64,000 nucleotides of DNA, taken from NCBI GenBank assembly GCA_021774795.1, contig JAJFIR010000010.1, forward strand, positions 1 through 64,000, in the 5' to 3' direction. A program made the position numbers and the translations under genes. Position 1 is the first letter of the stretch, and each line of letters begins with the position of its first letter. Source of the DNA: Emcibacteraceae bacterium. GTDB taxonomy: Bacteria > Pseudomonadota > Alphaproteobacteria > Sphingomonadales > Emcibacteraceae. Below, piece after piece: positions 1 through 64,000 of this stretch. The notes beneath the pieces are model-generated. The model was not told the origin of the DNA and ran no database searches. It saw only the letters and a program-made list of their open reading frames with translations.

Positions 1-2
1 GC

Positions 3-857
3 ATGCGTGTTGAAATGAACCCAATGAAAAAAGTTGATGGTCGGTGGCAAATGGATCTTGAAGACCTTGATAGTCGCCTTGATTATGAAACAAAGTGTCT
101 TATTCTTTGTAATCCCAATAACCCGTCCGGCGAATGTTGGACTGCGGACGAGCTTCGTGCGCTGGGTGATGTTTGTATGCGTCATGGTGTTACAGTTCTT
201 TCTGATGAAATCCATTGTGATTTTGTTAATAAAGGTCACAAGTTCACCCCATATTCATCAATCGGTGAAAAATATGCAAACAGCAGCATTACGTACCGTT
301 CACCTTCGAAAACATTTGGCCATGCAAACTTGAAAGTGGCTTATTTCTATACTCAAAATCAGGACCTTATGGACGCAACAATGATCGGTGGCGGACATGA
401 TGCCGGTTGCAATGCTTTTGGTCTAACTGCTTGTCAAACAGCGTTTGAAGTTGGCTCACAGTGGGTTGACGATGTGAACGAATATATCGACGGCAATTTT
501 GACTTCCTTGTTGAATATGTAAACGCGGATGGCAACATGCCGGGTGTTGAATATTCAAAACCCGAAGGGACTTACCTAGCGTGGCTTGATTGTAACGGTA
601 TCATGGCAAAAGTGATTACCGATGACTATAGACGTGCTTATCATGATAAAATGCGGGATCAAGGTAGAAGACATTCAGGTTTGACACCGGAAATGGCCCT
701 TAGTGAATGGTTTGTTGATGCGTGCGGCGTTCAGCTAAACGCCGGTTCATCATATGGTATTGGCGCAGATGGTTTCATGCGTATGAATATCGCTGTTCCA
801 CGTTCAAGCCTTAAAACAGCCCTTGATAACTTGAATAAAGCACTTAAATCTGCTTAA
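3..857 (+). CDS. MalY/PatB-type PLP aminotransferase / C-S lyase, 5' truncated by window edge
   Basis: Fold-type I PLP enzyme of the aminotransferase class I/II group. Numbering from the first Met in the window, the NPNNPSG substrate/PLP loop is at about residues 37-43, the SDEIH motif with the cofactor Asp at 68, and the Schiff-base Lys in SPSKTF at about 103. The stretch LSDEIHCDF followed by a late cofactor lysine is typical of MalY/PatB cystathionine beta-lyases, though histidinol-phosphate-type aminotransferases look similar. The frame is open to the left edge, so the Met at position 3 is internal and the N-terminal part lies outside. A strong terminator follows. Family sure; substrate unknown. 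Confidence 0.85.
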   Translation: MRVEMNPMKKVDGRWQMDLEDLDSRLDYETKCLILCNPNNPSGECWTADELRALGDVCMRHGVTVLSDEIHCDFVNKGHKFTPYSSIGEKYANSSITYRSPSKTFGHANLKVAYFYTQNQDLMDATMIGGGHDAGCNAFGLTACQTAFEVGSQWVDDVNEYIDGNFDFLVEYVNADGNMPGVEYSKPEGTYLAWLDCNGIMAKVITDDYRRAYHDKMRDQGRRHSGLTPEMALSEWFVDACGVQLNAGSSYGIGADGFMRMNIAVPRSSLKTALDNLNKALKSA

Positions 858-875
858 TAGAGTTATATGTAATTT

Positions 876-919
876 AAAAACGGGTTGTCTTCCATTTACG
901 TGGAGGGCAGCTCGTTTTT
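876..919 (+). terminator. Intrinsic terminator after the aminotransferase gene
   Basis: Arms 876-893 and 902-919 pair along all 18 positions if G-U pairs are allowed, around an 8-nt loop (894-901); the right arm ends in CGTTTTT. The wobble pairs are G-U only when read as plus-strand RNA and would be A-C mismatches on the other strand, so this terminates the plus-strand aminotransferase transcript. It lies just beyond the stop of the convergent DksA-like gene. Confidence 0.85.
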
Positions 920-935
920 GTTTATTACCGAATAG

Positions 936-1268
936 TCAAACAGCGCATTTATTGCAAAGTGAAATGGACGGATCAAGGTCCAGACGTTTTAGATCAATAT
1001 CTTCGCCGCAGGTCAGGCAATAGCCGAACTCGTCTTCAATAATTCGGGTGAGGGCCGCTTCTATTCTTTTAAGCTCCATGTCGCGTCGGCGTTTAACCTC
1101 TTCGGCCATGGCCTGACCCTGTATTGCATCCATGCGGGACAGGCGACCAACTGATGTCTGGTCCAGCTTAACTGTTGCGGCGTTATCCTTTGTATCAATG
1201 ATCAGACTTTGCAGTTCTTCCTGACGGTCAAGAAGTCGTTTGTTATATTTGGCGGGGATAAGGGGCAC
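936..1268 (-). CDS. TraR/DksA-family C4 zinc-finger protein
   Basis: A 110-residue protein of the TraR/DksA family, whose members bind RNA polymerase through the secondary channel. An N-terminal helical part with the motif GRLSRMDAIQGQAMA (about 41-55) is followed by a C-terminal C4 zinc finger, Cys84/Cys87 and Cys105/Cys108. It is shorter than E. coli DksA (151 aa) and matches the short alphaproteobacterial subfamily. The start codon is GTG at 1268, one base after the stop of the upstream RidA gene, so it is the last gene of a tight three-gene operon. Whether it acts on transcription here is inferred from family only. Confidence 0.85.
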   Translation of the reverse strand: MPLIPAKYNKRLLDRQEELQSLIIDTKDNAATVKLDQTSVGRLSRMDAIQGQAMAEEVKRRRDMELKRIEAALTRIIEDEFGYCLTCGEDIDLKRLDLDPSISLCNKCAV

Positions 1269-1269
1269 G

Positions 1270-1839
1270 TCACGCGTCCCTTATCTCAAACGTTGCGATG
1301 ACTTCACAGACAAAGCCAACCGGTAGTGCATTGGTGCCAACGGCAGCGCGCGCCGCGAGTCCGGCATCGCCAAATACATCACGGAGCAGTTCAGACGCCC
1401 CGTTAATCACCAAGTGTTGTTCGGTGAAATCAGGTGTGCTTCTGACAATGCCCTGTAATTGAACGCATTGCACAACCCGGTCAAGATCACCGTCGCAAGC
1501 TTTCTTTAATTGAGAAAGCACACTAATGGCTGCGCTTCTTGCAGCACCATATGCCTGATCACGGGTAAATTCAATACCGACAGTGCCGCTCATTTTTGGC
1601 CCTTGCCCGGCGATATATACCATGTTCCCGACCATGCGGATGGGTGTATAGGCGGCAATTGGCGTTGCTGCCTCAGGTATTTCAATACCCAGTTCTTTTA
1701 AACGCGCGTCAATTTTACCACCGGAGGCCATTTGATCATCTTGTGGCTCGCCTTCGGCCACCTCTTCTGTCGGCTCCGATTTCCCGCAGGCGGCAAGTAT
1801 GCTCGCCGCGATCGATGCGAATAAGGCGCGGCGTATCAT
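1270..1839 (-). CDS. RidA/YjgF-family lipoprotein
   Basis: A 189-residue protein with a lipoprotein signal peptide (lipobox LAAC, Cys18) and a RidA-like domain at about 50-189. RidA proteins hydrolyse reactive enamine/imine intermediates made by PLP enzymes and amino-acid oxidases. The expected catalytic Arg is present in AARAAVGTNALP (Arg164), and the conserved Glu near the C-terminus is Glu179. It overlaps the upstream paralogue by one base (TAATG), implying translational coupling. RidA is normally cytosolic, so a membrane-anchored exported copy is unusual. The two copies share long blocks such as TEQHLV-NG-SEL and GLAARAAVGTN. Confidence 0.88.
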   Translation of the reverse strand: MIRRALFASIAASILAACGKSEPTEEVAEGEPQDDQMASGGKIDARLKELGIEIPEAATPIAAYTPIRMVGNMVYIAGQGPKMSGTVGIEFTRDQAYGAARSAAISVLSQLKKACDGDLDRVVQCVQLQGIVRSTPDFTEQHLVINGASELLRDVFGDAGLAARAAVGTNALPVGFVCEVIATFEIRDA

Positions 1840-2384
1840 TACGCGACCTCAAATACGGCAAGCACTTCACAGGCAATGCCAAGTGGCAGGCTGTTTGTGC
1901 CAACAGCGGCACGTGCTGCAAGGCCTGGATCACCCCAAATATCACGGAAAAGTTCCGACGTGCCGTTTACAACTAAATGCTGCTCGGTGAAATCGTCGGT
2001 TGAATTGACCAGACCCTGAATTTGAACACATTGTTTTACAAGATCAAGATTGCCGCCGCAGGCTGCTTTTAACTGCCCGAGAATATTTACGCCACATGAC
2101 CGCGCGGCGACATATCCTTGTTCTGTTGTCATGTTACCGCCGAGTTTGCCAACAATTGGTCCATTTTCGTCCACAGGGATCTGACCAGCAATATAAACCA
2201 TGTTGCCAACCTTGCGCCAACCCACATAGGCGGCAACCGGGGCTTCAGCTGCTTTAACTTCAACGCCAAGCTCCGCTAGTTTTGCATCGACTGTTCCGCC
2301 CATTTGTGCAGATGCCTTGCTCGTAAGGGCAGTTGCAGCCAGTGCGCTAAGGCCGGCTGCGGCAAAAAAACTTCTTCTTTCCAT
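1839..2384 (-). CDS. RidA/YjgF-family protein with N-terminal export signal
   Basis: A 181-residue RidA-like protein preceded by a signal peptide (MERRSFFAAAGLSALAA..., ending at SKASA) that resembles a Tat signal (RRSFF). The domain keeps the Arg of AARAAVGTNSLP (Arg158) and the Glu of CEVLAVF (Glu173). It is the first gene of the operon RidA-RidA-DksA-like, and the following RidA starts inside its stop codon. Expected reaction: hydrolysis of imines/enamines to ketoacid and ammonia, here probably in the periplasm; this location is inferred from the signal peptide only. Divergent from the gamma-glutamyltransferase gene. Confidence 0.88.
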   Translation of the reverse strand: MERRSFFAAAGLSALAATALTSKASAQMGGTVDAKLAELGVEVKAAEAPVAAYVGWRKVGNMVYIAGQIPVDENGPIVGKLGGNMTTEQGYVAARSCGVNILGQLKAACGGNLDLVKQCVQIQGLVNSTDDFTEQHLVVNGTSELFRDIWGDPGLAARAAVGTNSLPLGIACEVLAVFEVA

Positions 2385-2611
2385 AATTATTCCTCTTTGT
2401 TGACCGTATTATTTTTGTTGTAACCAGTTAATCATTCTTATACCGTGAATTAAAGGGAAAAATTTAAAAATCTATCATTCTGGGAGAATAATCGTGAAAA
2501 TTTCAAAAGCGTTTAAATTGCTCATCGGTGTTTCATGTGTTGGTCTGGAATGTGATAAAAAATAGTGGGCGACGAGTTAGTTGCATTATAATGAATATTA
2601 CGGAGTAGGAA

Positions 2612-4378
2612 ATGAATTTTAAATCTAAGTTGTTATTGCTGTTTGTTTTTATAGTTTCAAGTTGTTCGGGCGCGGATCAAAGCACAGAACAAGCTGTTGA
2701 AAATAACGTTGATGAGGCGGTCGGTATTGTCGTTACCGCAAATCCGGTTGCGACCGAAGCGGGATTAGAGATACTGCGGGCAGGGGGGTCCGCAGTGGAT
2801 GCTGCGGTGGCTGTTGAGGCCGTATTAGGTCTGGTGGAACCGCAAAGTTCCGGCCTTGCCGGAGGTGGGTTCCTTGTTCACTATGATGCAACAAGCAAAG
2901 ATATTGTCGTTTTTGATGGTCGCGAAACGGCACCAATGGGCGCGACAAAAGAACTTTTTATTGATGATCAAGGCAACAGACTTTCATTTTCGGATGCCAA
3001 AAATAGCGGTCTTTCAATTGGGGCGCCGGGGGCAGTTGCGCTCTTTAACTTAGCCCATAATGATTATGGTAAATTACCATGGAAAGATTTGTTCGCGCCT
3101 GCGCTGCGCCATTCGATAGATGGGTTTGCCGTATCACCCCGCATGCATGATACGATTGTGACCTACGCGCCTAATATTCCCAAAACAACCGAGGAAGGGC
3201 CGATTGACGCCTATAATTATCTGTTCAATGATGATGGTATGCCGCTCGCGGCCGGTCACATTTTAAAGAACCCGGAATATGCGAAAACACTCAATATAAT
3301 TGCAGCGGATCCTGCCGCATTTTATAACGGTAAGATCGCAACGGATATTGCGGCTGCGGCACAGGAAATGCCAAATGGCGGCACTTTGTCGGCTTCTGAT
3401 ATTGCTGGCTATAGTGCGAGAAAACTGGCCCCTTATTGCAGTGAATACCGAAATACGACTTTATGTGGCTCACCGCTGCCGTCATCATGGGTATCTATAT
3501 CCATGGTTATGGGAATACTTAATGAAGCACCGGAATTTTCACCGGAAGGTGCAGATGATCCACAAAACTGGACATTGCTGGCGGAAGCACTCCGTATTAC
3601 TTATGCAGATAATAACCAATATATCGCGGATGATCGTTTCGTTGAGGTTCCCATTAAAGGTTTGATGAATAAGGATTATATCAAAGAAAGGGCTAAACTT
3701 ATTTCACGAGAAGGTGCAAATTCGGTTATCGAAGCAGGGGACCCTTGGGCGTATCAGGATGAGCAGGCAGCAGCTTTTGGTAAAGATGCCACTTATGATA
3801 CGTCGGGAACCACCCATTTCGTGATTATTGATGCCGTGGGCAATGTCGTTTCTATGACGGCAACGGTAGAGGGTTATTTTGGGTCACTTCGCATGGCGGG
3901 CGGGATGTTCTTAAATAATCAAATGACAGACTTTTCATTTGAATATGAAGACGCGGACGGTAAGCCGATAGCCAACGCTGTTGCTCCCGGGAAAAGGCCA
4001 AGGTCATCTATGTCACCGACCATTGTGATGGATGAGAACAGAGACTTTCTTATGGCAGTGGGATCACCCGGAGGACGGTCAATCATTTCATATGTCGCAA
4101 AAACGGTTGTGGGGATTATGAATTGGGGCCTTACGCCGCAAGAAGCCATCAATTTGCCGAATATTGTGGCAAGGACGGAACTCACCCGAATTGAAAATAG
4201 TGCGTCGCCGGAAATAATTGATGGCCTAAGAAATTTCGGGTTTCAGGTAAAAGCCACCGAAGGGGAAATATCAGGGCTTAGCTCTGTTGTTAAAACCGCC
4301 GATGGGACACTGTTGGGCGGCGTTGATCAGCGACGCGAAGGTACAGTTGGCATATTATACGCTTCCGAGCTGAAGTGA
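2612..4378 (+). CDS. ggt: Gamma-glutamyltransferase lipoprotein
   Basis: A 588-residue Ntn-hydrolase that cleaves or transfers the gamma-glutamyl group of glutathione and related compounds. The N-terminus is a lipoprotein signal with the Cys in VSSCSG (about residue 18). The large-subunit region begins at VTANPVATEAGLEILRAGGSAVDAAVA. The autoprocessing site and nucleophile is Thr400 in SGTTHFVI, followed by the small-subunit motifs RPRSSMSPTIV and GSPGGRSI. Length is normal for the family. It has its own upstream region of 227 bp shared with the divergent RidA operon. Periplasmic action fits glutathione or gamma-glutamyl peptide scavenging. Confidence 0.95.
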   Translation: MNFKSKLLLLFVFIVSSCSGADQSTEQAVENNVDEAVGIVVTANPVATEAGLEILRAGGSAVDAAVAVEAVLGLVEPQSSGLAGGGFLVHYDATSKDIVVFDGRETAPMGATKELFIDDQGNRLSFSDAKNSGLSIGAPGAVALFNLAHNDYGKLPWKDLFAPALRHSIDGFAVSPRMHDTIVTYAPNIPKTTEEGPIDAYNYLFNDDGMPLAAGHILKNPEYAKTLNIIAADPAAFYNGKIATDIAAAAQEMPNGGTLSASDIAGYSARKLAPYCSEYRNTTLCGSPLPSSWVSISMVMGILNEAPEFSPEGADDPQNWTLLAEALRITYADNNQYIADDRFVEVPIKGLMNKDYIKERAKLISREGANSVIEAGDPWAYQDEQAAAFGKDATYDTSGTTHFVIIDAVGNVVSMTATVEGYFGSLRMAGGMFLNNQMTDFSFEYEDADGKPIANAVAPGKRPRSSMSPTIVMDENRDFLMAVGSPGGRSIISYVAKTVVGIMNWGLTPQEAINLPNIVARTELTRIENSASPEIIDGLRNFGFQVKATEGEISGLSSVVKTADGTLLGGVDQRREGTVGILYASELK

Positions 4379-4417
4379 ATTAATAGAAATTTTTGAGTAT
4401 GAATAAGGATTTATTTT

Positions 4418-5268
4418 ATGCAAAAGTTGTTCGCTACATTACTATTTATTGGTGCTACTTTTCTTTCGTCGGCCGCTTTTGCACAGAATGCAAGTCTTGA
4501 GTTTCAATGGAAAATAGACGGTTTTGACCGCCCGGAAAGTGTCATTCCGAGTGCCGATAAAAGTGAAATATATGTTTCCAATATCAATGGCCCAAGTAAT
4601 AAACAAGATGGAAACGGTTATATTTCCAGGATATCATTGGACGGTAAAGTCATTGAAAAGAAATGGATAACCGGCCTTGACGGGCCGAGGGGCTTTGCGC
4701 TTGATAATTCGAAGCTTTATATTTCCGACGTGACCGGTCTGGTTACTGTTGATATCAATACGGGTCAAATTGTAAATCGTGTTCCGGTTGCGGGTGCAGG
4801 GTTTTTAAATGATGTTTCCGTTGTGAATGGCAGAGTATTTTTTCCGATACGGATGGTGACACGCTTTATACATATACCGAAGAAGATGGGTTAAGCGTTT
4901 TTCTTGCCGGTGAAAAAGTGAATGCGATCAACGGGCTTTTGGCGCATGGCGATAATTTAATGATTACGATTATGGATGAAGGTTCGCTTATTTCCGTTGA
5001 TTTAAGTGATAAGTCGATGACGGTGCTGGGATCAGGCATATTAAACGGTGATGGTATTGGTATATTGCCTGATCATAGCTACATCATCACATCCTTTACC
5101 GGTGAGATTTATCACGTTAAATCAAAAACAGAAACCAAGTTACTGTTAGATTCAAAAGATGATGAAATATCGCAAAATGACAGCTATTATGTAAATGGCG
5201 TGCTTTATGTTGCTAATATTAGTCCCGGCAGCGTTACTGCCTGGAAAGTAACAGGTGCCGGGAATTAG
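4418..5268 (+). pseudogene. SMP-30/gluconolactonase-like beta-propeller protein, split by a -1 frameshift
   Basis: Two open frames (4418-4894 and 4918-5268) join into one protein of about 283 residues if one base is restored in the T6 run at 4838-4843. The first frame has a signal peptide (MQKLFATLLFIGATFLSSAAFAQ) and propeller-like blades (FDRPESVIPSADKSEIYVSN, LDGPRGFALDNSKLYISD). After the T-run it falls into IRMVTRFIHI and stops, while the other frame reads SDTDGDTLYTYTEEDG and continues through VNAINGLLAHGD to the end. The T-run could be a sequencing error, a recent mutation or a slippage site. The product would be a periplasmic NHL/SMP-30-type propeller of unknown substrate. Confidence 0.78.
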
Positions 5269-5299
5269 CCAGTTCCACTAGATATCTGGCCATTAAAAG

Positions 5300-5755
5300 T
5301 TAATAAACTGGATAGGAGCTCGGTGTGTAAGGCCGCAATACATATTGGTCCTGCACAAAGGCAACAATATCAATCAGTTCATCGACGGTCATAATAGTAT
5401 TGTAATTTCGCATCATTGACTGCCCGCCTTCGATTTCAGGGGTGACCCGGTATTCATCGGACACTTTATGAGAGGGATTGATAATTGACGTTACCAATTG
5501 ACCATAAGTGGCGATTTTAGTTGTTGTGCCGCCCAACGCCACTTCCATGATTGGTTCAATGCCGTCTGACCCATCCCTTAGATATTCCTTTCCTGCAACG
5601 GCGTGACAATCAATACATCTAAATTCAACGAAATATTGCTCACCATATTCGGCATTACCGTCCGGCAATGTAAAGCCATAAGACGATTTTGGCCCCATAT
5701 CACACGCCGCCAATACCATAATTGCGCCGGTTAGAAGTATAGTTCTAATAATCAT
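5300..5755 (-). CDS. Monoheme c-type cytochrome lipoprotein
   Basis: A 151-residue protein with a lipoprotein signal (VLAACDM, Cys18) and one heme-binding CIDCH motif (Cys47, Cys50, His51). The likely axial Met is in the MMRNYNTIMT segment, and the C-terminal helix (VDELIDIVAFVQDQY) is typical of class I cytochromes. It should sit in the periplasm, membrane-anchored, and pass electrons between a dehydrogenase and an oxidase. It is convergent with the propeller gene and stands alone, so its partner is not evident. Confidence 0.9.
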   Translation of the reverse strand: MIIRTILLTGAIMVLAACDMGPKSSYGFTLPDGNAEYGEQYFVEFRCIDCHAVAGKEYLRDGSDGIEPIMEVALGGTTTKIATYGQLVTSIINPSHKVSDEYRVTPEIEGGQSMMRNYNTIMTVDELIDIVAFVQDQYVLRPYTPSSYPVY

Positions 5756-5959
5756 AATAAATTCCTTTTTGCCAGTACGTTAATTTGCTTTATTAATGTG
5801 GTATTATATCTATATTAGGTCGATAAAATAATGATCTTGGTCAATTAAAGCGCGATTTTCACAGAGCAACTAATATCAACATTGATTTAGGCGATAGAAA
5901 TAGGCATAACTTTTATCAGGAATAATCAGTCCGCTTTAAAATAAGCTAGAGATATTATT

Positions 5960-6640
5960 ATGGTTCATAAAAATAATACCGAAGCCCGACAGTCAATCAT
6001 TGATGCTTGTTTATGGATGAATAGTTCGGGGTTAAATCAGGGCACGTCAGGCAATATAAGCCTTCGCAGTGACGAAGGTGCATTAATAACACCCAGCAGC
6101 ATGGCGTATGAAGATATGGTGGCGGAGGACATTATGTTGCTTCCCGGTGACGGATTATCCGGTGAAGCGATCGGGCCGAACAGACCATCATCAGAATGGC
6201 GGTTCCACGCCGATATTTATAATGAACGGGATGATGTTCATGCGGTCGTTCACACCCATTCCATATATGCGACGGCACTTTCGATGCTGGGGCGGGATAT
6301 ACCGGCCTGCCATTACATGATCGGGATTTTTGGCGGGGATAGTATCCGCTGCGCCGAATATGCACATTATGGAAGCGCAGAATTATCCGCAAATGCTTTA
6401 GTTGCGCTTAAAGACCGCACGGGATGCTTATTGGGTACACATGGGGCCATCGCATGCGGCAGTGATTTAAAACAGGCGTTATGGCGCGCAGGGGAGCTTG
6501 AAGCGTTAAGTCAGCAGTATCATCTCGCGTGCCAGTTGGGCGATCCCAAAATACTGACGAAGCAGCAAATGGGTGAAGTGCGTGACAGAATGAAGACAGG
6601 TTATGGTGTTTGGCCGAAAAAGAGGTCGGGGAAGGCATAA
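5960..6640 (+). CDS. Class II aldolase/adducin family protein (fuculose-phosphate aldolase-like)
   Basis: A 226-residue cytosolic zinc aldolase. The family signature is present in order: GTSGNISLR (about 28-36), the catalytic Glu in SSEWRFH (Glu79), zinc ligands His98 and His100 in VHTHSIYATAL, and the third His in GTHGAIACG (His161). Family members cleave L-fuculose-1-phosphate, L-ribulose-5-phosphate or methylthioribulose-1-phosphate; the order and length are closest to fuculose-phosphate aldolase. No kinase or isomerase of a fucose/rhamnose route lies next to it, so substrate is open. Confidence 0.88.
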   Translation: MVHKNNTEARQSIIDACLWMNSSGLNQGTSGNISLRSDEGALITPSSMAYEDMVAEDIMLLPGDGLSGEAIGPNRPSSEWRFHADIYNERDDVHAVVHTHSIYATALSMLGRDIPACHYMIGIFGGDSIRCAEYAHYGSAELSANALVALKDRTGCLLGTHGAIACGSDLKQALWRAGELEALSQQYHLACQLGDPKILTKQQMGEVRDRMKTGYGVWPKKRSGKA

Positions 6641-6766
6641 ATCGCGCGCTTCATCATTGTGCGCTCTTAAGTTTATCGATTTGCCAATAGTAGCAAGGCT
6701 TGAACTCGGTTGCAATTAGCCTTAAGCTATTTTCAATTACTATCAAAAAAATATAGAGGGACTATT

Positions 6767-9193
6767 ATGTCGCGGAAGATTACCATCACAGCACTTTTTA
6801 TCTGTTTTTCAGTATCATCTGTTTTTGCGCAAAGCATTTCCGAGTTTACAAATAGTATGGAAAAGAAAGAAGGCTTTTTTAATATTTATTTGGACCATGA
6901 TAAAGGGGCCGTTTATCTTGAAATTAATGAATATAATCAAGATTTTATTTATAAGGTAAGCCTTCCCGGGGCGTTGGGTTCCAATGATATAGCCCTTGAC
7001 CGCGGGCAGCTTGGCGGAACGAAGCTCGTTTATTTTGACAGGGTCGGTGAAAAAGTTCTGCTTCATCAGAAAAATACTCGTTATATAGCCACAAGTGATA
7101 ACCCCAAAGAAAGGTTAGCGGCTACCAATGCTTTTGCTCCATCGGTGGTTTGGGGCTTTAAGGCCGTGGCGACGGACCGCGACGGCGGATCGCTCATTAA
7201 CATTACGGAAATAATGTTAAATGACCAACATGGAAGTGCCGCCAAAATAAAGCGCAACGGACAGGGAGACTTTAGCTTAAATGAAAGCAGAAGCTTTGTT
7301 AATTTTGATAATGTTAAAACTTTTCCCAAAAATACAGAACTGGAAAGCACTGTTACATTTATGGGAAGCGACCCAGGTAACTTTGTTCGTTCAGTTGCGG
7401 CGAACCCGAATATTATCACGTTAAAACAGCGGATTTCTTTTGTTAAACTTCCTGATGATAATTATCAAACCCGTGTTTTTCACCCGGCGATGTCATTTAA
7501 TGCAACACGGGTGGTTGACTACGGTACGGCCATTGATAAGCCGATTGAGCAAAGATTTATTTCCCGTCACCGCTTGGAGAAGAAAAATCCGAATGCAGAA
7601 AGAAGTGAAGCGGTTGAGCCAATTATATATTATGTCGATAGCGGTGCACCGGAAGCTATAAGAAATGCACTGCGCGAAGGGGCAAGTTGGTGGAATCAGG
7701 CTTTTGAGGCGGCAGGTTATATCGATGCGTTTCAGGTAAAGATTATGCCCGAAGGCATGGACCCCGATGATGTTAGGTATAATGTGGTGAACTGGGTTCA
7801 CCGTTCAACACGGGGTTGGTCATACGGTGCGAGCGTGAAGGACCCAAGAACCGGCGAAATTATCAAGGGTCATGTCACACTTGGCTCACTTCGTTCCCGT
7901 CAGGACTTTTTGATCGCAAACGGTGTAACGGCGCCATACGCGGACGGTAAAAGCACAAAAGATGATATTGATCTGGTGCTTGCCCGCACCCGCCAGCTTG
8001 GTGCCCATGAAGTGGGTCATACCCTTGGCTTTGCCCATAATTATATCGCAAGCGTTAACGGTGATGATGATGTGATGGATTATCCGCATCCGCAGATAAC
8101 CATGACCGATGACGGGGAAATCAACATTAAAAATCCGTACCGGGAAAATATTGGAGAGTGGAATAAAATTGCCGTTAATTATGGCTACCGCCAATATGCA
8201 TCAGAGGCAGATGAGGCCGCAGGCTTAAAGAAAATATTGGAAGATGCTTATGCCGCCGGACATCAGTTTGTTGCCGACGGCCGTGATAGTCGTGGCGCGG
8301 CAAGCCTGCATGCGGATAGTCATTTATGGGATTTCGGTGCGGACGTTCTTGATCAATCAAAGGATCTTTTTGAAGTGAGGAGAACGGCACTAGCGAATTT
8401 CGGGCTTGATAACATTCCCGACGGGACTCCGCTTTCACAATTGGAAGAGGTGCTTGTACCGTTATATTATCTATCGAGGTTTCAAATTAACGCGCTTTCC
8501 AAATCAATTGGTGGAATGATTTATGGTTATGAAGTGAAGGGCGAAACGCTGGTCCCACGACACCGTGTTGTTGACCGGGCAAGACAGGATGAGGCAACAG
8601 ATTTAATGTTAGAAGTGTTAAGTGCTGATTATTTAACGCTGCCCCGCAATATACTCGATCTTATTCCACCGAAGGCATTTGGGTACGGTCTTACGCGAGA
8701 AAGCTTCCCCCGTGATACCGGCGCCAGTTTTGACGCACTGGCACTCGCGGAAGCACATGCCAATCATACACTGGGCTTACTTTTTAATAAGCAACGACTT
8801 GCACGGATCAACGATTTTAATGTTCGCGATAATGGTCAAATAAGCCTGGACCGATATATTGTTAAAATTGCCGGTAAAACCATGCTCGCCCCTCGCATCG
8901 AAGATGACCCATTAAAAGCAGCCGTACATCGCCGGGTTGGTCATGTTTTTGTTCATTATATGATGATGACGGCGGGCGATAAAACGGCAAGCCCGGCAGC
9001 CCAGGCAATGACGGCATCGCATTTAGCTGGCCTAAAAGGCATATTAGAGGACCGAATTGCCAATGATGAAATGAACAGGGAATATAAAGCACACTATCAA
9101 GCGCAAGCGCGACGCATAGGGTTGTTCCTTGAAGGCCGCTATATGCCAAAAGCAAGTGACCTGGCACCCATCCCACCGGGAGAACCTATTTAG
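6767..9193 (+). CDS. Exported zinc-dependent metalloprotease (DUF5117/DUF5118 type)
   Basis: About 808 residues from the ATG at 6767, preferred over an upstream ATG at 6710 because AGAGGG precedes it and a clean signal peptide (MSRKITITALFICFSVSSVFAQ) follows. An N-terminal part of roughly 400 residues precedes the metzincin-like zinc motif HEVGHTLGFAHN (first His at 414). The family is a group of large secreted zinc proteases of unknown substrate, with the DUF5117 region before the catalytic domain. A shared motif YNVVNWVHRSTRGWSYG lies just before the zinc site. Stands alone between an aldolase and an ArsR/SRPBCC set. Confidence 0.88.
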   Translation: MSRKITITALFICFSVSSVFAQSISEFTNSMEKKEGFFNIYLDHDKGAVYLEINEYNQDFIYKVSLPGALGSNDIALDRGQLGGTKLVYFDRVGEKVLLHQKNTRYIATSDNPKERLAATNAFAPSVVWGFKAVATDRDGGSLINITEIMLNDQHGSAAKIKRNGQGDFSLNESRSFVNFDNVKTFPKNTELESTVTFMGSDPGNFVRSVAANPNIITLKQRISFVKLPDDNYQTRVFHPAMSFNATRVVDYGTAIDKPIEQRFISRHRLEKKNPNAERSEAVEPIIYYVDSGAPEAIRNALREGASWWNQAFEAAGYIDAFQVKIMPEGMDPDDVRYNVVNWVHRSTRGWSYGASVKDPRTGEIIKGHVTLGSLRSRQDFLIANGVTAPYADGKSTKDDIDLVLARTRQLGAHEVGHTLGFAHNYIASVNGDDDVMDYPHPQITMTDDGEINIKNPYRENIGEWNKIAVNYGYRQYASEADEAAGLKKILEDAYAAGHQFVADGRDSRGAASLHADSHLWDFGADVLDQSKDLFEVRRTALANFGLDNIPDGTPLSQLEEVLVPLYYLSRFQINALSKSIGGMIYGYEVKGETLVPRHRVVDRARQDEATDLMLEVLSADYLTLPRNILDLIPPKAFGYGLTRESFPRDTGASFDALALAEAHANHTLGLLFNKQRLARINDFNVRDNGQISLDRYIVKIAGKTMLAPRIEDDPLKAAVHRRVGHVFVHYMMMTAGDKTASPAAQAMTASHLAGLKGILEDRIANDEMNREYKAHYQAQARRIGLFLEGRYMPKASDLAPIPPGEPI

Positions 9194-9227
9194 GAATATG
9201 GGTGTAGACTATATATAAGAGTGGTCG

Positions 9228-9473
9228 TTGACGGTTGTTTCTAAGCATTTGAAAGTTCTTGATAAAGCCGGGTTAATCTCCCGTAGTAAAAACGCACAGT
9301 GGTGCCCTTGCAGGTTAGAAGCGAAGCTACTAAAAAATGTATCAAATTGGATCGAAGGATACCACACCTATTGGGAAATGAAATTGGACCACTTTGGCGC
9401 GTATCTTGGTGAATTGCAAAAGAGTGAGCCAAATGTAAAAAATGAGATGAAACCCGAAACCAGGCGATCTTAA
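9228..9473 (+). pseudogene. ArsR-family transcription regulator, N-terminally truncated remnant
   Basis: The 81 codons encode the recognition helix and C-terminal part of an ArsR winged helix (VSKHLKVLDKAGLISRSK, then SNWIEGYHTYWEMKLDHFGAYL). A whole ArsR of this type needs about 30 more N-terminal residues with the first two helices; here an in-frame TAA (9216-9218) sits directly upstream and only TTG is available as a start. The usual arrangement is ArsR followed by AHSA1/SRPBCC proteins, and two such genes do follow. I read it as a deletion remnant, though expression of a short product cannot be excluded. Confidence 0.7.
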
Positions 9474-9484
9474 GGAGGATTATA

Positions 9485-9985
9485 ATGGCAAACGAAACGA
9501 TTTGTATTCCCGATTTATCACAGAGGCCTTACGGTTTAGCCGTCGAGCAGGTCTTTCCTTTTCCGGCGAACGTATTATTTGATGGCTGGACGATAAATTT
9601 TGATAAATGGTTTGCAGCACCCGGCACTTTATTGATGCGTGTGGAGGTTAATGAACCGTTTTTTTTTGAAACTGTTTTTAAAGCCGATGATCAGGAAACT
9701 GCGCAGCGTCACCCACATTACGGCCGATTTTTAAAATTGGACAAAAATAAATTTATACAAATGACCTGGGTTACAGGGGAAATTGGAACACAAGGCGCGG
9801 AAACTGTGGTTTCAATTGAATTCATAGAACAAGGCGACCAGACCTTAATCAAATTAAGTCATAGTGGGTTTTTAAATAAACAGACGATGGAAGGCCATAA
9901 CGAAGCCTGGCCGCACGTATTTGAACACATGTTGAATTGTTTGAATGATAAATCCAGTGGGATGACATTCACAAATACTGAATAA
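9485..9985 (+). CDS. AHSA1/SRPBCC-domain protein
   Basis: A 166-residue protein with the START-like SRPBCC (AHSA1) fold: VEQVFPFPANVLFDGWT opens the helix-grip fold and FKADDQETAQRHPHYGRFLKLDKNKFIQMTWVTGE forms the central strands. The start has an excellent Shine-Dalgarno (TAAGGAGG at 9471-9478). These small ligand-binding proteins usually stand beside ArsR regulators, as here, where the regulator is truncated. Ligand unknown. Confidence 0.85.
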   Translation: MANETICIPDLSQRPYGLAVEQVFPFPANVLFDGWTINFDKWFAAPGTLLMRVEVNEPFFFETVFKADDQETAQRHPHYGRFLKLDKNKFIQMTWVTGEIGTQGAETVVSIEFIEQGDQTLIKLSHSGFLNKQTMEGHNEAWPHVFEHMLNCLNDKSSGMTFTNTE

Positions 9986-9998
9986 AAAGAGAGTAACC

Positions 9999-10445
9999 AT
10001 GAACAAATATTTTAAAATTGATGACCCAACTATAGTTACCATATCCAGAGAATATAATGCATCGGCTGAACTCGCTTTTGATGCATGGCTCGATGCTGAG
10101 AACGCCGGAAAATGGCTGTTTGCGACACCGGATGGTATTATGGAACGTGTTGAAATTGATGCGCGGGTCGGCGGGAAATTTCATATTGACGAACTGCGCG
10201 GCGATGAGCTTGTCGAACATACCGGGGAATATTTGGAAATTGATCGGCCGAACAAATTGGTATTTAGCTTTGATGATACCAATCTAAATTCACGTTCCAT
10301 TGTTGTTATTGAAATCGTGCCAATCGATACGGGATGCCGATTGACGCTTACCCACGAATTTGGTCAGGAGCTGGTGAGTTATCTGGATGATTTAAAAACG
10401 GGTTGGGGGCATATTTTAAATAATATAGTGCCATTTATTGAATAG
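9999..10445 (+). CDS. AHSA1/SRPBCC-domain protein
   Basis: A 148-residue SRPBCC protein, second of a pair 13 bases after the first. Typical elements are ISREYNASAELAFDAWLD at the N-terminus, VGGKFHIDELRGDELVEHTGEYLEI in the middle and GWGHILNNIVPFIE as the closing helix. A GAGAG ribosome-binding site precedes the ATG. It resembles toxin-resistance or ligand-carrier SRPBCC proteins encoded after ArsR regulators. It is distinct in sequence from its neighbour, so the pair is probably an old duplication. Confidence 0.88.
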   Translation: MNKYFKIDDPTIVTISREYNASAELAFDAWLDAENAGKWLFATPDGIMERVEIDARVGGKFHIDELRGDELVEHTGEYLEIDRPNKLVFSFDDTNLNSRSIVVIEIVPIDTGCRLTLTHEFGQELVSYLDDLKTGWGHILNNIVPFIE

Positions 10446-10455
10446 AATGTTGGGC

Positions 10456-11370
10456 TTAAAATTTATATCTGACCTGTGTTCCGAGACCGTAATCGGTCGT
10501 AGTGTTATTAAGACCAACGACACCGTATACATTTAGGCCCCAATGGTTATTCAATTGAACATCGACATAACTGAATATTTCTTTTGGTGAATTGAAACCC
10601 GGTGTCGCGCTTTCGCGGTATTCGTAAGAAACCCCAAAACTTGTGTCTCGTGTCATGAAGTATGATAGCCCGATTGACGCAAAAAAGCTATTTTGAAGAT
10701 CAAATAGACTGGTTTTTCCAACGAACCTGTACCCTAACGTCGCAAATGGCATTACGTTTCCAATCAAGTAAGCCACGTCGGTTTGGATGGTGTAGTCGAA
10801 TTTTCCGGTACCAAGTCCTTTATTCTCATCCGCAGTGGGAAGTTTAACTCGCGCTGTCAGGTCAATAAAAAAATCGTCACTATATGGGTTTTCCAGTGCA
10901 TATGTACCACTTAGATAAATGTCACCAAAACCGCTTTTGCGACTTGTGCTTGCGCGATCAGCAGGGCTGAGCTCAACGTCAGTTACCAACGGTGCGCCCT
11001 CAACGGCGGTAATAAGGTTTTTGGGTCCAGCAAAACTTATATACCCACTGCTTGCACGAAAGCTCCACGGTCCTTCTGTATATTTTAACGAGTAAGGGAT
11101 GTAACTGATGTTTGTATTGGTAGGGAGATTGAATTTCCCACTACTATAATCGTATCCGCTCGTAAATGTGAATTCCCGTTCGTTAAAAAGCGGAACAGAA
11201 ATATAATCTTCTTCAATTGTAGTTGCATCAAACCGGGAGTTGTCAATTTCATCAATTTCTGTGGTTTCTTCACTTACATCTTGCGCGGAAGCAGAGGTTA
11301 AAAAAATAACCCCCAATAAGGAAGACACCACGGGAAGTGCACATTTTTTAAAATGTGTTTTAAGTCTCAT
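10456..11370 (-). CDS. Outer-membrane beta-barrel protein, transporter-like
   Basis: A 304-residue protein with a signal peptide (cleavage near SASAQD, about residue 29) and alternating amphipathic strands ending in a C-terminal Phe (GTQVRYKF), as BAM substrates do. The pattern (IYLSGTYALENPYSDDFFIDLTARVKLPTA; FGVSYEYRES) resembles the MetA-pathway phenol-degradation/transporter-like outer-membrane family. No catalytic motif is seen. The gene is convergent with the SRPBCC pair and has a long upstream region containing an orphan terminator. Confidence 0.75.
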   Translation of the reverse strand: MRLKTHFKKCALPVVSSLLGVIFLTSASAQDVSEETTEIDEIDNSRFDATTIEEDYISVPLFNEREFTFTSGYDYSSGKFNLPTNTNISYIPYSLKYTEGPWSFRASSGYISFAGPKNLITAVEGAPLVTDVELSPADRASTSRKSGFGDIYLSGTYALENPYSDDFFIDLTARVKLPTADENKGLGTGKFDYTIQTDVAYLIGNVMPFATLGYRFVGKTSLFDLQNSFFASIGLSYFMTRDTSFGVSYEYRESATPGFNSPKEIFSYVDVQLNNHWGLNVYGVVGLNNTTTDYGLGTQVRYKF

Positions 11371-11915
11371 CAGATTCTTTCCCCCACAGGCCGGATATGT
11401 TGCAGATTATTAATTAAAAATTCAAACATTGTAACCATTTATTAGCTTATTTTTGGCCCATTTTACAAGTGATAACTTTAATTAGGTTGCTCAAAAAATT
11501 AAAACATTAGATTTTGACAAAAAAAAGGCGACCCAATTAGGAGGTCGCCCAAGTTTGGGGGAGGAAATAATCATTTCTAACACTAGTAACGAAAAATTTA
11601 CAAAAGGTTAATTTCCGTCTTCCTATGGTAAATAAAATACTAATAAATTTTTATTTTCTTAAGACAATATTTTCTTTTTGCAATGGTTACAGTATGTTGA
11701 CAGAAATTTCAGCATTGAATTATTTTATATACTTAATCATATAGCAAATCTCTATCATCGTATTATTCACAGGGACACCCGCGAATCGCATGAACTAAGT
11801 GAATAGATTTAAGATGGTGAACGTCTATTTTATATATTCTAAAACTATTTCTTGACCCCAACGGTGCAATGGTTAATTTCAATTCCCAAGATACATTATT
11901 ACATTTGAGTTATTT
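11371..11915. other. 545-bp AT-rich intergenic region between two outer-membrane protein genes
   Basis: No open frame with coding character is seen on either strand. It must contain the promoters of the minus-strand barrel gene (11370) and the plus-strand porin (11916). The only strong structure is a minus-oriented terminator at 11519-11549, described separately, with no protein gene upstream of it on that strand. A plausible -35-like TTGACC lies at about 11853. The remainder is AT-rich without obvious repeats. Confidence 0.6.
11519..11549 (-). terminator. Orphan intrinsic terminator, minus strand (possible sRNA 3' end)
   Basis: Arms 11527-11533 (GGCGACC) and 11543-11549 (GGTCGCC) form a perfect 7-bp stem with a 9-nt loop; an A8 run at 11519-11526 gives U8 after the hairpin on the minus strand. 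The plus strand has no T-tract after it. No minus-strand coding gene ends here, so it either ends a small RNA starting within 11550-11900 or attenuates readthrough into the barrel gene. The RNA would contain two CCUCC-type anti-Shine-Dalgarno stretches just before and inside the hairpin. Confidence 0.65.
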
Positions 11916-13286
11916 ATGAAATTACATTCCTCTTTATATTATAGAGAACTAATTATTTTTAGTATGATGGTACCACTGTTGATAGCATCGGAAGTTTTCG
12001 GCCAAGAAACAGGCTTTGAAAAGCCAGATGTGGAGGCACTACAAAATCAGATTGATGAACTTAAGTCTAAAGTTGATACGCTAAGCGATGAAGCAAACCA
12101 AAATGGTCCTCAAGCAAATAGTGAAGAAGAGAACGGTAGCGATACAATAATCACATGGGATCCAATGCCGAGGTTTGAAACCAGAGACGGGCGGTTTTCT
12201 TTCGCGACTAGCGGCCGGATGATTTATGATTACGGGATTGTCAATTTTAAGGATGGTGACGGCGTTTCGATGCCGGAGGACAAAATAAATGGTACAGAAT
12301 TGCGGGCACTGGAATTTGGCGTTCGTGGAACGATGTTTCGTGATTTTGAATATCGTCTGGTGACAAAGTTTATTAATAGTGAGGTTGAAGTTAAGTTAGC
12401 ATATGTTGATTATTCTATTGGTAAATTTAATGTAATTGTCGGACAAACCAGAACCTTCACTTCGCTTGAGAAATCTACACCCGCAGCAAATACAAGTTTT
12501 TCTTCGCGGGCAGCATTTTTAAATGCGCTTCGGATCAAACCGCGCGTCGGTGTAGGCGTTTCAACTTACGGCAAAAACTGGACCGCAAGTGGCGGTTATT
12601 TTTTTGAAACACTTGAAACTACAAATTCGTCAATTGACGATCACAATATGATAACGTCGAGAGTGACTTTTAGTCCTGTTTTTGAAAATGGTATCGCACT
12701 TCATTTTGGTACCTCGTTTTTTCATCGCAACCGAAATGGAAATGGCTTTGAACTCGGCTATAGTGATCGACCATTCAGTCATCAGGGTGAATTGAAACCG
12801 CTTTCAAGCCAAGCTTTCAATTTAACATCGGAACAATTTTACGGGTTTGAGTTTGTTACTACATATAATTCTTTTGCGGTGCAGTCTGAGGTAGGGATCA
12901 TCAAAAACAAACTTCACCCAAGCGAAATATTGACGATTAATGATCCAACTTATAAAGGCGGTTATGTAGAAGTCAGTTATTTTCCAACCGGAGGAGAACG
13001 GATTATCAATGGATCACGTGGTCGATTTTATGATGTCGAAGTAACAAGCCCGGTAGGAGAGGGCGGTATGGGAGAAATTAAAATAGCAGCGCGCTATGAT
13101 ATGATGGATTTCACCCACGAAACATTCGGCGATAAACAAGGGTCTTATATTTTTGGCATTGACTGGTATTTAAATAATTATATGAAAATCCAGGGTAACT
13201 ATGCCCACACTACGGTTAAAAATCAGCTGAACCAGAAAACAAATTTGGTCAATACGTTCAATTTACGATTTCAGATAAATTGGTAA
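11916..13286 (+). CDS. Phosphate-selective porin O/P family outer-membrane protein
   Basis: A 456-residue protein: signal peptide (ending near VFGQE, about residue 30), a short coiled-coil segment (VEALQNQIDELKSKVDTLSDEA, about 38-60), then a 16-strand type barrel starting at RFETRDGRFSFATSGRMIYDYG and ending in FNLRFQINW. This layout - periplasmic coiled coil plus barrel - is that of OprP/OprO porins and their alphaproteobacterial relatives, which form trimers and favour anions such as phosphate. No pho box was recognised upstream. Phosphate selectivity is a family inference. Confidence 0.88.
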   Translation: MKLHSSLYYRELIIFSMMVPLLIASEVFGQETGFEKPDVEALQNQIDELKSKVDTLSDEANQNGPQANSEEENGSDTIITWDPMPRFETRDGRFSFATSGRMIYDYGIVNFKDGDGVSMPEDKINGTELRALEFGVRGTMFRDFEYRLVTKFINSEVEVKLAYVDYSIGKFNVIVGQTRTFTSLEKSTPAANTSFSSRAAFLNALRIKPRVGVGVSTYGKNWTASGGYFFETLETTNSSIDDHNMITSRVTFSPVFENGIALHFGTSFFHRNRNGNGFELGYSDRPFSHQGELKPLSSQAFNLTSEQFYGFEFVTTYNSFAVQSEVGIIKNKLHPSEILTINDPTYKGGYVEVSYFPTGGERIINGSRGRFYDVEVTSPVGEGGMGEIKIAARYDMMDFTHETFGDKQGSYIFGIDWYLNNYMKIQGNYAHTTVKNQLNQKTNLVNTFNLRFQINW

Positions 13287-13319
13287 TTATTCGAAAATTT
13301 CCTGATAAATAGAATAATA

Positions 13320-13356
13320 TTCCAAATATTAATAAATAAATGAATAATATTTGGAA
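13320..13356. terminator. 12-bp inverted repeat after the porin gene
   Basis: Arms 13320-13331 and 13345-13356 (TTCCAAATATTA / TAATATTTGGAA) are perfectly complementary around a 13-nt loop. It lies 34 bases after the porin stop. There is no long T-tract, so termination is only likely, and the stem is AT-rich. It overlaps an ATG at 13340, which supports the internal start at 13424 for the next gene. Confidence 0.5.
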
Positions 13357-13423
13357 ATACTGCTGGCATCAATCTTTTTTCTATGATAATTGCATTATTT
13401 GCACCGAAGAGAGATTTAATAAA

Positions 13424-13951
13424 ATGAACGTAAGATTGCAAACAGAAAATGATATAGCTGATATCGAAAATCTTCTTGATATAACTTTTGGAACAGATCG
13501 CTTTTCCAAAGCCGCTTATTCATTACGTGACGGCGTTAACGCCGTGTCCGCTCTATCTTTCGTTATTGACATGGACAAAAATATTACAGGCACTTTGCGG
13601 TTCTGGGAAATTTCTATAGAGAAAAACGACAAATATGTTGATGCCTTGTTGCTTGGCCCCATTGCCATATTGCCCAGGTTGCAGGGCCTTGGTTTAGGTA
13701 TTAAATTAATGGAGTCCGGGCTTTCTGAAGCGAAGAAGCTTGGTCATAAACGGGTTCTATTAGTCGGCGACGAGGCATACTACAAGAGAATAGGATTTTC
13801 CAGGGATATAGCTGAAAATATTGCGATACCTGGACAACATGAAGAAAGTCGGATTTTGGCAAAAGAACTTGTTAAAGGCTCATTTTCTAATGTTGCCGGT
13901 ATCGTACGAAAACGACATTTAAATGTGAAGCAAACTGCTTTATACTCATAA
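13424..13951 (+). CDS. GNAT-family N-acetyltransferase
   Basis: About 175 residues from the ATG at 13424 (MNVRLQTENDIADIENLL), chosen over 13340 because an AGAGAG site precedes it and the upstream codons lie in a hairpin. The acetyl-CoA-binding loop is visible as the V/I-x-x-x-QGLGLG variant (ILPRLQGLGLGIKLM), followed by LGHKRVLLVGDEAYYKRIGF. This is the YhbS-like group that often sits by DUF1285. It begins a plus-strand run with DUF1285, NUDIX and cca. Substrate unknown. Confidence 0.85.
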   Translation: MNVRLQTENDIADIENLLDITFGTDRFSKAAYSLRDGVNAVSALSFVIDMDKNITGTLRFWEISIEKNDKYVDALLLGPIAILPRLQGLGLGIKLMESGLSEAKKLGHKRVLLVGDEAYYKRIGFSRDIAENIAIPGQHEESRILAKELVKGSFSNVAGIVRKRHLNVKQTALYS

Positions 13952-13979
13952 TATAATATTCCATTTATTTTGAGTTATC

Positions 13980-14558
13980 ATGAATACTATTAAGGATAAA
14001 ATTGCCAACGGCTTTCAACCAGAGCTCTATGCTTTGGCCGCAGAAAAAGCACAAGGCGACAACCCGAAAGAGAATAATTTACCGCCGGTGCATCTTTGGG
14101 ATCCAGAATTTTGCGGTGATATTGATATGCGGATAAAACGTGATGGTAGTTGGGATTATATGGGAACTCCAATAAACCGGGTGCGTATGGTTAGACTATT
14201 TTCAACAATTTTGCGTTGTGATGATGGAAAATATTATCTGGTAACACCGACGGAAAAAGTGGGCATTAAAGTCGATGATGCGCCTTTCGTAGCCGTTGAA
14301 ATGGGCGTGGAAGATGGTTATATCCTGTTTAAAACCAATTTGGGTGATTATCTCTCTGCGAACATTGATCACCCGATACGTATCGTTATTGACAGTGAAA
14401 CAGGTGAACCTTCGCCATATGTACGGGTAAGGGATAATCTCGACGCGCTGTTGAGCAGAAGTGTATATTATCAATTGGCTGATCTGGCAGTGGAACATAA
14501 GGGGATATACGGAGTTTGGAGTGGAAATGTGTTTTTTGCACTCGATGGATCGAAATGA
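13980..14558 (+). CDS. DUF1285 family protein
   Basis: A 192-residue protein with the DUF1285 hallmarks PPVHLWDPEFCGDIDMRI, GTPINRVRMVRLFSTILR, YYLVTPTEKVGI and DAPFVAVEM. Function is unknown; solved members have a two-domain beta fold. The order DUF1285 - NUDIX CoA pyrophosphatase - CCA-adding enzyme is a recurrent alphaproteobacterial arrangement and is the best lineage clue in the window. Gap to the NUDIX gene is only 6 bases, implying one transcript. Confidence 0.93.
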   Translation: MNTIKDKIANGFQPELYALAAEKAQGDNPKENNLPPVHLWDPEFCGDIDMRIKRDGSWDYMGTPINRVRMVRLFSTILRCDDGKYYLVTPTEKVGIKVDDAPFVAVEMGVEDGYILFKTNLGDYLSANIDHPIRIVIDSETGEPSPYVRVRDNLDALLSRSVYYQLADLAVEHKGIYGVWSGNVFFALDGSK

Positions 14559-14564
14559 AAGCAA

Positions 14565-15218
14565 ATGAAAACTAAAATAAAACGCACCTTCGAACGCCAT
14601 GACCCGGTGATGAACCGTGCGCTAACACCGGCCGCTGCGCGCGCCTGGCAACGCCCGCCAATCGGAGATCATTCTTTATATAGACCGCCGCAAAATGATG
14701 ATTTGATGAATGAGTTACCGCTTAAGCCATCGGCGGTGCTTATTCCGATTGTCGAACGTGGTACTGACCTCTCTATCATGCTGACCAAAAGATCGGCGCA
14801 ACTTAAAAGTCATAGCGGACAGGTTAGCTTCCCGGGTGGTCGTTGTGATGATGAAGATGCCCACGCGATGGCGACCGCGCTGCGCGAAGCAAATGAAGAA
14901 GTAAACCTGCCGCAAAGTAACGTTGAAATCGTTGGTGCGATGGAAGACTATGAAACAGTGACTGGCTACAGCGTATCACCGGTAGTTGGATTCGTTGATC
15001 CAAATTTTGAAATTATTCCTGAAGCCAGAGAAGTGGCAGAAGTATTCGAAGTACCGCTTGAATTTATACTTGATGACAAAAATCACACAGTGGAAGGAAT
15101 GATGTGGAAAGGCGAATTGCGCCATTATTACGTTTTTCCACATAATGATCACAGAATATGGGGAGCGACAGCGGCGATGCTTGTACGGTTTGCCAACTTG
15201 GTGAATAAAGGTGAGTGA
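14565..15218 (+). CDS. NUDIX hydrolase, CoA pyrophosphatase type (NudL-like)
   Basis: A 217-residue enzyme with the CoA-pyrophosphatase variant of the NUDIX box: SFPGGRCDDEDAHAMATAL followed by REANEEVNL (about residues 86-113), preceded by LTKRSAQLKSHSGQV. Family members split coenzyme A and its derivatives into 3',5'-ADP and 4'-phosphopantetheine. The next gene, cca, begins 8 bases before this stop, so translation is coupled. Cytosolic. Confidence 0.93.
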   Translation: MKTKIKRTFERHDPVMNRALTPAAARAWQRPPIGDHSLYRPPQNDDLMNELPLKPSAVLIPIVERGTDLSIMLTKRSAQLKSHSGQVSFPGGRCDDEDAHAMATALREANEEVNLPQSNVEIVGAMEDYETVTGYSVSPVVGFVDPNFEIIPEAREVAEVFEVPLEFILDDKNHTVEGMMWKGELRHYYVFPHNDHRIWGATAAMLVRFANLVNKGE

Positions 15219-16398
15219 ATTTAAGATTGATACACAGAATATTAGTTGGCTTCGAAATAAAGATTTTCAGAAACTTATGTCGATCCTCAATAAAGATGGA
15301 TTAAATGCGCGGGTTGTCGGTGGTGCCGTTCGCGATACGGTGGCGAATTTATGTTTTGACGACAATCTTGCAATTGGCGATATCGATATAGCATGCGGGT
15401 TTGAACCTCTCGAAACCGTTAATATGTTGGAAAATGCTGGTATAAAAGTTGTTCCAACAGGCATCAAATACGGGACCGTTACCGCGGTCTTTGATAAGAA
15501 CGCCTTTGAAATAACGACATTACGCTGTGATGTTAAAACCAATGGTCGCCATGCGGAAGTTGCTTATACAAATGACTGGTTAGAAGATGCTAAGCGGCGC
15601 GATTTTACGATTAATTCTCTATATATGGATATCGACGGAAGTATTTTTGATCCCTTTGACGGCATTCTTGATTTAAAGGCACGGCGGGTTAAATTCATCG
15701 GTGATCCTGAAGAGCGAATAAAAGAGGATGCGCTGCGAATTTTAAGGTTTTACCGCTTTTTAGCGCAGGTCGGTGACGGTCAGATAAATGAAGACGGGTA
15801 TAGGGCAACCATCCTTTTAAAACACATGATTAATGGGCTTTCAGGTGAACGGATTTGGCAGGAATTCAGCAAAATTCTTGGCGCAGTTTATAGCAATGAA
15901 ATTATAAGAGTGATGCATGATGGTATGCTCTTAAATGAGATAATCACGGGACCAGATAATGTTGATAGTTTTTGTCGCTATGTGGAAAATGAAAATAAAT
16001 TTGGGCTTTGTGACATATTAGGCCGATTGAGCAGCCTTTTGGAACAGGATGTCGAAGCCGTTGATAATGCCGCGAAACTATTAAAGTTATCTAATAAGCA
16101 AATCGACACATTAAAGCAATATGCGGTTGATTATCCGAAGCATGAGCTAGACAGACGCAGTTTACGAAAAGTGACATACGAGCGTGGTAAGAATGCCTTG
16201 ATTTATCATTTATGCAGACGGGAAGTTCTTACCCGAGAAATTCTGGATTATATCAGGCAGTACGAAATACCCGTTTTTCCTTTGCAAGGTAAAGACATGA
16301 TAGCAAGAGGGCTCAAGCCAGGAAAAGAAATGGGCGCCGAACTTAAGCGACTGGAAAGACTTTGGATTGAAAACGATTTTGAGCTAACGAAATATTAA
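15211..16398 (+). CDS. cca: CCA tRNA nucleotidyltransferase
   Basis: A 395-residue class II nucleotidyltransferase that adds or repairs the 3' CCA of tRNAs. The head motif VVGGAVRD (about 35-42) and the metal-binding DID (Asp57, Asp59) are followed by RRDFTINSLYMD, the fingers motif FIGDPEERIKEDALRILRFYRF and GERIWQEFSKIL. Start is GTG at 15211, inside the end of the NUDIX gene. The stop overlaps the convergent lipase stop by 4 bases. Length is normal for the alphaproteobacterial form. Confidence 0.95.
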   Translation: MSEFKIDTQNISWLRNKDFQKLMSILNKDGLNARVVGGAVRDTVANLCFDDNLAIGDIDIACGFEPLETVNMLENAGIKVVPTGIKYGTVTAVFDKNAFEITTLRCDVKTNGRHAEVAYTNDWLEDAKRRDFTINSLYMDIDGSIFDPFDGILDLKARRVKFIGDPEERIKEDALRILRFYRFLAQVGDGQINEDGYRATILLKHMINGLSGERIWQEFSKILGAVYSNEIIRVMHDGMLLNEIITGPDNVDSFCRYVENENKFGLCDILGRLSSLLEQDVEAVDNAAKLLKLSNKQIDTLKQYAVDYPKHELDRRSLRKVTYERGKNALIYHLCRREVLTREILDYIRQYEIPVFPLQGKDMIARGLKPGKEMGAELKRLERLWIENDFELTKY

Positions 16399-17237
16399 GC
16401 GGAAAGAAACTTGACTGTTGCTTTAATCGCCTCTTTATTGTCCATTAAAATTGTATGAATTGAATGAATAAGCAGAAATTCATGTTCGACGTCAAGCCGG
16501 GTTTCATCCACGGAGACAATGCCGTCATTATCACCGCTTAATAGTGGATTAAAACCCTTATCATTACCGCGACCACCGGCGATAATTAAAGTCGGTATTT
16601 GCGGTTCCGGCAGCTCATTCAGCTTTTGCCTTGGTTTAACGTCCTGGCCGGAAGGGCCCACTATAATTTCATATGCTTTTAGGCGACCTAGAAACTCAGC
16701 TATTTGTGCGCCTTTATTTGGTGTACCCATCATCACAAGCTTGTGCGCTTTGGCACCGTTCCAATTCAAATTCCGCTTCAATATCTCCCGTACAACGAGC
16801 CCCCCCAAGCTATGGGTAACAAAGGAAACTTTTTTAATCCCTTGAATGTGGTTAAGAAGATATTCGAAATGATTCGCGTGATGGACAACATCCTCAAATA
16901 ATGTGGCGTAATTCAGGGAATGGGCGGCAAATCCGGCGTCGCGCAAGGCGGCCGTGCATTTTTTCATAATCCCGGCGTGGCGTCCGAGGCCGTGGATGAG
17001 TAAAACAAGGTGATCACAGTGAAACTTAAGATCCAGTTTTTCCAGTTCAGCCTGACATTTGCATAAACTACCATTATATAGAACATTTCTATCGCCATTC
17101 AGAAGGCGGTATTTACCTGACTTGACGTTTTTTTGTATATGATGATCCCCCTGAATCATCATATCTGTCCAGATATAGCGACCGCCTATATTCTGAATTT
17201 CATTTTTTAAATGTTCTTCGAAATTCGACCAATCCAT
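16395..17237 (-). CDS. Alpha/beta-hydrolase, lipase-like
   Basis: A 280-residue cytosolic serine hydrolase. The oxyanion-hole region is LLIHGLGRHAGIM (about 79-91), the nucleophile elbow THSLGG has Ser143, and the expected acid and base are in SGDNDGIVS and LLIHSIHTILM. The motif and the closing LKSFG-like start resemble class 2 lipases/PGAP1-like esterases. It ends the minus-strand set trmL - hemF - lipase, 9 bases after hemF, and is probably co-transcribed. No signal peptide. Confidence 0.85.
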   Translation of the reverse strand: MDWSNFEEHLKNEIQNIGGRYIWTDMMIQGDHHIQKNVKSGKYRLLNGDRNVLYNGSLCKCQAELEKLDLKFHCDHLVLLIHGLGRHAGIMKKCTAALRDAGFAAHSLNYATLFEDVVHHANHFEYLLNHIQGIKKVSFVTHSLGGLVVREILKRNLNWNGAKAHKLVMMGTPNKGAQIAEFLGRLKAYEIIVGPSGQDVKPRQKLNELPEPQIPTLIIAGGRGNDKGFNPLLSGDNDGIVSVDETRLDVEHEFLLIHSIHTILMDNKEAIKATVKFLSA

Positions 17238-17246
17238 GGGATTTTA

Positions 17247-18104
17247 TCATTTCCATTTCGCGTGAGGAGGTAGCGACATCAATATCGCTTCCACATTGCC
17301 ACCTGTTTTAAGTCCGAACGCTGTTCCGCGGTCATAAACAAGATTAAATTCTGCGTATAACCCTCTGTAATAAAGCAACTCTTCCCGTTCGGCATCAGTC
17401 CATTCTTCGTTCATGTGCTTGCGAACCAGTTTTGGGTATATGTCCAGAAATGCGCGGCCAACATCCTGGGTGTAGGCGAAATCATCGTCCCAACTCCCGG
17501 TGTTTAGCTGGTCATAAAAAATGCCGCCTTCACCGCGGGCGCGGTTTCGGTGGGGAACGTAAAAATATTCGTCGCACCATTTTTTAAATTTGTCGTAATA
17601 ATCGTCACCATGTTTATCACAGGCTGTTTTTAGGGCACCATGAAATTCAGCTGTGTCCGCTTCGTTTGGAAGCGCGGAATTTAAATCCGCACCACCGCCA
17701 AACCACCCGCGTGTTGTTACGATATGCCTTGTGTTCATGTGAACGGCGGGGGCATGTGGGTTATGCATATGGGCGACAAGCGATACACCACTTGCCCAAA
17801 AACGCGGGTCTTTGTCTGCGCCGGGTATTTGCGCGGCAAATTCCGGTGAAAATTCGCCGTAAACAGTGGACACATTGACGCCGACTTTTTCAAATACGCG
17901 GCCCTTCATTACGGCCATCGTGCCGCCGCCTTTTTCGGGGTCATCTTCGCGAAACCATGATTTTCGTTCAAACTTACCGGGTGTTTGGCTCGTTAGTTCG
18001 CCTTCATAATCATTTTCGATAGCTTCAAACGCATGGCAAATGTTGCTGCGTAGTTCTTCGAACCAGTTTTTAGCGGTTTCTTTTTGTTGTTCTATGGTCA
18101 TCAT
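17247..18104 (-). CDS. hemF: Oxygen-dependent coproporphyrinogen III oxidase
   Basis: About 285 residues from the ATG at 18104, whose A is shared with the trmL stop (TGATG), preferred to a start 93 bases upstream inside trmL. HemF converts coproporphyrinogen III to protoporphyrinogen IX with O2 in heme synthesis. Diagnostic segments: [52 protein letters not shown] and [13 protein letters not shown], closing with [17 protein letters not shown]-like residues and SLPPHAKWK. The presence of HemF implies aerobic or oxygen-tolerant growth. Confidence 0.96.
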
Positions 18105-18559
18105 CACATTTCTGGAAATTGATTGGTTTGTCTTAATGCTTCCCCCAAAACTATAGCGGCAGAAAGGGCAATGTTCAATGATCTTGCTTGCGGACACATC
18201 GGTATTAATATCCTATGATCGGCGCGATTATGCACGTCTTCCGGCACGCCGGCGCTTTCGCGGCCAAGTAGTAATATGTCATCATCTTTAAATGTGAAGC
18301 TAGCGTAAGAGTTGGACGATTTTGTGGTCAGTAATACCAAACGGCCAGTGGGCATTTTTTGCAAAAATTTATCCCAACTTTGATGACGAGTTATGCTGCT
18401 TTGGTCGATGTAATCCATTCCCGCCCGGCGAAAAGACTTTTCACCAAAAGGAAACCCGCAGGGCTCAATGATATGCACCGGAACATCAAGGCAGGCCGCC
18501 ATGCGGATGATGGTACCGGTGTTGGGCGGAATATCGGGTTGGTAAAGGGCAATATACAT
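18104..18559 (-). CDS. trmL: tRNA (cytidine(34)/uridine(34)-2'-O)-methyltransferase
   Basis: A 151-residue SPOUT (SpoU) methyltransferase that methylates the wobble ribose of tRNA-Leu. N-terminus [19 protein letters not shown] and the trefoil-knot motifs [21 protein letters not shown] and [19 protein letters not shown] are all present; length equals the E. coli enzyme within a few residues. First gene of the minus-strand set with hemF, overlapping its start by one base. Confidence 0.95.
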
Positions 18560-18607
18560 GGCGAATATCTATAGTTTTAGCGAAAAATTTGCAAGAGATA
18601 TATAAGC

Positions 18608-19222
18608 TTAGTTATGGCTATGAAATAGATACTTTACATAGTCGCGATGAAGCAAAATTTGATCGGGTAGAATATTTTTATCTTGATATACGCGTGTTAA
18701 GACAAATGCGCCTTCCAAGATGGCGATAAGCGCATCTGCTACTTTCTTCAAATCTATTTCAGTTCTAACCGGGTAAATTTGTGCAATATTTTGTAGTCTA
18801 ATATGAAACAATTGCCGCCAAGTTTCCATGCCTTCTTTATTGAGATCAGCAACGCCCTGGGCATAACTTTTATTGGCATAACAGACCGAAGCAATAATGC
18901 AGCCGGGATGTGTTGAGGGTAATTCAGACATCGCTTCTGCGAACAATTTTAGAAATAATAAATATTGCTGCAATGGGTCTTCCACCAAATCATCAGCGCG
19001 ATTAAACAAGGTATCAAAGAAAATATTATCATTTTCTATATAACGCTGCATCAGGCATTCAATAAGGTGGGTTTTATCCTTGAAGTGATAGAAAAAACCG
19101 CCTTTGGTTATGCCTGCTTCTTCGATCAACCCCTCAATTGATGTGCCGGCAAAACCATTTGCTAATATAGCTTTCTCGGCTAATTCCAGAATGCGTATTT
19201 TTGTTTGTTCACCCTTGCCCAT
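18608..19222 (-). CDS. TetR-family transcription regulator
   Basis: A 204-residue repressor with an N-terminal helix-turn-helix (about residues 6-53; TSIEGLIEEAGITKGGFFYHFKDK) and a C-terminal ligand domain. It is divergent from the HGSNAT-like membrane protein gene. The 232-bp gap holds two inverted repeats (19236-19254 and 19297-19311), and a near copy of the second occurs before the second sterol-desaturase gene. This supports control of the membrane acyltransferase and lipid-desaturase genes. Ligand unknown; the C-terminal part resembles the family acting on lipophilic compounds. Confidence 0.9.
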   Translation of the reverse strand: MGKGEQTKIRILELAEKAILANGFAGTSIEGLIEEAGITKGGFFYHFKDKTHLIECLMQRYIENDNIFFDTLFNRADDLVEDPLQQYLLFLKLFAEAMSELPSTHPGCIIASVCYANKSYAQGVADLNKEGMETWRQLFHIRLQNIAQIYPVRTEIDLKKVADALIAILEGAFVLTRVYQDKNILPDQILLHRDYVKYLFHSHN

Positions 19223-19235
19223 ATTAAATCCTTTT

Positions 19236-19254
19236 ACTGTACCTAAAGTATAGT
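19236..19254. promoter_or_regulatory. Inverted repeat in the TetR promoter
   Basis: ACTGTAC (19236-19242), 5-base spacer, GTATAGT (19248-19254): arms match at six of seven positions. It lies 14 bases from the TetR start codon, a position suited to autorepression. No experimental support. Confidence 0.45.
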
Positions 19255-19296
19255 TTTTTGGTTTCGTTTTAAATCTTTCAATGTAGTACAGCTCAC

Positions 19297-19311
19297 GAAA
19301 TACAGTATTTC
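19297..19311. promoter_or_regulatory. Perfect 15-bp palindrome, candidate TetR operator
   Basis: GAAATAC-A-GTATTTC is perfectly palindromic around one central base. It lies midway between the TetR gene and the divergent HGSNAT-like gene. A copy matching 13 of 15 bases occurs at 22367-22381, upstream of a sterol-desaturase gene. Confidence 0.55.
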
Positions 19312-19454
19312 ATATTATTTCCAACACGTTAAATTAATTATCCGAAACCAACCTTAAGTTCACTAGTTTCCATTTTCCATTATTTGTATTTTCGCCCCTC
19401 ATTCATTCAGTTGATCTAAAGATATCGAAATAATTAAAAGGCGCAATAACGAAA

Positions 19455-20726
19455 ATGCCAAATATACTCATTAAAGATAAAAACAATTCCGATTTAGTAA
19501 AAGGTTTAGCTTCTTTTGTTGTTGAGGAAAAAGCTCAAACAACAGACAACCGTTCTTATCGATTATCAAATATAGATATGCTTCGTGGTATCGTGATCAT
19601 TATAATGGCGCTTGATCATGTACGCGATTTCTTTTTGGTTGGTGGTGTCGAATTCCCATTGGCCGATCCCGATGTTTCTGCGGGACTTTACTTCACTCGC
19701 TGGATCACACATTTCTGTGCCCCGGTATTTATATTCCTAGCGGGGACCTCCGTAGGTTTAATGTCGAGCCGAAAATCAACATGGGATATCGGATCATTTG
19801 TATTCAAGAGAGGTTTATGGCTGATCATTGTAGAAGTGGCCATCATATCAACAGCATGGACATTTGCACCGTTAGGTGAACCCGGTATGGGCGGTGCTTC
19901 CTTAATAATATTGCAGGTGATTTGGGCGCTAGGCGTCAGCATGATTATACTTGCCGGTGCGCAATTTATCGGGCCGCGATTTTGCCTAATAATTGGTGCC
20001 GTAATTTTATTAGGCCATAATTTATTCGATGTCATATTGCCTGCAACAACGAGTTTAGGCGGTAATGGCATCTTCTGGACACTTCTATATTCGCCCGGTG
20101 CGTTGGTCTTAGGCCCGTTTTATATAGAAGTTGTTTACCCGCTTTTACCTTGTATCGGGCTGATGTTGCTTGGATATGGCACGGCCTTCATATTCCAAAA
20201 ACCGGCTCTTGAGCGAGATAAATTCTTGATTAAAACCGGTGTTGCTTTGGTTGCCGCATTTATCGTTATTCGTTTTAGTGGCTTTTACGGTGATCCAAAC
20301 CCTTGGCAAACTCAGACATCAGGTGCGCTCGCCACTTTTTTTGATTTTATGAATGTTAGCAAATATCCAGCTAGCCTTTTATATTTGATGGCTACATTAG
20401 GCCCAATGGCCATAATTTGTGCCCTTTCCTCTAAGCTGCATGGGTGGCTTAAAGATACACTGATTATGTTTGGCCGCGTACCGTTTGCTTTTTACGTGGC
20501 GCATTTTTACCTGATCCATCTTCTTAGTATCCTTCTTGGCATGGCTCAAGGCTTTCAAGCACACGAATTTATGCATATTTTTATTTTTTACCCGCAAGGA
20601 TACGGAACAGATTTAACTGGTGTTTATCTTGTTTGGCTAGGTGTAATTGCCATTCTTTATCCCTTCTGTAAGTGGGTGGAGAAGGTAAAACGAACTCGCA
20701 CAGATTGGTGGTTAAGCTACCTATAA
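19455..20726 (+). CDS. Multi-pass membrane acyltransferase-like protein (HGSNAT/DUF1624 family)
   Basis: A 423-residue protein with about ten to eleven hydrophobic segments. The N-terminal signature NIDMLRGIVIIIMALDHVRDFF (Arg44, Asp54-His55) is that of the heparan-alpha-glucosaminide acetyltransferase/DUF1624 group, in which a membrane His accepts an acyl group. A short soluble N-terminus precedes the first helix. The gene is divergent from TetR, and a sterol-desaturase gene follows 106 bases later, suggesting an envelope-lipid modification role. Substrate unknown. Confidence 0.82.
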   Translation: MPNILIKDKNNSDLVKGLASFVVEEKAQTTDNRSYRLSNIDMLRGIVIIIMALDHVRDFFLVGGVEFPLADPDVSAGLYFTRWITHFCAPVFIFLAGTSVGLMSSRKSTWDIGSFVFKRGLWLIIVEVAIISTAWTFAPLGEPGMGGASLIILQVIWALGVSMIILAGAQFIGPRFCLIIGAVILLGHNLFDVILPATTSLGGNGIFWTLLYSPGALVLGPFYIEVVYPLLPCIGLMLLGYGTAFIFQKPALERDKFLIKTGVALVAAFIVIRFSGFYGDPNPWQTQTSGALATFFDFMNVSKYPASLLYLMATLGPMAIICALSSKLHGWLKDTLIMFGRVPFAFYVAHFYLIHLLSILLGMAQGFQAHEFMHIFIFYPQGYGTDLTGVYLVWLGVIAILYPFCKWVEKVKRTRTDWWLSYL

Positions 20727-20832
20727 GTATGTTTCCAAAAAAGATCTTAGATACAGGTCTATTTTTATTACAATTTTTTACAATTTCACCGGTGATCAAA
20801 TGACGCCGGCCCCCTACAAAAGGAACAAACAA

Positions 20833-21573
20833 ATGATTGAATTTTTAACTTGGTTCGGACTTGCAATAATTCCCGTATGTATGATCATAGATACGGTTCA
20901 GGGAACCAGAAAATATAAAACCCCAAAATATTGGAAGTTACGCGGCATATCGGTCACCATAATAAGTCTGGTAATTTCAATATTTATTGCGACAATCTTG
21001 GAAAGCGCGTTTGCTGATCTTTCTGTTTTTGATAATCGTCAGCTACCGACACCAATTGGTGCCCTGCTGGGAATAGTTACTTTTAATTTCTTCTTTTATT
21101 GGTATCACCGCACGGTCCACACTTTTGACGGATTATTTCTAAAATTTCATCAAATGCGTCACAGCGCAGAAGGGATTGATAGCTTTTCAGCTTATTATCA
21201 ACATCCTCTTGAAATTATTACGTTAACACTTTTAGGTAGTTTTGTATTTTTCCCTTTCTTGGGTCTTTCCCTCCAAGCAGGTTTAATAGGGATAGCCTTC
21301 GGCGGTTTTAATGTGATGTTTCAACATTTAAACATCAATACGCCACAATGGATTGGCTATTTTGTGCAACGACCAGAAAGCCACTGCATTCACCACCAGC
21401 GCGGATTACATGCGTATAATTATGCGGACTTGCCGTTGATGGATATGATTTTTGGTACTTTTCGTAACCCAAAATCCGGTGAACACCAAGAAGCCGGGTT
21501 TTACAAGGGCGCTTCCGCTCGTTTACCCGAAATGTTGATTTTTAAAGATGTATCCACAAATAAAAAAAGCTAG
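20833..21573 (+). CDS. Fatty-acid hydroxylase / sterol desaturase family membrane protein
   Basis: About 246 residues from the ATG at 20833 (preceded by AAAAGGAAC), rather than the in-frame ATG at 20800. A di-iron membrane oxygenase with the family's His clusters: YHRTVH, FHQMRHS, YQHPLE, and near the C-terminus SHCIHHQRG, between four or so membrane helices. Such enzymes hydroxylate or desaturate lipid chains or sterol/hopanoid-like substrates with O2. It follows the HGSNAT-like gene on the same strand and may share its transcript. Confidence 0.9.
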   Translation: MIEFLTWFGLAIIPVCMIIDTVQGTRKYKTPKYWKLRGISVTIISLVISIFIATILESAFADLSVFDNRQLPTPIGALLGIVTFNFFFYWYHRTVHTFDGLFLKFHQMRHSAEGIDSFSAYYQHPLEIITLTLLGSFVFFPFLGLSLQAGLIGIAFGGFNVMFQHLNINTPQWIGYFVQRPESHCIHHQRGLHAYNYADLPLMDMIFGTFRNPKSGEHQEAGFYKGASARLPEMLIFKDVSTNKKS

Positions 21574-21607
21574 TTTATTCTTTGGCGGTTCGCCATATAA
21601 GTCATAT

Positions 21608-21627
21608 ACCAGGTTTGTTAATCTGGT
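21608..21627 (+). terminator. Weak hairpin with T-tract after the desaturase gene
   Basis: ACCAG (21608-21612) and CTGGT (21623-21627) pair around a 10-nt loop and are followed by TTTCTT. It overlaps the end of the convergent methyltransferase gene. The short stem makes this only a possible terminator. Confidence 0.35.
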
Positions 21628-22241
21628 TTTCTTGAAACGATAAAAACTGCGTCGCTGCCGTCGGGTTTCCATGTAAATTCATTTTGAAATCCGGCGGTTA
21701 TTAAATCATTCTCCAAAGTTTCGCGGCTGATAAACTTAATGGTTGGCAGCAACCCTAAAAACTTTCCGATCGCAAGAAAAGGAAGTAAAATTCTCATAAC
21801 GCCCTGAAGGCAAACGGTACTTGAAATAAAAACGCCGCCGGGTTTAAGAATATCAAAAAGTTTTGCGATAACGGCTTCTCTGTCATCAAGCAGATGAAGA
21901 ATGCTCATCCCGAGGGCAACGTCATATGTGTCGTCCTGAACGTCTAGCTCTTCAATATTGGCGCATTCAAAAGTTATGTTCTTGATGTTTTCTGCTACCA
22001 TTTTCCCGCGGGCGATTTCAAGCATGTTTTCGGACACATCGACCGCATGAATATGTTTTACCAACGGCGCGTGCAGGATCGCCGTCGAGCCGGTACCACA
22101 TCCAAAATCAAAGACCTGACTGTGCGGGTTTAAATATTCACGGGTCTTTTTTAGCTTCTGTTCGTAGACTTCTTGATTGGGAACGGGTCTTTTTGAATAG
22201 CCTTTGGCCATCCTATCCCAAAATTTAGCAGTATTTGCCAT
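21618..22241 (-). CDS. Class I SAM-dependent methyltransferase
   Basis: A 207-residue Rossmann methyltransferase. Motif I is VFDFGCGTGS (about 43-52), followed by AVDVSENMLEIARGK (acidic ribose-binding residue), NIEELDVQDDTYDVALGMSILHLL and the KPGGVF motif. It belongs to the Methyltransf_11/UbiE-like group; the insert after KPGGVFISSTVCLQ is characteristic of small-molecule enzymes. It sits between the two sterol-desaturase genes on the opposite strand. Substrate unknown. Confidence 0.9.
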   Translation of the reverse strand: MANTAKFWDRMAKGYSKRPVPNQEVYEQKLKKTREYLNPHSQVFDFGCGTGSTAILHAPLVKHIHAVDVSENMLEIARGKMVAENIKNITFECANIEELDVQDDTYDVALGMSILHLLDDREAVIAKLFDILKPGGVFISSTVCLQGVMRILLPFLAIGKFLGLLPTIKFISRETLENDLITAGFQNEFTWKPDGSDAVFIVSRKPD

Positions 22242-22366
22242 CTATTGGTCCTTTGCTTGAAAAGTTTGTACGTTGATAGATCACTGGGCGCAATGGGAAA
22301 AGCGATTTGCGCCGAGATGACAAGGATTTGAGATAAATTTATATGGGAAAATAGAGGGCTGTTAGC

Positions 22367-22381
22367 GAAATATAGTATTTT
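22367..22381. promoter_or_regulatory. Near copy of the TetR palindrome
   Basis: GAAATATAGTATTTT matches the palindrome at 19297-19311 at 13 of 15 positions, preserving AAATA-TATTT symmetry. It sits 137 bases upstream of the second sterol-desaturase start, in the 276-bp gap shared with the divergent methyltransferase. Confidence 0.45.
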
Positions 22382-22517
22382 ACCTCAAAAACATCGGGTC
22401 AGTTGATAAGTCCTGCTATTTAAGTTACAGTGATGCCATTGTAGTCACGAAAAGTATGGGTTAAATAAATCATCATTTGGTGGTTTGGGGGCCGCGCAGG
22501 TTTGAGGGGACCTACAC

Positions 22518-23474
22518 ATGCAAGCCGAACAAACACAAACAAAACATGCTAAACTTACGACGGTATGGATCATTTTTCCATTGACGGCAGTTGTTTATAC
22601 GATTTACAAATTTACGACAGCTGATGCGCAATACAGAAATATCATTCCGAGCTTTGGATTAATTAGTACCTATGCTGTGATGGTCGTTATGGAAGCGTTC
22701 TTTAAATATGAAAAAGGCGTCAAGCAAACAAAATTTTTGTTGCGGGACGTTTCATCAAATGTAGTGCATATGTTCGTTACGGGTCCCGTTGGGCGAATTT
22801 TTATGGTCCCGGCGATTGCATATGTCCTTCAGGAAACATTGGGAAGAGGTCTCATTTTCGCTGAACGGACCGATGCTGGCCCGATTTGGCTACAGTCTAT
22901 TTTGGTTTTTCTTTTCTATAGTTTGATGCGCTACAGCGTGCATTATTATCAGCACCATAATAAATACCTTTGGGAGCTGCATTCTTATCATCATGCGGTG
23001 AGTGATATTCAGACATCAAATACACTTGTTTCCCACCCGCTTGACTATTTTCTTCGTAATATATTGCCGCCGATAATATTGGGATTAATGGGTTTTCATC
23101 TTTCCGCGATTGTTATTGCCACCACAATAATTGGTACGTTTTCCGTGTTTTCCCACTGCGGTGCAGGGCTTCATGCGGGCTGGCTTAGTCATATTTTTGT
23201 CACACCGGAACTTCATCGCTGGCATCATAGTGCAATTGTGCCGGAAGGACACAAACATTCCGTCAATTACGGCGTTGGTGTTATTTTATGGGACCGGGTA
23301 TTTGGTACTTATTATTTACCGACGAAAAACGGTGTACCGCTTCAGCCGGAGCACCTGGGACATCCGTCCGGATATTCGGACGAGCCAAATTATTTAAAAT
23401 TCTTTTTCCTGACGCGTTACTGGTCAGATTCCATGAAATTCTGGAAGAAAAGAGAAGGAACGTCAGCCGAGTAA
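22518..23474 (+). CDS. Fatty-acid hydroxylase / sterol desaturase family membrane protein
   Basis: A 318-residue integral membrane di-iron enzyme. His motifs run HYYQHH, WELHSYHH, HPLDYF, and then HCGAGLHAGWLSHIF with ELHRWHHS, the last being the strongest family signature. Several hydrophobic segments precede the first cluster. Distinct from the gene at 20833 but of the same family, with the candidate TetR operator copy upstream. An AGGGGACC sequence precedes the ATG. Lipid or sterol-like substrate is inferred from family. Confidence 0.92.
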   Translation: MQAEQTQTKHAKLTTVWIIFPLTAVVYTIYKFTTADAQYRNIIPSFGLISTYAVMVVMEAFFKYEKGVKQTKFLLRDVSSNVVHMFVTGPVGRIFMVPAIAYVLQETLGRGLIFAERTDAGPIWLQSILVFLFYSLMRYSVHYYQHHNKYLWELHSYHHAVSDIQTSNTLVSHPLDYFLRNILPPIILGLMGFHLSAIVIATTIIGTFSVFSHCGAGLHAGWLSHIFVTPELHRWHHSAIVPEGHKHSVNYGVGVILWDRVFGTYYLPTKNGVPLQPEHLGHPSGYSDEPNYLKFFFLTRYWSDSMKFWKKREGTSAE

Positions 23475-23488
23475 TTTGAGACCTGAAT

Positions 23489-24340
23489 CTAAAACGTATA
23501 AGCGGCGCCGATGATGAAGGAATAATCAAATTGTCTCTCGACCGCAGGGTTGGCAAGTATTTTTTCGTCAAGAATGGCGACTTGCGCGCCAAGGATAGTG
23601 TTCCAGTTTTTATCAAGTTTATAGATATGAATAATCCCGGCACTGTAGTTGACCACCGAATTTTTGAGTTCGTACGGTTGCAACACAAATTCATCTTGGG
23701 ACGCGATCATTTTATTGGTAGTTTCCTGCGATATGCCCCAAAGATAGTTGGCCATTTTGCGGTCTTGCCATGTGACCGTCAGGCGCGGAATAACTATCGA
23801 TCTTTTTGCCCTGTTTAAAAACGTAAAGCTATATGAAATACTTGCTTCCTGACCGTCGGATGCGCCGGTTATGTCTTGAGTTGCAGATATAGCAAGGGAT
23901 CCGTAGGGATGTTGATAACCGCCGCGCAGCCCGGCATCGATGGAAAATTTACGTCTTGAATCGCCCGGTCTCATCCTTGCGCCAAGGTAAGTATCAAAAA
24001 AGAAGCCACCTATATAAGGGTCGTCAACTTTTTTAAAATGATAGCCTGCCTTGAGTTCGCGGATGAAAAGGTTCTTGCTGCTATAATCGACAATTGGAAT
24101 GGGAAAAGCAGATATCTTTTCGCCGCGAAAGGGAGAATTCCTCACAATAGTACCGACGCCAACAGACCATTTGCCATTTTCATCAAGCAGGAACTTTTTA
24201 TAATTCCACAGGCCCTGGTTTTCCTTTTGCTCTTGATCGTTAGCAGCTTCATCCGCTGCCATTGCAGGTAAACTGCCAATGGGCACAGACAAAAGTACGT
24301 ATGCCAGACTTAACGATTTCACAACTTTTCCGGTTATCAT
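23489..24340 (-). CDS. MipA/OmpV-family outer-membrane protein
   Basis: A 283-residue barrel with a signal peptide (cleavage near AMAADE, about residue 29). The family pattern is WSVGVGTIVRNSPFRGEKISAFPIPIVDYSSKNLFI and then AGYHF..., with a C-terminal aromatic (IIGAAYTF) for outer-membrane insertion. MipA interacts with the murein hydrolase MltA in E. coli, and OmpV is a surface antigen; the role here is unknown. Convergent with the desaturase gene, 14 bases apart. Confidence 0.88.
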   Translation of the reverse strand: MITGKVVKSLSLAYVLLSVPIGSLPAMAADEAANDQEQKENQGLWNYKKFLLDENGKWSVGVGTIVRNSPFRGEKISAFPIPIVDYSSKNLFIRELKAGYHFKKVDDPYIGGFFFDTYLGARMRPGDSRRKFSIDAGLRGGYQHPYGSLAISATQDITGASDGQEASISYSFTFLNRAKRSIVIPRLTVTWQDRKMANYLWGISQETTNKMIASQDEFVLQPYELKNSVVNYSAGIIHIYKLDKNWNTILGAQVAILDEKILANPAVERQFDYSFIIGAAYTF

Positions 24341-24385
24341 TTTCCTATGCTGTCATATGAATATTAAAAGTTGTTTAAAATGTGA

Positions 24386-25027
24386 CTATAACGCTTTTCT
24401 GAAAGTTAGGTTAAATCTTCTATCACCGGTTAGTGGATGATTTTCTTTTTCGAGTTTTTTGACGCTGTGAAAATAACGACGAGCAATGCCGCCAAAAATA
24501 AGAAGATCACCATTATGAAGCGGTATGTTCATGGGAGTGCCGCCGCGCTGATCACCATAAAGTTGAAAAATGGCAGTAACCCCCAAAGAAACGGAGACAA
24601 TTGGCTGGCTAAAATCCTTTTCATCCTGGTCCTGATGAGAGGTAAGACGCGTACCCGGTTCATAACAATTGATAAAGCAGCTATCGGGCAGAAACTTTTC
24701 AAACCCGGCTCTGGCCGCAGCTTTGTTGGCAATTTCCATAAATCTTTGTGGAATGGCCGGCCAGGCTTTTTGTGAAACAGGATCAATCATTTCATAACGA
24801 TATCCTTTGCGGTCAGAATACCACCCCGCTTTGCCGATACTGGTACCGGACACGTTAATGCGCTTACCGCCGGGGGTAATCATATGACGAAGGGGTGCTT
24901 GCTTAAATATATCTTGAATCTGTGTATAAAAATATTCGGTATCAACATAATCACGAAATAAGAATACGCCTTCCGCGAGTTTTTCCATTACCGGTGTTAT
25001 TGAAGAAAACAAATCATTTTGCATCAT
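24386..25027 (-). CDS. alkB: Alpha-ketoglutarate-dependent DNA repair dioxygenase AlkB
   Basis: 213 residues from the ATG at 25027. With this start the catalytic residues fall at His131, Asp133, His187, Arg204 and Arg210, the same numbers as in E. coli AlkB, which argues for it over an upstream start. AlkB removes methyl groups from 1-methyladenine and 3-methylcytosine in DNA using Fe(II), 2-oxoglutarate and O2. Motifs: MITPGGKRINVSGTSIGKAGW, WPAIPQRF, SHQDQDE, VSVSLGVTAIFQLYG, DRRFNLTFR. It overlaps the end of the upstream dioxygenase gene by 14 bases, so the pair is one operon. Confidence 0.95.
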   Translation of the reverse strand: MMQNDLFSSITPVMEKLAEGVFLFRDYVDTEYFYTQIQDIFKQAPLRHMITPGGKRINVSGTSIGKAGWYSDRKGYRYEMIDPVSQKAWPAIPQRFMEIANKAAARAGFEKFLPDSCFINCYEPGTRLTSHQDQDEKDFSQPIVSVSLGVTAIFQLYGDQRGGTPMNIPLHNGDLLIFGGIARRYFHSVKKLEKENHPLTGDRRFNLTFRKAL

Positions 25028-25712
25028 GTAATATAATTCCCAAGGTATGGCGTGATCCAGAATGAAGTTTGCTGACGCCATGACGTAACTTGGCGCGATA
25101 ATATCCTTTTTTTCCGAGTTTTGGAAATTCATTTACCGCAAATATTATAACTTCGCCTTGATTTAATTTTTGGACATGTGCGACGGATTGCATTCTGGGG
25201 CGTTGTTCGATCAATGTGAATTCACCGCCCGTATATTGATCGGGGCGACTTAACATAATAGCCGCCTGATAGGGGAAATGGATATCGCCGTATAGATCTT
25301 GATGTAAGGTGTTAAAATCATCAGGGCCATATTTTAAAATAAGCGGCGTAGGACGTTTTTGGTCAGCAGCATGGCATTTTTTAATATAGTCTTCATGTGA
25401 CTTTGGATAATTATTTTGAAGTTTCAACCTCGCCGACCATTCACGGGCGACGGGCGTTAAACTTTCATAAAGATATGACCTTAATTCGGTGATTATTGGG
25501 GGTAGGGGATAGGCATAATATTTATATTCACCACGGCCAAAATTATAGCGCTGCATGTTTATGATGCTACGGTAAATATCATTATCATATTCATTTACAA
25601 GTTTCTCGCAGGCAATATCGGATAAAATCGAGCCGACCTTGGAAAATCCGGTGGTCAAAAGGGTGTCCGTTATACTGTCCCAGTTCATGTTTTCGGTTTT
25701 TATTCTTGGCAT
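25014..25712 (-). CDS. 2OG-Fe(II) oxygenase (prolyl-4-hydroxylase-like) encoded with alkB
   Basis: A 232-residue double-stranded beta-helix dioxygenase. The iron triad is His137-x-Asp139 in LHQDLYGD and His211 in LRHGVSKLHSGSRHTLG, with Arg221 as the likely 2-oxoglutarate ligand. The GGEFTLIEQRPR segment is typical of this group, which is often found next to ada and alkB in proteobacteria, suggesting a part in the alkylation response. Target unknown. Starts MPRIKTENM; an alternative Met lies eight codons downstream. Confidence 0.9.
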   Translation of the reverse strand: MPRIKTENMNWDSITDTLLTTGFSKVGSILSDIACEKLVNEYDNDIYRSIINMQRYNFGRGEYKYYAYPLPPIITELRSYLYESLTPVAREWSARLKLQNNYPKSHEDYIKKCHAADQKRPTPLILKYGPDDFNTLHQDLYGDIHFPYQAAIMLSRPDQYTGGEFTLIEQRPRMQSVAHVQKLNQGEVIIFAVNEFPKLGKKGYYRAKLRHGVSKLHSGSRHTLGIILHDAK

Positions 25713-25812
25713 GTTTTGTATATCCTATTAATGTCTTTACCAATAGATGCGATGAACTGGAAATTCTATCCGTTTATTGTTTTTAAATTCAAAAACCGTG
25801 GGACAAAATATT

Positions 25813-27513
25813 ATGAGTTTTAGGAATACTGCCGCGCTTATGGGATTAAGCCTTGTCAGCATGTCTTGTAGTGAAGGCGATCAACAGATGACGGCTTCAG
25901 CCTGTCAAGCTGCGGATATGGTGCTGCATAACACAACCATATATACCGCGAGCGATGCACAGTGGACTGCGGACGCCGTAGCAACGCTTGGTGATAAAAT
26001 TATTTTTGTAGGCAGTAATGCGGACGCGGCCAAATATATGTGCGGCGATGCGAAAGTCATGGATATGGTCGGTAAATATGTTTATGCCGGTTTTACAGAT
26101 AGTCACCAACATGTTGAAGGCGTGGGTCGTCGCCCCAAAACGCTTAGCTTATTTGGTATTAGCACCTTAAAAGAAACGGTTGATGCTATAGAAGCGTTCG
26201 CGGTAAACGTTCCAGACGGTGAATGGGTGCAGGGCCGCGGATGGATCGAACGGGAATGGACCGACGAGGAACGTTTTTTAACCCGTCATGATGTTGACCC
26301 GTTTACGGCGAATAAGCCGTTATTTATGCCAAGGGCTGATGGCGTTTCGGCACTTGTGAATTCAAAAGCACTTGAACTTGTCGGAATTACGAAGGATACG
26401 CCGGACCCGCTTGGGGGCAAATTTGAAAGGGACGTGGACGGCATGCCAAACGGTTATGTGCTTGCCAAAGCCATGAACCTTTTTCGGGATATCATTCCCC
26501 CGGAAAGCCGGGAATATAAAAAAGACAGTTTAACCCAGGGTATGTATGAAAATGCCAAGCTTGGCTGGACCCAGACCCAGGATGCGGGAATGCCATATGT
26601 TAATGTGAAAATCATGAAAGAAATCCATGCGGAAGGCAATATGTCTACCCGGATATACGCCGCCGCAAATGTTATGGAGGCGGCAACAATACTTGAACGG
26701 GGCCGCGAAACCACAGCAGACGATATGTTCGATCTGCGCGGCATTAAAGTATATATTGATGGCACGCTCGGCTCTCGCGGTGCGGCTTTGCTTGAAAATT
26801 ATGCGGACGCGGATCATAACGGATTTATGAACCGCACCACAAAAGAAGAACTTGATCCTATCCTGCGTGAAGCACTTCGCAAAGGGATTCAAATTGAAAC
26901 CCACGTGATTGGTGACCGCGCGGTAAGATCACTTCTTGATTGGTATGAGGAAGCCTTTAACGCGGTGCCGAAATCCGAATGGGCGGTGGATGATCCGCGT
27001 TGGCGACTTGAACATGCGCAGATTATCCCTGCGGAAGATCAGGACCGGTTTGTTAATCTTGGTATTATTCCGTCAATGCAGCCTTCGCACGGTATTGGTG
27101 ATCTTAATTTTGCACCGGACAGGCTTGGCCCTGATCGGCTTGGTCATTCTTACCCTTGGCAGCAACTTGTTGATCGGGGGCTTATGATACTTGGTGGATC
27201 AGATGCCCCGGTTGAGCTTGGTGATCCGCGCATCGAATATTATGCGGCGGTGGCCCGTAAGCGACTTGATGGTACCAGCGGTGCTGGTTGGCATCCGGAA
27301 CTAGCGGTATCCCGGGAAACGGCGCTTAAAATGTTTACAATCTGGCCTGCGCACGGTGCGTTTCAAGAAAAATTAAGGGGTTCGGTTGAAGTGGGCAAAT
27401 ATGCAGACTTCACAGTTCTTGACCGTGACTGGCTTAAAGTGCCGGAAGCGGATATTTTAACTTCTGAAAATTTAATGACCATTGTTGGTGGCCAAATTAC
27501 CTATCAGAAATAG
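25813..27513 (+). CDS. YtcJ-type amidohydrolase, probable lipoprotein
   Basis: About 566 residues from the ATG at 25813, whose signal sequence ends in LVSMSCSEGD with a plausible lipobox Cys; an ATG at 25777 is less likely. Amidohydrolase_3 fold: TDSHQHVEG metal motif, VYIDGTLGSRGAALLENY, HVIGDRAV, RLEHAQII and the catalytic GGSDAPVELGDP. YtcJ-like enzymes hydrolyse amides or carbamates of unknown type. First of a pair with the gene at 27523; both lie between alkB and ada. Outer-face or periplasmic localisation inferred. Confidence 0.9.
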   Translation: MSFRNTAALMGLSLVSMSCSEGDQQMTASACQAADMVLHNTTIYTASDAQWTADAVATLGDKIIFVGSNADAAKYMCGDAKVMDMVGKYVYAGFTDSHQHVEGVGRRPKTLSLFGISTLKETVDAIEAFAVNVPDGEWVQGRGWIEREWTDEERFLTRHDVDPFTANKPLFMPRADGVSALVNSKALELVGITKDTPDPLGGKFERDVDGMPNGYVLAKAMNLFRDIIPPESREYKKDSLTQGMYENAKLGWTQTQDAGMPYVNVKIMKEIHAEGNMSTRIYAAANVMEAATILERGRETTADDMFDLRGIKVYIDGTLGSRGAALLENYADADHNGFMNRTTKEELDPILREALRKGIQIETHVIGDRAVRSLLDWYEEAFNAVPKSEWAVDDPRWRLEHAQIIPAEDQDRFVNLGIIPSMQPSHGIGDLNFAPDRLGPDRLGHSYPWQQLVDRGLMILGGSDAPVELGDPRIEYYAAVARKRLDGTSGAGWHPELAVSRETALKMFTIWPAHGAFQEKLRGSVEVGKYADFTVLDRDWLKVPEADILTSENLMTIVGGQITYQK

Positions 27514-27522
27514 AGATTACTT

Positions 27523-29217
27523 ATGAAAAATAAAATTCTAATTGCGGTTATTACCGCCTTCGCGATTTATATTATATTTTTTTACCGGGAAGCGGACGGC
27601 GTTGATCCGATAAAATCGGCCGATATGGTAATTCACAATACGAATATTTATACAGCAAATGATAGCGAGCCGAAGGCGGAAGCAGTTGCGGTCGCGAAAG
27701 ATAAAATTATTTTTGTTGGCTCCAATAATGACGTCCAAAAATATATCGGCGAAAACACCAATGTTATTGATATGGCTGGAAATACCGTTTTCCCTGGGCT
27801 TACGGATGCCCATGTCCATATTAACTGGATTGGGCAGCGGGAATTGGGTCTTAATCTTCAGGGGATTGAAGATTTGACGGAAACAGTGAATAAGATCAAA
27901 GAATATGTTGAAAGCACACCCGAAGGCGAATGGGTCGTTGGTATTGGATGGATTGAAAATAACTGGTCTGACCAGCGTTTTTTGAATAAGAATGATCTTG
28001 ATCCCTTTAGCCCTAATAATCCGGTTGTTGCGGATCGAGCTGGCAAACATTCGATAGTAGCAAACAGTAAAGCGATGGAAATCGCTGGTATTACCCGTGA
28101 TACTCCGGACCCGAACGGCGGCGAGATTTTAAAAGATGAGGACGGCGAACCAACGGGAATGTTCATTGACAATGCGATGGCACTTATTCGCGACCATATT
28201 CCAGCACCAAGCCGTGCACAGGATAAAAGATCACTGCAAGCGGGTGTTGATTTTATGGCACGCATGGGTTGGACACAGGTTCAACAAGCTGGTGGCTACT
28301 ATACAGAATTTGATATATTAAAGGAAATGCATTCAGAAGGAACATTAAACACCCGAATGTATTTTTCCGTATGGGGGGAGCAGGAAGCTGCAAAATTACT
28401 TGAGCTCGGACCGGATATATCACCGGATAATATGATTGACCTTAAAATGATAAAATATCAGGCGGACGGCGGCCTTGGCTCGCGGGGTGCGGCGATGTTA
28501 GAGCCATATTCAGACGCAGACACCAAAGGCCTTCAACTGATTGACCACGAACAAGCACTCCCGATTTTGATTGATGCCCTTAAAAAGGGAATACAGATTG
28601 AAATCCATGCCATAGGCGATTACACAAACCGTTTTGTGCTTGATCTTTATGAAGAGGCATTTAACGCTGTCCCGGTTGCGCAGCGTGCCAATGCTGATCC
28701 GCGTTGGCGCATTGAACATGCGCAGATTATCCATCCGGATGACCAAAAGCGCTATAAAGAGCTCGATATTATTGCTGTGGTCGAAGCATCAACCGTTAAA
28801 GCTGATCTTTATTTCGCAGAAGACCGCATTGGCGCGGAACGGCTAAAAAATGCTTATTTATGGAAATCGCTTATTGATCAAGGCATCCGTTTCTCAGCGG
28901 GTACCGACGCGCCTGTTGAAGTGGGTGATCCGCGGATTGAGTTTTTCTCGCTTGTGCAGCGTACTGATTTTAATGGGTTTTATACTGATGAGTGGAATGT
29001 CGAAGAGAAACTTACTCATGATCAAGCCCTTAAAACCATGACGGTATGGGCGGCTCACGCGGCATACCAGGACGATATACGCGGGACAATTGAAGTCGGT
29101 AAAAAAGCCGATTTCAGTATTTTTAACAAAGACTGGATGACCATTGAACCCATCGAAATAATGGATAGTGGAACGGTAATGACGATCGTTGATGGCAAAG
29201 TGACTTATCAAAAATAA
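27523..29217 (+). CDS. YtcJ-type amidohydrolase with N-terminal membrane anchor
   Basis: A 564-residue paralogue of the preceding gene, 9 bases downstream. An uncleaved or cleavable hydrophobic segment (ILIAVITAFAIYIIFF, about 5-20) exports it. Motifs match its neighbour: TDAHVHINW, GGLGSRGAAMLEPY, HAIGDYTNRFVLDLYEEAFNAVP, RIEHAQIIHPDD and GTDAPVEVGDP. The two share the frame from MVIHNTxIYTA to the C-terminal TIVDGKVTYQK. Substrates are probably related but not identical; none can be named. Confidence 0.9.
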   Translation: MKNKILIAVITAFAIYIIFFYREADGVDPIKSADMVIHNTNIYTANDSEPKAEAVAVAKDKIIFVGSNNDVQKYIGENTNVIDMAGNTVFPGLTDAHVHINWIGQRELGLNLQGIEDLTETVNKIKEYVESTPEGEWVVGIGWIENNWSDQRFLNKNDLDPFSPNNPVVADRAGKHSIVANSKAMEIAGITRDTPDPNGGEILKDEDGEPTGMFIDNAMALIRDHIPAPSRAQDKRSLQAGVDFMARMGWTQVQQAGGYYTEFDILKEMHSEGTLNTRMYFSVWGEQEAAKLLELGPDISPDNMIDLKMIKYQADGGLGSRGAAMLEPYSDADTKGLQLIDHEQALPILIDALKKGIQIEIHAIGDYTNRFVLDLYEEAFNAVPVAQRANADPRWRIEHAQIIHPDDQKRYKELDIIAVVEASTVKADLYFAEDRIGAERLKNAYLWKSLIDQGIRFSAGTDAPVEVGDPRIEFFSLVQRTDFNGFYTDEWNVEEKLTHDQALKTMTVWAAHAAYQDDIRGTIEVGKKADFSIFNKDWMTIEPIEIMDSGTVMTIVDGKVTYQK

Positions 29218-29301
29218 ATTATATAATCGCAACATTCGGAGCGAATGAATTTTGTGTATGGATAAAATGGCCATATTGTTAATTGATATGGAGCAGATAA
29301 G

Positions 29302-30333
29302 ATGTCTAACGATGAAATATATTTAAAAGCCATTGAAGAGCGCGATAGCGCATTTGACGGTAAATTTTATTATGGTGTGATTACAACAGGGGTTTATTGC
29401 AAGCCATCCTGTCCGTCGCGACCGGCACTGCGGGAAAATATGCAGTTTTTTGATAATGTTGAGCAAGCAGAAAAAGCAAGCCTTCGTCCTTGCAAAAAAT
29501 GTAATCCCCGCGATGTTAACCCGCTTGCGAAAATAGCGACATATATTGAAGCACATGCGGACGAGAAAATCACCCTTGATGATCTTGCGGAAATTTCCAA
29601 CTTAAGTGCCTATCATATTCAACGTAAATTTAAAAAATCATATGGTCTATCTCCGAAGGAATATCAAAACGGCATAAGGCTTAACCGCTTTAAAACGGCC
29701 TTAAAAGAAGGGGATGATATTTCCGGTGCCATTTATGAAGCGGGGTACGGTTCTTCAAGCCGAATTTATGAACAAATTGATGGCCGCATCGGTATGACAC
29801 CGGCGGCGTACAGGGCGGGGGGCAAAGGCGAAGAAATATCATATGCCATTCGCAAATGTGCTATTGGCCTTATTATTATGGCAGCAACGGACCGAGGAGT
29901 ATGCTTGGTTCATTTTGGTGACCGTGAAGAAGAATTAAAAGCGCGTCTTCACGACGAATATCCGCACGCGACATTTAATGAAACAGAACCATCAAGTGAA
30001 CTTTCCACATGGGTGGATGCGCTTAATGACCATATTTCAAATGGCGCGAAAAAGCCGGACATACCACTTCATTTGAACGGCACCGCTTTTCAAATTCGCG
30101 TATGGCGGTTTTTGATGAGCGTAAAAGAAGGTGAAGTTCTAAGTTATAAAGAACAAGCGACAAAAATGGGTAAACCAAGCGCAGTACGCGCCGTTGCATC
30201 CGCAAATGCGAGAAACAATATCGGGGTTCTTATTCCCTGTCACCGAATTTTACGAGGCGACGGTAGCCTTGGTGGTTTTCGCTGGGGGCTAGAGCGCAAA
30301 CGAGCACTAATCGAAGCCGAAAGACGTTCCTAA
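29302..30333 (+). CDS. ada: Ada: bifunctional DNA-alkylation repair protein and transcription regulator
   Basis: A 343-residue three-part protein. The N-terminal zinc domain has Cys33, Cys37, Cys64 and Cys67 with spacing identical to E. coli Ada, which accepts methyl groups from phosphotriesters. An AraC helix-turn-helix follows (ITLDDLAEISNLSAYHIQRKFKKSYGLSPKEYQ), and the C-terminal O6-methylguanine methyltransferase has the active-site IPCHR (Cys313). After methylation it should activate alkB and itself. It lies downstream of the alkB pair, separated by the amidohydrolases. Confidence 0.96.
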   Translation: MSNDEIYLKAIEERDSAFDGKFYYGVITTGVYCKPSCPSRPALRENMQFFDNVEQAEKASLRPCKKCNPRDVNPLAKIATYIEAHADEKITLDDLAEISNLSAYHIQRKFKKSYGLSPKEYQNGIRLNRFKTALKEGDDISGAIYEAGYGSSSRIYEQIDGRIGMTPAAYRAGGKGEEISYAIRKCAIGLIIMAATDRGVCLVHFGDREEELKARLHDEYPHATFNETEPSSELSTWVDALNDHISNGAKKPDIPLHLNGTAFQIRVWRFLMSVKEGEVLSYKEQATKMGKPSAVRAVASANARNNIGVLIPCHRILRGDGSLGGFRWGLERKRALIEAERRS

Positions 30334-30349
30334 AATAGTAAGTTGAATT

Positions 30350-30388
30350 ATACATACACCTGTTTTCTGTTATAAATGGTGTATGTAT
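30350..30388. terminator. 11-bp hairpin between convergent genes
   Basis: ATACATACACC (30350-30360) and GGTGTATGTAT (30378-30388) are perfectly complementary with a 17-nt loop. It lies 17 bases after the ada stop and ends directly at the stop codon of the convergent gene at 30389. T-rich sequence (CTTTTTTCTT) follows on the plus strand. Probably a terminator for ada. Confidence 0.6.
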
Positions 30389-30802
30389 TCAGCTTTTTTC
30401 TTCAGATGGAATTTTTTCATAAACTTCAAACTTTCCAAGACCACAACCAGGTCCAGAAAAATTCGACATAGCATATAGAACGGTTATCGTATCCACATTG
30501 CATAATCTGCCAACAGTTACACGGTAAGCAATTCTTTTTTCAATACCTAACCTAGGGCAGTGGCTCGGTAGCTTATTAAGATAAGCTTTACGGCCTCTCG
30601 CTTTGAATAAAATATGTTGATCATCAATAACGTCTGTGCTTCTGACACTGCTTACAGAAATGCAATCTTTTACATCACCAGTATTTTGGTAATTGGTAAG
30701 TGCTTTTGCAAGCTTGTCTTCTTTAGCATCATCGGCCATAATATACGAATTGGTAAAGACAAAAAAGAATATTGCTGACATCAACAAACGAAAATACTTC
30801 AT
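30389..30802 (-). CDS. Exported small protein, resembles DUF6491
   Basis: A 137-residue protein with a signal peptide (MKYFRLLMSAIFFFVFTNSYIMADD). The mature part has CISVSSVRSTDVIDDQHILFKARG, YLNKLPSHCPRL, VGRLCNVDTITVL and CGLGKFEVYEKI. This spread of Cys with YLN-L and LC-D-I resembles the DUF6491 family common in sphingomonads and relatives. Periplasmic; function unknown. Confidence in the family name is moderate. Confidence 0.7.
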   Translation of the reverse strand: MKYFRLLMSAIFFFVFTNSYIMADDAKEDKLAKALTNYQNTGDVKDCISVSSVRSTDVIDDQHILFKARGRKAYLNKLPSHCPRLGIEKRIAYRVTVGRLCNVDTITVLYAMSNFSGPGCGLGKFEVYEKIPSEEKS

Positions 30803-30849
30803 GGATTTCTCCCTAATATTTCATGATTAAAAATGGGCGTACTAGAAAC

Positions 30850-30868
30850 TGCCGATCCCAAATCGGCA
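30850..30868. repeat. Small hairpin in the gap before the SSS symporter
   Basis: TGCCGAT (30850-30856) and ATCGGCA (30862-30868) form a perfect 7-bp stem with a 5-nt loop, about 200 bases upstream of the symporter and 48 bases before the DUF6491-like start. No T-tract follows, so it is not a terminator. It may be part of an untranslated leader or regulatory site; nothing more can be said. Confidence 0.35.
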
Positions 30869-31066
30869 ACTACACTATCCGGTAGGGTACACCTGAAGTT
30901 TTTAAAATACAATAAAATACCATTAATTATATCATAAATACAATTAGTAATAGCAACATAAATATTTAATACACTTTAATGTATGTAAATGACGGTAGCG
31001 GGGGGAAGTGGATTTGAAGCAAAAACTGTTTATACTGACCAACAATAATAAAAATAAGGGTCATTA

Positions 31067-32638
31067 GTGAACGGAACATTTTCAGTACTGGATTGGGTGA
31101 TTGTCGGTGGCTATCTTCTATTGCTGTTTGGTATGGGTTACTCATTTGCGGTTCATAAATCGGCAAATTCCAAGGACTATTTTTTAGGCGGTAATAAAAT
31201 GCCTTATTGGTTGGTCGCGGTTTCGGTTATTGCCACAACCCAATCTGCTGCCACGTTCCTTGGTGGTCCCGATCAAGGGTACGGCGGTAATTATACTTAT
31301 TTGGCAGTGAATTTAGCTGCGCTGTTGGGGTCAATATTTGTCGCAAAGGTTCTTATTCCCCGGTTTTACGCTTACAAAGTCACAACGGTTTATGAACTTT
31401 TACAAGAACGTTATGGTGACGGTGCCATGCGCTCGGCGGGGGGTATGTATATCATCGGACGATTTTTTGCCAGTGGGTCACGGCTTTATTTGGCGGCGAT
31501 CGCCGTATCGATGATCCTCTATTCGAATATTGAAGCAGGCAGCATAATTTCTGCTTCATTTATCCTTGTCGCGCTCGGGTTTTCGGTAACATTTTTGGGC
31601 GGTATTCATTCCATAATTTGGAGCGACCTTATTCAATTTATCATGTATGGTTCTTCGGCTCTTGTTGTGCTTTATTTTTTATTGCAATCGATCCCGCTTG
31701 ACGGGGAAGGCATTTTGGCGGCACTTGAAAGTGCGCCTGGCGGGCAGGATAAACTGCAACTGTTTAATTTTGATGTTAATTTTTCTGAGCCTTACACGAT
31801 GATTTCAATATTTGCGGGTATGATCCTGCTTTACATCGCCAGCTTCGGATTAGATCAGGATATTACTCAACGCTTACTGACATGTGATAAAGATAAAGAA
31901 GGGGCAAAAGCAATCATCGTATCGGTGTTTATTGGCATACCGCTTATCTGGTTGTTTATTTCCATCGGACAATTGCTTCATATTTTTTATGATCGGCCGG
32001 ATTTGATGAACCGGGGTATCGGTGGTGGCTCGCCTCAGGAATTTCAGGGAGAAAAGATCACTATATTCATGTATTATATTTTAAATGAATTGCCGTCCGG
32101 CTTGAAGGGCATGGTGACAGTAGGGGTGATCGCGGCGGCTGTCTCCACGATTAATTCAGGTTTAAATTCAATGTCATCTGTGATCGTACAGGACTTTTAT
32201 CGTCCCTGGCTGGAGAAACGCTTAAAGAAAGATGACCGGCATTATGTGATGGCAGGCCAGTTTAGTATGGGCTTGGTGGGCTTGGGACTGTTTTTAATGT
32301 CTGTGTTATGTTTTTACTGGCAAAGATATACGGGACTTGCATTGCTGGACTTTGTACTTTCAGTAATGGTATTTGCTTACTCAGGATTATTGGGCGTCTA
32401 TTTCACCGCCATATTCACGAAGCGCGGCTCAATTAGGTCTGTCATTTTCGCTTTAATTGTTGGCTTTCTGGTAACGCTTCTTCAGCAGGAATATATTCTT
32501 GGCCTTTTTAACTTGTCTGAGTATTTGGGCGGACTGGCTTTTAGTTGGCAATTATGTATTGGTACAACTATATCCTTTTTGGTTTGTGTTGCTGGAAACA
32601 AACCCAATTCAGATAACAGTCAGATTAAACTTACTTAA
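31067..32638 (+). CDS. Sodium:solute symporter (SSS family)
   Basis: A 523-residue membrane protein with about 13-14 helices. The start is GTG at 31067 after AAGGGTC. The N-terminal signature KSANSKDYFLGGNKMPYWLVAVSVIATTQSAATFLGGPDQGY and VVNSGLNSMSSVIVQDFYRPW-like core (AAAVSTINSGLNSMSSVIVQDF) mark the SSS family, which imports sugars, amino acids, sialic acid or carboxylates with Na+. Neighbouring sulfatase and rhamnosidase genes suggest a carbohydrate substrate, but this is inference. Its 3' end overlaps the convergent NIPSNAP stop by 8 bases. Confidence 0.92.
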   Translation: MNGTFSVLDWVIVGGYLLLLFGMGYSFAVHKSANSKDYFLGGNKMPYWLVAVSVIATTQSAATFLGGPDQGYGGNYTYLAVNLAALLGSIFVAKVLIPRFYAYKVTTVYELLQERYGDGAMRSAGGMYIIGRFFASGSRLYLAAIAVSMILYSNIEAGSIISASFILVALGFSVTFLGGIHSIIWSDLIQFIMYGSSALVVLYFLLQSIPLDGEGILAALESAPGGQDKLQLFNFDVNFSEPYTMISIFAGMILLYIASFGLDQDITQRLLTCDKDKEGAKAIIVSVFIGIPLIWLFISIGQLLHIFYDRPDLMNRGIGGGSPQEFQGEKITIFMYYILNELPSGLKGMVTVGVIAAAVSTINSGLNSMSSVIVQDFYRPWLEKRLKKDDRHYVMAGQFSMGLVGLGLFLMSVLCFYWQRYTGLALLDFVLSVMVFAYSGLLGVYFTAIFTKRGSIRSVIFALIVGFLVTLLQQEYILGLFNLSEYLGGLAFSWQLCIGTTISFLVCVAGNKPNSDNSQIKLT

Positions 32639-33041
32639 GCATATTGAGTGAATAATCAGTCGCAGTCATATAAACAGATTCAGGGGCGACCGCGAGGATT
32701 GCACCATTTCTGTTGGTTTCCTCAGCAACGACTTTCCAGTCAGGGTCATTGCCGAAGTTTTGCCAATTTTGCTTTGCTGCATCCATACTTTTGTGGCGGA
32801 TAACGTAAATCAGGGTGTTGTCTTTATCAACGGGCAGCCAGTAACCGATAGATTCCATCCCATGTTTGTCGAATAGTCCAATGGTGTGATCGCGAAAGCG
32901 TGCATTGAGATCATCAAGCTTTCCTTCATTTGTCGTATAAGTTCTTAGCTCATAGACGGTTTCGTCGTCCGCCGCCTGAGCAGCGGTAAAATTAAGACCC
33001 ATAATGATAAGACCGACAAACATAGCGCGTAAATATTTCAT
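32631..33041 (-). CDS. NIPSNAP-family exported protein
   Basis: About 136 residues from the ATG at 33041, after AGGGTGAG; a longer frame to 33170 is not needed. A signal peptide (MKYLRAMFVGLIIMGLNFTAAQA) precedes a NIPSNAP domain with YELRTYTTNEGKLDDLNARFRDHTIGLFDKHGMESIGYW and the KSMDAAKQNW helix. These dimeric alpha/beta-barrel domains are of unknown function. Divergent from the sulfatase gene with a 144-bp gap. Confidence 0.88.
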   Translation of the reverse strand: MKYLRAMFVGLIIMGLNFTAAQAADDETVYELRTYTTNEGKLDDLNARFRDHTIGLFDKHGMESIGYWLPVDKDNTLIYVIRHKSMDAAKQNWQNFGNDPDWKVVAEETNRNGAILAVAPESVYMTATDYSLNMLK

Positions 33042-33185
33042 TTTCTCACCCTTTTGATTTTTAAAAAAGACAGCATAGCCAATAATTCCAGGTTTGGGAA
33101 GTGTGATAAAATTCCGTAAATATGTTGAGAGAGCTGATGAAAATGATAAGATGATGAAATGGGAACACAAAATTATGCAAATGCG

Positions 33186-34895
33186 ATGTTAAAATGGAAA
33201 TTGATCTTCATTTTCTTCCCGATTTCTTTTGCAATTTTCTCAATGGCCCACGGTCAAATAAATGAACCCGCCTTGAAACCCAATATCATTTTCATATTGA
33301 CCGATGATCAGAGGTGGGACGCACTTGGTTATTCCGGAAATGACATTATTCAAACACCGGAAATGGATAAACTCGCAAGCCAGGGTGTCTATTTTAAAAA
33401 CGCCATTGTCACCACACCAATTTGTTCTGCCAGCCGGTCCAGTATTTTTAGTGGTGTATACGAAAGGAGCCATAAATATTCATTTGGGTCGGATCAAATT
33501 CACGAAAGGTATATGACGCATTCATACCCTAATTTGTTAAAGGATGCAGGTTATTATACAGGATTTTTTGGCAAGTTCGGTGTTAAGTACCCGAAAATGA
33601 ATGAGTTATTTGATGAAGTTGAAAACATTGTTCGAGGCGACGAGCCGGACCGTAGAGGATATTATTATAAAAAATTGAACGGCGAAACAGTTCACCTTAC
33701 CCGTTATGCGGGGCAAAAGGCATTGGACTTTATAGAAAATGCTCCGAGAGATAAGCCGTTTTCGCTTTCTTTAAGTTTTAGTGCGCCCCACGCACAGGAC
33801 AATGCGCCGTTACAATATTTCTGGCAAGAAGAACCGGATAAATTATATCAGGATATCGATATACCTGATCCAGAAATTGCGGACGATGAGTATTTTAACA
33901 AGTTGCCTATGGCGGTGCGCGCCGGATTTAACCGCCTTCGTTGGACATGGCGTTATGATACACCGGAAAAATATCAGCATAGCGTCAAAGGTTATTATCG
34001 GATGATAAACGGTATCGATCTTGAAATTGCAAAAATAAGAAAAAAACTAGAGGAAACAGGGCAGGATAAGAACACTGTAATAATTTTTACGGGTGACAAT
34101 GGTTATTTTCTGGGGGAACGCCAACTGGCGGGCAAGTGGTTGATGTACGATAATTCATTGCGTGTTCCGCTTATTATTTATGATCCACGTGCGGGCGAAC
34201 ATCGCGACGTCGATGATATGGCACTTAATATTGATATAACCGCAACAATATTGGATTTGGCAGGTATAAAAGTGCCGGATGTTTACCAGGGAAAAAGTCT
34301 GCTCCCGATTGTTACCGGTGAAGAAAACAGCCTGGACCGGGAAGCCGTACTGATAGAGCATCTTTGGGAATTTGATGACATTCCGCCAAGCGAAGGGGTG
34401 CGCACAGAAGAATGGAAATATATACGGTACGTAAATAATAAATCCATCGAAGAGCTCTATAATCTGGTGGATGACCCGAAGGAAGTGAATAACCTTGCGA
34501 CCAATCCAAAATATAAAGATATTCTTGATGAATATCGAAACAAGAATGATAAACTAGCAGACAAATATGAGGATCTGTACTCGGGAACACCTGACGACCT
34601 TTCAGTGAATATGCAAGAAAGGAAAGCAAAATTTAACTGGTCAGTGCCGGAAGTAACGGGCGAGCAGCAAGCTTATCAAATATTGATTTCATCTACCCGC
34701 GAAGCGGCAGATCATAATATTGGTGATGTGTGGGACAGCAAAAGAGTTGAAGAAGCTGGCTCAACGAATGTTGAAGTTGTGGGAGCGTCACTTGATCCTG
34801 ATAGGTCCTATTACTGGAAAGTTCGAATATATGACAAAATAAATCGAATTTCTGAATATTCAAAAGCAATAACATTTAACACAAAAATCAACTAG
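33186..34895 (+). CDS. Type I sulfatase with C-terminal rhamnosidase-type beta-sandwich domain
   Basis: About 569 residues from the ATG at 33186 (an ATG at 33159 would add nine). A signal peptide (MLKWKLIFIFFPISFAIFSMAHGQ) and the sulfatase core follow: ILTDDQRWD metal loop, the formylglycine site TPICSASRSS with Cys80, FTGDNGYFLGERQLAGKW and LRVPLIIYDPR. The last 90 residues (WSVPEVTGEQQAYQILIS ... YYWKVRIYDKINRISEYS) resemble the N-terminal beta-sandwich of GH78 rhamnosidases. A formylglycine-generating enzyme is needed from elsewhere. It lies 16 bases before the rhamnosidase gene. Confidence 0.92.
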   Translation: MLKWKLIFIFFPISFAIFSMAHGQINEPALKPNIIFILTDDQRWDALGYSGNDIIQTPEMDKLASQGVYFKNAIVTTPICSASRSSIFSGVYERSHKYSFGSDQIHERYMTHSYPNLLKDAGYYTGFFGKFGVKYPKMNELFDEVENIVRGDEPDRRGYYYKKLNGETVHLTRYAGQKALDFIENAPRDKPFSLSLSFSAPHAQDNAPLQYFWQEEPDKLYQDIDIPDPEIADDEYFNKLPMAVRAGFNRLRWTWRYDTPEKYQHSVKGYYRMINGIDLEIAKIRKKLEETGQDKNTVIIFTGDNGYFLGERQLAGKWLMYDNSLRVPLIIYDPRAGEHRDVDDMALNIDITATILDLAGIKVPDVYQGKSLLPIVTGEENSLDREAVLIEHLWEFDDIPPSEGVRTEEWKYIRYVNNKSIEELYNLVDDPKEVNNLATNPKYKDILDEYRNKNDKLADKYEDLYSGTPDDLSVNMQERKAKFNWSVPEVTGEQQAYQILISSTREAADHNIGDVWDSKRVEEAGSTNVEVVGASLDPDRSYYWKVRIYDKINRISEYSKAITFNTKIN

Positions 34896-34911
34896 ATAAA
34901 AAGGGTAGTGA

Positions 34912-37326
34912 ATGGTATTCGCGAGCGCAACTGATTTAAGAAAAATGTTTCTACCATTAATTAGGATGATAATTTTTGCCGGGTTATTTGTTACGCATTT
35001 CCAAGCCACTGCCCAGGAAAAAACCGTATTCAATGATGCACCCGAAGCGGCGTGGATCACGCACCCGGATGTCGTAGGAAATGCGTATGGTGTGTTTCAT
35101 TTTCGACGGGAACTGGTCCTAAGCGAAAAACCGACTACATTTATTGTGCACGTGTCGGGCGATAATCGTTACCGGTTTTTTGTAAACGGCATTTCGCTAG
35201 CAGCAGGCCCACAGCGATCGGACCTTATGCATTGGCGGTATGAGACACTTGACATTGCCCCCTATTTAAAAAACGGTGAGAATATTATTGCTGCGACCAT
35301 TTGGAATTGGGGCGACCATAAGCCTGTCGCCCAACATACCTATAAGACCGGATTTTTATTGCAAGGTGATAGCGCAAAGGAAGCGGTGATAAATACAGGC
35401 GCAGATTGGAAGGTATTTGAAAATAAAGGTTATTCAGCACTTCCCGTGACCCGCGAGCAGGTTGGGGGATATTACGCATCGCCGCCCGGTGAAATGATGG
35501 ATGCTCGCGATTATCCCTGGGGTTGGAAAAAATCGGATTATGATGATCAAAGCTGGACACAGGCAGGACTTGCAAAAGGCGGGGAGGTAATCGAATTTCG
35601 CGGCATTCATGTAGCCGGTGAAGCAGGGGGCTGGCAATTAACACCGCGCTCGATACCGCTTATGGAAGAAAGTTCAATACGGTTTGATACGGTGCGCCGC
35701 AGCACCGGGATCAAAGCAAACAGCGCGTTTTTAAAAAAAGAAGGTGATTTAATCATTCCGGCAGGGTCAAAAGTAAAACTGCTACTGGATCAATCGCATT
35801 TAACCAATGCTTATACGGTACTTGAAACAAGTGGCGGTCTGGGCAGTAAAATTACGTTAACTTACGCCGAAGCATTAAAAGATGCACAAGGGCAAAAGGG
35901 AAATCGCAATGACATAGAAGGGAAAGTAATTTCCGGTATTCAAGACGTGTTTTATCCGGACGGCGGGAATGCGCGCCAGTTTCAAACATTGTGGTTTCGA
36001 ACATATCGCTATGTTGAGGTTGATATTGAAACCGAAGAGGAAGCATTAACGATAAGTGACATTGGCGGTATTTACACTGCTTATCCTTATCAAATGAATG
36101 CAAGTTTTGACAGTGACATGCCCTGGCTTAAAGATATGTGGGATATGAACTGGCGGGTAACGCGTTTATGTGCATGGGAAACATTTTTTGATACCCCCTA
36201 TTATGAACAGCTGCAATATATTGGTGACACACGTATTCAGGCGCTAATATCGCTTTATATGGATGGTGATGACCGCTTGGTAAAGCAGGCCATTACCCAC
36301 TTTGATTATTCAAGAATTCCTGAAGGAATTACAGCTAGTCGCTATCCTTCTGATCTTGGCCAATATATCCCGACTTTTTCACTGATCTGGGTGGCGATGA
36401 TACATGACTATTGGATGCTCCGCGATGAAACAGAATATGTAGCGGCACTTATGCCTGGAATACGCAGTGTACTGGGTTGGTTTGAAGGCTATATCGATGA
36501 AACTGGTTTGCTGGGCCCTATTCCCTGGTGGCCATTTGTCGATTGGGCCACAGAATGGTTTGAAGGGACAGCACCCGGCGGCCGGGACGGTCATTCGGTG
36601 ATGATAAGTTTGCAATTTGCCTACGCACTGCAACGCGCGGCAGAACTTGAAGAGACGTTCGGACAGGCGAGTGAGGCGGCCCGTTACCGCGATTTATCAG
36701 ACAAGCTTATTGAAGCGGCGCGAGATAAAGCATGGGACGCCGATAAGGGTTATTTTCGTGATTCATTGGAGGCCACGACATATAGCCAACAAACCAATAC
36801 CATGGCTATCTTGGTGGGAGCCGTTCCCGGTGATGATGCAGCGGACTTAATGAACAGGATTTTAACGGATAGTGCATTAACACAGGCGACTTATTATTAC
36901 AGCTATTATGTTCTCGAAGCCCTTCGTGAAGCGGGTATGGCGAACCAGTATATTGAAAACCTTGCCCCGTGGCAGGAAATGCTGACACTGGGCCTTACCA
37001 CAACACCGGAACAACCCGATCCATCAAGAACAGATTCTCATGCCTGGGCGGCGCATCCCAATTACGGGATGTTAGCGACAGTGCTTGGCGTTAGACCCGC
37101 AGAACCAGGATTTAAGTCGGTGCGGATAAATCCTGAATTGGGAGCATTAAATGTTGCTGAGGGAAGTATTCCTCATCCTTTGGGTAATATTAATGTGAAA
37201 CTGAAACGCATTGGGACTGATGGACTGTCGGCACGCATTATATTGCCGGAAGGTATGAGTGGCACGATCGAATGGAACGGAAATTCGGTTTCGCTGAATT
37301 CGGGATCGCAAAATTTAGAGCTTTAA
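34912..37326 (+). CDS. Alpha-L-rhamnosidase (GH78-like)
   Basis: An 804-residue exported glycosidase. The first ORF Met is 34912; the signal core is FLPLIRMIIFAGLFVTHFQATAQE. N-terminal beta-sandwich domains contain RYRFFVNGISLAAGPQRSDLMHWRYE; the (alpha/alpha)6 barrel includes ETFFDTPYYEQLQYIGDTRIQAL, where the Glu of YYEQLQ should be the catalytic acid, and DSHAWAAHPNYG near the end. Sulfatase and rhamnosidase together suggest breakdown of a sulfated rhamnose-rich glycan such as an algal rhamnan or ulvan. Substrate not proven. Confidence 0.92.
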   Translation: MVFASATDLRKMFLPLIRMIIFAGLFVTHFQATAQEKTVFNDAPEAAWITHPDVVGNAYGVFHFRRELVLSEKPTTFIVHVSGDNRYRFFVNGISLAAGPQRSDLMHWRYETLDIAPYLKNGENIIAATIWNWGDHKPVAQHTYKTGFLLQGDSAKEAVINTGADWKVFENKGYSALPVTREQVGGYYASPPGEMMDARDYPWGWKKSDYDDQSWTQAGLAKGGEVIEFRGIHVAGEAGGWQLTPRSIPLMEESSIRFDTVRRSTGIKANSAFLKKEGDLIIPAGSKVKLLLDQSHLTNAYTVLETSGGLGSKITLTYAEALKDAQGQKGNRNDIEGKVISGIQDVFYPDGGNARQFQTLWFRTYRYVEVDIETEEEALTISDIGGIYTAYPYQMNASFDSDMPWLKDMWDMNWRVTRLCAWETFFDTPYYEQLQYIGDTRIQALISLYMDGDDRLVKQAITHFDYSRIPEGITASRYPSDLGQYIPTFSLIWVAMIHDYWMLRDETEYVAALMPGIRSVLGWFEGYIDETGLLGPIPWWPFVDWATEWFEGTAPGGRDGHSVMISLQFAYALQRAAELEETFGQASEAARYRDLSDKLIEAARDKAWDADKGYFRDSLEATTYSQQTNTMAILVGAVPGDDAADLMNRILTDSALTQATYYYSYYVLEALREAGMANQYIENLAPWQEMLTLGLTTTPEQPDPSRTDSHAWAAHPNYGMLATVLGVRPAEPGFKSVRINPELGALNVAEGSIPHPLGNINVKLKRIGTDGLSARIILPEGMSGTIEWNGNSVSLNSGSQNLEL

Positions 37327-37359
37327 ATAAAGTGAATAATAAAGATCAGGAGAGGTAAA

Positions 37360-37764
37360 ATGGCGAAAGTGACCGGTATCGGGGGTGTGTTCTTTAAATC
37401 AAAAAACGATGATAAAGCGCTTGTAGCGTGGTACGAGAAAAATTTAGGTCTTAAATTAGAAGATTTTGGTGGCGCAGTATTCTTATGGCCGGAAGATAAG
37501 GCAGAAGACAAAGGGTTGACGGTATGGGGTGTGGGCGAAAAGGAAACTGAGTGGTTTTCGCCGAGCAGTTCCAGTTTTATGATTAATTACCGTGTAGATG
37601 ATATGGACGGAATGATTGAAAGATTACAAGAAAACGGTGTTGAAATTGTTACCGGACCAGAATCCCATGAAAATGGCAAATTTCTGTGGATTCTTGACCC
37701 GGACGGTAACAAAGTAGAGCTTTGGGAGCCGATGATTTGGGATGATAAGAACAGAGGTCTATAG
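37360..37764 (+). CDS. VOC-family (glyoxalase/bleomycin-resistance fold) protein
   Basis: A 134-residue paired beta-alpha-beta-beta-beta protein: VTGIGGVFFKSKNDDKALVAWYEKNLGL at the start and FLWILDPDGNKVELWEP at the end, the latter with the metal-ligand Glu of the family. A good ribosome-binding site (AGGAGAGG) precedes the ATG. Enzymatic activity is unknown; it may be a dioxygenase-fold accessory or antibiotic-binding protein. It follows the rhamnosidase by 33 bases. Confidence 0.88.
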   Translation: MAKVTGIGGVFFKSKNDDKALVAWYEKNLGLKLEDFGGAVFLWPEDKAEDKGLTVWGVGEKETEWFSPSSSSFMINYRVDDMDGMIERLQENGVEIVTGPESHENGKFLWILDPDGNKVELWEPMIWDDKNRGL

Positions 37765-37777
37765 CTTTTTTGGATAT

Positions 37778-38095
37778 TCATCCAAATGGAGGGACCTCAC
37801 GCTTCATATCCGGTTCGTTATGAACGAACGTTATGGCAAGACCGCATCGAATATCTTCATCGTTAGCGGTTGGTTTATTTCCGATGATTTCTGGTTTAAA
37901 ACCGGCTTCATTGAGTTTTAGCAAAAAAAGTTCAATGGCCTTTGATGGTATTTCAAAACTTAAAGACGCTGAATTGTTTGAAAATAATTTATGATCGGCA
38001 ATCCAGCCTTCCGCACAGCCAATGGCATCTTTAATTTTTGTTATTGCTTGGTTCCGTTCGATTTTTGTGACGATTTCCAGCCTTAAGAACGCCAT
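37778..38095 (-). CDS. Unrecognised small protein, ACT/ferredoxin-like pattern
   Basis: A 105-residue cytosolic protein with no motif I can name. The alternation (LRLEIVTKIERNQAITKIKDAIGCAEGWI ... SLSFEIPSKAIELFLLKLNEAGFKPEI) suggests a ferredoxin-like alpha-beta sandwich. Its stop lies 13 bases from the convergent VOC gene, and it follows the cupin gene by 30 bases on the same strand, so the two are probably co-transcribed. Confidence 0.6.
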   Translation of the reverse strand: MAFLRLEIVTKIERNQAITKIKDAIGCAEGWIADHKLFSNNSASLSFEIPSKAIELFLLKLNEAGFKPEIIGNKPTANDEDIRCGLAITFVHNEPDMKREVPPFG

Positions 38096-38125
38096 CTCAT
38101 ATAACTCGATGTGGCTGAAAAATAA

Positions 38126-38632
38126 TCATTCATCTTCGCTTTCAAAATACTCAACTTTACTGTTGTTTTTGGCGATAAACGCTCTTCGAGAATTGTCTTT
38201 TTCACCGTAATAATAACTTCCGTATTTATCGGAATCCGGATAGTAACAAACTTCCGGTGAATCTACCGAGCTTATTGCATAATATTGTAGCGTTTCATCA
38301 GAACTGTTGATGATCTGGTGGGCGGTCCCGTCACCGGGAGGTGTATAAATTACGTCGCCTTGAGAAACGGAATATTCCTGATCATCATAGCGAATAATAC
38401 CACTTCCTTTTATTATCAGAAACAATTCATCGTTTCCGTAATGTAAATGATAAGGCCAAGCTTTCTTGCCGGGTTTTAATTCGACAAAACTGCATCCTAA
38501 TTTCTGCATATTTAGCGGCTCAGTAAAACGGCCCAATGTTGCCTCAAACTGCTTTTCATTACCGATTGTGATTTTCTGAATAGTGGAAATATTTTCGCGT
38601 GGTAGTTTAGAATGTTGCTTACTATTCATCAA
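38126..38632 (-). CDS. Cupin-domain protein
   Basis: A 168-residue single cupin. Cupin motif 1 is HLHYGNDELFLIIKGSGIIRYDDQEY and motif 2 is GDVIYTPPGDGTAHQIIN, with the expected metal-binding His/Glu residues. Single-domain cupins of this type serve as ligand-binding or isomerase proteins; nothing shows which. An AT-rich 142-bp gap separates it from acdS on the other strand. Confidence 0.85.
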   Translation of the reverse strand: MMNSKQHSKLPRENISTIQKITIGNEKQFEATLGRFTEPLNMQKLGCSFVELKPGKKAWPYHLHYGNDELFLIIKGSGIIRYDDQEYSVSQGDVIYTPPGDGTAHQIINSSDETLQYYAISSVDSPEVCYYPDSDKYGSYYYGEKDNSRRAFIAKNNSKVEYFESEDE

Positions 38633-38774
38633 GAATTCCGATCCCTTTATGTGTTACAAGATGACAACTTTAAAAATTGAGAGGTGCATTATCAACAACT
38701 TTTTTAATAACAAAAAAATGTTCTGAGAAAAATTGATAGAATTCATTTATAAAACAAATTGATTAGGAAAAGAA

Positions 38775-39788
38775 ATGTTAGAGAAATTCGAAAAATATCC
38801 GCTTACTTTTGGACCAACACCAATAGAAAAGCTTGAAAGTTTAACAAAGCATTTTGGCGGAGATGTAGAACTATATGCAAAACGAGAAGACTGTAATTCC
38901 GGTCTTGCTTTTGGTGGGAATAAATTACGTAAACTGGAATATATTGTACCAGATGCAATAGCGACCGGTGCTGATACATTGGTATCTATTGGTGGGGTTC
39001 AATCAAACCATACTCGTTTGGTGGCGGCGACGGCCGCAAAAATAGGGATGAAGTGCCGTTTGGTTCAAGAAAGTTGGGTGCCACACGAAGATGCTGTTTA
39101 TGACCGTGTTGGAAATATATTATTAAGCAGGGTAATGGGTGCTGATGTGGAGCTTGTGGATGAGGGCTTTGACATAGGAATTCGAAAAAGTTGGGAAAGT
39201 GCACTTCAAGATGTAAAGGATAAAGGTGGTAAACCCTATGCGATTCCGGCTGGGGCGTCAGTTCATAAATATGGCGGATTAGGTTTTGTCGGGTTTGCAG
39301 AAGAAGTACGAGACCAAGAAGATGAACTTGGGTTTAAGTTTGATTATATCGTTGTTTGTACGGTGACTGGTTCAACCCACGCCGGGATGCTTGTTGGTTT
39401 CGCCAAGGACGGTAGAGAACGAAATGTAATTGGTATTGATGCTTCCTGTACGCCCAAACAGACGAAAGCACAGGTTTTGAAAATCGCGCAAAATACGGCG
39501 CAGCTTGTTGATCTGGATAAAGCTATTAGCGAAGCGGATATCATATTGCATGAAGAATATGCGTACCCGATATACGGAGTGCCTTCGGAAGAAACCAAGG
39601 AGGCAATTCGACTTTGCGCCAGGTTAGAGGGCATGATTACCGACCCAGTTTATGAGGGTAAATCAATGCAAGGTATGATGGATCTGGTAAAAAAAGGATA
39701 TTTTCCCAAAGGCTCTAAAGTTTTATACGCTCATCTTGGCGGTGTCCCTGCCATCAATGGATATGGTTATACCTTCCGTAATGGGTGA
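38775..39788 (+). CDS. acdS: 1-Aminocyclopropane-1-carboxylate deaminase
   Basis: A 337-residue PLP enzyme aligned over its length with Pseudomonas ACC deaminase (338 aa), which opens the ring of the plant ethylene precursor to give 2-oxobutyrate and ammonia. The PLP Lys is Lys50 ([11 protein letters not shown]). The residues that separate ACC deaminase from D-cysteine desulfhydrase are the Glu in VYEGKS (about 294) and Leu in YAHLGG (about 321), both of the ACC-deaminase type. Suggests contact with plants or algae, though D-cysteine-type activity remains possible. Confidence 0.9.
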
Positions 39789-39810
39789 GTTATCGATGAT
39801 ACTGTGGGAG

Positions 39811-41115
39811 TTATGTCCGTATAGATTTAATAATTTCCTGCGTCATGTGGTCGACGACATAAAAATCTCCCCACATCATGAGAATTAATATAACAAGCAA
39901 TGAAGTCCGGCCAATGGTTGAATTAAGAAACGCTGTATTTAACCACGCAGCGAGAAGGAAAACCGAGGAAACGTGCCAAGTCTGAGAATAAAGATACATA
40001 TTTACCCCAAACCAGGAATATAGAATGCCGAATGTTAGTATGGAAGCCAAAGAACAGATAGTAAGATTTTTCCACAAGGCATTTTTATGATAGGCGATAT
40101 ATGCACCACCACCAAAGACAAAAACTGACCCAATTGACATCATCACTGCCAATAAATCAAACTTATTTCTGGTATAATCAAATCCCGTATTTATCGGATC
40201 GTTTCTTCCGGCTGCACCATCAATTATAATAGTGTTGGGTACCGTCGGTACAATGGTCCTGACAACCAGTTCGGGAAAATGTTGTATTTTTTCTATTTGA
40301 TCTCTGATCCCAAGCGTATAAAGCTTTATATTTTCTTCTATTGGGGCAAGGTCTTTTACTTCCCGGTTGAACCCCCGGACCTCACTTAATGAGTAAAATG
40401 TTACCAAAACAAAACCAAGAACGGCTGCTCCGATTAAAACTGACTTTCCTAAAGACTGAAATAAGTTATTACTTTTAATAAGGTTTAAAAAGCATAACGT
40501 CCATCCAAAATGGATAATGTTTGATGACGTAATGCCTACTGAGAATATTCCGGATATTATAAATCCGGTTTTGGTTATATTCTGCGGATGAACGGCTATA
40601 TAAATCGCAGTCAGACTGGACAAAGCGAACGCAAGACCGGTTATTGGATAACCACTGGGGGTTGATCCAAATATATAAGAACTAATAGAAAATATTGAAA
40701 TTCCTGTAATAATTAACGCGTTTGTTATGTTAAAATTGAGCAGACGAAAACTTAGATAGAAACAAATAGCTTTTAAGGATGTGCATATGGGAGCGATAAA
40801 AATTGAAGCCGTCTCCCGAAAGCTTTGTTGATCTTCAATAAATGTCAAAGACGATACGACCAGCGAAAGAAGGCGTAACGGAAGGGAAAAGAAATAAGGT
40901 ATTAGCGGGTGTTCAAAACTTCCCGGAGACCAACCATGAGCAAATTCTTCTTTATACTGGTTTGGGTCTGCGTCAAATACAATATTATATTGGTCAAAGA
41001 CCCCAATTGCGGACCATTTTAGGGCAAGATATGATTGCAAAATTAGAACAAAACAAAAAATACCTAAAATAGGTAATGTTTCGACGTCGAAAATCTTTTT
41101 AGTACGCCGTCTCAC
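39811..41115 (-). CDS. Multi-pass membrane protein, possibly GT-C glycosyltransferase-like
   Basis: A 434-residue protein with about ten hydrophobic helices and a short basic N-terminus. After the first helix comes a loop with FDADPNQYKEEF and PGSFEHPLIPYF; the acidic pair followed by HPL resembles the periplasmic loop of GT-C enzymes that use lipid-linked sugars, but the match is weak. It starts 2 bases after the stop of the S33 hydrolase gene and is on its transcript. No further function claimed. Confidence 0.55.
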   Translation of the reverse strand: MRRRTKKIFDVETLPILGIFCFVLILQSYLALKWSAIGVFDQYNIVFDADPNQYKEEFAHGWSPGSFEHPLIPYFFSLPLRLLSLVVSSLTFIEDQQSFRETASIFIAPICTSLKAICFYLSFRLLNFNITNALIITGISIFSISSYIFGSTPSGYPITGLAFALSSLTAIYIAVHPQNITKTGFIISGIFSVGITSSNIIHFGWTLCFLNLIKSNNLFQSLGKSVLIGAAVLGFVLVTFYSLSEVRGFNREVKDLAPIEENIKLYTLGIRDQIEKIQHFPELVVRTIVPTVPNTIIIDGAAGRNDPINTGFDYTRNKFDLLAVMMSIGSVFVFGGGAYIAYHKNALWKNLTICSLASILTFGILYSWFGVNMYLYSQTWHVSSVFLLAAWLNTAFLNSTIGRTSLLVILILMMWGDFYVVDHMTQEIIKSIRT

Positions 41116-41117
41116 CG

Positions 41118-42080
41118 TTATTTTATTTTTTCTTCAAGCCAGTCACGGATGGTTTTTATAACGAAATCATGTGCTTCTGCGGTAATAGCATGTCCGGCAT
41201 TTGGTACTATTACTGTTTTTGCATCATCGATCATGTTCGCAAATTTTTTGCAGCTTTTTGGTGCTGCTTCATCGAATTCACCGCAGATCATCAGTGCCGG
41301 AACTTTAATTGTATAAAGTTGTGGACTGATATCATAATCTTTAAGGGTGCCGTCCGCTGTAAATTCACTGGGACCCCACATAGTGCGGTACATGGTTCTG
41401 TTTCCACGTAATCCACCGTCGCGGTAACCACGATCCGGGCAGGGATCTTGCCTGCACATATGCTCATCGTAAAAGGCGTCTTCAGCGGCGCGGTATTCTG
41501 GATCATCGAATGTTCCCGCTGTTTCATGTTTTCGGATGTTATCGCGGTGTATTGCCGGAAGCTGGTCGATCCAGATATTATTATCAGCGACCCATTGTGG
41601 TGTGCTGATCAGTGGGCTTCCGAGGATTGAAGCGCGCAAGCCCGGCATATTTTTTACGGCATATTCTGCTGATAAAGTTCCTCCCCAGCTGTGGCCGGCT
41701 ATAATTACTTCTTCAAGACCGAGCGCGTCACGAATTTGGTCTATTTCATTGACAAAATGTTCGACGGTCCAGGTGGATTGATCGTTAATGTCATCGGCAA
41801 ATTTTGCGGACTTGCCGTTGCCCAACTGATCATAAAGAATAACAGGGTAGGTGTCCGACAGTTCGACATAAGGCATAAGGCCCCGGTGCGTGCCACCGGG
41901 GCCACCGTGCATGGCAATGATTGCTGGTGTTTTACCAAGGTGTTCCACCCCGTTCATACGGTACCATATTTTACCACCATCAACTTGAATATAACCTGAT
42001 TGATCAGGGTCCTGGTGGGCGAAGGATGATGACGTAAAGGCGGCAATAGAAATTAGCAGCAAAAGGCGAAGAATTTTCAT
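41118..42080 (-). CDS. Exported alpha/beta-hydrolase, proline-iminopeptidase-like (S33)
   Basis: A 320-residue serine hydrolase with a signal peptide (MKILRLLLLISIAAFTSSSFAHQ). The oxyanion-hole motif is MHGGPGG, the nucleophile elbow GHSWGG, and the likely Asp/His are in CGEFDEAAP and NAGHAI. The helical insert after GSPLISTPQWVADNNIW is typical of prolyl aminopeptidases/tripeptidases, but the ligand pocket residues cannot be judged. First gene of a two-gene unit with a membrane protein. Periplasmic. Confidence 0.88.
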   Translation of the reverse strand: MKILRLLLLISIAAFTSSSFAHQDPDQSGYIQVDGGKIWYRMNGVEHLGKTPAIIAMHGGPGGTHRGLMPYVELSDTYPVILYDQLGNGKSAKFADDINDQSTWTVEHFVNEIDQIRDALGLEEVIIAGHSWGGTLSAEYAVKNMPGLRASILGSPLISTPQWVADNNIWIDQLPAIHRDNIRKHETAGTFDDPEYRAAEDAFYDEHMCRQDPCPDRGYRDGGLRGNRTMYRTMWGPSEFTADGTLKDYDISPQLYTIKVPALMICGEFDEAAPKSCKKFANMIDDAKTVIVPNAGHAITAEAHDFVIKTIRDWLEEKIK

Positions 42081-42164
42081 GACAAACCCTTTATATTTTG
42101 GTCTAAGTATTTTATGTGCCTACTAAAGTACAAAATAGTAAGAAATGCAAGGACAGGAAATAAC

Positions 42165-42716
42165 ATGACAAGTAAATTTACTCATAGGCTAGCGCAAACC
42201 GAAGACATAGAAGCCATAAAGGAACTTATGGGTGCGGCAATATATGAACTTCAGAAAGATTTTCTCAACGAAGATCAACTGAAAGTTGCAGGACAATTTA
42301 TGGGAGTAGATACAAAGTTAATTGAAGATCAAACATATTTCCTAATCCTCCATGCTGAAGGAAAGGATGAAGAAACAATAGTCGGTTGTGGTGGTTGGGG
42401 TAAACGTAAAACCCTTTATGGCGGAAATCATACGGCAGGACGTAGCGACGAATTGCTTGATCCGAACAAAGACCGAGCGCGGATCAGGGCAATGTATTGC
42501 CATCCGGACTGGGCGAGAAAAGGAATCGGTCGATATATTATGAATATATGTGAGCAAGCGGCGAGAGATGCGGGATTTAATAAAATGGTTCTTGGATCAA
42601 CCCTGGCCGGTCAGCCCCTTTATGAAGCCTGTGGGTTTACGGTGGTATCACATGAATTTGATGAGGCACCCGGCGGCGTAAAAGTCCCTGTACTTACAAT
42701 GGAAAAAGATTTTTAG
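42165..42716 (+). CDS. GNAT-family N-acetyltransferase
   Basis: About 183 residues from the ATG at 42165, after AGGAAA; an ATG at 42114 lacks such a site. The acetyl-CoA loop WARKGIGRYIMNICEQAARDAG and the C-terminal LYEACGFTVVSHE are characteristic. A central loop (YCHPDWARK) precedes the binding site. It heads a plus-strand set: GNAT, TfoX-like, thioesterase, DUF1801, with gaps of 8, 1 and overlap of 4 bases. Substrate unknown. Confidence 0.88.
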   Translation: MTSKFTHRLAQTEDIEAIKELMGAAIYELQKDFLNEDQLKVAGQFMGVDTKLIEDQTYFLILHAEGKDEETIVGCGGWGKRKTLYGGNHTAGRSDELLDPNKDRARIRAMYCHPDWARKGIGRYIMNICEQAARDAGFNKMVLGSTLAGQPLYEACGFTVVSHEFDEAPGGVKVPVLTMEKDF

Positions 42717-42724
42717 GATTGTCC

Positions 42725-43051
42725 ATGTCGATCAGCAATGAATTTATAGAGGAAATTTTGAATAAATTGTTTCCGCTTGGAGATATTACAAAGCGCTTCA
42801 TGTTTGGTGGTGCCGGACTATTTATAGAAGAAAGAATGTTTGCAAAAATAACATCGAATAACGTGCTTTCATTTAAAGGTGACAATCAAACTGAAGAAAA
42901 ATATGCTCTTTGGGGCATGACAAAGGTGGGGAAAATGCCTTATTACGATGCTAGTCCTGAACAATTGGAAGATGCAGTGAAGTTACTTGAAGTCGGGGAA
43001 TGTGCTTTAGCGGCGGCATTTAGGCAGAATATAACGAAGAAGAACAAATGA
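42725..43051 (+). CDS. TfoX N-terminal-domain protein
   Basis: About 108 residues from the ATG at 42725, with AGGA eight bases before; a TTG at 42719 is the only earlier option. Matches the TfoX N-terminal domain: KRFMFGGAGLFIEERMFAKITSNNVLSFK ... YALWGMTKVGKMPYYDASPE. The C-terminal TfoX domain of the competence regulator is absent, as in many stand-alone proteins of unknown function. Next gene follows after one base. Confidence 0.85.
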   Translation: MSISNEFIEEILNKLFPLGDITKRFMFGGAGLFIEERMFAKITSNNVLSFKGDNQTEEKYALWGMTKVGKMPYYDASPEQLEDAVKLLEVGECALAAAFRQNITKKNK

Positions 43052-43052
43052 A

Positions 43053-43835
43053 ATGATCCACCATACTAATAGAATTATTCACTTGACGGATATTGTTTTT
43101 CCAAAAAACATTAATCATCATGAGACACTTTTTGGCGGTGCGGCGCTCTCTTATATGGATAAAGTGGCATTTATCGCAGCCACGCGGTTTGGTCGGCGTC
43201 ATTTTGTGACGGCGTCCTGTGATAATATCGATTTTGAGAAGCCGGCCTTTAAAGGCAATATCGTTGATTTTGCGGCAACCGTTGTTGAGGCGGGTAGGCG
43301 ATCTTTAAAAGTTGAAGTAATCATGCAAGCTGAAGATATGCTTACGGGTAAAAGGGCTATTTGTACGCGCGGTACATTCAGTATGGTGGCTGTGGCGGGG
43401 AAAAATGATAATAACGAAGCAGTCAAACCGCTTTGCGACCTTAAAATGTCTAAAGTATCCCATGATGATCCTGATGGGGATTTGCGCATTGTTGAACTGG
43501 TTTTTGCTGACGATACCAACCATCACGGCACCTTGTTTGGTGGTCACGGCTTATCCCTTATGGCCAAGGCGGGTTTTATTGCATCAACGCAAAGGTGCCG
43601 CGAAGTAATGGTGCTGGCATCACTGGAGCGAACCAATTTTAAAGCACCAATAGTGGTAGGTGAAATTGTTGATTTATCGGCAAAGGTTACGCGAATTGGT
43701 ACGCGGTCACTAACCGTCAATGTTAAAATGTGGGGAGAGGGCCTTTTAAGCGGTGAGAGGCAATTTTGTGCCGACAGCGATTTTATTATGGTGGCCGTTG
43801 ATAAAGACGGTAGCTCAAAAGATATTGTTAAATGA
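43053..43835 (+). CDS. Double-hotdog acyl-CoA thioesterase
   Basis: A 260-residue protein built of two tandem hotdog domains. Domain 1 (about 10-125) has NHHETLFGGAALSYMDKVAFIAATRFGRR and domain 2 (about 140-255) has NHHGTLFGGHGLSLMAKAGFIAST; both keep the catalytic-type Asn/His and the GG turn of the BFIT/ACOT-type thioesterases, which hydrolyse acyl-CoA. In single-domain relatives two subunits form this unit; here it is fused. Overlaps the following DUF1801 gene by ATGA. Confidence 0.9.
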   Translation: MIHHTNRIIHLTDIVFPKNINHHETLFGGAALSYMDKVAFIAATRFGRRHFVTASCDNIDFEKPAFKGNIVDFAATVVEAGRRSLKVEVIMQAEDMLTGKRAICTRGTFSMVAVAGKNDNNEAVKPLCDLKMSKVSHDDPDGDLRIVELVFADDTNHHGTLFGGHGLSLMAKAGFIASTQRCREVMVLASLERTNFKAPIVVGEIVDLSAKVTRIGTRSLTVNVKMWGEGLLSGERQFCADSDFIMVAVDKDGSSKDIVK

Positions 43836-44242
43836 TGAAGAAAGATACTTTTAAAAATAAAGATGTAGAAACTGTTTTTGCGACCTATCCAGAATCAGTC
43901 AGAGAAAGTTTGCTTTTTATTCGAAAATTAATTTTCGAAGAAAGTGAGAACAACAAGAATATTGGCACCGTATCGGAAAGCTTAAAATGGGGACAGCCGA
44001 GTTATGCTACGAAACCGAAAACCGGTTCACCAATCCGGTTGGGAATTGAAAAGAAAACACCAGATCAATTTGGCCTTTATGTGCATTGTGGTACGCGATT
44101 AATTGAGGATTTTAAACACATATATCCTGCCAAATTTACTTATAGCGGTAGTAGAGCCGTATTATTTAGGGTTGGAGATGATCAACCTGAGAAAGAACTT
44201 CGTCATATTATTAACATTGCGCTTACTTATCACCTAAATTAG
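43832..44242 (+). CDS. DUF1801-domain protein
   Basis: A 136-residue protein of the YdhG-like DUF1801 family (FATYPESVRESLLFIRKLIFEE ... ESLKWGQPSYATKP ... FGLYVHCGTRLIEDFKHIYP). Some relatives bind iron-sulfur-related or frataxin-like roles have been suggested, but function is unknown. Last gene of the GNAT-TfoX-thioesterase-DUF1801 run; coupled to the previous gene by a 4-base overlap. The sRNA candidate ends 2 bases beyond its stop on the other strand. Confidence 0.88.
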   Translation: MMKKDTFKNKDVETVFATYPESVRESLLFIRKLIFEESENNKNIGTVSESLKWGQPSYATKPKTGSPIRLGIEKKTPDQFGLYVHCGTRLIEDFKHIYPAKFTYSGSRAVLFRVGDDQPEKELRHIINIALTYHLN

Positions 44243-44244
44243 AG

Positions 44245-44384
44245 CAAGAAAAAAAAGGAACAGAGTTATTAAACTCTGCTCCTTTAGTATCAAAGATGTG
44301 AGTGAGGTACGGAACAGTTCAATTAATGACCACATCTCAGATTCAGTGTTTAACGGTGGGAGTGATACCGTTAATGTTATCGGT
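44245..44384 (-). ncRNA. Candidate structured small RNA of about 140 nt
   Basis: Minus-strand unit with a promoter-like pair (-35 TTGTTT at 44413-44418, 16-bp spacer, -10 TATGAT at 44391-44396), then three hairpins and a terminator. Read on the minus strand: hairpin 44350-44357/44367-44374 (8-bp, loop AUCACUCCC), hairpin 44294-44300/44331-44337 (7-bp with a long loop containing ACCUCA), then terminator 44254-44285. No start codon with an open frame of any length is seen. Loops rich in CUCC suggest pairing to ribosome-binding sites. Function and homologues unknown. Confidence 0.6.
44249..44285 (-). terminator. Intrinsic terminator of the sRNA candidate
   Basis: Arms 44254-44267 and 44272-44285 pair over 14 positions with a 4-nt loop. 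The one imperfect pair (44260/44279) is A-C on the plus strand but G-U on the minus strand, and the A8 run 44249-44256 supplies a U-tract only on the minus strand. The orientation is therefore minus, although no protein gene lies upstream on that strand. Confidence 0.8.
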
Positions 44385-44390
44385 GAGTAC

Positions 44391-44418
44391 ATCATAACAA
44401 GTAACTTTCAAAAAACAA
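44391..44418 (-). promoter_or_regulatory. Sigma70-like promoter of the sRNA candidate
   Basis: On the minus strand TTGTTT (44413-44418), 16 bases, TATGAT (44391-44396; five of six to consensus). The predicted transcription start is near 44384. Confidence 0.5.
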
Positions 44419-44526
44419 GTATAAAAATATTGTTATATTATAATGACTAAGGTTAATTCGCGGATTTGCATATATTTTAATTTTGGTGTATATTGCGATC
44501 AAGTAAGTAAAAAGGATCGCCACAGT

Positions 44527-44922
44527 ATGACGATTGATAAAAAACATAAAAGGGACATTATAAAGGCAAAAAGGTCAGCTTGCCCTGTATCTATCGGACT
44601 AGAACAGTTTGGCGACAAGTGGACTTTATTACTGATAAGGGATCTTATCTTTGGTGCTAAAAAGTTTAAAGATTTTGAAGCTGGTTCGGAAAAAATTCCA
44701 ACTAATATTCTGGCCAGCCGATTAAAAATGCTCGAACATAATGGTTTGATCGAAAAAAAAATATATCAAGAGCGGCCAAAACGTTATGAGTATAGTTTGC
44801 TTGAAAAAGGCCGAGATGTAATCCCGGTCCTGCATAGTGTGGCCAAGTGGTCAATCAAATATGATAAAGAGAGTTTTGAGCCGCCCGAAAGGTTTTGGGC
44901 AGCGGGTAATGACGATTCTTAA
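44527..44922 (+). CDS. HxlR-family transcription regulator
   Basis: About 131 residues from the ATG at 44527 (AAGGATCGCCACAGT before it); an earlier ATG at 44443 would add 28 poorly conserved residues. Winged-helix of HxlR type: CPVSIGLEQFGDKWTLLLIRDLIFGAKKFKDFEAGSEKIPTNILASRLKMLEHNGLIEKK. The single N-terminal Cys of the motif ACPV can be redox- or aldehyde-sensing in this family. Its target is not evident; the sRNA candidate lies upstream on the other strand. Confidence 0.9.
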   Translation: MTIDKKHKRDIIKAKRSACPVSIGLEQFGDKWTLLLIRDLIFGAKKFKDFEAGSEKIPTNILASRLKMLEHNGLIEKKIYQERPKRYEYSLLEKGRDVIPVLHSVAKWSIKYDKESFEPPERFWAAGNDDS

Positions 44923-44959
44923 GGCCGCAGACGTTGGTCATAAGACGAATCAAACGTAC

Positions 44960-45658
44960 CTAAAACTCCGCGCCGGTCGCATCGCATATGAATGCCATAA
45001 GGGGGCTTGCGGCATCAAATGTTTTGACGACTTCGTCTAAAAATTCCGGTTTTGTGACTAATTTCTTGTCGGTTGCGTTATGCATGGCAAAGAAGCTTTT
45101 TCTTTTTAAGTCATCGATATATTTATGATCAGCATCATAACCGCGAGGTGGGCGCTTTAACCCTTTACCACCGACCGTGCCAAAATATTTTCCGAAATTT
45201 TCGTCTTCAATTACAGATTGCCATTTTTTGGGATATGCGACGATACGGTCGCGAATTTTGGCGAGCGTATCGGATTCCGGCATCCAGATGCCACCACCAT
45301 AAAATAAATTCCCGTGTTCTAAATGAACGTAAAAACCTGGTGCGTGAGCATTTTTACCCAATTTGTGTCTAAACTGAATACCGGCGTTTTCTTTATAAGG
45401 ACGTTTATCCTTTGAAAAGCGAACGTCCCGATAAATGCGGAACATTGATCCACCGTTGGATTTTGGGATCGCTGTATAATGTGGTGAGATTTCCTTTAAC
45501 CGATCGCCCATATCGACGATAAAATCCATTATCGGATTAACGACATCGCTTTTATATCGCTCTTTATTCTCAGCGAACCATTCACGGTTATTATTCTCCT
45601 TAAGTTCGTTAAAGAATTTCCAAAAGTCGTTTGTGAAACCCTTGAAATACTGTGTCAT
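44960..45658 (-). CDS. DUF2461 family protein (TIGR02453)
   Basis: A 232-residue cytosolic protein: FTNDFWKFFNELKENNNREWFAENKERYK, then GGSMFRIYRDVRFSKDKRPYKENAGIQFRH and FYVHLEHGNLFYGGGIWMP. These blocks define DUF2461/TIGR02453, whose function is unknown. Convergent with the HxlR gene. Single-gene unit with an AT-rich 5' region. Confidence 0.92.
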   Translation of the reverse strand: MTQYFKGFTNDFWKFFNELKENNNREWFAENKERYKSDVVNPIMDFIVDMGDRLKEISPHYTAIPKSNGGSMFRIYRDVRFSKDKRPYKENAGIQFRHKLGKNAHAPGFYVHLEHGNLFYGGGIWMPESDTLAKIRDRIVAYPKKWQSVIEDENFGKYFGTVGGKGLKRPPRGYDADHKYIDDLKRKSFFAMHNATDKKLVTKPEFLDEVVKTFDAASPLMAFICDATGAEF

Positions 45659-45824
45659 TAAATTTCCCCTTAGATTATTAGCTTACCAAATTATATTTGC
45701 AACTTGCGTATTACAAGTAATAATTTGAAAATTAGAGCTTCTCCATTAAATTTTTCATAAAATGAACCAATCCCGGCTTTAATACGACTATAATCATGAA
45801 GGGCAATTTTATTGTGAAGTAGGT

Positions 45825-46397
45825 ATGACAGTTTCAAATACGGAAAAATTATATACTGAGTGGTTGGTACTGCGGTGTCAGGATCATGATAAAAATGCAT
45901 TTGTCGATCTTTATGAAGTATGGAATTCTCGTTTTCATATTCATGTATTGAAAATAAGCGACTCCACAGATCAAACGCCAGATATTTTGCAAAATGGTTG
46001 GATCGCAATTTCAAAAAACTTACACAAGATCAAAGATCCCCGCCTTTTTCCAGCTTGGGGATATAGGATTATGACCAACAAGGTCAGAGATTGGCAAAGA
46101 AAACAAATTCCTTACGACAAACGTCATTCACAAATATCAGATGATGAATTGAAAAACGTGTGTGCGGAAGAAGACGCCGGTGAAACTGATGATGAACTGA
46201 TCAAGATGGCGATTGATAAATTGAATGATCAACAGAAAGAACTGATTAAACTTTATTATTATAGGGAAATGAAAATAGGGGAAATTGCGAGTGCAATGAA
46301 TATCGCGCGAGGAACGGTAAAATCCCGTCTTTTTACGGCGCGGCAAAAGCTAAAGGAAATTATTGAAAGGATCGATGATGGTAGAAAACGAAAATGA
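45825..46397 (+). CDS. ECF-type RNA polymerase sigma factor
   Basis: A 190-residue sigma-70 family protein with region 2 (about 10-85: LYEVWNSRFHIHVLKIS ... DILQNGWIAISKNL ... AWGYRIMTNKVRDWQRK) and region 4 helix-turn-helix (about 125-180: LNDQQKELIKLYYYREMKIGEIASAMNIARGTVKSRLFTARQKL). No sigma-1.1 or region 3, so the ECF group. The ends overlap the next gene by about 20 bases. The two small membrane proteins after it are likely its regulators, though no zinc anti-sigma motif is visible. Confidence 0.9.
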   Translation: MTVSNTEKLYTEWLVLRCQDHDKNAFVDLYEVWNSRFHIHVLKISDSTDQTPDILQNGWIAISKNLHKIKDPRLFPAWGYRIMTNKVRDWQRKQIPYDKRHSQISDDELKNVCAEEDAGETDDELIKMAIDKLNDQQKELIKLYYYREMKIGEIASAMNIARGTVKSRLFTARQKLKEIIERIDDGRKRK

Positions 46398-46725
46398 CGA
46401 ATTCGAAGAAAAAGTATTAAGCCGGATTAAGGCAGATATTAATCAAAGTGAACTGGATAAAGACACGGGCGCAAGACTATTTTCTATTTTTGCGACCAAG
46501 TCATGGAAAATTTACATTTTCACATTTGTAATTCTATTTGCCATGACAGCGGTTTTTATCTGGACGACAATTGAATTTTATAACGCTGAAACAGCCGAAG
46601 ATTTGTTTTTTTGGGGGCTTCATGCATTAATTAGCCTTTTCTTCTGCGCATTTGGTGAAATATGGATATGGCTCGAGATGAACCGTGTCAGTGTGCTTAG
46701 AGATTTAAACCGGCTCAGTTTATAG
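46378..46725 (+). CDS. Small membrane protein of the DUF6768 type
   Basis: About 115 residues from the ATG at 46378 (adjacent ATG 46375; GAAAGG precedes), inside the end of the sigma-factor gene. A charged N-terminal part (NDEFEEKVLSRIKADINQSELDKDTGARLFSIFATK) is followed by two membrane helices (IYIFTFVILFAMTAVFIW and LHALISLFFCAFGEIWIW), closing with LEMNRVSVLRDL. DUF6768 proteins sit next to ECF sigma factors, which suggests an anti-sigma role; this is inference. Paralogue of the next gene. Confidence 0.8.
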   Translation: MVENENDEFEEKVLSRIKADINQSELDKDTGARLFSIFATKSWKIYIFTFVILFAMTAVFIWTTIEFYNAETAEDLFFWGLHALISLFFCAFGEIWIWLEMNRVSVLRDLNRLSL

Positions 46726-46736
46726 GAGATAAAGTT

Positions 46737-47105
46737 ATGTCTGAATCTGAAAATAGGATTTTTAAAAAAATTAAAAATGATATCGAAAAAGACGAACTCG
46801 ATAAGGATGTGAATGACCGCATGTTTTCTGCGTTTGCCACTAAATTCCGTATCGGGTATGTGGTGGTTTTTGCGGCGATATTTGTGTTGTCGGTGCTACT
46901 GATTTGGTGCGTCATTGAATTTTATAACGCTGAAAATTTATATGACAGAATTTTCTGGGGTATTCATTTCGCGGTAGTATTAACGCTGCAAGCTTTCACG
47001 AAACTATGGTTCTGGCTTGAAATGAACCGGGTAAGTGTCCTTCGCAATATTAAACGACTGGAGCTGGAAATATCGTTGGCGAAAGAGCAGACGGGGAGAT
47101 GTTAA
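46737..47105 (+). CDS. Small membrane protein of the DUF6768 type (paralogue)
   Basis: A 122-residue paralogue of the preceding gene with the same plan: charged N-terminus (IFKKIKNDIEKDELDKDVNDRMFSAFATK), two membrane helices and the ending LEMNRVSVLRNIKRLELEIS. The repeated words ELDKD, FATK, IEFYNAE and WLEMNRVSVLR show recent duplication. AGGAGAT precedes the ATG. It completes the sigma factor operon and overlaps the convergent MBL gene by 4 bases. Confidence 0.8.
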   Translation: MSESENRIFKKIKNDIEKDELDKDVNDRMFSAFATKFRIGYVVVFAAIFVLSVLLIWCVIEFYNAENLYDRIFWGIHFAVVLTLQAFTKLWFWLEMNRVSVLRNIKRLELEISLAKEQTGRC

Positions 47106-48091
47106 TTGGGCGCAGCCGCTATGCCGAAATCAAGCGGGTCTTTGACAATGAGGCTGAAATTACCGAAGTCATAACGTCGTCTTCCGCTGCCTTGCTCAAA
47201 CGGTGTTGTAGGATTAATTATCGACAGGGTAGCGGCGCGAAGTTCGTTTAAATAGGATACCGGCTGCATTGTTTCATTATGACCGGGTAAAAGAAAATCG
47301 ACTTCATCGCGAAACCGGAACATTATTTGCGCGGCCATGAAAAAGTCGGCAAAACTGGCGGTATCGCTATAGACATATATGGGGGCAGGGTAGAAAGTAT
47401 CGCCGGTCATCATCATCCTATTTGAATGGTCGACTAAAATAACGCTGTCAGGAGAATGTCCGGGAATAAACACGACCTCTATTTCCCGGTTGCCAATATC
47501 TATGATTTCGCCGTCAACTATGAACCTGTCAATTTGAAATGGTTTGCTATCAAAAAAGTCAACGGAAAACCCAACTGGAATATTCTTCCAAAAGGTGTCA
47601 GTGGTCATACTATTTACATAATCCGAATGGGGATGGCCTAACGCATTATTCGCGGTATAGGAAGTATCAAGCCCATAAATAGTATCAAATTGAAAGTTGC
47701 TTCCGACGTGATCATAGTGGCTGTGGGTGTTCATGACGATGATCGGTAAATCAGTTAGCTGATCTATTAGCGCTTTCAAATCACCAATTCCCTGAAGGGT
47801 ATCGACAAGCATTGCTTTTTCGGTGCCGATCAAAAGGTAACTTATGGCCTCCTGCCATTGATTTGGCTCATATATTGCGTATGTATTTTCGGCTATTTTG
47901 TACACTTCAAACCAATTTTGCCCCGTCTCGATCAGTTGATAATTTGACCAGGAAGTGCGTGGCAGGACGTCATACCACTTTCCTTCGTTGGTATTTTCGG
48001 AATTTTGCTCAGTTTCACCGCAAGCGGTTATTAAAACAAGACCAGCAAACATGACAATTATATTTCTTGATAAATTTAAACAACTAATCAT
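47102..48091 (-). CDS. Metallo-beta-lactamase-fold hydrolase, lipoprotein
   Basis: A 329-residue exported zinc hydrolase. The signal ends in a lipobox, VLITACGE. The MBL core motif is THSHYDHVGSN (H-x-H-x-D-H), followed by FIPGHSPDSVILVDHSNRMMMTGDTFYP and LLPGHNE. Similar proteins are glyoxalase II-like or lactonase-like. The gene starts directly after the arsC stop on the same strand (adjacent bases), so arsC-MBL is one transcript. Substrate unknown; resistance role not shown. Confidence 0.88.
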   Translation of the reverse strand: MISCLNLSRNIIVMFAGLVLITACGETEQNSENTNEGKWYDVLPRTSWSNYQLIETGQNWFEVYKIAENTYAIYEPNQWQEAISYLLIGTEKAMLVDTLQGIGDLKALIDQLTDLPIIVMNTHSHYDHVGSNFQFDTIYGLDTSYTANNALGHPHSDYVNSMTTDTFWKNIPVGFSVDFFDSKPFQIDRFIVDGEIIDIGNREIEVVFIPGHSPDSVILVDHSNRMMMTGDTFYPAPIYVYSDTASFADFFMAAQIMFRFRDEVDFLLPGHNETMQPVSYLNELRAATLSIINPTTPFEQGSGRRRYDFGNFSLIVKDPLDFGIAAAPN

Positions 48092-48547
48092 TCAAATTAC
48101 TTTCTCGAATAAGGTGTACAATTCAGTGAAGCTCATGTTTTCGAAGTTTTCATTTAACAATTTTTCGGCCCGTTTCTCAAGGGTGTTAATAGCGTCATCA
48201 AAATTATTAGTTTCATTTTCGGTATTTTTTGATGGATCAGCTATGCCCCAATGTATTTTCAAACTGCTGGAGAAAACCACCGGGCAGGTTTCCCCGGCGG
48301 CCTGATCACATAAGGTTAAAACCACGTCCGGCTTGTAATCATCAAAATCATCCCATGATTGGCTTTTCAAATATGTAGTATCATAGCCCCGACGCTTAAG
48401 ATGTTTAATTGTAAGCGGATGGATTTGACCCCTTGGGTTACTGCCTGCGCTTTTTGCGGTGATGCGGGCAGTGGCCATCTTGGCGAATACGGCTTCGGCA
48501 ATTATACTCCGGCAAGCGTTGTGAGTACAAATTAACAATATTTTCAT
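48092..48547 (-). CDS. arsC: Arsenate reductase / low-molecular-weight phosphatase family protein
   Basis: A 151-residue LMW-PTP-fold protein. The active loop is CTHNACRS (Cys7-x5-Arg13), and Cys80 and Cys88 match the resolving Cys pair of thioredoxin-coupled ArsC. It reduces arsenate to arsenite. No arsenite exporter or ArsR repressor lies nearby, and the next gene is an MBL lipoprotein, so an arsenic role is only probable. Overlap-free start at 48547. Confidence 0.88.
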   Translation of the reverse strand: MKILLICTHNACRSIIAEAVFAKMATARITAKSAGSNPRGQIHPLTIKHLKRRGYDTTYLKSQSWDDFDDYKPDVVLTLCDQAAGETCPVVFSSSLKIHWGIADPSKNTENETNNFDDAINTLEKRAEKLLNENFENMSFTELYTLFEKVI

Positions 48548-48617
48548 TGGTGTCCCCTAATCTTTTATGCAATATACAACATATTAAATTTATGAAAACA
48601 ATTTATGGGAATTTTAA

Positions 48618-49580
48618 ATGCAGCGTTTAATAATATCAGTGATATTTTTAAGCTTTACGTGTGGCACCACCTGGAGTGCGGCTCAGGATGCTCCGCAAAG
48701 CGAGGCCCATGACAAAGCAATCAGTGATCCGATTGTCATTGATGCATATGCAAAAGTATCAACACCATCCGGCAGTGCGTACCGGGAAAAAGAATTTGAA
48801 ACTGCGACTAAACGATGGTTCGAAGGTGACCTTGAGGTTGCAAACGTGGTGTTTAACGCATCACCGCTTGAGGAAAGTTCGTTTAGCTGGAAAGGACGCC
48901 GTGAAGGGTTTTTAGGGAATTATGCCAAGGCAATTGAAATATTTACCGAAGGGCTTGTGCATTTTCCGGAAAGTTACGCGCTTCACCGTTACCGCGGATA
49001 TTTTTTGGTACAAAATTATCAATTCGAACATGGCATTGCTGATTTAAGACGTGCTGAAGGGCTAATCTCGCTGCTCGATGTTTCACCAAGTCAACCCGGG
49101 ATACCGGGCAAATCAAATTTTAGCCCAAGCACTTTTAAGAGAAATATTTATTATTACCTTGCGCAATCAAGTATGGCGACAGGCGATTATAATACTGTTC
49201 TGGAATATATGGATAAAGCGGTCGAAGCGAACGAGCTGCGTGATGAAGATGATTTCCTTGTCTCGACTTCATATTATAAATATATGGCGCTTAGAAAGTT
49301 GGGTCGCGCGGAAGAGGCCGAAGCCCTTATAAAAGATATTCCAGACGGATTGGATATAATAGAGAACTTCGATTATCACGACGCAATTAAATTTATACAG
49401 GGTAGAATTACACGCGCGCAGGTTTTAGACCGTGCGGGGAGCCTGGGCAAATATACGGTCGCCATGATGGATCATTTTGAAGGTGAGAATGACAGCGCAA
49501 AAGAGCTCTGGACCGAGGTTAGCGCGGATAATCATAAAGGATATTGGCTTGCAGAGGCGGAACTGTTAAGCTCGAACTAA
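48618..49580 (+). CDS. Exported TPR-repeat protein
   Basis: A 320-residue protein with a signal peptide (MQRLIISVIFLSFTCGTTWSAAQ) and tetratricopeptide-like helices (WKGRREGFLGNYAKAIEIFTEGLVHFPESYALHRYRGYFL; YYLAQSSMATGDYNTVLEYMDKAVEAN). The C-terminal words GKYTVAMMDHFEG and WTEVSADNHKGYWLAEAEL recur in the next gene. Periplasmic protein-interaction role inferred from the fold; partners unknown. Confidence 0.82.
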   Translation: MQRLIISVIFLSFTCGTTWSAAQDAPQSEAHDKAISDPIVIDAYAKVSTPSGSAYREKEFETATKRWFEGDLEVANVVFNASPLEESSFSWKGRREGFLGNYAKAIEIFTEGLVHFPESYALHRYRGYFLVQNYQFEHGIADLRRAEGLISLLDVSPSQPGIPGKSNFSPSTFKRNIYYYLAQSSMATGDYNTVLEYMDKAVEANELRDEDDFLVSTSYYKYMALRKLGRAEEAEALIKDIPDGLDIIENFDYHDAIKFIQGRITRAQVLDRAGSLGKYTVAMMDHFEGENDSAKELWTEVSADNHKGYWLAEAELLSSN

Positions 49581-49614
49581 TAATAAAAAGTTATTAGTTG
49601 ACGGAGAGGTTCCG

Positions 49615-50550
49615 ATGTTTAGGCTGCTTATATATTTTAATGTCATTTGCTGTTGTTTTTTTGGCATCAATGTGAATGCGCAAAGTCATGATGATATCGT
49701 CAAAGCGGCGTTTGCAATGACGCAGACCCCCACCGGCAGACCGTTCAGAGAACCGGGATTCAGTCAAGATACACGGGATTATTTGGAAAAAGATTTAGCC
49801 ATCGCCAAGGCGGCAATGGAAATCGCGCCGGAACGCGAAGAAAGCTATGCATGGCTTGGTCGTCGTTACGGGTATTTGGGAAAATTGCCGGAAGCGATTC
49901 AGGTTTTTTCAGAAGGTTTAAAGAAATTTCCGGACAGTTATAAGTTATATCGTTATCGCGGGCGTCATTTGGCACGTAATTACCAGTTCAAGCAAGCCAT
50001 TAAAGATTATGAAAAAGCATTGGATTTAATAGAGGGTGAGCCTGATAGTTATGAGCCAAACGGAATAGCAAACGGCCTTGATTTGACAATTAGCACTTTT
50101 CAGCAAAATATTCCTTATTATCTTGGCCAAACCAGCATGGCAACGGGGGACTATGAAACAGTACTTTCAGCGATGGATCAGGCTATTAGTGTCCCAGTTT
50201 TATTTGCTTATATGGAAGAACTTATCCCGGTGACATTATGGAAATATCTGGCACTACGTAAACTTGGTCATCACCAGCTGGCGGAGACAGAACTTGCGAA
50301 AGTTCCTGATGAATATGATCTTATAGAAAATGATACCTACCACGCAGCCGTTAATTATTTAAAAGGCAATTATGACCGCGAAGAATTTTTAAAATCAGCC
50401 GATGTTATTGGCAAATATACGGTCGCCATGAAGGATCATTTTGAAGGTAACAATGAAAGTGCCATAAAAATATGGAAGGAAATTACCGATGCGGGAACAA
50501 GAGGATTTTGGCCCGCCGAAGCTGAACTTATGATGTTTGGGGCGAAGTAA
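49615..50550 (+). CDS. Exported TPR-repeat protein (paralogue)
   Basis: A 311-residue paralogue of the preceding gene, 34 bases downstream, with its own signal peptide (MFRLLIYFNVICCCFFGINVNAQS). Repeats match: WLGRRYGYLGKLPEAIQVFSEGLKKFPDSYKLYRYRGRHL, YYLGQTSMATGDYETVLSAMDQAI and GKYTVAMKDHFEGNNES. The pair is probably one transcript. Role unknown. Confidence 0.82.
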   Translation: MFRLLIYFNVICCCFFGINVNAQSHDDIVKAAFAMTQTPTGRPFREPGFSQDTRDYLEKDLAIAKAAMEIAPEREESYAWLGRRYGYLGKLPEAIQVFSEGLKKFPDSYKLYRYRGRHLARNYQFKQAIKDYEKALDLIEGEPDSYEPNGIANGLDLTISTFQQNIPYYLGQTSMATGDYETVLSAMDQAISVPVLFAYMEELIPVTLWKYLALRKLGHHQLAETELAKVPDEYDLIENDTYHAAVNYLKGNYDREEFLKSADVIGKYTVAMKDHFEGNNESAIKIWKEITDAGTRGFWPAEAELMMFGAK

Positions 50551-50553
50551 ACC

Positions 50554-51723
50554 TTAATTTTCTGCAATAATTTTATCATATATTTCTTGATCGGTTGCGC
50601 CTTCAGTACCGAATAGTAGAATGCGTGAATTTTCATCTATGCCGAGTGCCGATGTCATTGCTGGGTTATCTTTAAGTTCCATCAATAATGCCAGACCGGC
50701 AACAGCACTTTCACCTGCTTCTATTTTCGGATCATCGCCGACACCACTGGCGAGAAGACGCATGGCGGAGGGTACATTATCATCACCGACGGTAACAAAA
50801 TCGTCCGTATTATCTTCTAATATACCCCATCCGATCAATGATACTTCACCGCAGGAAAGACCGGCCATAATTGTTTCTTGTTCGACCTTGACAAGTTTAG
50901 GTGCGCCATGTTTAGCACTTTGAAATAGGCAATCGGCTTTTTCCGGTTCTACGACGATAAACCGTGGTCGATCGTCCCCCCATAATATTTTGGCATGTGA
51001 ACATATTGTCCCCGCAAGGCCACCAACGCCGCCTTGAATGATAATATGCGTGGGGATTTCTAGTTCCTGCTCTTTTATCTGATTTTCAATTTCAGATGTC
51101 ATGACGCTGTACCCGGCCATAACAAATTTTGGCACAAACATATATCCCTCGTATGATGTGTCGGAAATGATATGCCATTCATTTTTTATGGCGTCGGCTT
51201 TGACCTGGGTTAAACTGTCATCATAATTACCATCCACCCAAACAACAGTCGCGCCGAGGAGTTCCACGGCTATGGCCCGGCTTTGGCTGACGGCTTTATG
51301 CATATATATGATACAATTAGTACCGCATTGGTGCGCGCCCCAGGCAACGGAGCGTCCGTGATTGCCATCTGTGGCGGTCACAACGGTGAAATTTTTTAAG
51401 TGTTGACGAAATTTGCCGGATTTTATGTCTTCGTCAGTGATTGTCGTATCGGATAGAAGCTGTTTTAAATGCTCGCGAACAACGTGAATTACCGCATATG
51501 CGCCGCCCAGTGCTTTAAAACTTTTTAAGCCAAATCGATGGCTTTCATCTTTATATAAAATATTTCCAACACCCATGTCGTTGGCAAGTCCGTCTAATGA
51601 TATTAACGGTGTCGGTTCATAGTCGGGCCAGTTTTTGATGCATTCATACGCTTGATCAAATTTTGAAGGATTTAAAACATGGTCGGTTTTAGCATATTTC
51701 GGCTTATTATTATAATGATCCAT
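50554..51723 (-). CDS. dpaL: Diaminopropionate ammonia-lyase
   Basis: A 389-residue fold-type II PLP enzyme that turns 2,3-diaminopropionate into pyruvate and two ammonia. The Schiff-base Lys is Lys70 in GLKSFKALGGAYA; other motifs are TDGNHGRSVAWGA, IIQGGVGGLAG and AGLSCGEVSLIGW. Length and motif order match the E. coli enzyme (398 aa). It begins the minus-strand run that continues with DUF924. Ammonia-releasing imine chemistry here pairs conceptually with the RidA proteins elsewhere in the window. Confidence 0.92.
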   Translation of the reverse strand: MDHYNNKPKYAKTDHVLNPSKFDQAYECIKNWPDYEPTPLISLDGLANDMGVGNILYKDESHRFGLKSFKALGGAYAVIHVVREHLKQLLSDTTITDEDIKSGKFRQHLKNFTVVTATDGNHGRSVAWGAHQCGTNCIIYMHKAVSQSRAIAVELLGATVVWVDGNYDDSLTQVKADAIKNEWHIISDTSYEGYMFVPKFVMAGYSVMTSEIENQIKEQELEIPTHIIIQGGVGGLAGTICSHAKILWGDDRPRFIVVEPEKADCLFQSAKHGAPKLVKVEQETIMAGLSCGEVSLIGWGILEDNTDDFVTVGDDNVPSAMRLLASGVGDDPKIEAGESAVAGLALLMELKDNPAMTSALGIDENSRILLFGTEGATDQEIYDKIIAEN

Positions 51724-51737
51724 GGAATTTTATTACC

Positions 51738-52295
51738 TTAAAATGATGAATTTGGTTCTTTCAAAAAATCTATTTCTAATTGTGTCGATGTTCTTGCCAG
51801 TATTCCATTTCGGTGGGGATACCGTCCGAACCGGTCAATAATTGCTTTATGCTTTAATTCGAAGTTTAAATTATTTTCCATACCGGGTGCATTGAAAAAT
51901 TTTACGGCCTGTTCATGGATTTCAAGACTTTCGCTATGCATCATCGGCATATATAAAAATGCCCTTTGACTGGGGTTTAGTTCCTTATCAAAACCCTTAT
52001 CGACCGCATTTTGTGTAAGACATAGAGCCAGGACATCAGTAGCGAAGGCTTTTGCAGTGTCCCGGAACATGTTTCGCGGAAATTGGTCAAGAATTATAAC
52101 TTCTGCTAATGAAGAAAGAGGTTGATCGCGCCACTGGTAAAGTTCCCCTGCTGCGGCCTTTTCATAAATTGTTTTAAAATTACTGGTAATTTTTTGATCA
52201 AAAGCGTCGCTTTTTTTCCACCAGTCCTGCGGCGTTATTTCATTGAACCAGAAAGATATAACATCGTCTGACGTGATGTTTTGCGAATTCACCAT
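51738..52295 (-). CDS. DUF924 family protein
   Basis: A 185-residue protein with DUF924 motifs: VISFWFNEITPQDWWKKSDAFD, LAEVIILDQFPRNMFRD, LNPSQRAFLYMPMMHSESLEIHEQAVKFF and IDRFGRYPHRN. Predicted all-helical TPR-like; function unknown. Upstream of dpaL by 14 bases on the same strand, so probably co-transcribed. Confidence 0.93.
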   Translation of the reverse strand: MVNSQNITSDDVISFWFNEITPQDWWKKSDAFDQKITSNFKTIYEKAAAGELYQWRDQPLSSLAEVIILDQFPRNMFRDTAKAFATDVLALCLTQNAVDKGFDKELNPSQRAFLYMPMMHSESLEIHEQAVKFFNAPGMENNLNFELKHKAIIDRFGRYPHRNGILARTSTQLEIDFLKEPNSSF

Positions 52296-52385
52296 TTCAC
52301 AAATCCCTAATCATTATTAACCATAATACATTAATCAATGCGGTTACGCTAATAACTAATTGGATTTAAACCAAGAAATTAATGA

Positions 52386-52637
52386 TTATTTGTCTTCTAT
52401 AATGGGTTTGCGCAGTTTTTTCCCGGTGATGCAGACAAAAATACCGGCCGGTATAGCCAGGATCGCGAAAATAAATGGGATAATTACATCAGTCAGGCCA
52501 GAGAATCCAACCGTATCGACAATGAAATAAGCGTACATAGGCCCCATCGCTATCATAAGACTGCCGGACGCCATTAAAATCATTCGGAGTGACTTGTAAC
52601 TGAATAGAGTGCTTTCGACTTTACGTTTTTGTGCCAT
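52386..52637 (-). CDS. Small two-helix membrane protein
   Basis: An 83-residue protein with a basic N-terminus and two membrane segments (ILMASGSLMIAMGPMYAYFI; IIPFIFAILAIPAGIFVCI). No family recognised. It is the last gene of the minus-strand run that starts with an amine oxidase and includes another small membrane protein and a DUF457-type protein. Confidence 0.65.
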   Translation of the reverse strand: MAQKRKVESTLFSYKSLRMILMASGSLMIAMGPMYAYFIVDTVGFSGLTDVIIPFIFAILAIPAGIFVCITGKKLRKPIIEDK

Positions 52638-52699
52638 TTTCTTCCTGTTTTATTTGTTCGCTCGCAGCATTATAGCAATCAATTTAAAATAGGTGAAGC

Positions 52700-53227
52700 T
52701 TAAGTTTTCTTTTTACGGGCGACAGTTATCCCTGCCAAAAATAAAAAAATTGGAATCCAGATTAGAATAAATTCGGACCATAAAACCGTCATACCGCGCG
52801 GGGTTAAAAAGTTCCTTAATCCAATTGGCGATACTTCAATGGGACGAATAGGGAAGAAATATCGTTCAGTGGTGAATGGCCAGAAGAAAGCGACCCCCTG
52901 GCCACCGTCCGTCAAAGCATCAAGAACACCGTGGGACGCAGAACTGATAAAAAGCATCGTGAAAATGATACCGCTTGATGCATTGAAATAGTTTTTAAAA
53001 AACACAGCCATTAATCCAACCAACGCGGCGAAGGTGAAGGAATGGCTGAACCCCCGATGGCCGAAAGGGTCGCCATAAGAAATGCCGAAACGAAAGGCAA
53101 TCACGTCCAGATCAGGGATAATTGACGCAATGCAGGCACCCACTAATAGGCGCGGGGGTATTTTATCCCGACCAATTAAATAGGCCGCAGCAACAGGGAC
53201 CAGCGGGTGGGTGATTATTGTTGCCAT
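52700..53227 (-). CDS. YdjM-like membrane metal-dependent hydrolase (DUF457)
   Basis: A 175-residue membrane protein with MATIITHPLVPVAAAYLIG and the acidic/His motif SIIPDLDVIAFRFGISYGDPFGHRGFSHSFTFA, characteristic of the LexA-regulated YdjM/DUF457 group. Four hydrophobic segments follow. Metal-dependent lipid or phosphate hydrolase activity is predicted for the family. One base after the stop of the 78-aa gene, so operonic. Confidence 0.88.
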   Translation of the reverse strand: MATIITHPLVPVAAAYLIGRDKIPPRLLVGACIASIIPDLDVIAFRFGISYGDPFGHRGFSHSFTFAALVGLMAVFFKNYFNASSGIIFTMLFISSASHGVLDALTDGGQGVAFFWPFTTERYFFPIRPIEVSPIGLRNFLTPRGMTVLWSEFILIWIPIFLFLAGITVARKKKT

Positions 53228-53228
53228 G

Positions 53229-53465
53229 CTATTGTTGCTTCACAGCAGACATAAAGTTTTTTCCCATTCGGTACGGAACTGTGCCGCCCGCCACGATCAT
53301 CAGCGCAAAAGGTAATATCAGTCCAGACATCGCGCCGTTATCCGTATAAAAAATTGCGTAAGTCAAAAAAGCCGTAAGGCCCGCACCAACGAGAAAGCAA
53401 AAAAGAGCTAAAATAAAACAGACGAACCCAAGCAGTATGTTGATTTCTTTTGCGTATTTCTCCAT
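53229..53465 (-). CDS. Small two-helix membrane protein
   Basis: A 78-residue protein with two membrane segments (ILLGFVCFILALFCFLVGAGLTAFLTYAIF; MSGLILPFALMIVAGGTV). Gap to the amine-oxidase stop is 3 bases. No family recognised; it may be an accessory subunit or a membrane anchor for the flavoprotein, which is inference from position only. Confidence 0.65.
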   Translation of the reverse strand: MEKYAKEINILLGFVCFILALFCFLVGAGLTAFLTYAIFYTDNGAMSGLILPFALMIVAGGTVPYRMGKNFMSAVKQQ

Positions 53466-53468
53466 TTT

Positions 53469-55079
53469 TTACCCTTGAGCAGCCCTTTTATCCAGTTCTT
53501 TTATGGTGAGCCACGCCCCTTCGAACGCGCCAACCATCCAGCCATTTTGTACCGTAGCAATGCCGTTACCGGAAAACAGCACGCGATTTTCACCTTTTAA
53601 GATAGTAGGTAGCTGCCTTTGACGTTTGCGGCGGGTCCAGGTTACCCAACCACCAAGATGATATTTCATCCGGTGCCAGGCCATAGTTACCGCATTACCG
53701 TTATAATGATGGTGGAAATTCCCGGGGTGGAGTTTTTCGCCAACGTTAAGGGCGAATTCAACGCGGTCTTTATTAGATAAATTGCTTAGGCGCGCTGCTT
53801 CACCGCCCCATATATAAGAACCAAGCACGACACCGGGGCCATTTGAATGAAGCTCAGATGAAGGGTAGGCAGTAATGGCATGACCCGGTGTGTCTGTCAT
53901 TGACGCGCCGCCATAGATCATATCATCCTGTTCCCAAAAACGACGATTAAATTGTAACCCTTGTTTAAAAGCAGGGGATCCTGCTGGTGCTTTTAAGGCT
54001 TTTTGGAGTTCGGGATTGAAATTATTTTCTATTTTTGAAACCACCGGAAATTGAATTGTCGATATGCAGTAATCACCCATGGCTGTCATTTCTTCGCCAG
54101 ATACAGTGTCCTTATATTTAATAGAAACGCCGTCGGTAGTTTGGCTGATATTTGTGACTTCTCTGTTTAAATGGACGGTTCCTTTTAGAAGCGTGTCATA
54201 AAGTGCATGGGCGATGCGGTCCATACCGCCAATCGGCTGGAACATAACCACTGGGTGATCTTCATTCTCAAGGTGAGCACCAACCTTCATTTTAAATAAA
54301 TCAGTTAATTTATAGATATCTGAATAAACGCCAAAATCTTCTCCTGCACCGGGGTAATCCTTCCAACCGCGAGCACGGTTTGGCCGATAGTTTAGCTCTC
54401 GGCGATTGATAAGGCCTTGAGCCTTGAGATATTCCAGAAGCATTTCACGGTCTTCCACGGATACCATGTCATCAAGTTTGCCCTGATCAGCGCATTTCGC
54501 GAGGAGTTCACCAATATGACCCTGCCTGTCGAGGTCAACGTCGGTCTGACGTAACCTTTGTCCTTTAAGGGGGCCTTCGATATTGTCGGCCAGATAGTAA
54601 GCCATGGGTGATTTATTAATTAGCGGCTCAAGTGCCACGCCGAGTTTGTGACAGTAGTGAAGAGTAGGGTGATGTTGTGCAGGAATACGCCACGGGCCAT
54701 AGTTAAAATATTGACCTGATTCAAAATTACAGGTTTGCTTATCACTGTTTACTTCCTGTATCACACTGCCTTTACGCGCCGATTGACAACGCCCACCGAT
54801 TTTATCATCAGCTTCAATTATTTGACATTCGTATCCTTTTTTCGAAAGTTCATAGGCGATGGTCATACCGGAAAGGCCGGCTCCTAGGATAATGATTTTT
54901 TTACCATGGCCATCCGTTGTTATTTTCGGTGGTGCTTTGGTGGGTTCGGTCGCACCGGCAAGGTCCCAACCTTGCATCGCAGCAAATACGGCAGTTGATC
55001 CACCAACCATCCCGATTGATTTCAAAAGTTGACGTTTACTGATTTGAATTTCACCTGGTGTGCCGTCTTTTATAATCAT
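53469..55079 (-). CDS. Tat-exported flavin monoamine oxidase family protein, copy 1
   Basis: A 536-residue FAD amine oxidase. A Tat-like leader (SKRQLLKSIGMVGGSTAVFAA, KR instead of RR) precedes the dinucleotide-binding GAGLSGMTIAYELSKKGYECQIIEADDKIGGRC. The C-terminal FAD clamp reads FSGNGIATVQNGWMVGAFEGAW. Such enzymes oxidise primary amines or amino acids to imines with O2. It is the last of three tandem copies and leads directly into a small membrane protein gene. Substrate unknown. Confidence 0.9.
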   Translation of the reverse strand: MIIKDGTPGEIQISKRQLLKSIGMVGGSTAVFAAMQGWDLAGATEPTKAPPKITTDGHGKKIIILGAGLSGMTIAYELSKKGYECQIIEADDKIGGRCQSARKGSVIQEVNSDKQTCNFESGQYFNYGPWRIPAQHHPTLHYCHKLGVALEPLINKSPMAYYLADNIEGPLKGQRLRQTDVDLDRQGHIGELLAKCADQGKLDDMVSVEDREMLLEYLKAQGLINRRELNYRPNRARGWKDYPGAGEDFGVYSDIYKLTDLFKMKVGAHLENEDHPVVMFQPIGGMDRIAHALYDTLLKGTVHLNREVTNISQTTDGVSIKYKDTVSGEEMTAMGDYCISTIQFPVVSKIENNFNPELQKALKAPAGSPAFKQGLQFNRRFWEQDDMIYGGASMTDTPGHAITAYPSSELHSNGPGVVLGSYIWGGEAARLSNLSNKDRVEFALNVGEKLHPGNFHHHYNGNAVTMAWHRMKYHLGGWVTWTRRKRQRQLPTILKGENRVLFSGNGIATVQNGWMVGAFEGAWLTIKELDKRAAQG

Positions 55080-55154
55080 TTTATGATCCTCAAATTATAC
55101 GTTCGTACAGCACATTATCTGAGTCGAATTTAAAACACCACCCTTGTGTATTAG

Positions 55155-56750
55155 TTAGATCTTGCCAACCCGTTTATCCAGTTGATCCATAGCGCGCCAG
55201 GCACTTTCGATAGCGGCAAACATCCATCCAGGATGAAACGGTGCCATTCCGTTGCCAGCAAAAATTACACGCTTTTCTCCTTCGACAAGGGCGGCCAGTT
55301 TGCGTTCCCTGTTTCTTTTTGACCAGAAAACCCAACCTGATAGATGGTATTTTTGCTTATGCCAAGCCACAGAAACAGCGTTGCCATTAAAATATTTCTT
55401 AAATTTCCCCGGATGTAATTTTTCACCAACAGATAATGCAAATTCGTGACGCTGCGCCACGCCCAGATTTCCGACACTGACAGCAGGTCCCCCTTTTGGG
55501 TAGGCCGTAAGTAAAACACCGCCTTTGTTACTATGAAACTCAGAAGAAGGGTAGCTGGTGGCTTCATGGCCGGATATATCGGTTTGTGATACACCGCCAA
55601 AAATCATTTCTTCCTGCTCCCAAAAACGTTTACTCAGTTGATGGCCAATTTTAACAGTTGGTCCCGAAGCAGGTGCTTTTAGGCCATCAATTACTTCTTG
55701 GCTAAAATCGGTTTGAATTTTATTTAAAAGCGGGAATGGAAGACAGGAAATGCAATAATCAGCCGTTAATTCGCTTAATTTATCTGTTGCAGTATCTTTT
55801 ACTGTGACGATCACACCGTCATCACTTTGGGTGATTTGCGTCACTTCTGAATTATAGCGGAATATATTTTTTGGTAACGCTTCCTGCATTGCTTTGGCAA
55901 TTCGATCCATACCGCCAACTGCCTGGAACATCAGCGGCGGATGATCCGCAGTTTCATATAACGATCCTACCTTCATTGCTAAAAGGTCTTGTAATTTATA
56001 GGGGTCAGATAGTTTGCCGAAATCCATGCCGACAGATGGGTAGTCTTCCCATCCTCTAGCGAGATTTGCACGGTAATTAAGTTCTCTTCGATTAATTAGT
56101 CCGGTTGATTTTAAGTGTTCAAGAAGTTTTTCCTGATCTTCTTTGGTTAAATGTTGCTCAAGGGCACCATCGTTGACACATTTAGCGAGAAGTTCAGAGA
56201 TATTGCCGGCACGGTCAACATCAGCATGAATTTGCTTGATTGGTTTTCCTTTGAGTGTGCCTTCCATATTTTCTGACAAATAGTAGGCTTGTGCCGCCTT
56301 ATTGATAAATGGTTCAAGCTCTACCCCCAATGTGCGGCAATAATATAATGTAGAATGATGTTCTGCCGGTATCCGCCAAGGACCCACATTTAAATACTGG
56401 TTATCTTCAAAATTACAAACCTGTGTTTCGCCGCCTTCTTCCTTAATTATTGTTCCTTTCCGTGCTGTCATACAGCGCCCGCCGGAACGATCTTGTGCTT
56501 CAATAATTGTGCAATCATAACCTTTTTTCCGCATTTCAATGGCGGTTACCATACCTGCAAGACCCGATCCTAGAATAAGGAGCTTCTTTCCGCTGCCATC
56601 CATGGTCATTTTTGGCGGCTCTTTCATAGTTGCAGCGATGCTCATATCCCAACCATTTAACGCAGTTAACATCGCGGCGGTTCCGCCAACCATTCCAACA
56701 GATTGAAGAAAATCACGCTTTGTAATGGTACTTTTGGATTGGTCGGTCAT
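55155..56750 (-). CDS. Tat-exported flavin monoamine oxidase family protein, copy 2
   Basis: A 531-residue paralogue with leader ITKRDFLQSVGMVGGTAAML, FAD motif GSGLAGMVTAIEMRKKGYDCTIIEAQDRSGGRC and C-terminal FAGNGMAPFHPGWMFAAIESAW. It shares long blocks with copies 1 and 3, for example the WRIPAEHHSTLYYCRTLGVELEPFINKAAQAYY region. A perfect TATAATGT-A-ACATTATA palindrome lies 45 bases upstream, and a terminator of copy 3 before that, so it has its own promoter. Confidence 0.9.
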   Translation of the reverse strand: MTDQSKSTITKRDFLQSVGMVGGTAAMLTALNGWDMSIAATMKEPPKMTMDGSGKKLLILGSGLAGMVTAIEMRKKGYDCTIIEAQDRSGGRCMTARKGTIIKEEGGETQVCNFEDNQYLNVGPWRIPAEHHSTLYYCRTLGVELEPFINKAAQAYYLSENMEGTLKGKPIKQIHADVDRAGNISELLAKCVNDGALEQHLTKEDQEKLLEHLKSTGLINRRELNYRANLARGWEDYPSVGMDFGKLSDPYKLQDLLAMKVGSLYETADHPPLMFQAVGGMDRIAKAMQEALPKNIFRYNSEVTQITQSDDGVIVTVKDTATDKLSELTADYCISCLPFPLLNKIQTDFSQEVIDGLKAPASGPTVKIGHQLSKRFWEQEEMIFGGVSQTDISGHEATSYPSSEFHSNKGGVLLTAYPKGGPAVSVGNLGVAQRHEFALSVGEKLHPGKFKKYFNGNAVSVAWHKQKYHLSGWVFWSKRNRERKLAALVEGEKRVIFAGNGMAPFHPGWMFAAIESAWRAMDQLDKRVGKI

Positions 56751-56795
56751 TTTATGCCCCTTTAAAATATCGCTTAATGGTATCTGTTTTATTAT

Positions 56796-56812
56796 TATAA
56801 TGTAACATTATA
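56796..56812. promoter_or_regulatory. 17-bp palindrome upstream of amine oxidase copy 2
   Basis: TATAATGT-A-ACATTATA is perfect around a single central base. A related shorter palindrome (TATAAT-AAC-ATTATA) lies at 58571-58585 in the divergent region before copy 3. They may be operators of a shared regulator or overlapping promoter boxes, since TATAAT is also the -10 consensus. Confidence 0.45.
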
Positions 56813-56825
56813 TCGAAACAGTTAT

Positions 56826-56862
56826 AAGGTAACAATAAAAAATACAAGGTAATAATAAAAAA
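56826..56862. repeat. Two tandem copies of a 20-bp AT-rich unit
   Basis: AAGGTAACAATAAAAAA (56826-56842) and AAGGTAATAATAAAAAA (56846-56862) differ at one base with a 20-bp period. They lie between the palindrome and the terminator. Too AT-rich and too few copies to be a CRISPR array. Confidence 0.5.
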
Positions 56863-56892
56863 AATCCCCGATCATTTCTAATCGAGGATTTT
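56857..56892 (-). terminator. Intrinsic terminator after amine oxidase copy 3
   Basis: Arms 56861-56872 and 56881-56892 form a 12-position stem with an 8-nt loop; the one imperfect position is G-U on the minus strand. The A8 run 56857-56864 gives the U-tract. It lies 20 bases past the copy 3 stop on the minus strand. Confidence 0.85.
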
Positions 56893-56912
56893 AATTATCT
56901 ATCTAAGCGTAT

Positions 56913-58499
56913 TTAGCTCATGGCGACGCGCTTATCGAGTTCTGCGATTGTAATCCACGCGCCTTCAATCGCCCCGGCCATCCAACCTGCAAGACGCGGT
57001 GAGATACAGTCGCCGGCAAAAAGAACGCGGTTTTCACCCTTAAGGATAGTTGGCAGCTTTTTAACGCTGTCCCCACGCCAGCTTGACCAGCCGGACTTAT
57101 TATATTTTTCGTCCTGCCAAATTACGCCGGCGGCTTTGCCGTTAAAGTTCTCTCGGTATTGACCAGGATGAATATTTTCACCGGTGGAAAGGGCATATTC
57201 AATTTTTTCGTTCATGTTCATTTTGCTGAAATTGTTTGAATTTCCGCCAAATAGATATGACGCAAGAATCACGCCGCCATTTGTGCCGTGAAGATCGGCG
57301 GACGGATAGGCAATTGTTCCAGCCATGCTGGTTGATGAAACACCACCATAAATCATGTCTTCTACTTCCCAGAAGCGGTTTTTCATTTGTAGACCGAATT
57401 TAGCCACCTCGCTTGGTGCCGGGGCATTCATTGCTTCGATAATAGCGGGGCTAAAATCATTTTCAATGTTTGTTACGACCGCATACGGGATGGTTGAAAT
57501 TAAATAATCGCCCGTCGTCGTCATTTCCGCACCGCTCATTGTATCTTTATAATTAATGGAGACACCATTTTCAGTTTGTGAAATTTTTGTTACTTCCTTA
57601 TTGAGCTTTATTAAACCTTTTGGCAGTGCATCACGAAGGGCAAAAGAAATATGGTCCATACCGCCTTTTGCCTGGAACATACAAGTTGGGTGGTCTGATG
57701 TAAGTTCACGCGCTTCCATTTGCAAATTAAGAAGATCGCTGAAGTTATATGGTTCAGACAGCGTGCCGAAATTGGGGCCGCCGCCTTTATAAGTCGAAAA
57801 GCCGCGGACTTGATTTGCCTGATACTCAAATGTTTCTCTGTTAATTAATCCCATTCCTTTTAGATAAGTCAGTAATTTTTCAACGTCTTCCGGTGAAAGC
57901 TTGTCGTCAAGTGCGCCGCCGGAAGCACATTTGGCAAGAAGTTCAGCAACGTTACCCTTACGGTCAGCTTCCATGTGAATACGGCGAATCCGTGTATTAT
58001 TTAGCGGTCCTTCTATATTGTTTGCGTAAACGTAGCTTTGCGAGCTGTGGTTAAGCATTACTTCAAGCTCAACACCAAGAGTGCGGCAATAATGCAGTGT
58101 TGAATGATGCTGTCCCGGAATACGCCATGCACCGTGATTGAGATATTGTCCGTGGTCAAAATCACATGTGTGTGTGGTGCCGTCTGCGTGGGTTATTTTG
58201 GTCCCCCTACGCGAACAACTGGTACGCCCACCGGCGAAATCGCGTGCTTCGAGAAGTTCTACTTCGTATCCTTTTTTACCAAGTTCAAGCGCGGAAACCA
58301 TACCGGCAAGACCCGCCCCAAGGATGACGATTTTTTTCCCGTTACCGTTAGCGTTCAGTGCTGGTGGCACTTTCATATCTGATGCCAGACTTTGCTCAAA
58401 ACCGCTTAGCGCGGTCATTACGGCGGCTGATCCGCCTATCATTCCAAGCGTTTGAAGAAAATCTCGTTTCGTGATGGGGTTATTAGTTTGTTCAGTCAT
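56913..58499 (-). CDS. Tat-exported flavin monoamine oxidase family protein, copy 3
   Basis: A 528-residue paralogue: leader ITKRDFLQTLGMIGGSAAVM, FAD motif GAGLAGMVSALELGKKGYEVELLEARDFAGGRTSC, C-terminal FAGDCISPRLAGWMAGAIEGAW. Copies 2 and 3 are closer to each other than to copy 1. It ends at its own terminator (56857-56892). The leader has KR, not RR, in all three copies, so Tat dependence should be checked. Divergent from the two M19 genes. Confidence 0.9.
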   Translation of the reverse strand: MTEQTNNPITKRDFLQTLGMIGGSAAVMTALSGFEQSLASDMKVPPALNANGNGKKIVILGAGLAGMVSALELGKKGYEVELLEARDFAGGRTSCSRRGTKITHADGTTHTCDFDHGQYLNHGAWRIPGQHHSTLHYCRTLGVELEVMLNHSSQSYVYANNIEGPLNNTRIRRIHMEADRKGNVAELLAKCASGGALDDKLSPEDVEKLLTYLKGMGLINRETFEYQANQVRGFSTYKGGGPNFGTLSEPYNFSDLLNLQMEARELTSDHPTCMFQAKGGMDHISFALRDALPKGLIKLNKEVTKISQTENGVSINYKDTMSGAEMTTTGDYLISTIPYAVVTNIENDFSPAIIEAMNAPAPSEVAKFGLQMKNRFWEVEDMIYGGVSSTSMAGTIAYPSADLHGTNGGVILASYLFGGNSNNFSKMNMNEKIEYALSTGENIHPGQYRENFNGKAAGVIWQDEKYNKSGWSSWRGDSVKKLPTILKGENRVLFAGDCISPRLAGWMAGAIEGAWITIAELDKRVAMS

Positions 58500-58570
58500 T
58501 TGTCATGCTCCATATTCATTATACTTTGTCTGAAGACCCGCTTTATTATTATTCATTTCAGATTAGGTTA

Positions 58571-58585
58571 TATAATAACATTATA
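58571..58585. promoter_or_regulatory. Inverted repeat between amine oxidase and M19 genes
   Basis: TATAAT (58571-58576) and ATTATA (58580-58585) are separated by AAC. It lies in the 187-bp divergent region and resembles the palindrome at 56796-56812. Confidence 0.35.
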
Positions 58586-58686
58586 GATGTGGTGCCTGTC
58601 AAATTATAAATGAAATTTGACTTGCTAAGGCCGCTAATCGTCTGATACGGTTTTGCCAACATAAAATATAAAATTGGGAGAATAAA

Positions 58687-59760
58687 ATGATCGACAGACG
58701 ACAATTTCTTGCCGGTGCTGCGGCAATGCCATTGACGGCAGGCCTTCCAAATGTTTCATATGGGGAAGCAACAGGAAACCCCTGGAACGGGAAGAGCTTA
58801 ATCTTTGACGCTATGGGGGAACTTCGCGATATATATGATAACAGTCTGGTGGAAGAAATGCTTGCGTCAGGTATCCGTGCGATCTGCATTACTTTATGCG
58901 ACCCAAAGGTTCAGGAACAGGAAGCCTATGACCTGACCATGGAATGGGTGCTTAAATATGATGAATTTCTGGATCGAAAAAGCCAATACTATATGCGCAC
59001 TACCACAGTGAAGGATATCGCCAAAGCGAGAGAGCAGGGGAAGATGGCGGTTTTTTACCTTACACAAAATTCCACTCACTTTCGCCGCAACCTGGAAAAT
59101 GTCGATATATTTTATAACTTGGGGCTGCGATCTTCTCAAATCACCTATAATCATCAAAATTGGGCTGGTGCAGGGTGCGAAGAAATAAACGGTTCGGGTC
59201 TTACTCTTTTTGGTCATGAACTCGTTGAAAAAATGAATAATATAGGAATGCTTGTTGATGCGAGCCACTCCAACGAAGCGACAACCCTTGATACCATTAA
59301 CGCATCAAAGGAACCGATCATAATTTCTCATACCTGCTGTAAAGACCTTAACGATCATCCGCGTAATGTACCGGACAGAATTTTGCGGCGGCTTGCGGAA
59401 AAGGGCGGTCTTGTGGGTATTACGCAAATGCGTCCATTTGTAACAATGGACCAGAACGTTGAAAAATATTTTGATCATATTATGCATGCTATTGATGTTT
59501 GCGGTATGGATCATGTTTGTATCGGGTCAGACCGCGATCATCGGCGCCTTACCATGTCGGAAGAATATATTGCGGAACTTATAGCGGAAGAAGGTCATAT
59601 TGATCCTGCCGAATATCCGCTTTATTTTGAAGACCTTAACGGTCCGCGCCGCATGGAAGTTATTTGGGACGGCCTTAAAAATCGCGGTCTTTCCGAAGGT
59701 CAGCTTGAAAAAGTTATGGGTCAGAATGTTTATGATCTTTACGAAAAAATTATTGGATAA
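58687..59760 (+). CDS. Tat-exported M19 (membrane dipeptidase)-family protein, non-canonical, copy 1
   Basis: A 357-residue TIM-barrel with a Tat signal (MIDRRQFLAGAAAMPLTAG). M19 enzymes hydrolyse dipeptides with two zinc ions. Retained: His in VDASHSN, His in ISHTCC and Asp in GSDRDH. The HxD motif at the start of the barrel is replaced by FDAMGELRD and the bridging Glu position by Gln in YLTQNSTHF, judged by eye against human renal dipeptidase. So the metal site is probably altered. Substrate unknown. Confidence 0.85.
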   Translation: MIDRRQFLAGAAAMPLTAGLPNVSYGEATGNPWNGKSLIFDAMGELRDIYDNSLVEEMLASGIRAICITLCDPKVQEQEAYDLTMEWVLKYDEFLDRKSQYYMRTTTVKDIAKAREQGKMAVFYLTQNSTHFRRNLENVDIFYNLGLRSSQITYNHQNWAGAGCEEINGSGLTLFGHELVEKMNNIGMLVDASHSNEATTLDTINASKEPIIISHTCCKDLNDHPRNVPDRILRRLAEKGGLVGITQMRPFVTMDQNVEKYFDHIMHAIDVCGMDHVCIGSDRDHRRLTMSEEYIAELIAEEGHIDPAEYPLYFEDLNGPRRMEVIWDGLKNRGLSEGQLEKVMGQNVYDLYEKIIG

Positions 59761-59763
59761 ATT

Positions 59764-60885
59764 ATGGATAGAAGAGAATTTTTAATTGGTGCGTCTGCGC
59801 TTCCTATCATGGCTGCAATGAGCGGCGAGGCGTTTGCACAAAGTAATGATCCTGATTTTACGCCGGCTCTTGTTGGTAAGCCGTGGGATCCAAACCGAAA
59901 TGCCCTTGTGATTGATGCTATGGGGGAAATTCGCGATACTTATACCGATGAACTGATTGAAGAAATGCTTGCTGCCGGGATGAGAGCCATTACGGTAACC
60001 TGTGGTAACCCCCGTCAGGATAATATGTCGGTTGAGGAAGGGTTCCAGTCGGCCCTTGAAGAGATGATCTGGTTTGATAATCACATTAAGGAAAAGTCGA
60101 AATATTATCTGAAGGCAACCACATCAACGGATATTGATATCGCGCGAGCGCAAGGCAAAATGGCGATTTTTTATCTCACGCAGAATTCCGATCATTTTAT
60201 GCGTGATCTGGATAATGTTGATGCGTTTTATGGCGTCGGGCAGCGCTCATGTCAGCTTACTTATAATTACCAGAATTATACGGGCTCGGGCTGTATGGAA
60301 CGACATGGTTCCGGGATTACTGATTTTGGCGCTCGGTTGATTGAAAAGCTTAACGATGTGGGCATGATGATCGATTTAAGCCACGCTAACGTGCAAACCA
60401 CGATGGATGCTGCTGAAATCTCAAAAAGGCCAATTCATATTTCCCATACGACTTGTGCCGACGTGAACGCGAACCCACGCGCTATGCCGGACGTCGCGCT
60501 TAAAAGTGTTGCGGATAAAGGTGGTTTCGTGGGGATAACTCAAATGCGTACCTTTATGACGTTGAAGCGATACGGAATGGTTGAGCTTTATTTTGATCAT
60601 GTTATGCACGCGGTAAATGTGGCGGGTATTGACCATGTGGGGATTGGGTCAGACCGCGATCATCGCAGGCTTGTTGTTACCGATGAATATTTGGCCGAAA
60701 TGCAGCGCGAGCAGGGCGAACGTTTTGATGTGCGCCGCGTGCCACTTTATTTTGAAGAGCTTAACAGTCCTCGCCGTATGGAAGTCATTTGGGACAAGCT
60801 TGTCGAACGGGGACTTTCGGAAGATGACGTTGAAAAAATCACCGGACTTAATGTTTATAATTATTATAAAGAAATATTGGGGTAG
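59764..60885 (+). CDS. Tat-exported M19 (membrane dipeptidase)-family protein, non-canonical, copy 2
   Basis: A 373-residue paralogue 3 bases downstream, with Tat signal (MDRREFLIGASALPIMAAM). Same features as copy 1: IDAMGEIRD and YLTQNSDHF in place of the canonical ligands, but DLSHAN, ISHTTC and GIGSDRDHRRL kept, followed by YFEELNSPRRMEVIWDKL. The two form one operon with DsrE and DUF1579-like genes possibly following. Altered metal site shared by both copies argues for a conserved family rather than a mutation. Confidence 0.85.
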   Translation: MDRREFLIGASALPIMAAMSGEAFAQSNDPDFTPALVGKPWDPNRNALVIDAMGEIRDTYTDELIEEMLAAGMRAITVTCGNPRQDNMSVEEGFQSALEEMIWFDNHIKEKSKYYLKATTSTDIDIARAQGKMAIFYLTQNSDHFMRDLDNVDAFYGVGQRSCQLTYNYQNYTGSGCMERHGSGITDFGARLIEKLNDVGMMIDLSHANVQTTMDAAEISKRPIHISHTTCADVNANPRAMPDVALKSVADKGGFVGITQMRTFMTLKRYGMVELYFDHVMHAVNVAGIDHVGIGSDRDHRRLVVTDEYLAEMQREQGERFDVRRVPLYFEELNSPRRMEVIWDKLVERGLSEDDVEKITGLNVYNYYKEILG

Positions 60886-60965
60886 GGTGACGGAGATTAT
60901 TCTATATTATGAAGTCAGATAAACTGACATAAACAAACGCAAATTTTTAGAACGAGAAAAATTTA

Positions 60966-61514
60966 ATGATGAAAATTTTATACAACTTTATTGCCGTATT
61001 TTGTATTACAGCAGTTCCAGTCTTATCGCTAGCGCAAGAAAATCCTTATCACAGTGGGCCAGTGTTTGATTTTGTCGAAACAGCACGCGTTAATACCGAT
61101 ATGCAGGTACCCAAGGATACTGTGCTTAAAGTGGTTTTTGATACTTATAAAGGTGCAGAATCCGGTAAAGTGAATGGTACTTTTCTTAGTGCCGCCAAAT
61201 TTATTAACATGCATGTGGATGCTGGTCACCCGAAGGAAAATATAAAAGTGGCTGTTGTTGTTCACGGCACAACGTCGCTCGACGTGACACAGGATTTTTA
61301 TTACGGTGAAAAACATAATGGTGCAAAAAACGCCAATATTCCGGTGATAGAAACGCTGTTGCATGAAGGAGTCGAATTTTATATTTGCGGGCAATCGGCG
61401 AAGTTTCGCGGTGTTACTCGGGAAAATATACTTCCGGGTGTAAAGTTTTCGCTATCAGCGATGACGGCACACGCTATGTTACAAAAAGACGGTTACGCGA
61501 TTATCCCTTGGTAG
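60966..61514 (+). CDS. Periplasmic DsrE-family protein
   Basis: A 182-residue protein with signal peptide (MKILYNFIAVFCITAVPVLSLAQ) and a DsrE/F-like fold: VLKVVFDTYKGAESGKVNGTFLSAAKFINMHVDAGHPKENIKVAVVVHG. The single conserved Cys lies in EFYICGQSA, the usual sulfur-relay position. DsrE proteins handle sulfur transfer, but exported members are of unknown function. Follows the M19 pair on the same strand by 80 bases and is in line with the next gene. Confidence 0.88.
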   Translation: MMKILYNFIAVFCITAVPVLSLAQENPYHSGPVFDFVETARVNTDMQVPKDTVLKVVFDTYKGAESGKVNGTFLSAAKFINMHVDAGHPKENIKVAVVVHGTTSLDVTQDFYYGEKHNGAKNANIPVIETLLHEGVEFYICGQSAKFRGVTRENILPGVKFSLSAMTAHAMLQKDGYAIIPW

Positions 61515-61527
61515 TGAAGGACTTTTT

Positions 61528-62085
61528 ATGAAAAATATTTTATCCCTATTTCTAAGCTTAAGTTTGTCATTCAGCATATTGGCAAGCGCGAGTGCTGAGG
61601 ATCTATCGTCGGTGACAATGGAAAAAGCGGATGGGTGCTTAGTTGGGCCGGTTGAACAATTCGGACGTTATATTGGCAACTGGAAAATACAGGATTGGCA
61701 ACTTTCGCAGGACGGTGAAACCTGGACCGAAGAGAAGGGTGCTAAATGGAATTTTATGTGCGTGGGTGATGGTATTGCCGTACAAGATTTTTGGATGCCC
61801 AATGACGGCGGTGTAGGCACTAATCTTCGGATTTATAACGCGGATACTTCCAGTTGGGACATTGCCTGGACCAGTACGGGTGCTCCCGGACTATCACATA
61901 TTAGTGCCATTGAAGATGAGGCGGGGAACATCGTTATGCACTATGTATCGCCCAAACAAAACCCATCGCGGCGGATAACTTTTTTCCCGCCGACTCATGA
62001 TGGATGGGACTGGCAACTTGAAATGTCATTTGATGATGAGAAATCCTGGAGTGTCGTCTATAAAATAAAGGCAACTAGGGAATAA
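61528..62085 (+). CDS. Exported DUF1579/lipocalin-like protein
   Basis: A 185-residue protein with signal peptide (MKNILSLFLSLSLSFSILASASAED). The mature part has FGRYIGNWKIQDWQLSQDGETWTEEKGAKWNFMCVGDGIAVQDFWMP and then alternating beta strands, like the DUF1579 single-domain barrel. Function unknown. 13 bases after the DsrE gene, so operonic. Confidence 0.72.
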   Translation: MKNILSLFLSLSLSFSILASASAEDLSSVTMEKADGCLVGPVEQFGRYIGNWKIQDWQLSQDGETWTEEKGAKWNFMCVGDGIAVQDFWMPNDGGVGTNLRIYNADTSSWDIAWTSTGAPGLSHISAIEDEAGNIVMHYVSPKQNPSRRITFFPPTHDGWDWQLEMSFDDEKSWSVVYKIKATRE

Positions 62086-62103
62086 TCGGTAACCTGTTGG
62101 TAA

Positions 62104-62144
62104 AACGATCAATAGGCATTAAATGAATGAGCCTACTGATCGTT
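62104..62144. terminator. Hairpin terminator between convergent genes
   Basis: Left arm AACGATCA-a-TAGGC (62104-62117) pairs with GCCTA-c-TGATCGTT (62131-62144): 13 bp plus one A-C mismatch, which on the minus strand would be G-U. The loop is 13 nt and AT-rich sequence follows on both sides. It could serve both genes. Confidence 0.7.
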
Positions 62145-62152
62145 AAATTAAA

Positions 62153-62575
62153 TTATTCGTAAAATTCTATATGTGCGGCTGTCGCAGCCGCCTTCCATTT
62201 TCCGTTAAGTTTCACCAGATTCATGAAGTGATGAAATCCTGCGCCTTTGCCTTTATGTGTGAAATAGACATTCGCAATGTTACCTTGAACATCAACTTTT
62301 TCAATTTTTAGTATTTTATTATTACCACCGAATTGTTTAGCGGCGATCCCTTTTAAAAAAGCATCCCTTGTGATTGTCTGAACGGTTTCAGTTTCACCGG
62401 GAGCATGCATTATAAAATGAAAACTTTCATCGGTTATATTTTCAAGTCCGTTTGCGTCGAAGTTATTATCATAACTTGCATAATTTTCTATAGTTTTTTT
62501 AACGTCATCCAAATCGGAAGCACTGGTGGGTATGGTAAAAAAGCATAAAATTATTATTGAAATTAGTGTCTTCAT
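62153..62575 (-). CDS. Exported SnoaL/NTF2-like protein
   Basis: A 140-residue protein with signal peptide (MKTLISIIILCFFTIPTSASD) and a SnoaL-like cone: VKKTIENYASYDNNFDANGLENITDESFHFIMHAPG, ITRDAFLKGIAAKQFGG and VYFTHKGKG. Small enzyme or ligand-binding fold; role unknown. Divergent-gap operator upstream at 62619-62663 suggests control by the adjacent MarR protein. Confidence 0.78.
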   Translation of the reverse strand: MKTLISIIILCFFTIPTSASDLDDVKKTIENYASYDNNFDANGLENITDESFHFIMHAPGETETVQTITRDAFLKGIAAKQFGGNNKILKIEKVDVQGNIANVYFTHKGKGAGFHHFMNLVKLNGKWKAAATAAHIEFYE

Positions 62576-62618
62576 TTTAATCTCCGTAATTTAATTTTTA
62601 AAGGAAGGGATATGTAAT

Positions 62619-62663
62619 TAGACAATATAGTTGACTAAAATATAAAGTCAATTAAGTTGTCTA
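62619..62663. promoter_or_regulatory. Tandem MarR-type operator
   Basis: Two adjacent inverted repeats of the form TAGWCAA-n5-TTGWCTA: TAGACAA-tatag-TTGACTA (62619-62637) and AAGTCAA-ttaag-TTGTCTA (62645-62663). They are arranged symmetrically about 62641. It lies directly before the NTF2-like gene and 39 bases after the MarR stop. This fits MarR regulation well; not tested. Confidence 0.7.
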
Positions 62664-62701
62664 TTATCAATTATATTGGAACTAAGTAGTAATGGTGCAG
62701 T

Positions 62702-63151
62702 TTAAAACCCGTCCGGATCCATAAATTTTGCAAGTGCAACAAGGTGTCTGATTATGTCATCGAACTGGTCGTCACCAAATTCTTCCTTTAGCTTTCCTTC
62801 AATTTCTGAAAAATAAACCAAAGTATCTTCGACAATTTTTATACCTTGGGGGGTAAATTTAATGATATAGGCACGTTTATCTGCAAGGTCCGGCTTTCTG
62901 GTGACGAGTCCTTTTATCTCCAGTTCCTGTACGGTTTTACTGACCGCCTGTTTGCTTACATACATACGTTTTGCCAAGTCAGAAATTCTGCTTCCTTCTA
63001 CTTTCAAAAGGACAAGGACCATTTTTTGAGCATGGCTAATATCGCCGATTAAAGTCTGACGCTTGGCAATATCGCGGATTAATCGTTGGTTAATTCTGCC
63101 AACAAGGCGGCCAAAGGCCCGCGCTCGTTGATCATCCATTAAATTCGCCAT
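62702..63151 (-). CDS. MarR-family transcription regulator
   Basis: A 149-residue winged-helix protein; HTH and wing span ISDLAKRMYVSKQAVSKTVQELEIKGLVTRKPDLADKRAYIIKFT (about 56-100). It is followed on the same strand by the NTF2-like gene, with a strong tandem palindrome in between. MarR proteins usually bind small phenolic or oxidising ligands. Target is probably the NTF2-like gene, but other loci are possible. Confidence 0.92.
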   Translation of the reverse strand: MANLMDDQRARAFGRLVGRINQRLIRDIAKRQTLIGDISHAQKMVLVLLKVEGSRISDLAKRMYVSKQAVSKTVQELEIKGLVTRKPDLADKRAYIIKFTPQGIKIVEDTLVYFSEIEGKLKEEFGDDQFDDIIRHLVALAKFMDPDGF

Positions 63152-63244
63152 GTCTAAATACCTGTTTTAATCAACTTATTAGAATAGGTCATACTAATTA
63201 AAATTTCGCATATTACAATATTACTGGCCTGGCTTTAATAAAAA

Positions 63245-64000
63245 CTATTCATCAAATCTTGCTTTTAGTTCCTTAATAAATTCCTTGAGTGCCGGGTTTA
63301 GCCATTTATCTTTGTGGGTGATAAGCTGTAGTTTAATTTGTGTATCAAATTTTTGCTCAAGCCTTACCTGACTGAACGCGCCGCAATTTATATCTGATTG
63401 AGTAGCGATTTTTGGAAGGAATGATAAACCCATGTTGCTTATTACACATTGTTTGATGGCTTCGATATTTTCGAACCACATATTGGGATCCAGCTTGTGA
63501 CCTAATTTCAGGAGCGTTCGGCTAAGAACATTCCGGTATCCGCATGATGGTTCCGTTAATATAAGATTCTGATCTCTTAATTCAGTTAATGAGACGCGGC
63601 CGCGCTGCGAAAAGGGGTGTTGGTTATTGCAAACCATAATAATTTCTTCGTTTCGAAGGCAGTCGACGTGAAAATCCGCATGTTGAAATTCTTCTTCGAG
63701 AACAATCATTAGGTCGATGTTGCCGGATTTGAGCTCTGTGAGTGCGCGTTTGGTGTCATAATGCGCCCGCAATTTAAAATTAACTTTTTTGTGGTTCGCC
63801 TTAAAGTTAGTGAGTAACAGGGGCAGGTGGTACACACAAACCGTGTTAGGGGCAAATATATTTAACTCACCGGTAATTTCACCTTCTTTCTTCAGGCTGC
63901 TGATGAATTCATCTTCGATGGTCATAAAGCGATTAGCATAGTTAAGTACACTATGTCCTTCATTTGTCAGTATAACTTTTTTCCCTAGACGATCAAATAA
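63245..64000 (-). CDS. LysR-family transcription regulator, 5' end beyond the window
   Basis: The open frame continues to the right edge as LFDRLGKKVILTNEGHSVL, the end of the LysR helix-turn-helix domain and linker; a Met at 63925 is internal. The rest is the substrate-binding domain (ITGELNIFAPNTVCVYHLPLLL to LNPALKEFIKELKARFDE). The N-terminal HTH lies outside. Ligand unknown. Confidence 0.9.
   Translation of the reverse strand, partial: LFDRLGKKVILTNEGHSVLNYANRFMTIEDEFISSLKKEGEITGELNIFAPNTVCVYHLPLLLTNFKANHKKVNFKLRAHYDTKRALTELKSGNIDLMIVLEEEFQHADFHVDCLRNEEIIMVCNNQHPFSQRGRVSLTELRDQNLILTEPSCGYRNVLSRTLLKLGHKLDPNMWFENIEAIKQCVISNMGLSFLPKIATQSDINCGAFSQVRLEQKFDTQIKLQLITHKDKWLNPALKEFIKELKARFDE

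Follow-up and report, generated by a model that had tools for sequence, protein, structure and literature searches.

HxlR-type regulators are common, and in the loci that we compared their genes mostly adjoin protein genes; no HxlR-controlled small RNA is described in the titles and abstract beginnings that made up our sample of the HxlR literature. The closest described systems with a small RNA are from Sinorhizobium meliloti. There AbcR1, an intergenic small RNA of ~120 nt, adjoins the redox regulator LsrB, which binds and controls its promoter (PMC8844928). The locus that we describe lies in a 64,000-nt stretch of an Emcibacteraceae contig (the window, by which we mean that whole stretch), and it resembles AbcR1-LsrB in placing a predicted small RNA beside the gene of a redox-type regulator in an alphaproteobacterium, although here both binding and control are predicted. 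LsrB is LysR-type and needed for expression, whereas the regulator in the window is HxlR-type and, judged by the position of its operator, would be a repressor. Moreover, AbcR1 is described there as conserved in alphaproteobacteria, whereas the window RNA is without relatives in the genomes searched and has no Rfam match. NfeR1, a 115-nt small RNA of S. meliloti, is said to act via anti-Shine-Dalgarno motifs (PMC8844928). It has three identical motifs, whereas the window RNA has one C-rich hairpin loop and one similar, non-identical motif in an internal loop, with a putative function.

On the protein side, other DUF24 proteins are reported to use the N-terminal cysteine as a sensor of electrophiles or oxidants, and the HxlR of Bacillus subtilis is described as a formaldehyde sensor that crosslinks Cys11 to Lys13 and is thereby activated (PMC7835342). 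The regulator in the window has both the HxlR domain and the conserved N-terminal cysteine, Cys19, which is invariant in seven aligned sequences, but it reads C-P-V at the cysteine and so has no lysine two residues on with which to match the B. subtilis crosslink and its activation. By this sequence comparison, the neighbouring HxlR regulator is probably thiol-sensing. The nearest layouts are those of divergent HxlR-enzyme pairs, in which the enzyme is of the GFA or glutathione S-transferase type. Operator, divergent layout and distance to the -10 are the same as in the window, but what stands divergently in the window is a predicted terminated RNA that lacks any ORF of at least 70 aa.

The predicted RNA occupies the gap between a DUF1801 gene, which ends at 44242, and the HxlR gene, which starts at 44527 (Table 1).

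Table 1. Features of the small RNA locus, in window coordinates.
Feature	Position	Strand	Basis or remark
Predicted small RNA, ~138 nt	about 44384-44247	minus	start inferred from -10, end from U-tract
Hairpin 1, 8 bp, loop AUCACUCCC at 44358-44366	44350..44374	minus	predicted fold
Hairpin 2, ACCUC (44304-44308) inside large internal loop	44289..44342	minus	predicted fold
Terminator: 14-bp stem 44254-44285, U8 44249-44256 (three-nt overlap with stem)	44249..44285	minus	
Extended -10, TGT-TATGAT (TGTTATGAT)	44391..44399	minus	sequence
Weak -35 TTGTTT, 16-bp spacer, within operator	44413..44418	minus	3/6 consensus positions
Predicted HxlR-type operator ACTT-N9-AAGT covering -35	44404..44420	unstranded	matrix score 20.7
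HxlR-family regulator, divergent from RNA, conserved Cys19	44527..44922	plus	Pfam PF01638, 83.9 bits; alignment
DUF2461 gene, likely also under HxlR control	44960..45658	minus	Pfam PF09365; predicted operator
Second predicted HxlR-type operator ACTTGCGTATTACAAGT, ~44 bp upstream of DUF2461 start codon	45702..45718	unstranded	matrix score 22.9

The feature exists as sequence. The two hairpins, the strong terminator, the loop motifs and their strand, all of which the earlier note had described, were found again on the minus strand. That note had also proposed a -10/-35 pair; its 16-bp spacer and its -10 are present, and the latter is better described as an extended -10, but the -35 agrees with the consensus at three of six positions. 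The minus strand thus carries a predicted promoter, recognised by its extended -10 only, and an intrinsic terminator, with no gene between them, and a stand-alone small RNA gene is likely on this anatomy. A consensus promoter scan, which needs 9 of 12 matches, did not return this promoter, and its four results in 1.2 kb equal the shuffle mean. Counting both strands, the 64 kb contain 11 instances of the pattern TGnTATRAT.

The terminator stem consists of 13 Watson-Crick pairs out of 14 and one G-U pair on the minus strand, which is A-C on the plus strand, and the U8 tract is found solely on the minus strand, both as had been claimed. Among the six terminator-like sites of the window this stem ties for second longest, and the longest stem in 20 dinucleotide shuffles had 13 pairs. 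The other longest terminator-like hairpins of the window lie at 875-920 (plus, 21 pairs) and 56892-56861 (minus, 14 pairs). At -38.8 kcal/mol, the fold of the 150-nt minus strand is below all 200 shuffles (z -5.1), and the plus strand of the same segment, at -39.6 kcal/mol, also beats its shuffles (z -3.2). Since both strands fold better than shuffles, fold energy does not decide the strand. It is the U-tract and the G-U pair that assign the strand, and to that extent the earlier view that the RNA orientation is well supported holds.

Upstream of 14 HxlR genes of the family, a recurring palindrome was first spotted by eye and then tested as a pattern, ACTT-N9-AAGT, within 260 nt upstream of the HxlR match and 30 nt into it. 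These 14 family loci were taken from 29 and are, with few exceptions, the stronger matches; one is a paralogue in the same genome. The 17-bp palindrome is present in 9 of the 14 against a shuffle mean of 0.07. A second set comprised 80 named loci of proteobacteria and other phyla, the best 80 of at least 570 confirmed stretches; 52 of them have the palindrome, against a shuffle mean of 0.57. Spacings other than N9 are almost empty. ACTT-N9-AAGT is common to the HxlR genes of several phyla and is often doubled, ~32-40 bp apart. From 82 distinct sites, none of them taken from the window, we built an operator matrix. It gives two strong sites in the window, scoring 22.9 and 20.7, and the third best in the 64 kb scores 5.8. 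The quartiles of the training scores are 20.6 and 26.7, so both sites fall in the middle half, the weaker one just inside its lower edge. The loose pattern, at 30 places genome-wide against 41 for a reversed control, is not enriched, and therefore our argument rests on the matrix score and not on the pattern.

The -35 of the RNA promoter falls within the weaker of the two sites. The earlier note had placed the promoter region correctly but missed this operator. A family operator over the RNA promoter is what would be predicted for a member of an HxlR regulon, and control by the neighbouring HxlR is the best-supported addition that sequence analysis makes to the earlier note. Counting against the neighbour as the regulator, at least three further HxlR-type genes lie elsewhere in the genome. 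Because the second strong operator is upstream of DUF2461, this gene may belong to the same HxlR regulon. No strong operator was found in the five DUF2461 regions taken from relatives, where the best score, 6.0, is upstream of HxlR in the genome called G001 below. Elsewhere in the same genome as the window, operator-like sites scoring 15.5 to 24.9 lie near predicted ORFs at seven loci, one of them adjoining another HxlR gene.

In 51 of the 61 operator loci (family loci and the best 80 of at least 570 combined), an ORF of at least 100 aa starts divergently within ~130 nt. Ten of these divergent genes, picked for their familiar-looking first residues, were assigned by Pfam to GFA (six) and glutathione S-transferase (four). 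On the 51 divergent sides, -10-like hexamers peak just past the operator, with 8 loci at position 8 and 6 at position 9, whereas positions 14-38 average 2.0; the minus-strand -10 of the window begins at position 8, the commonest one on those sides. The HxlR sides have the same peak (6 of 61 at position 8 and 11 of 61 at position 9). In 95 loci (the window, 14 family loci and the best 80 of at least 570), a terminator on the divergent strand was seen in the window and in one other, where it is the operator palindrome itself. Six other operator loci are without a divergent ORF, some of them at the end of a contig or preceded by a codirectional gene, and none of the six has a terminator on the divergent side. 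It appears, therefore, that the divergent place usually held by a protein gene in relatives is held by an RNA here.

The search for relatives of the RNA itself was negative throughout. Blastn against 98 other genomes gave short partial matches only (best E 0.0095 over 19 nt), and none was found in plasmids and phages. Rfam, including AbcR and SuhB-type families, gave no match above the gathering score in the window, and the two sub-threshold matches at 40000-48000 are not to bacterial small RNAs. A covariance model was built from the one RNA sequence, entered twice, and is hence insensitive. It had a single non-self match in 31 other family genomes, at E 0.13, which we dropped as a relative because the surrounding sequence reads like coding DNA. 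It had none at E 0.05 in 395 other genomes of the order, where stricter filters were used, and found no RNA relative in 94 HxlR loci (14 of the family and the best 80 of at least 570). The stems accordingly have no relative in the searched genomes against which covariation could be read. The earlier note had said that a lack of stem conservation in relatives would speak against its RNA; taken literally, this outcome does so.

Relatives of the DUF1801 gene are present in 4 of the 31 other family genomes, all in the same genus, and in these four the RNA segment is absent rather than decayed in place. In three, DUF1801 is directly followed by a convergent DUF2461 that is 72-78% identical to that of the window. 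The fourth (G001) shares the window's gene order, with HxlR placed between DUF1801 and DUF2461; its matched parts are 139 nt apart, and the RNA is missing there. Three stop codons are reported inside the DUF1801 match of this genome (L032, 1501-1881), and the neighbouring gene order is kept. HxlR at the locus is thus common to the window and one relative, and the RNA to none of the four. Judged by sequence, such absence in the genus would be as compatible with a recent or acquired element as with a spurious one.

Three other readings of the locus deserve to be weighed. The hairpin might be no part of a small RNA but a terminator shared by converging transcripts, of the DUF1801 operon and of leaky minus-strand transcription, with the other hairpins neutral. 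It begins 12 nt past the stop codon of DUF1801 and also folds well when read on the plus strand, and such a reading would suit the lack of RNA relatives in the genomes searched. We think it improbable, given the U8 on the minus strand only, the regulated-type promoter in register upstream, the z of -5.1 for the whole 150-nt fold, and a minus strand with no gene between promoter and terminator. The same strand might encode a small protein or hold the remnant of a divergent target gene, since a 53-aa frame (44237-44395, minus) overlaps the RNA and a divergent gene is usual at other HxlR loci. We rejected this ORF as a gene: its ATG falls within the -10, so that a transcript from that promoter would start downstream of it, and the frame has no Pfam match and no relative in the 31 other genomes of the family. 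The frame moreover reads through the terminator, and a coding function on this strand is highly improbable.

A further possibility is that a true RNA gene is expressed constitutively or under other control, and that the operator serves only hxlR autoregulation. A single operator lies between the RNA and hxlR, and it could serve hxlR itself because the plus side also has -10-like sequences, TATTGT at position 8 and TATAAT at 44439-44444, in keeping with the peak on the HxlR sides of relatives. However, this operator covers the minus-strand -35 at the commonest spacing to the -10, and divergent ORFs start near the operator in most operator loci; we consider control of hxlR only to be unlikely. 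The reading that we prefer, and hold to be reasonably probable, is a stand-alone, lineage-specific small RNA that would be repressed by HxlR, released by thiol stress and able to pair with Shine-Dalgarno regions. The earlier claim of a small RNA with its own promoter and terminator gains from the anatomy and still more from the HxlR operator on the promoter, and loses by the weak -35 and the lack of relatives.

Repression is to be expected from where the operator lies, over the promoter's -35. We suggest that HxlR most likely represses the small RNA through this operator and that an electrophile or oxidant reacting with its N-terminal cysteine would take the repressor off and turn the RNA on. 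Through the second operator, the same HxlR probably controls DUF2461. The opposite sign, activation, is possible by analogy with the formaldehyde-activated HxlR of B. subtilis, although the window protein is without the matching lysine. Once released, the RNA would present its C-rich loop AUCACUCCC for pairing with Shine-Dalgarno regions in its target mRNAs. Hfq, whose gene is present in the genome, would probably take part.

In the predicted ensemble, the 9-nt CUCCC loop of hairpin 1 is fully unpaired and ACCUC is mostly so. Of 500 shuffles, 63 form a hairpin loop containing such a motif and 1 forms two; we count one in the real RNA, as its second motif sits in a large internal loop. The anti-Shine-Dalgarno idea of the earlier note thus keeps an unpaired CUCCC loop complementary to a Shine-Dalgarno-like sequence, though one that shuffles also produce, and action by such pairing is plausible from the modelled structure. 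For targets, 12-mer complements of the two loops were sought genome-wide with one mismatch allowed. They occur at nine places per loop besides the locus, against 7 and 6 for reversed-pattern controls, which is little excess. One loop-1 complement falls at the ribosome-binding site of nuoF, and three others have a possible start codon nearby.

RNA positions 2-28 are predicted to form 23 pairs with the ribosome-binding site and start codon of nuoF. Between RNA 1-30 and nuoF -20..+12 the energy is -30.0 kcal/mol, ignoring the cost of opening hairpin 1, ~7 kcal/mol, as do all our nuoF pairing energies. This was reached by none of 19896 random windows and none of 95 ATG sites with a ribosome-binding motif, and nuoF is the best of 388 sampled gene starts (a sample that includes its own region), the next being at -23.6. 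With 100-nt stretches, 8 of 1990 random windows do as well as nuoF, and among 300 shuffled versions of its leader at least one beats it. For loop positions 15-30 alone, its energy is matched by 37 of 19896 random windows. For the part of nuoF not used in finding it, 65 of 19882 random 20-mers do as well, as do 30 of 2505 with an ATG in place, nine candidates having been examined. The nuoF leaders of nine relatives in which the RNA was not found give -16.3 to -23.8 kcal/mol. Because the target was chosen genome-wide and controls match part of its energy, nuoF is a lead and not a result. That a thiol-sensing HxlR controls an anti-Shine-Dalgarno RNA in the place of a detoxification gene, and that this RNA lowers complex I (nuoF) under electrophile stress, is a conjecture that we rate as rather doubtful.

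If the preferred reading of an HxlR-repressed small RNA is true, the locus would show a thiol-stress signal reaching many mRNAs at once, and it would show a new small RNA arising by takeover of a regulated divergent promoter. The operator matrix is a means of finding further cases.
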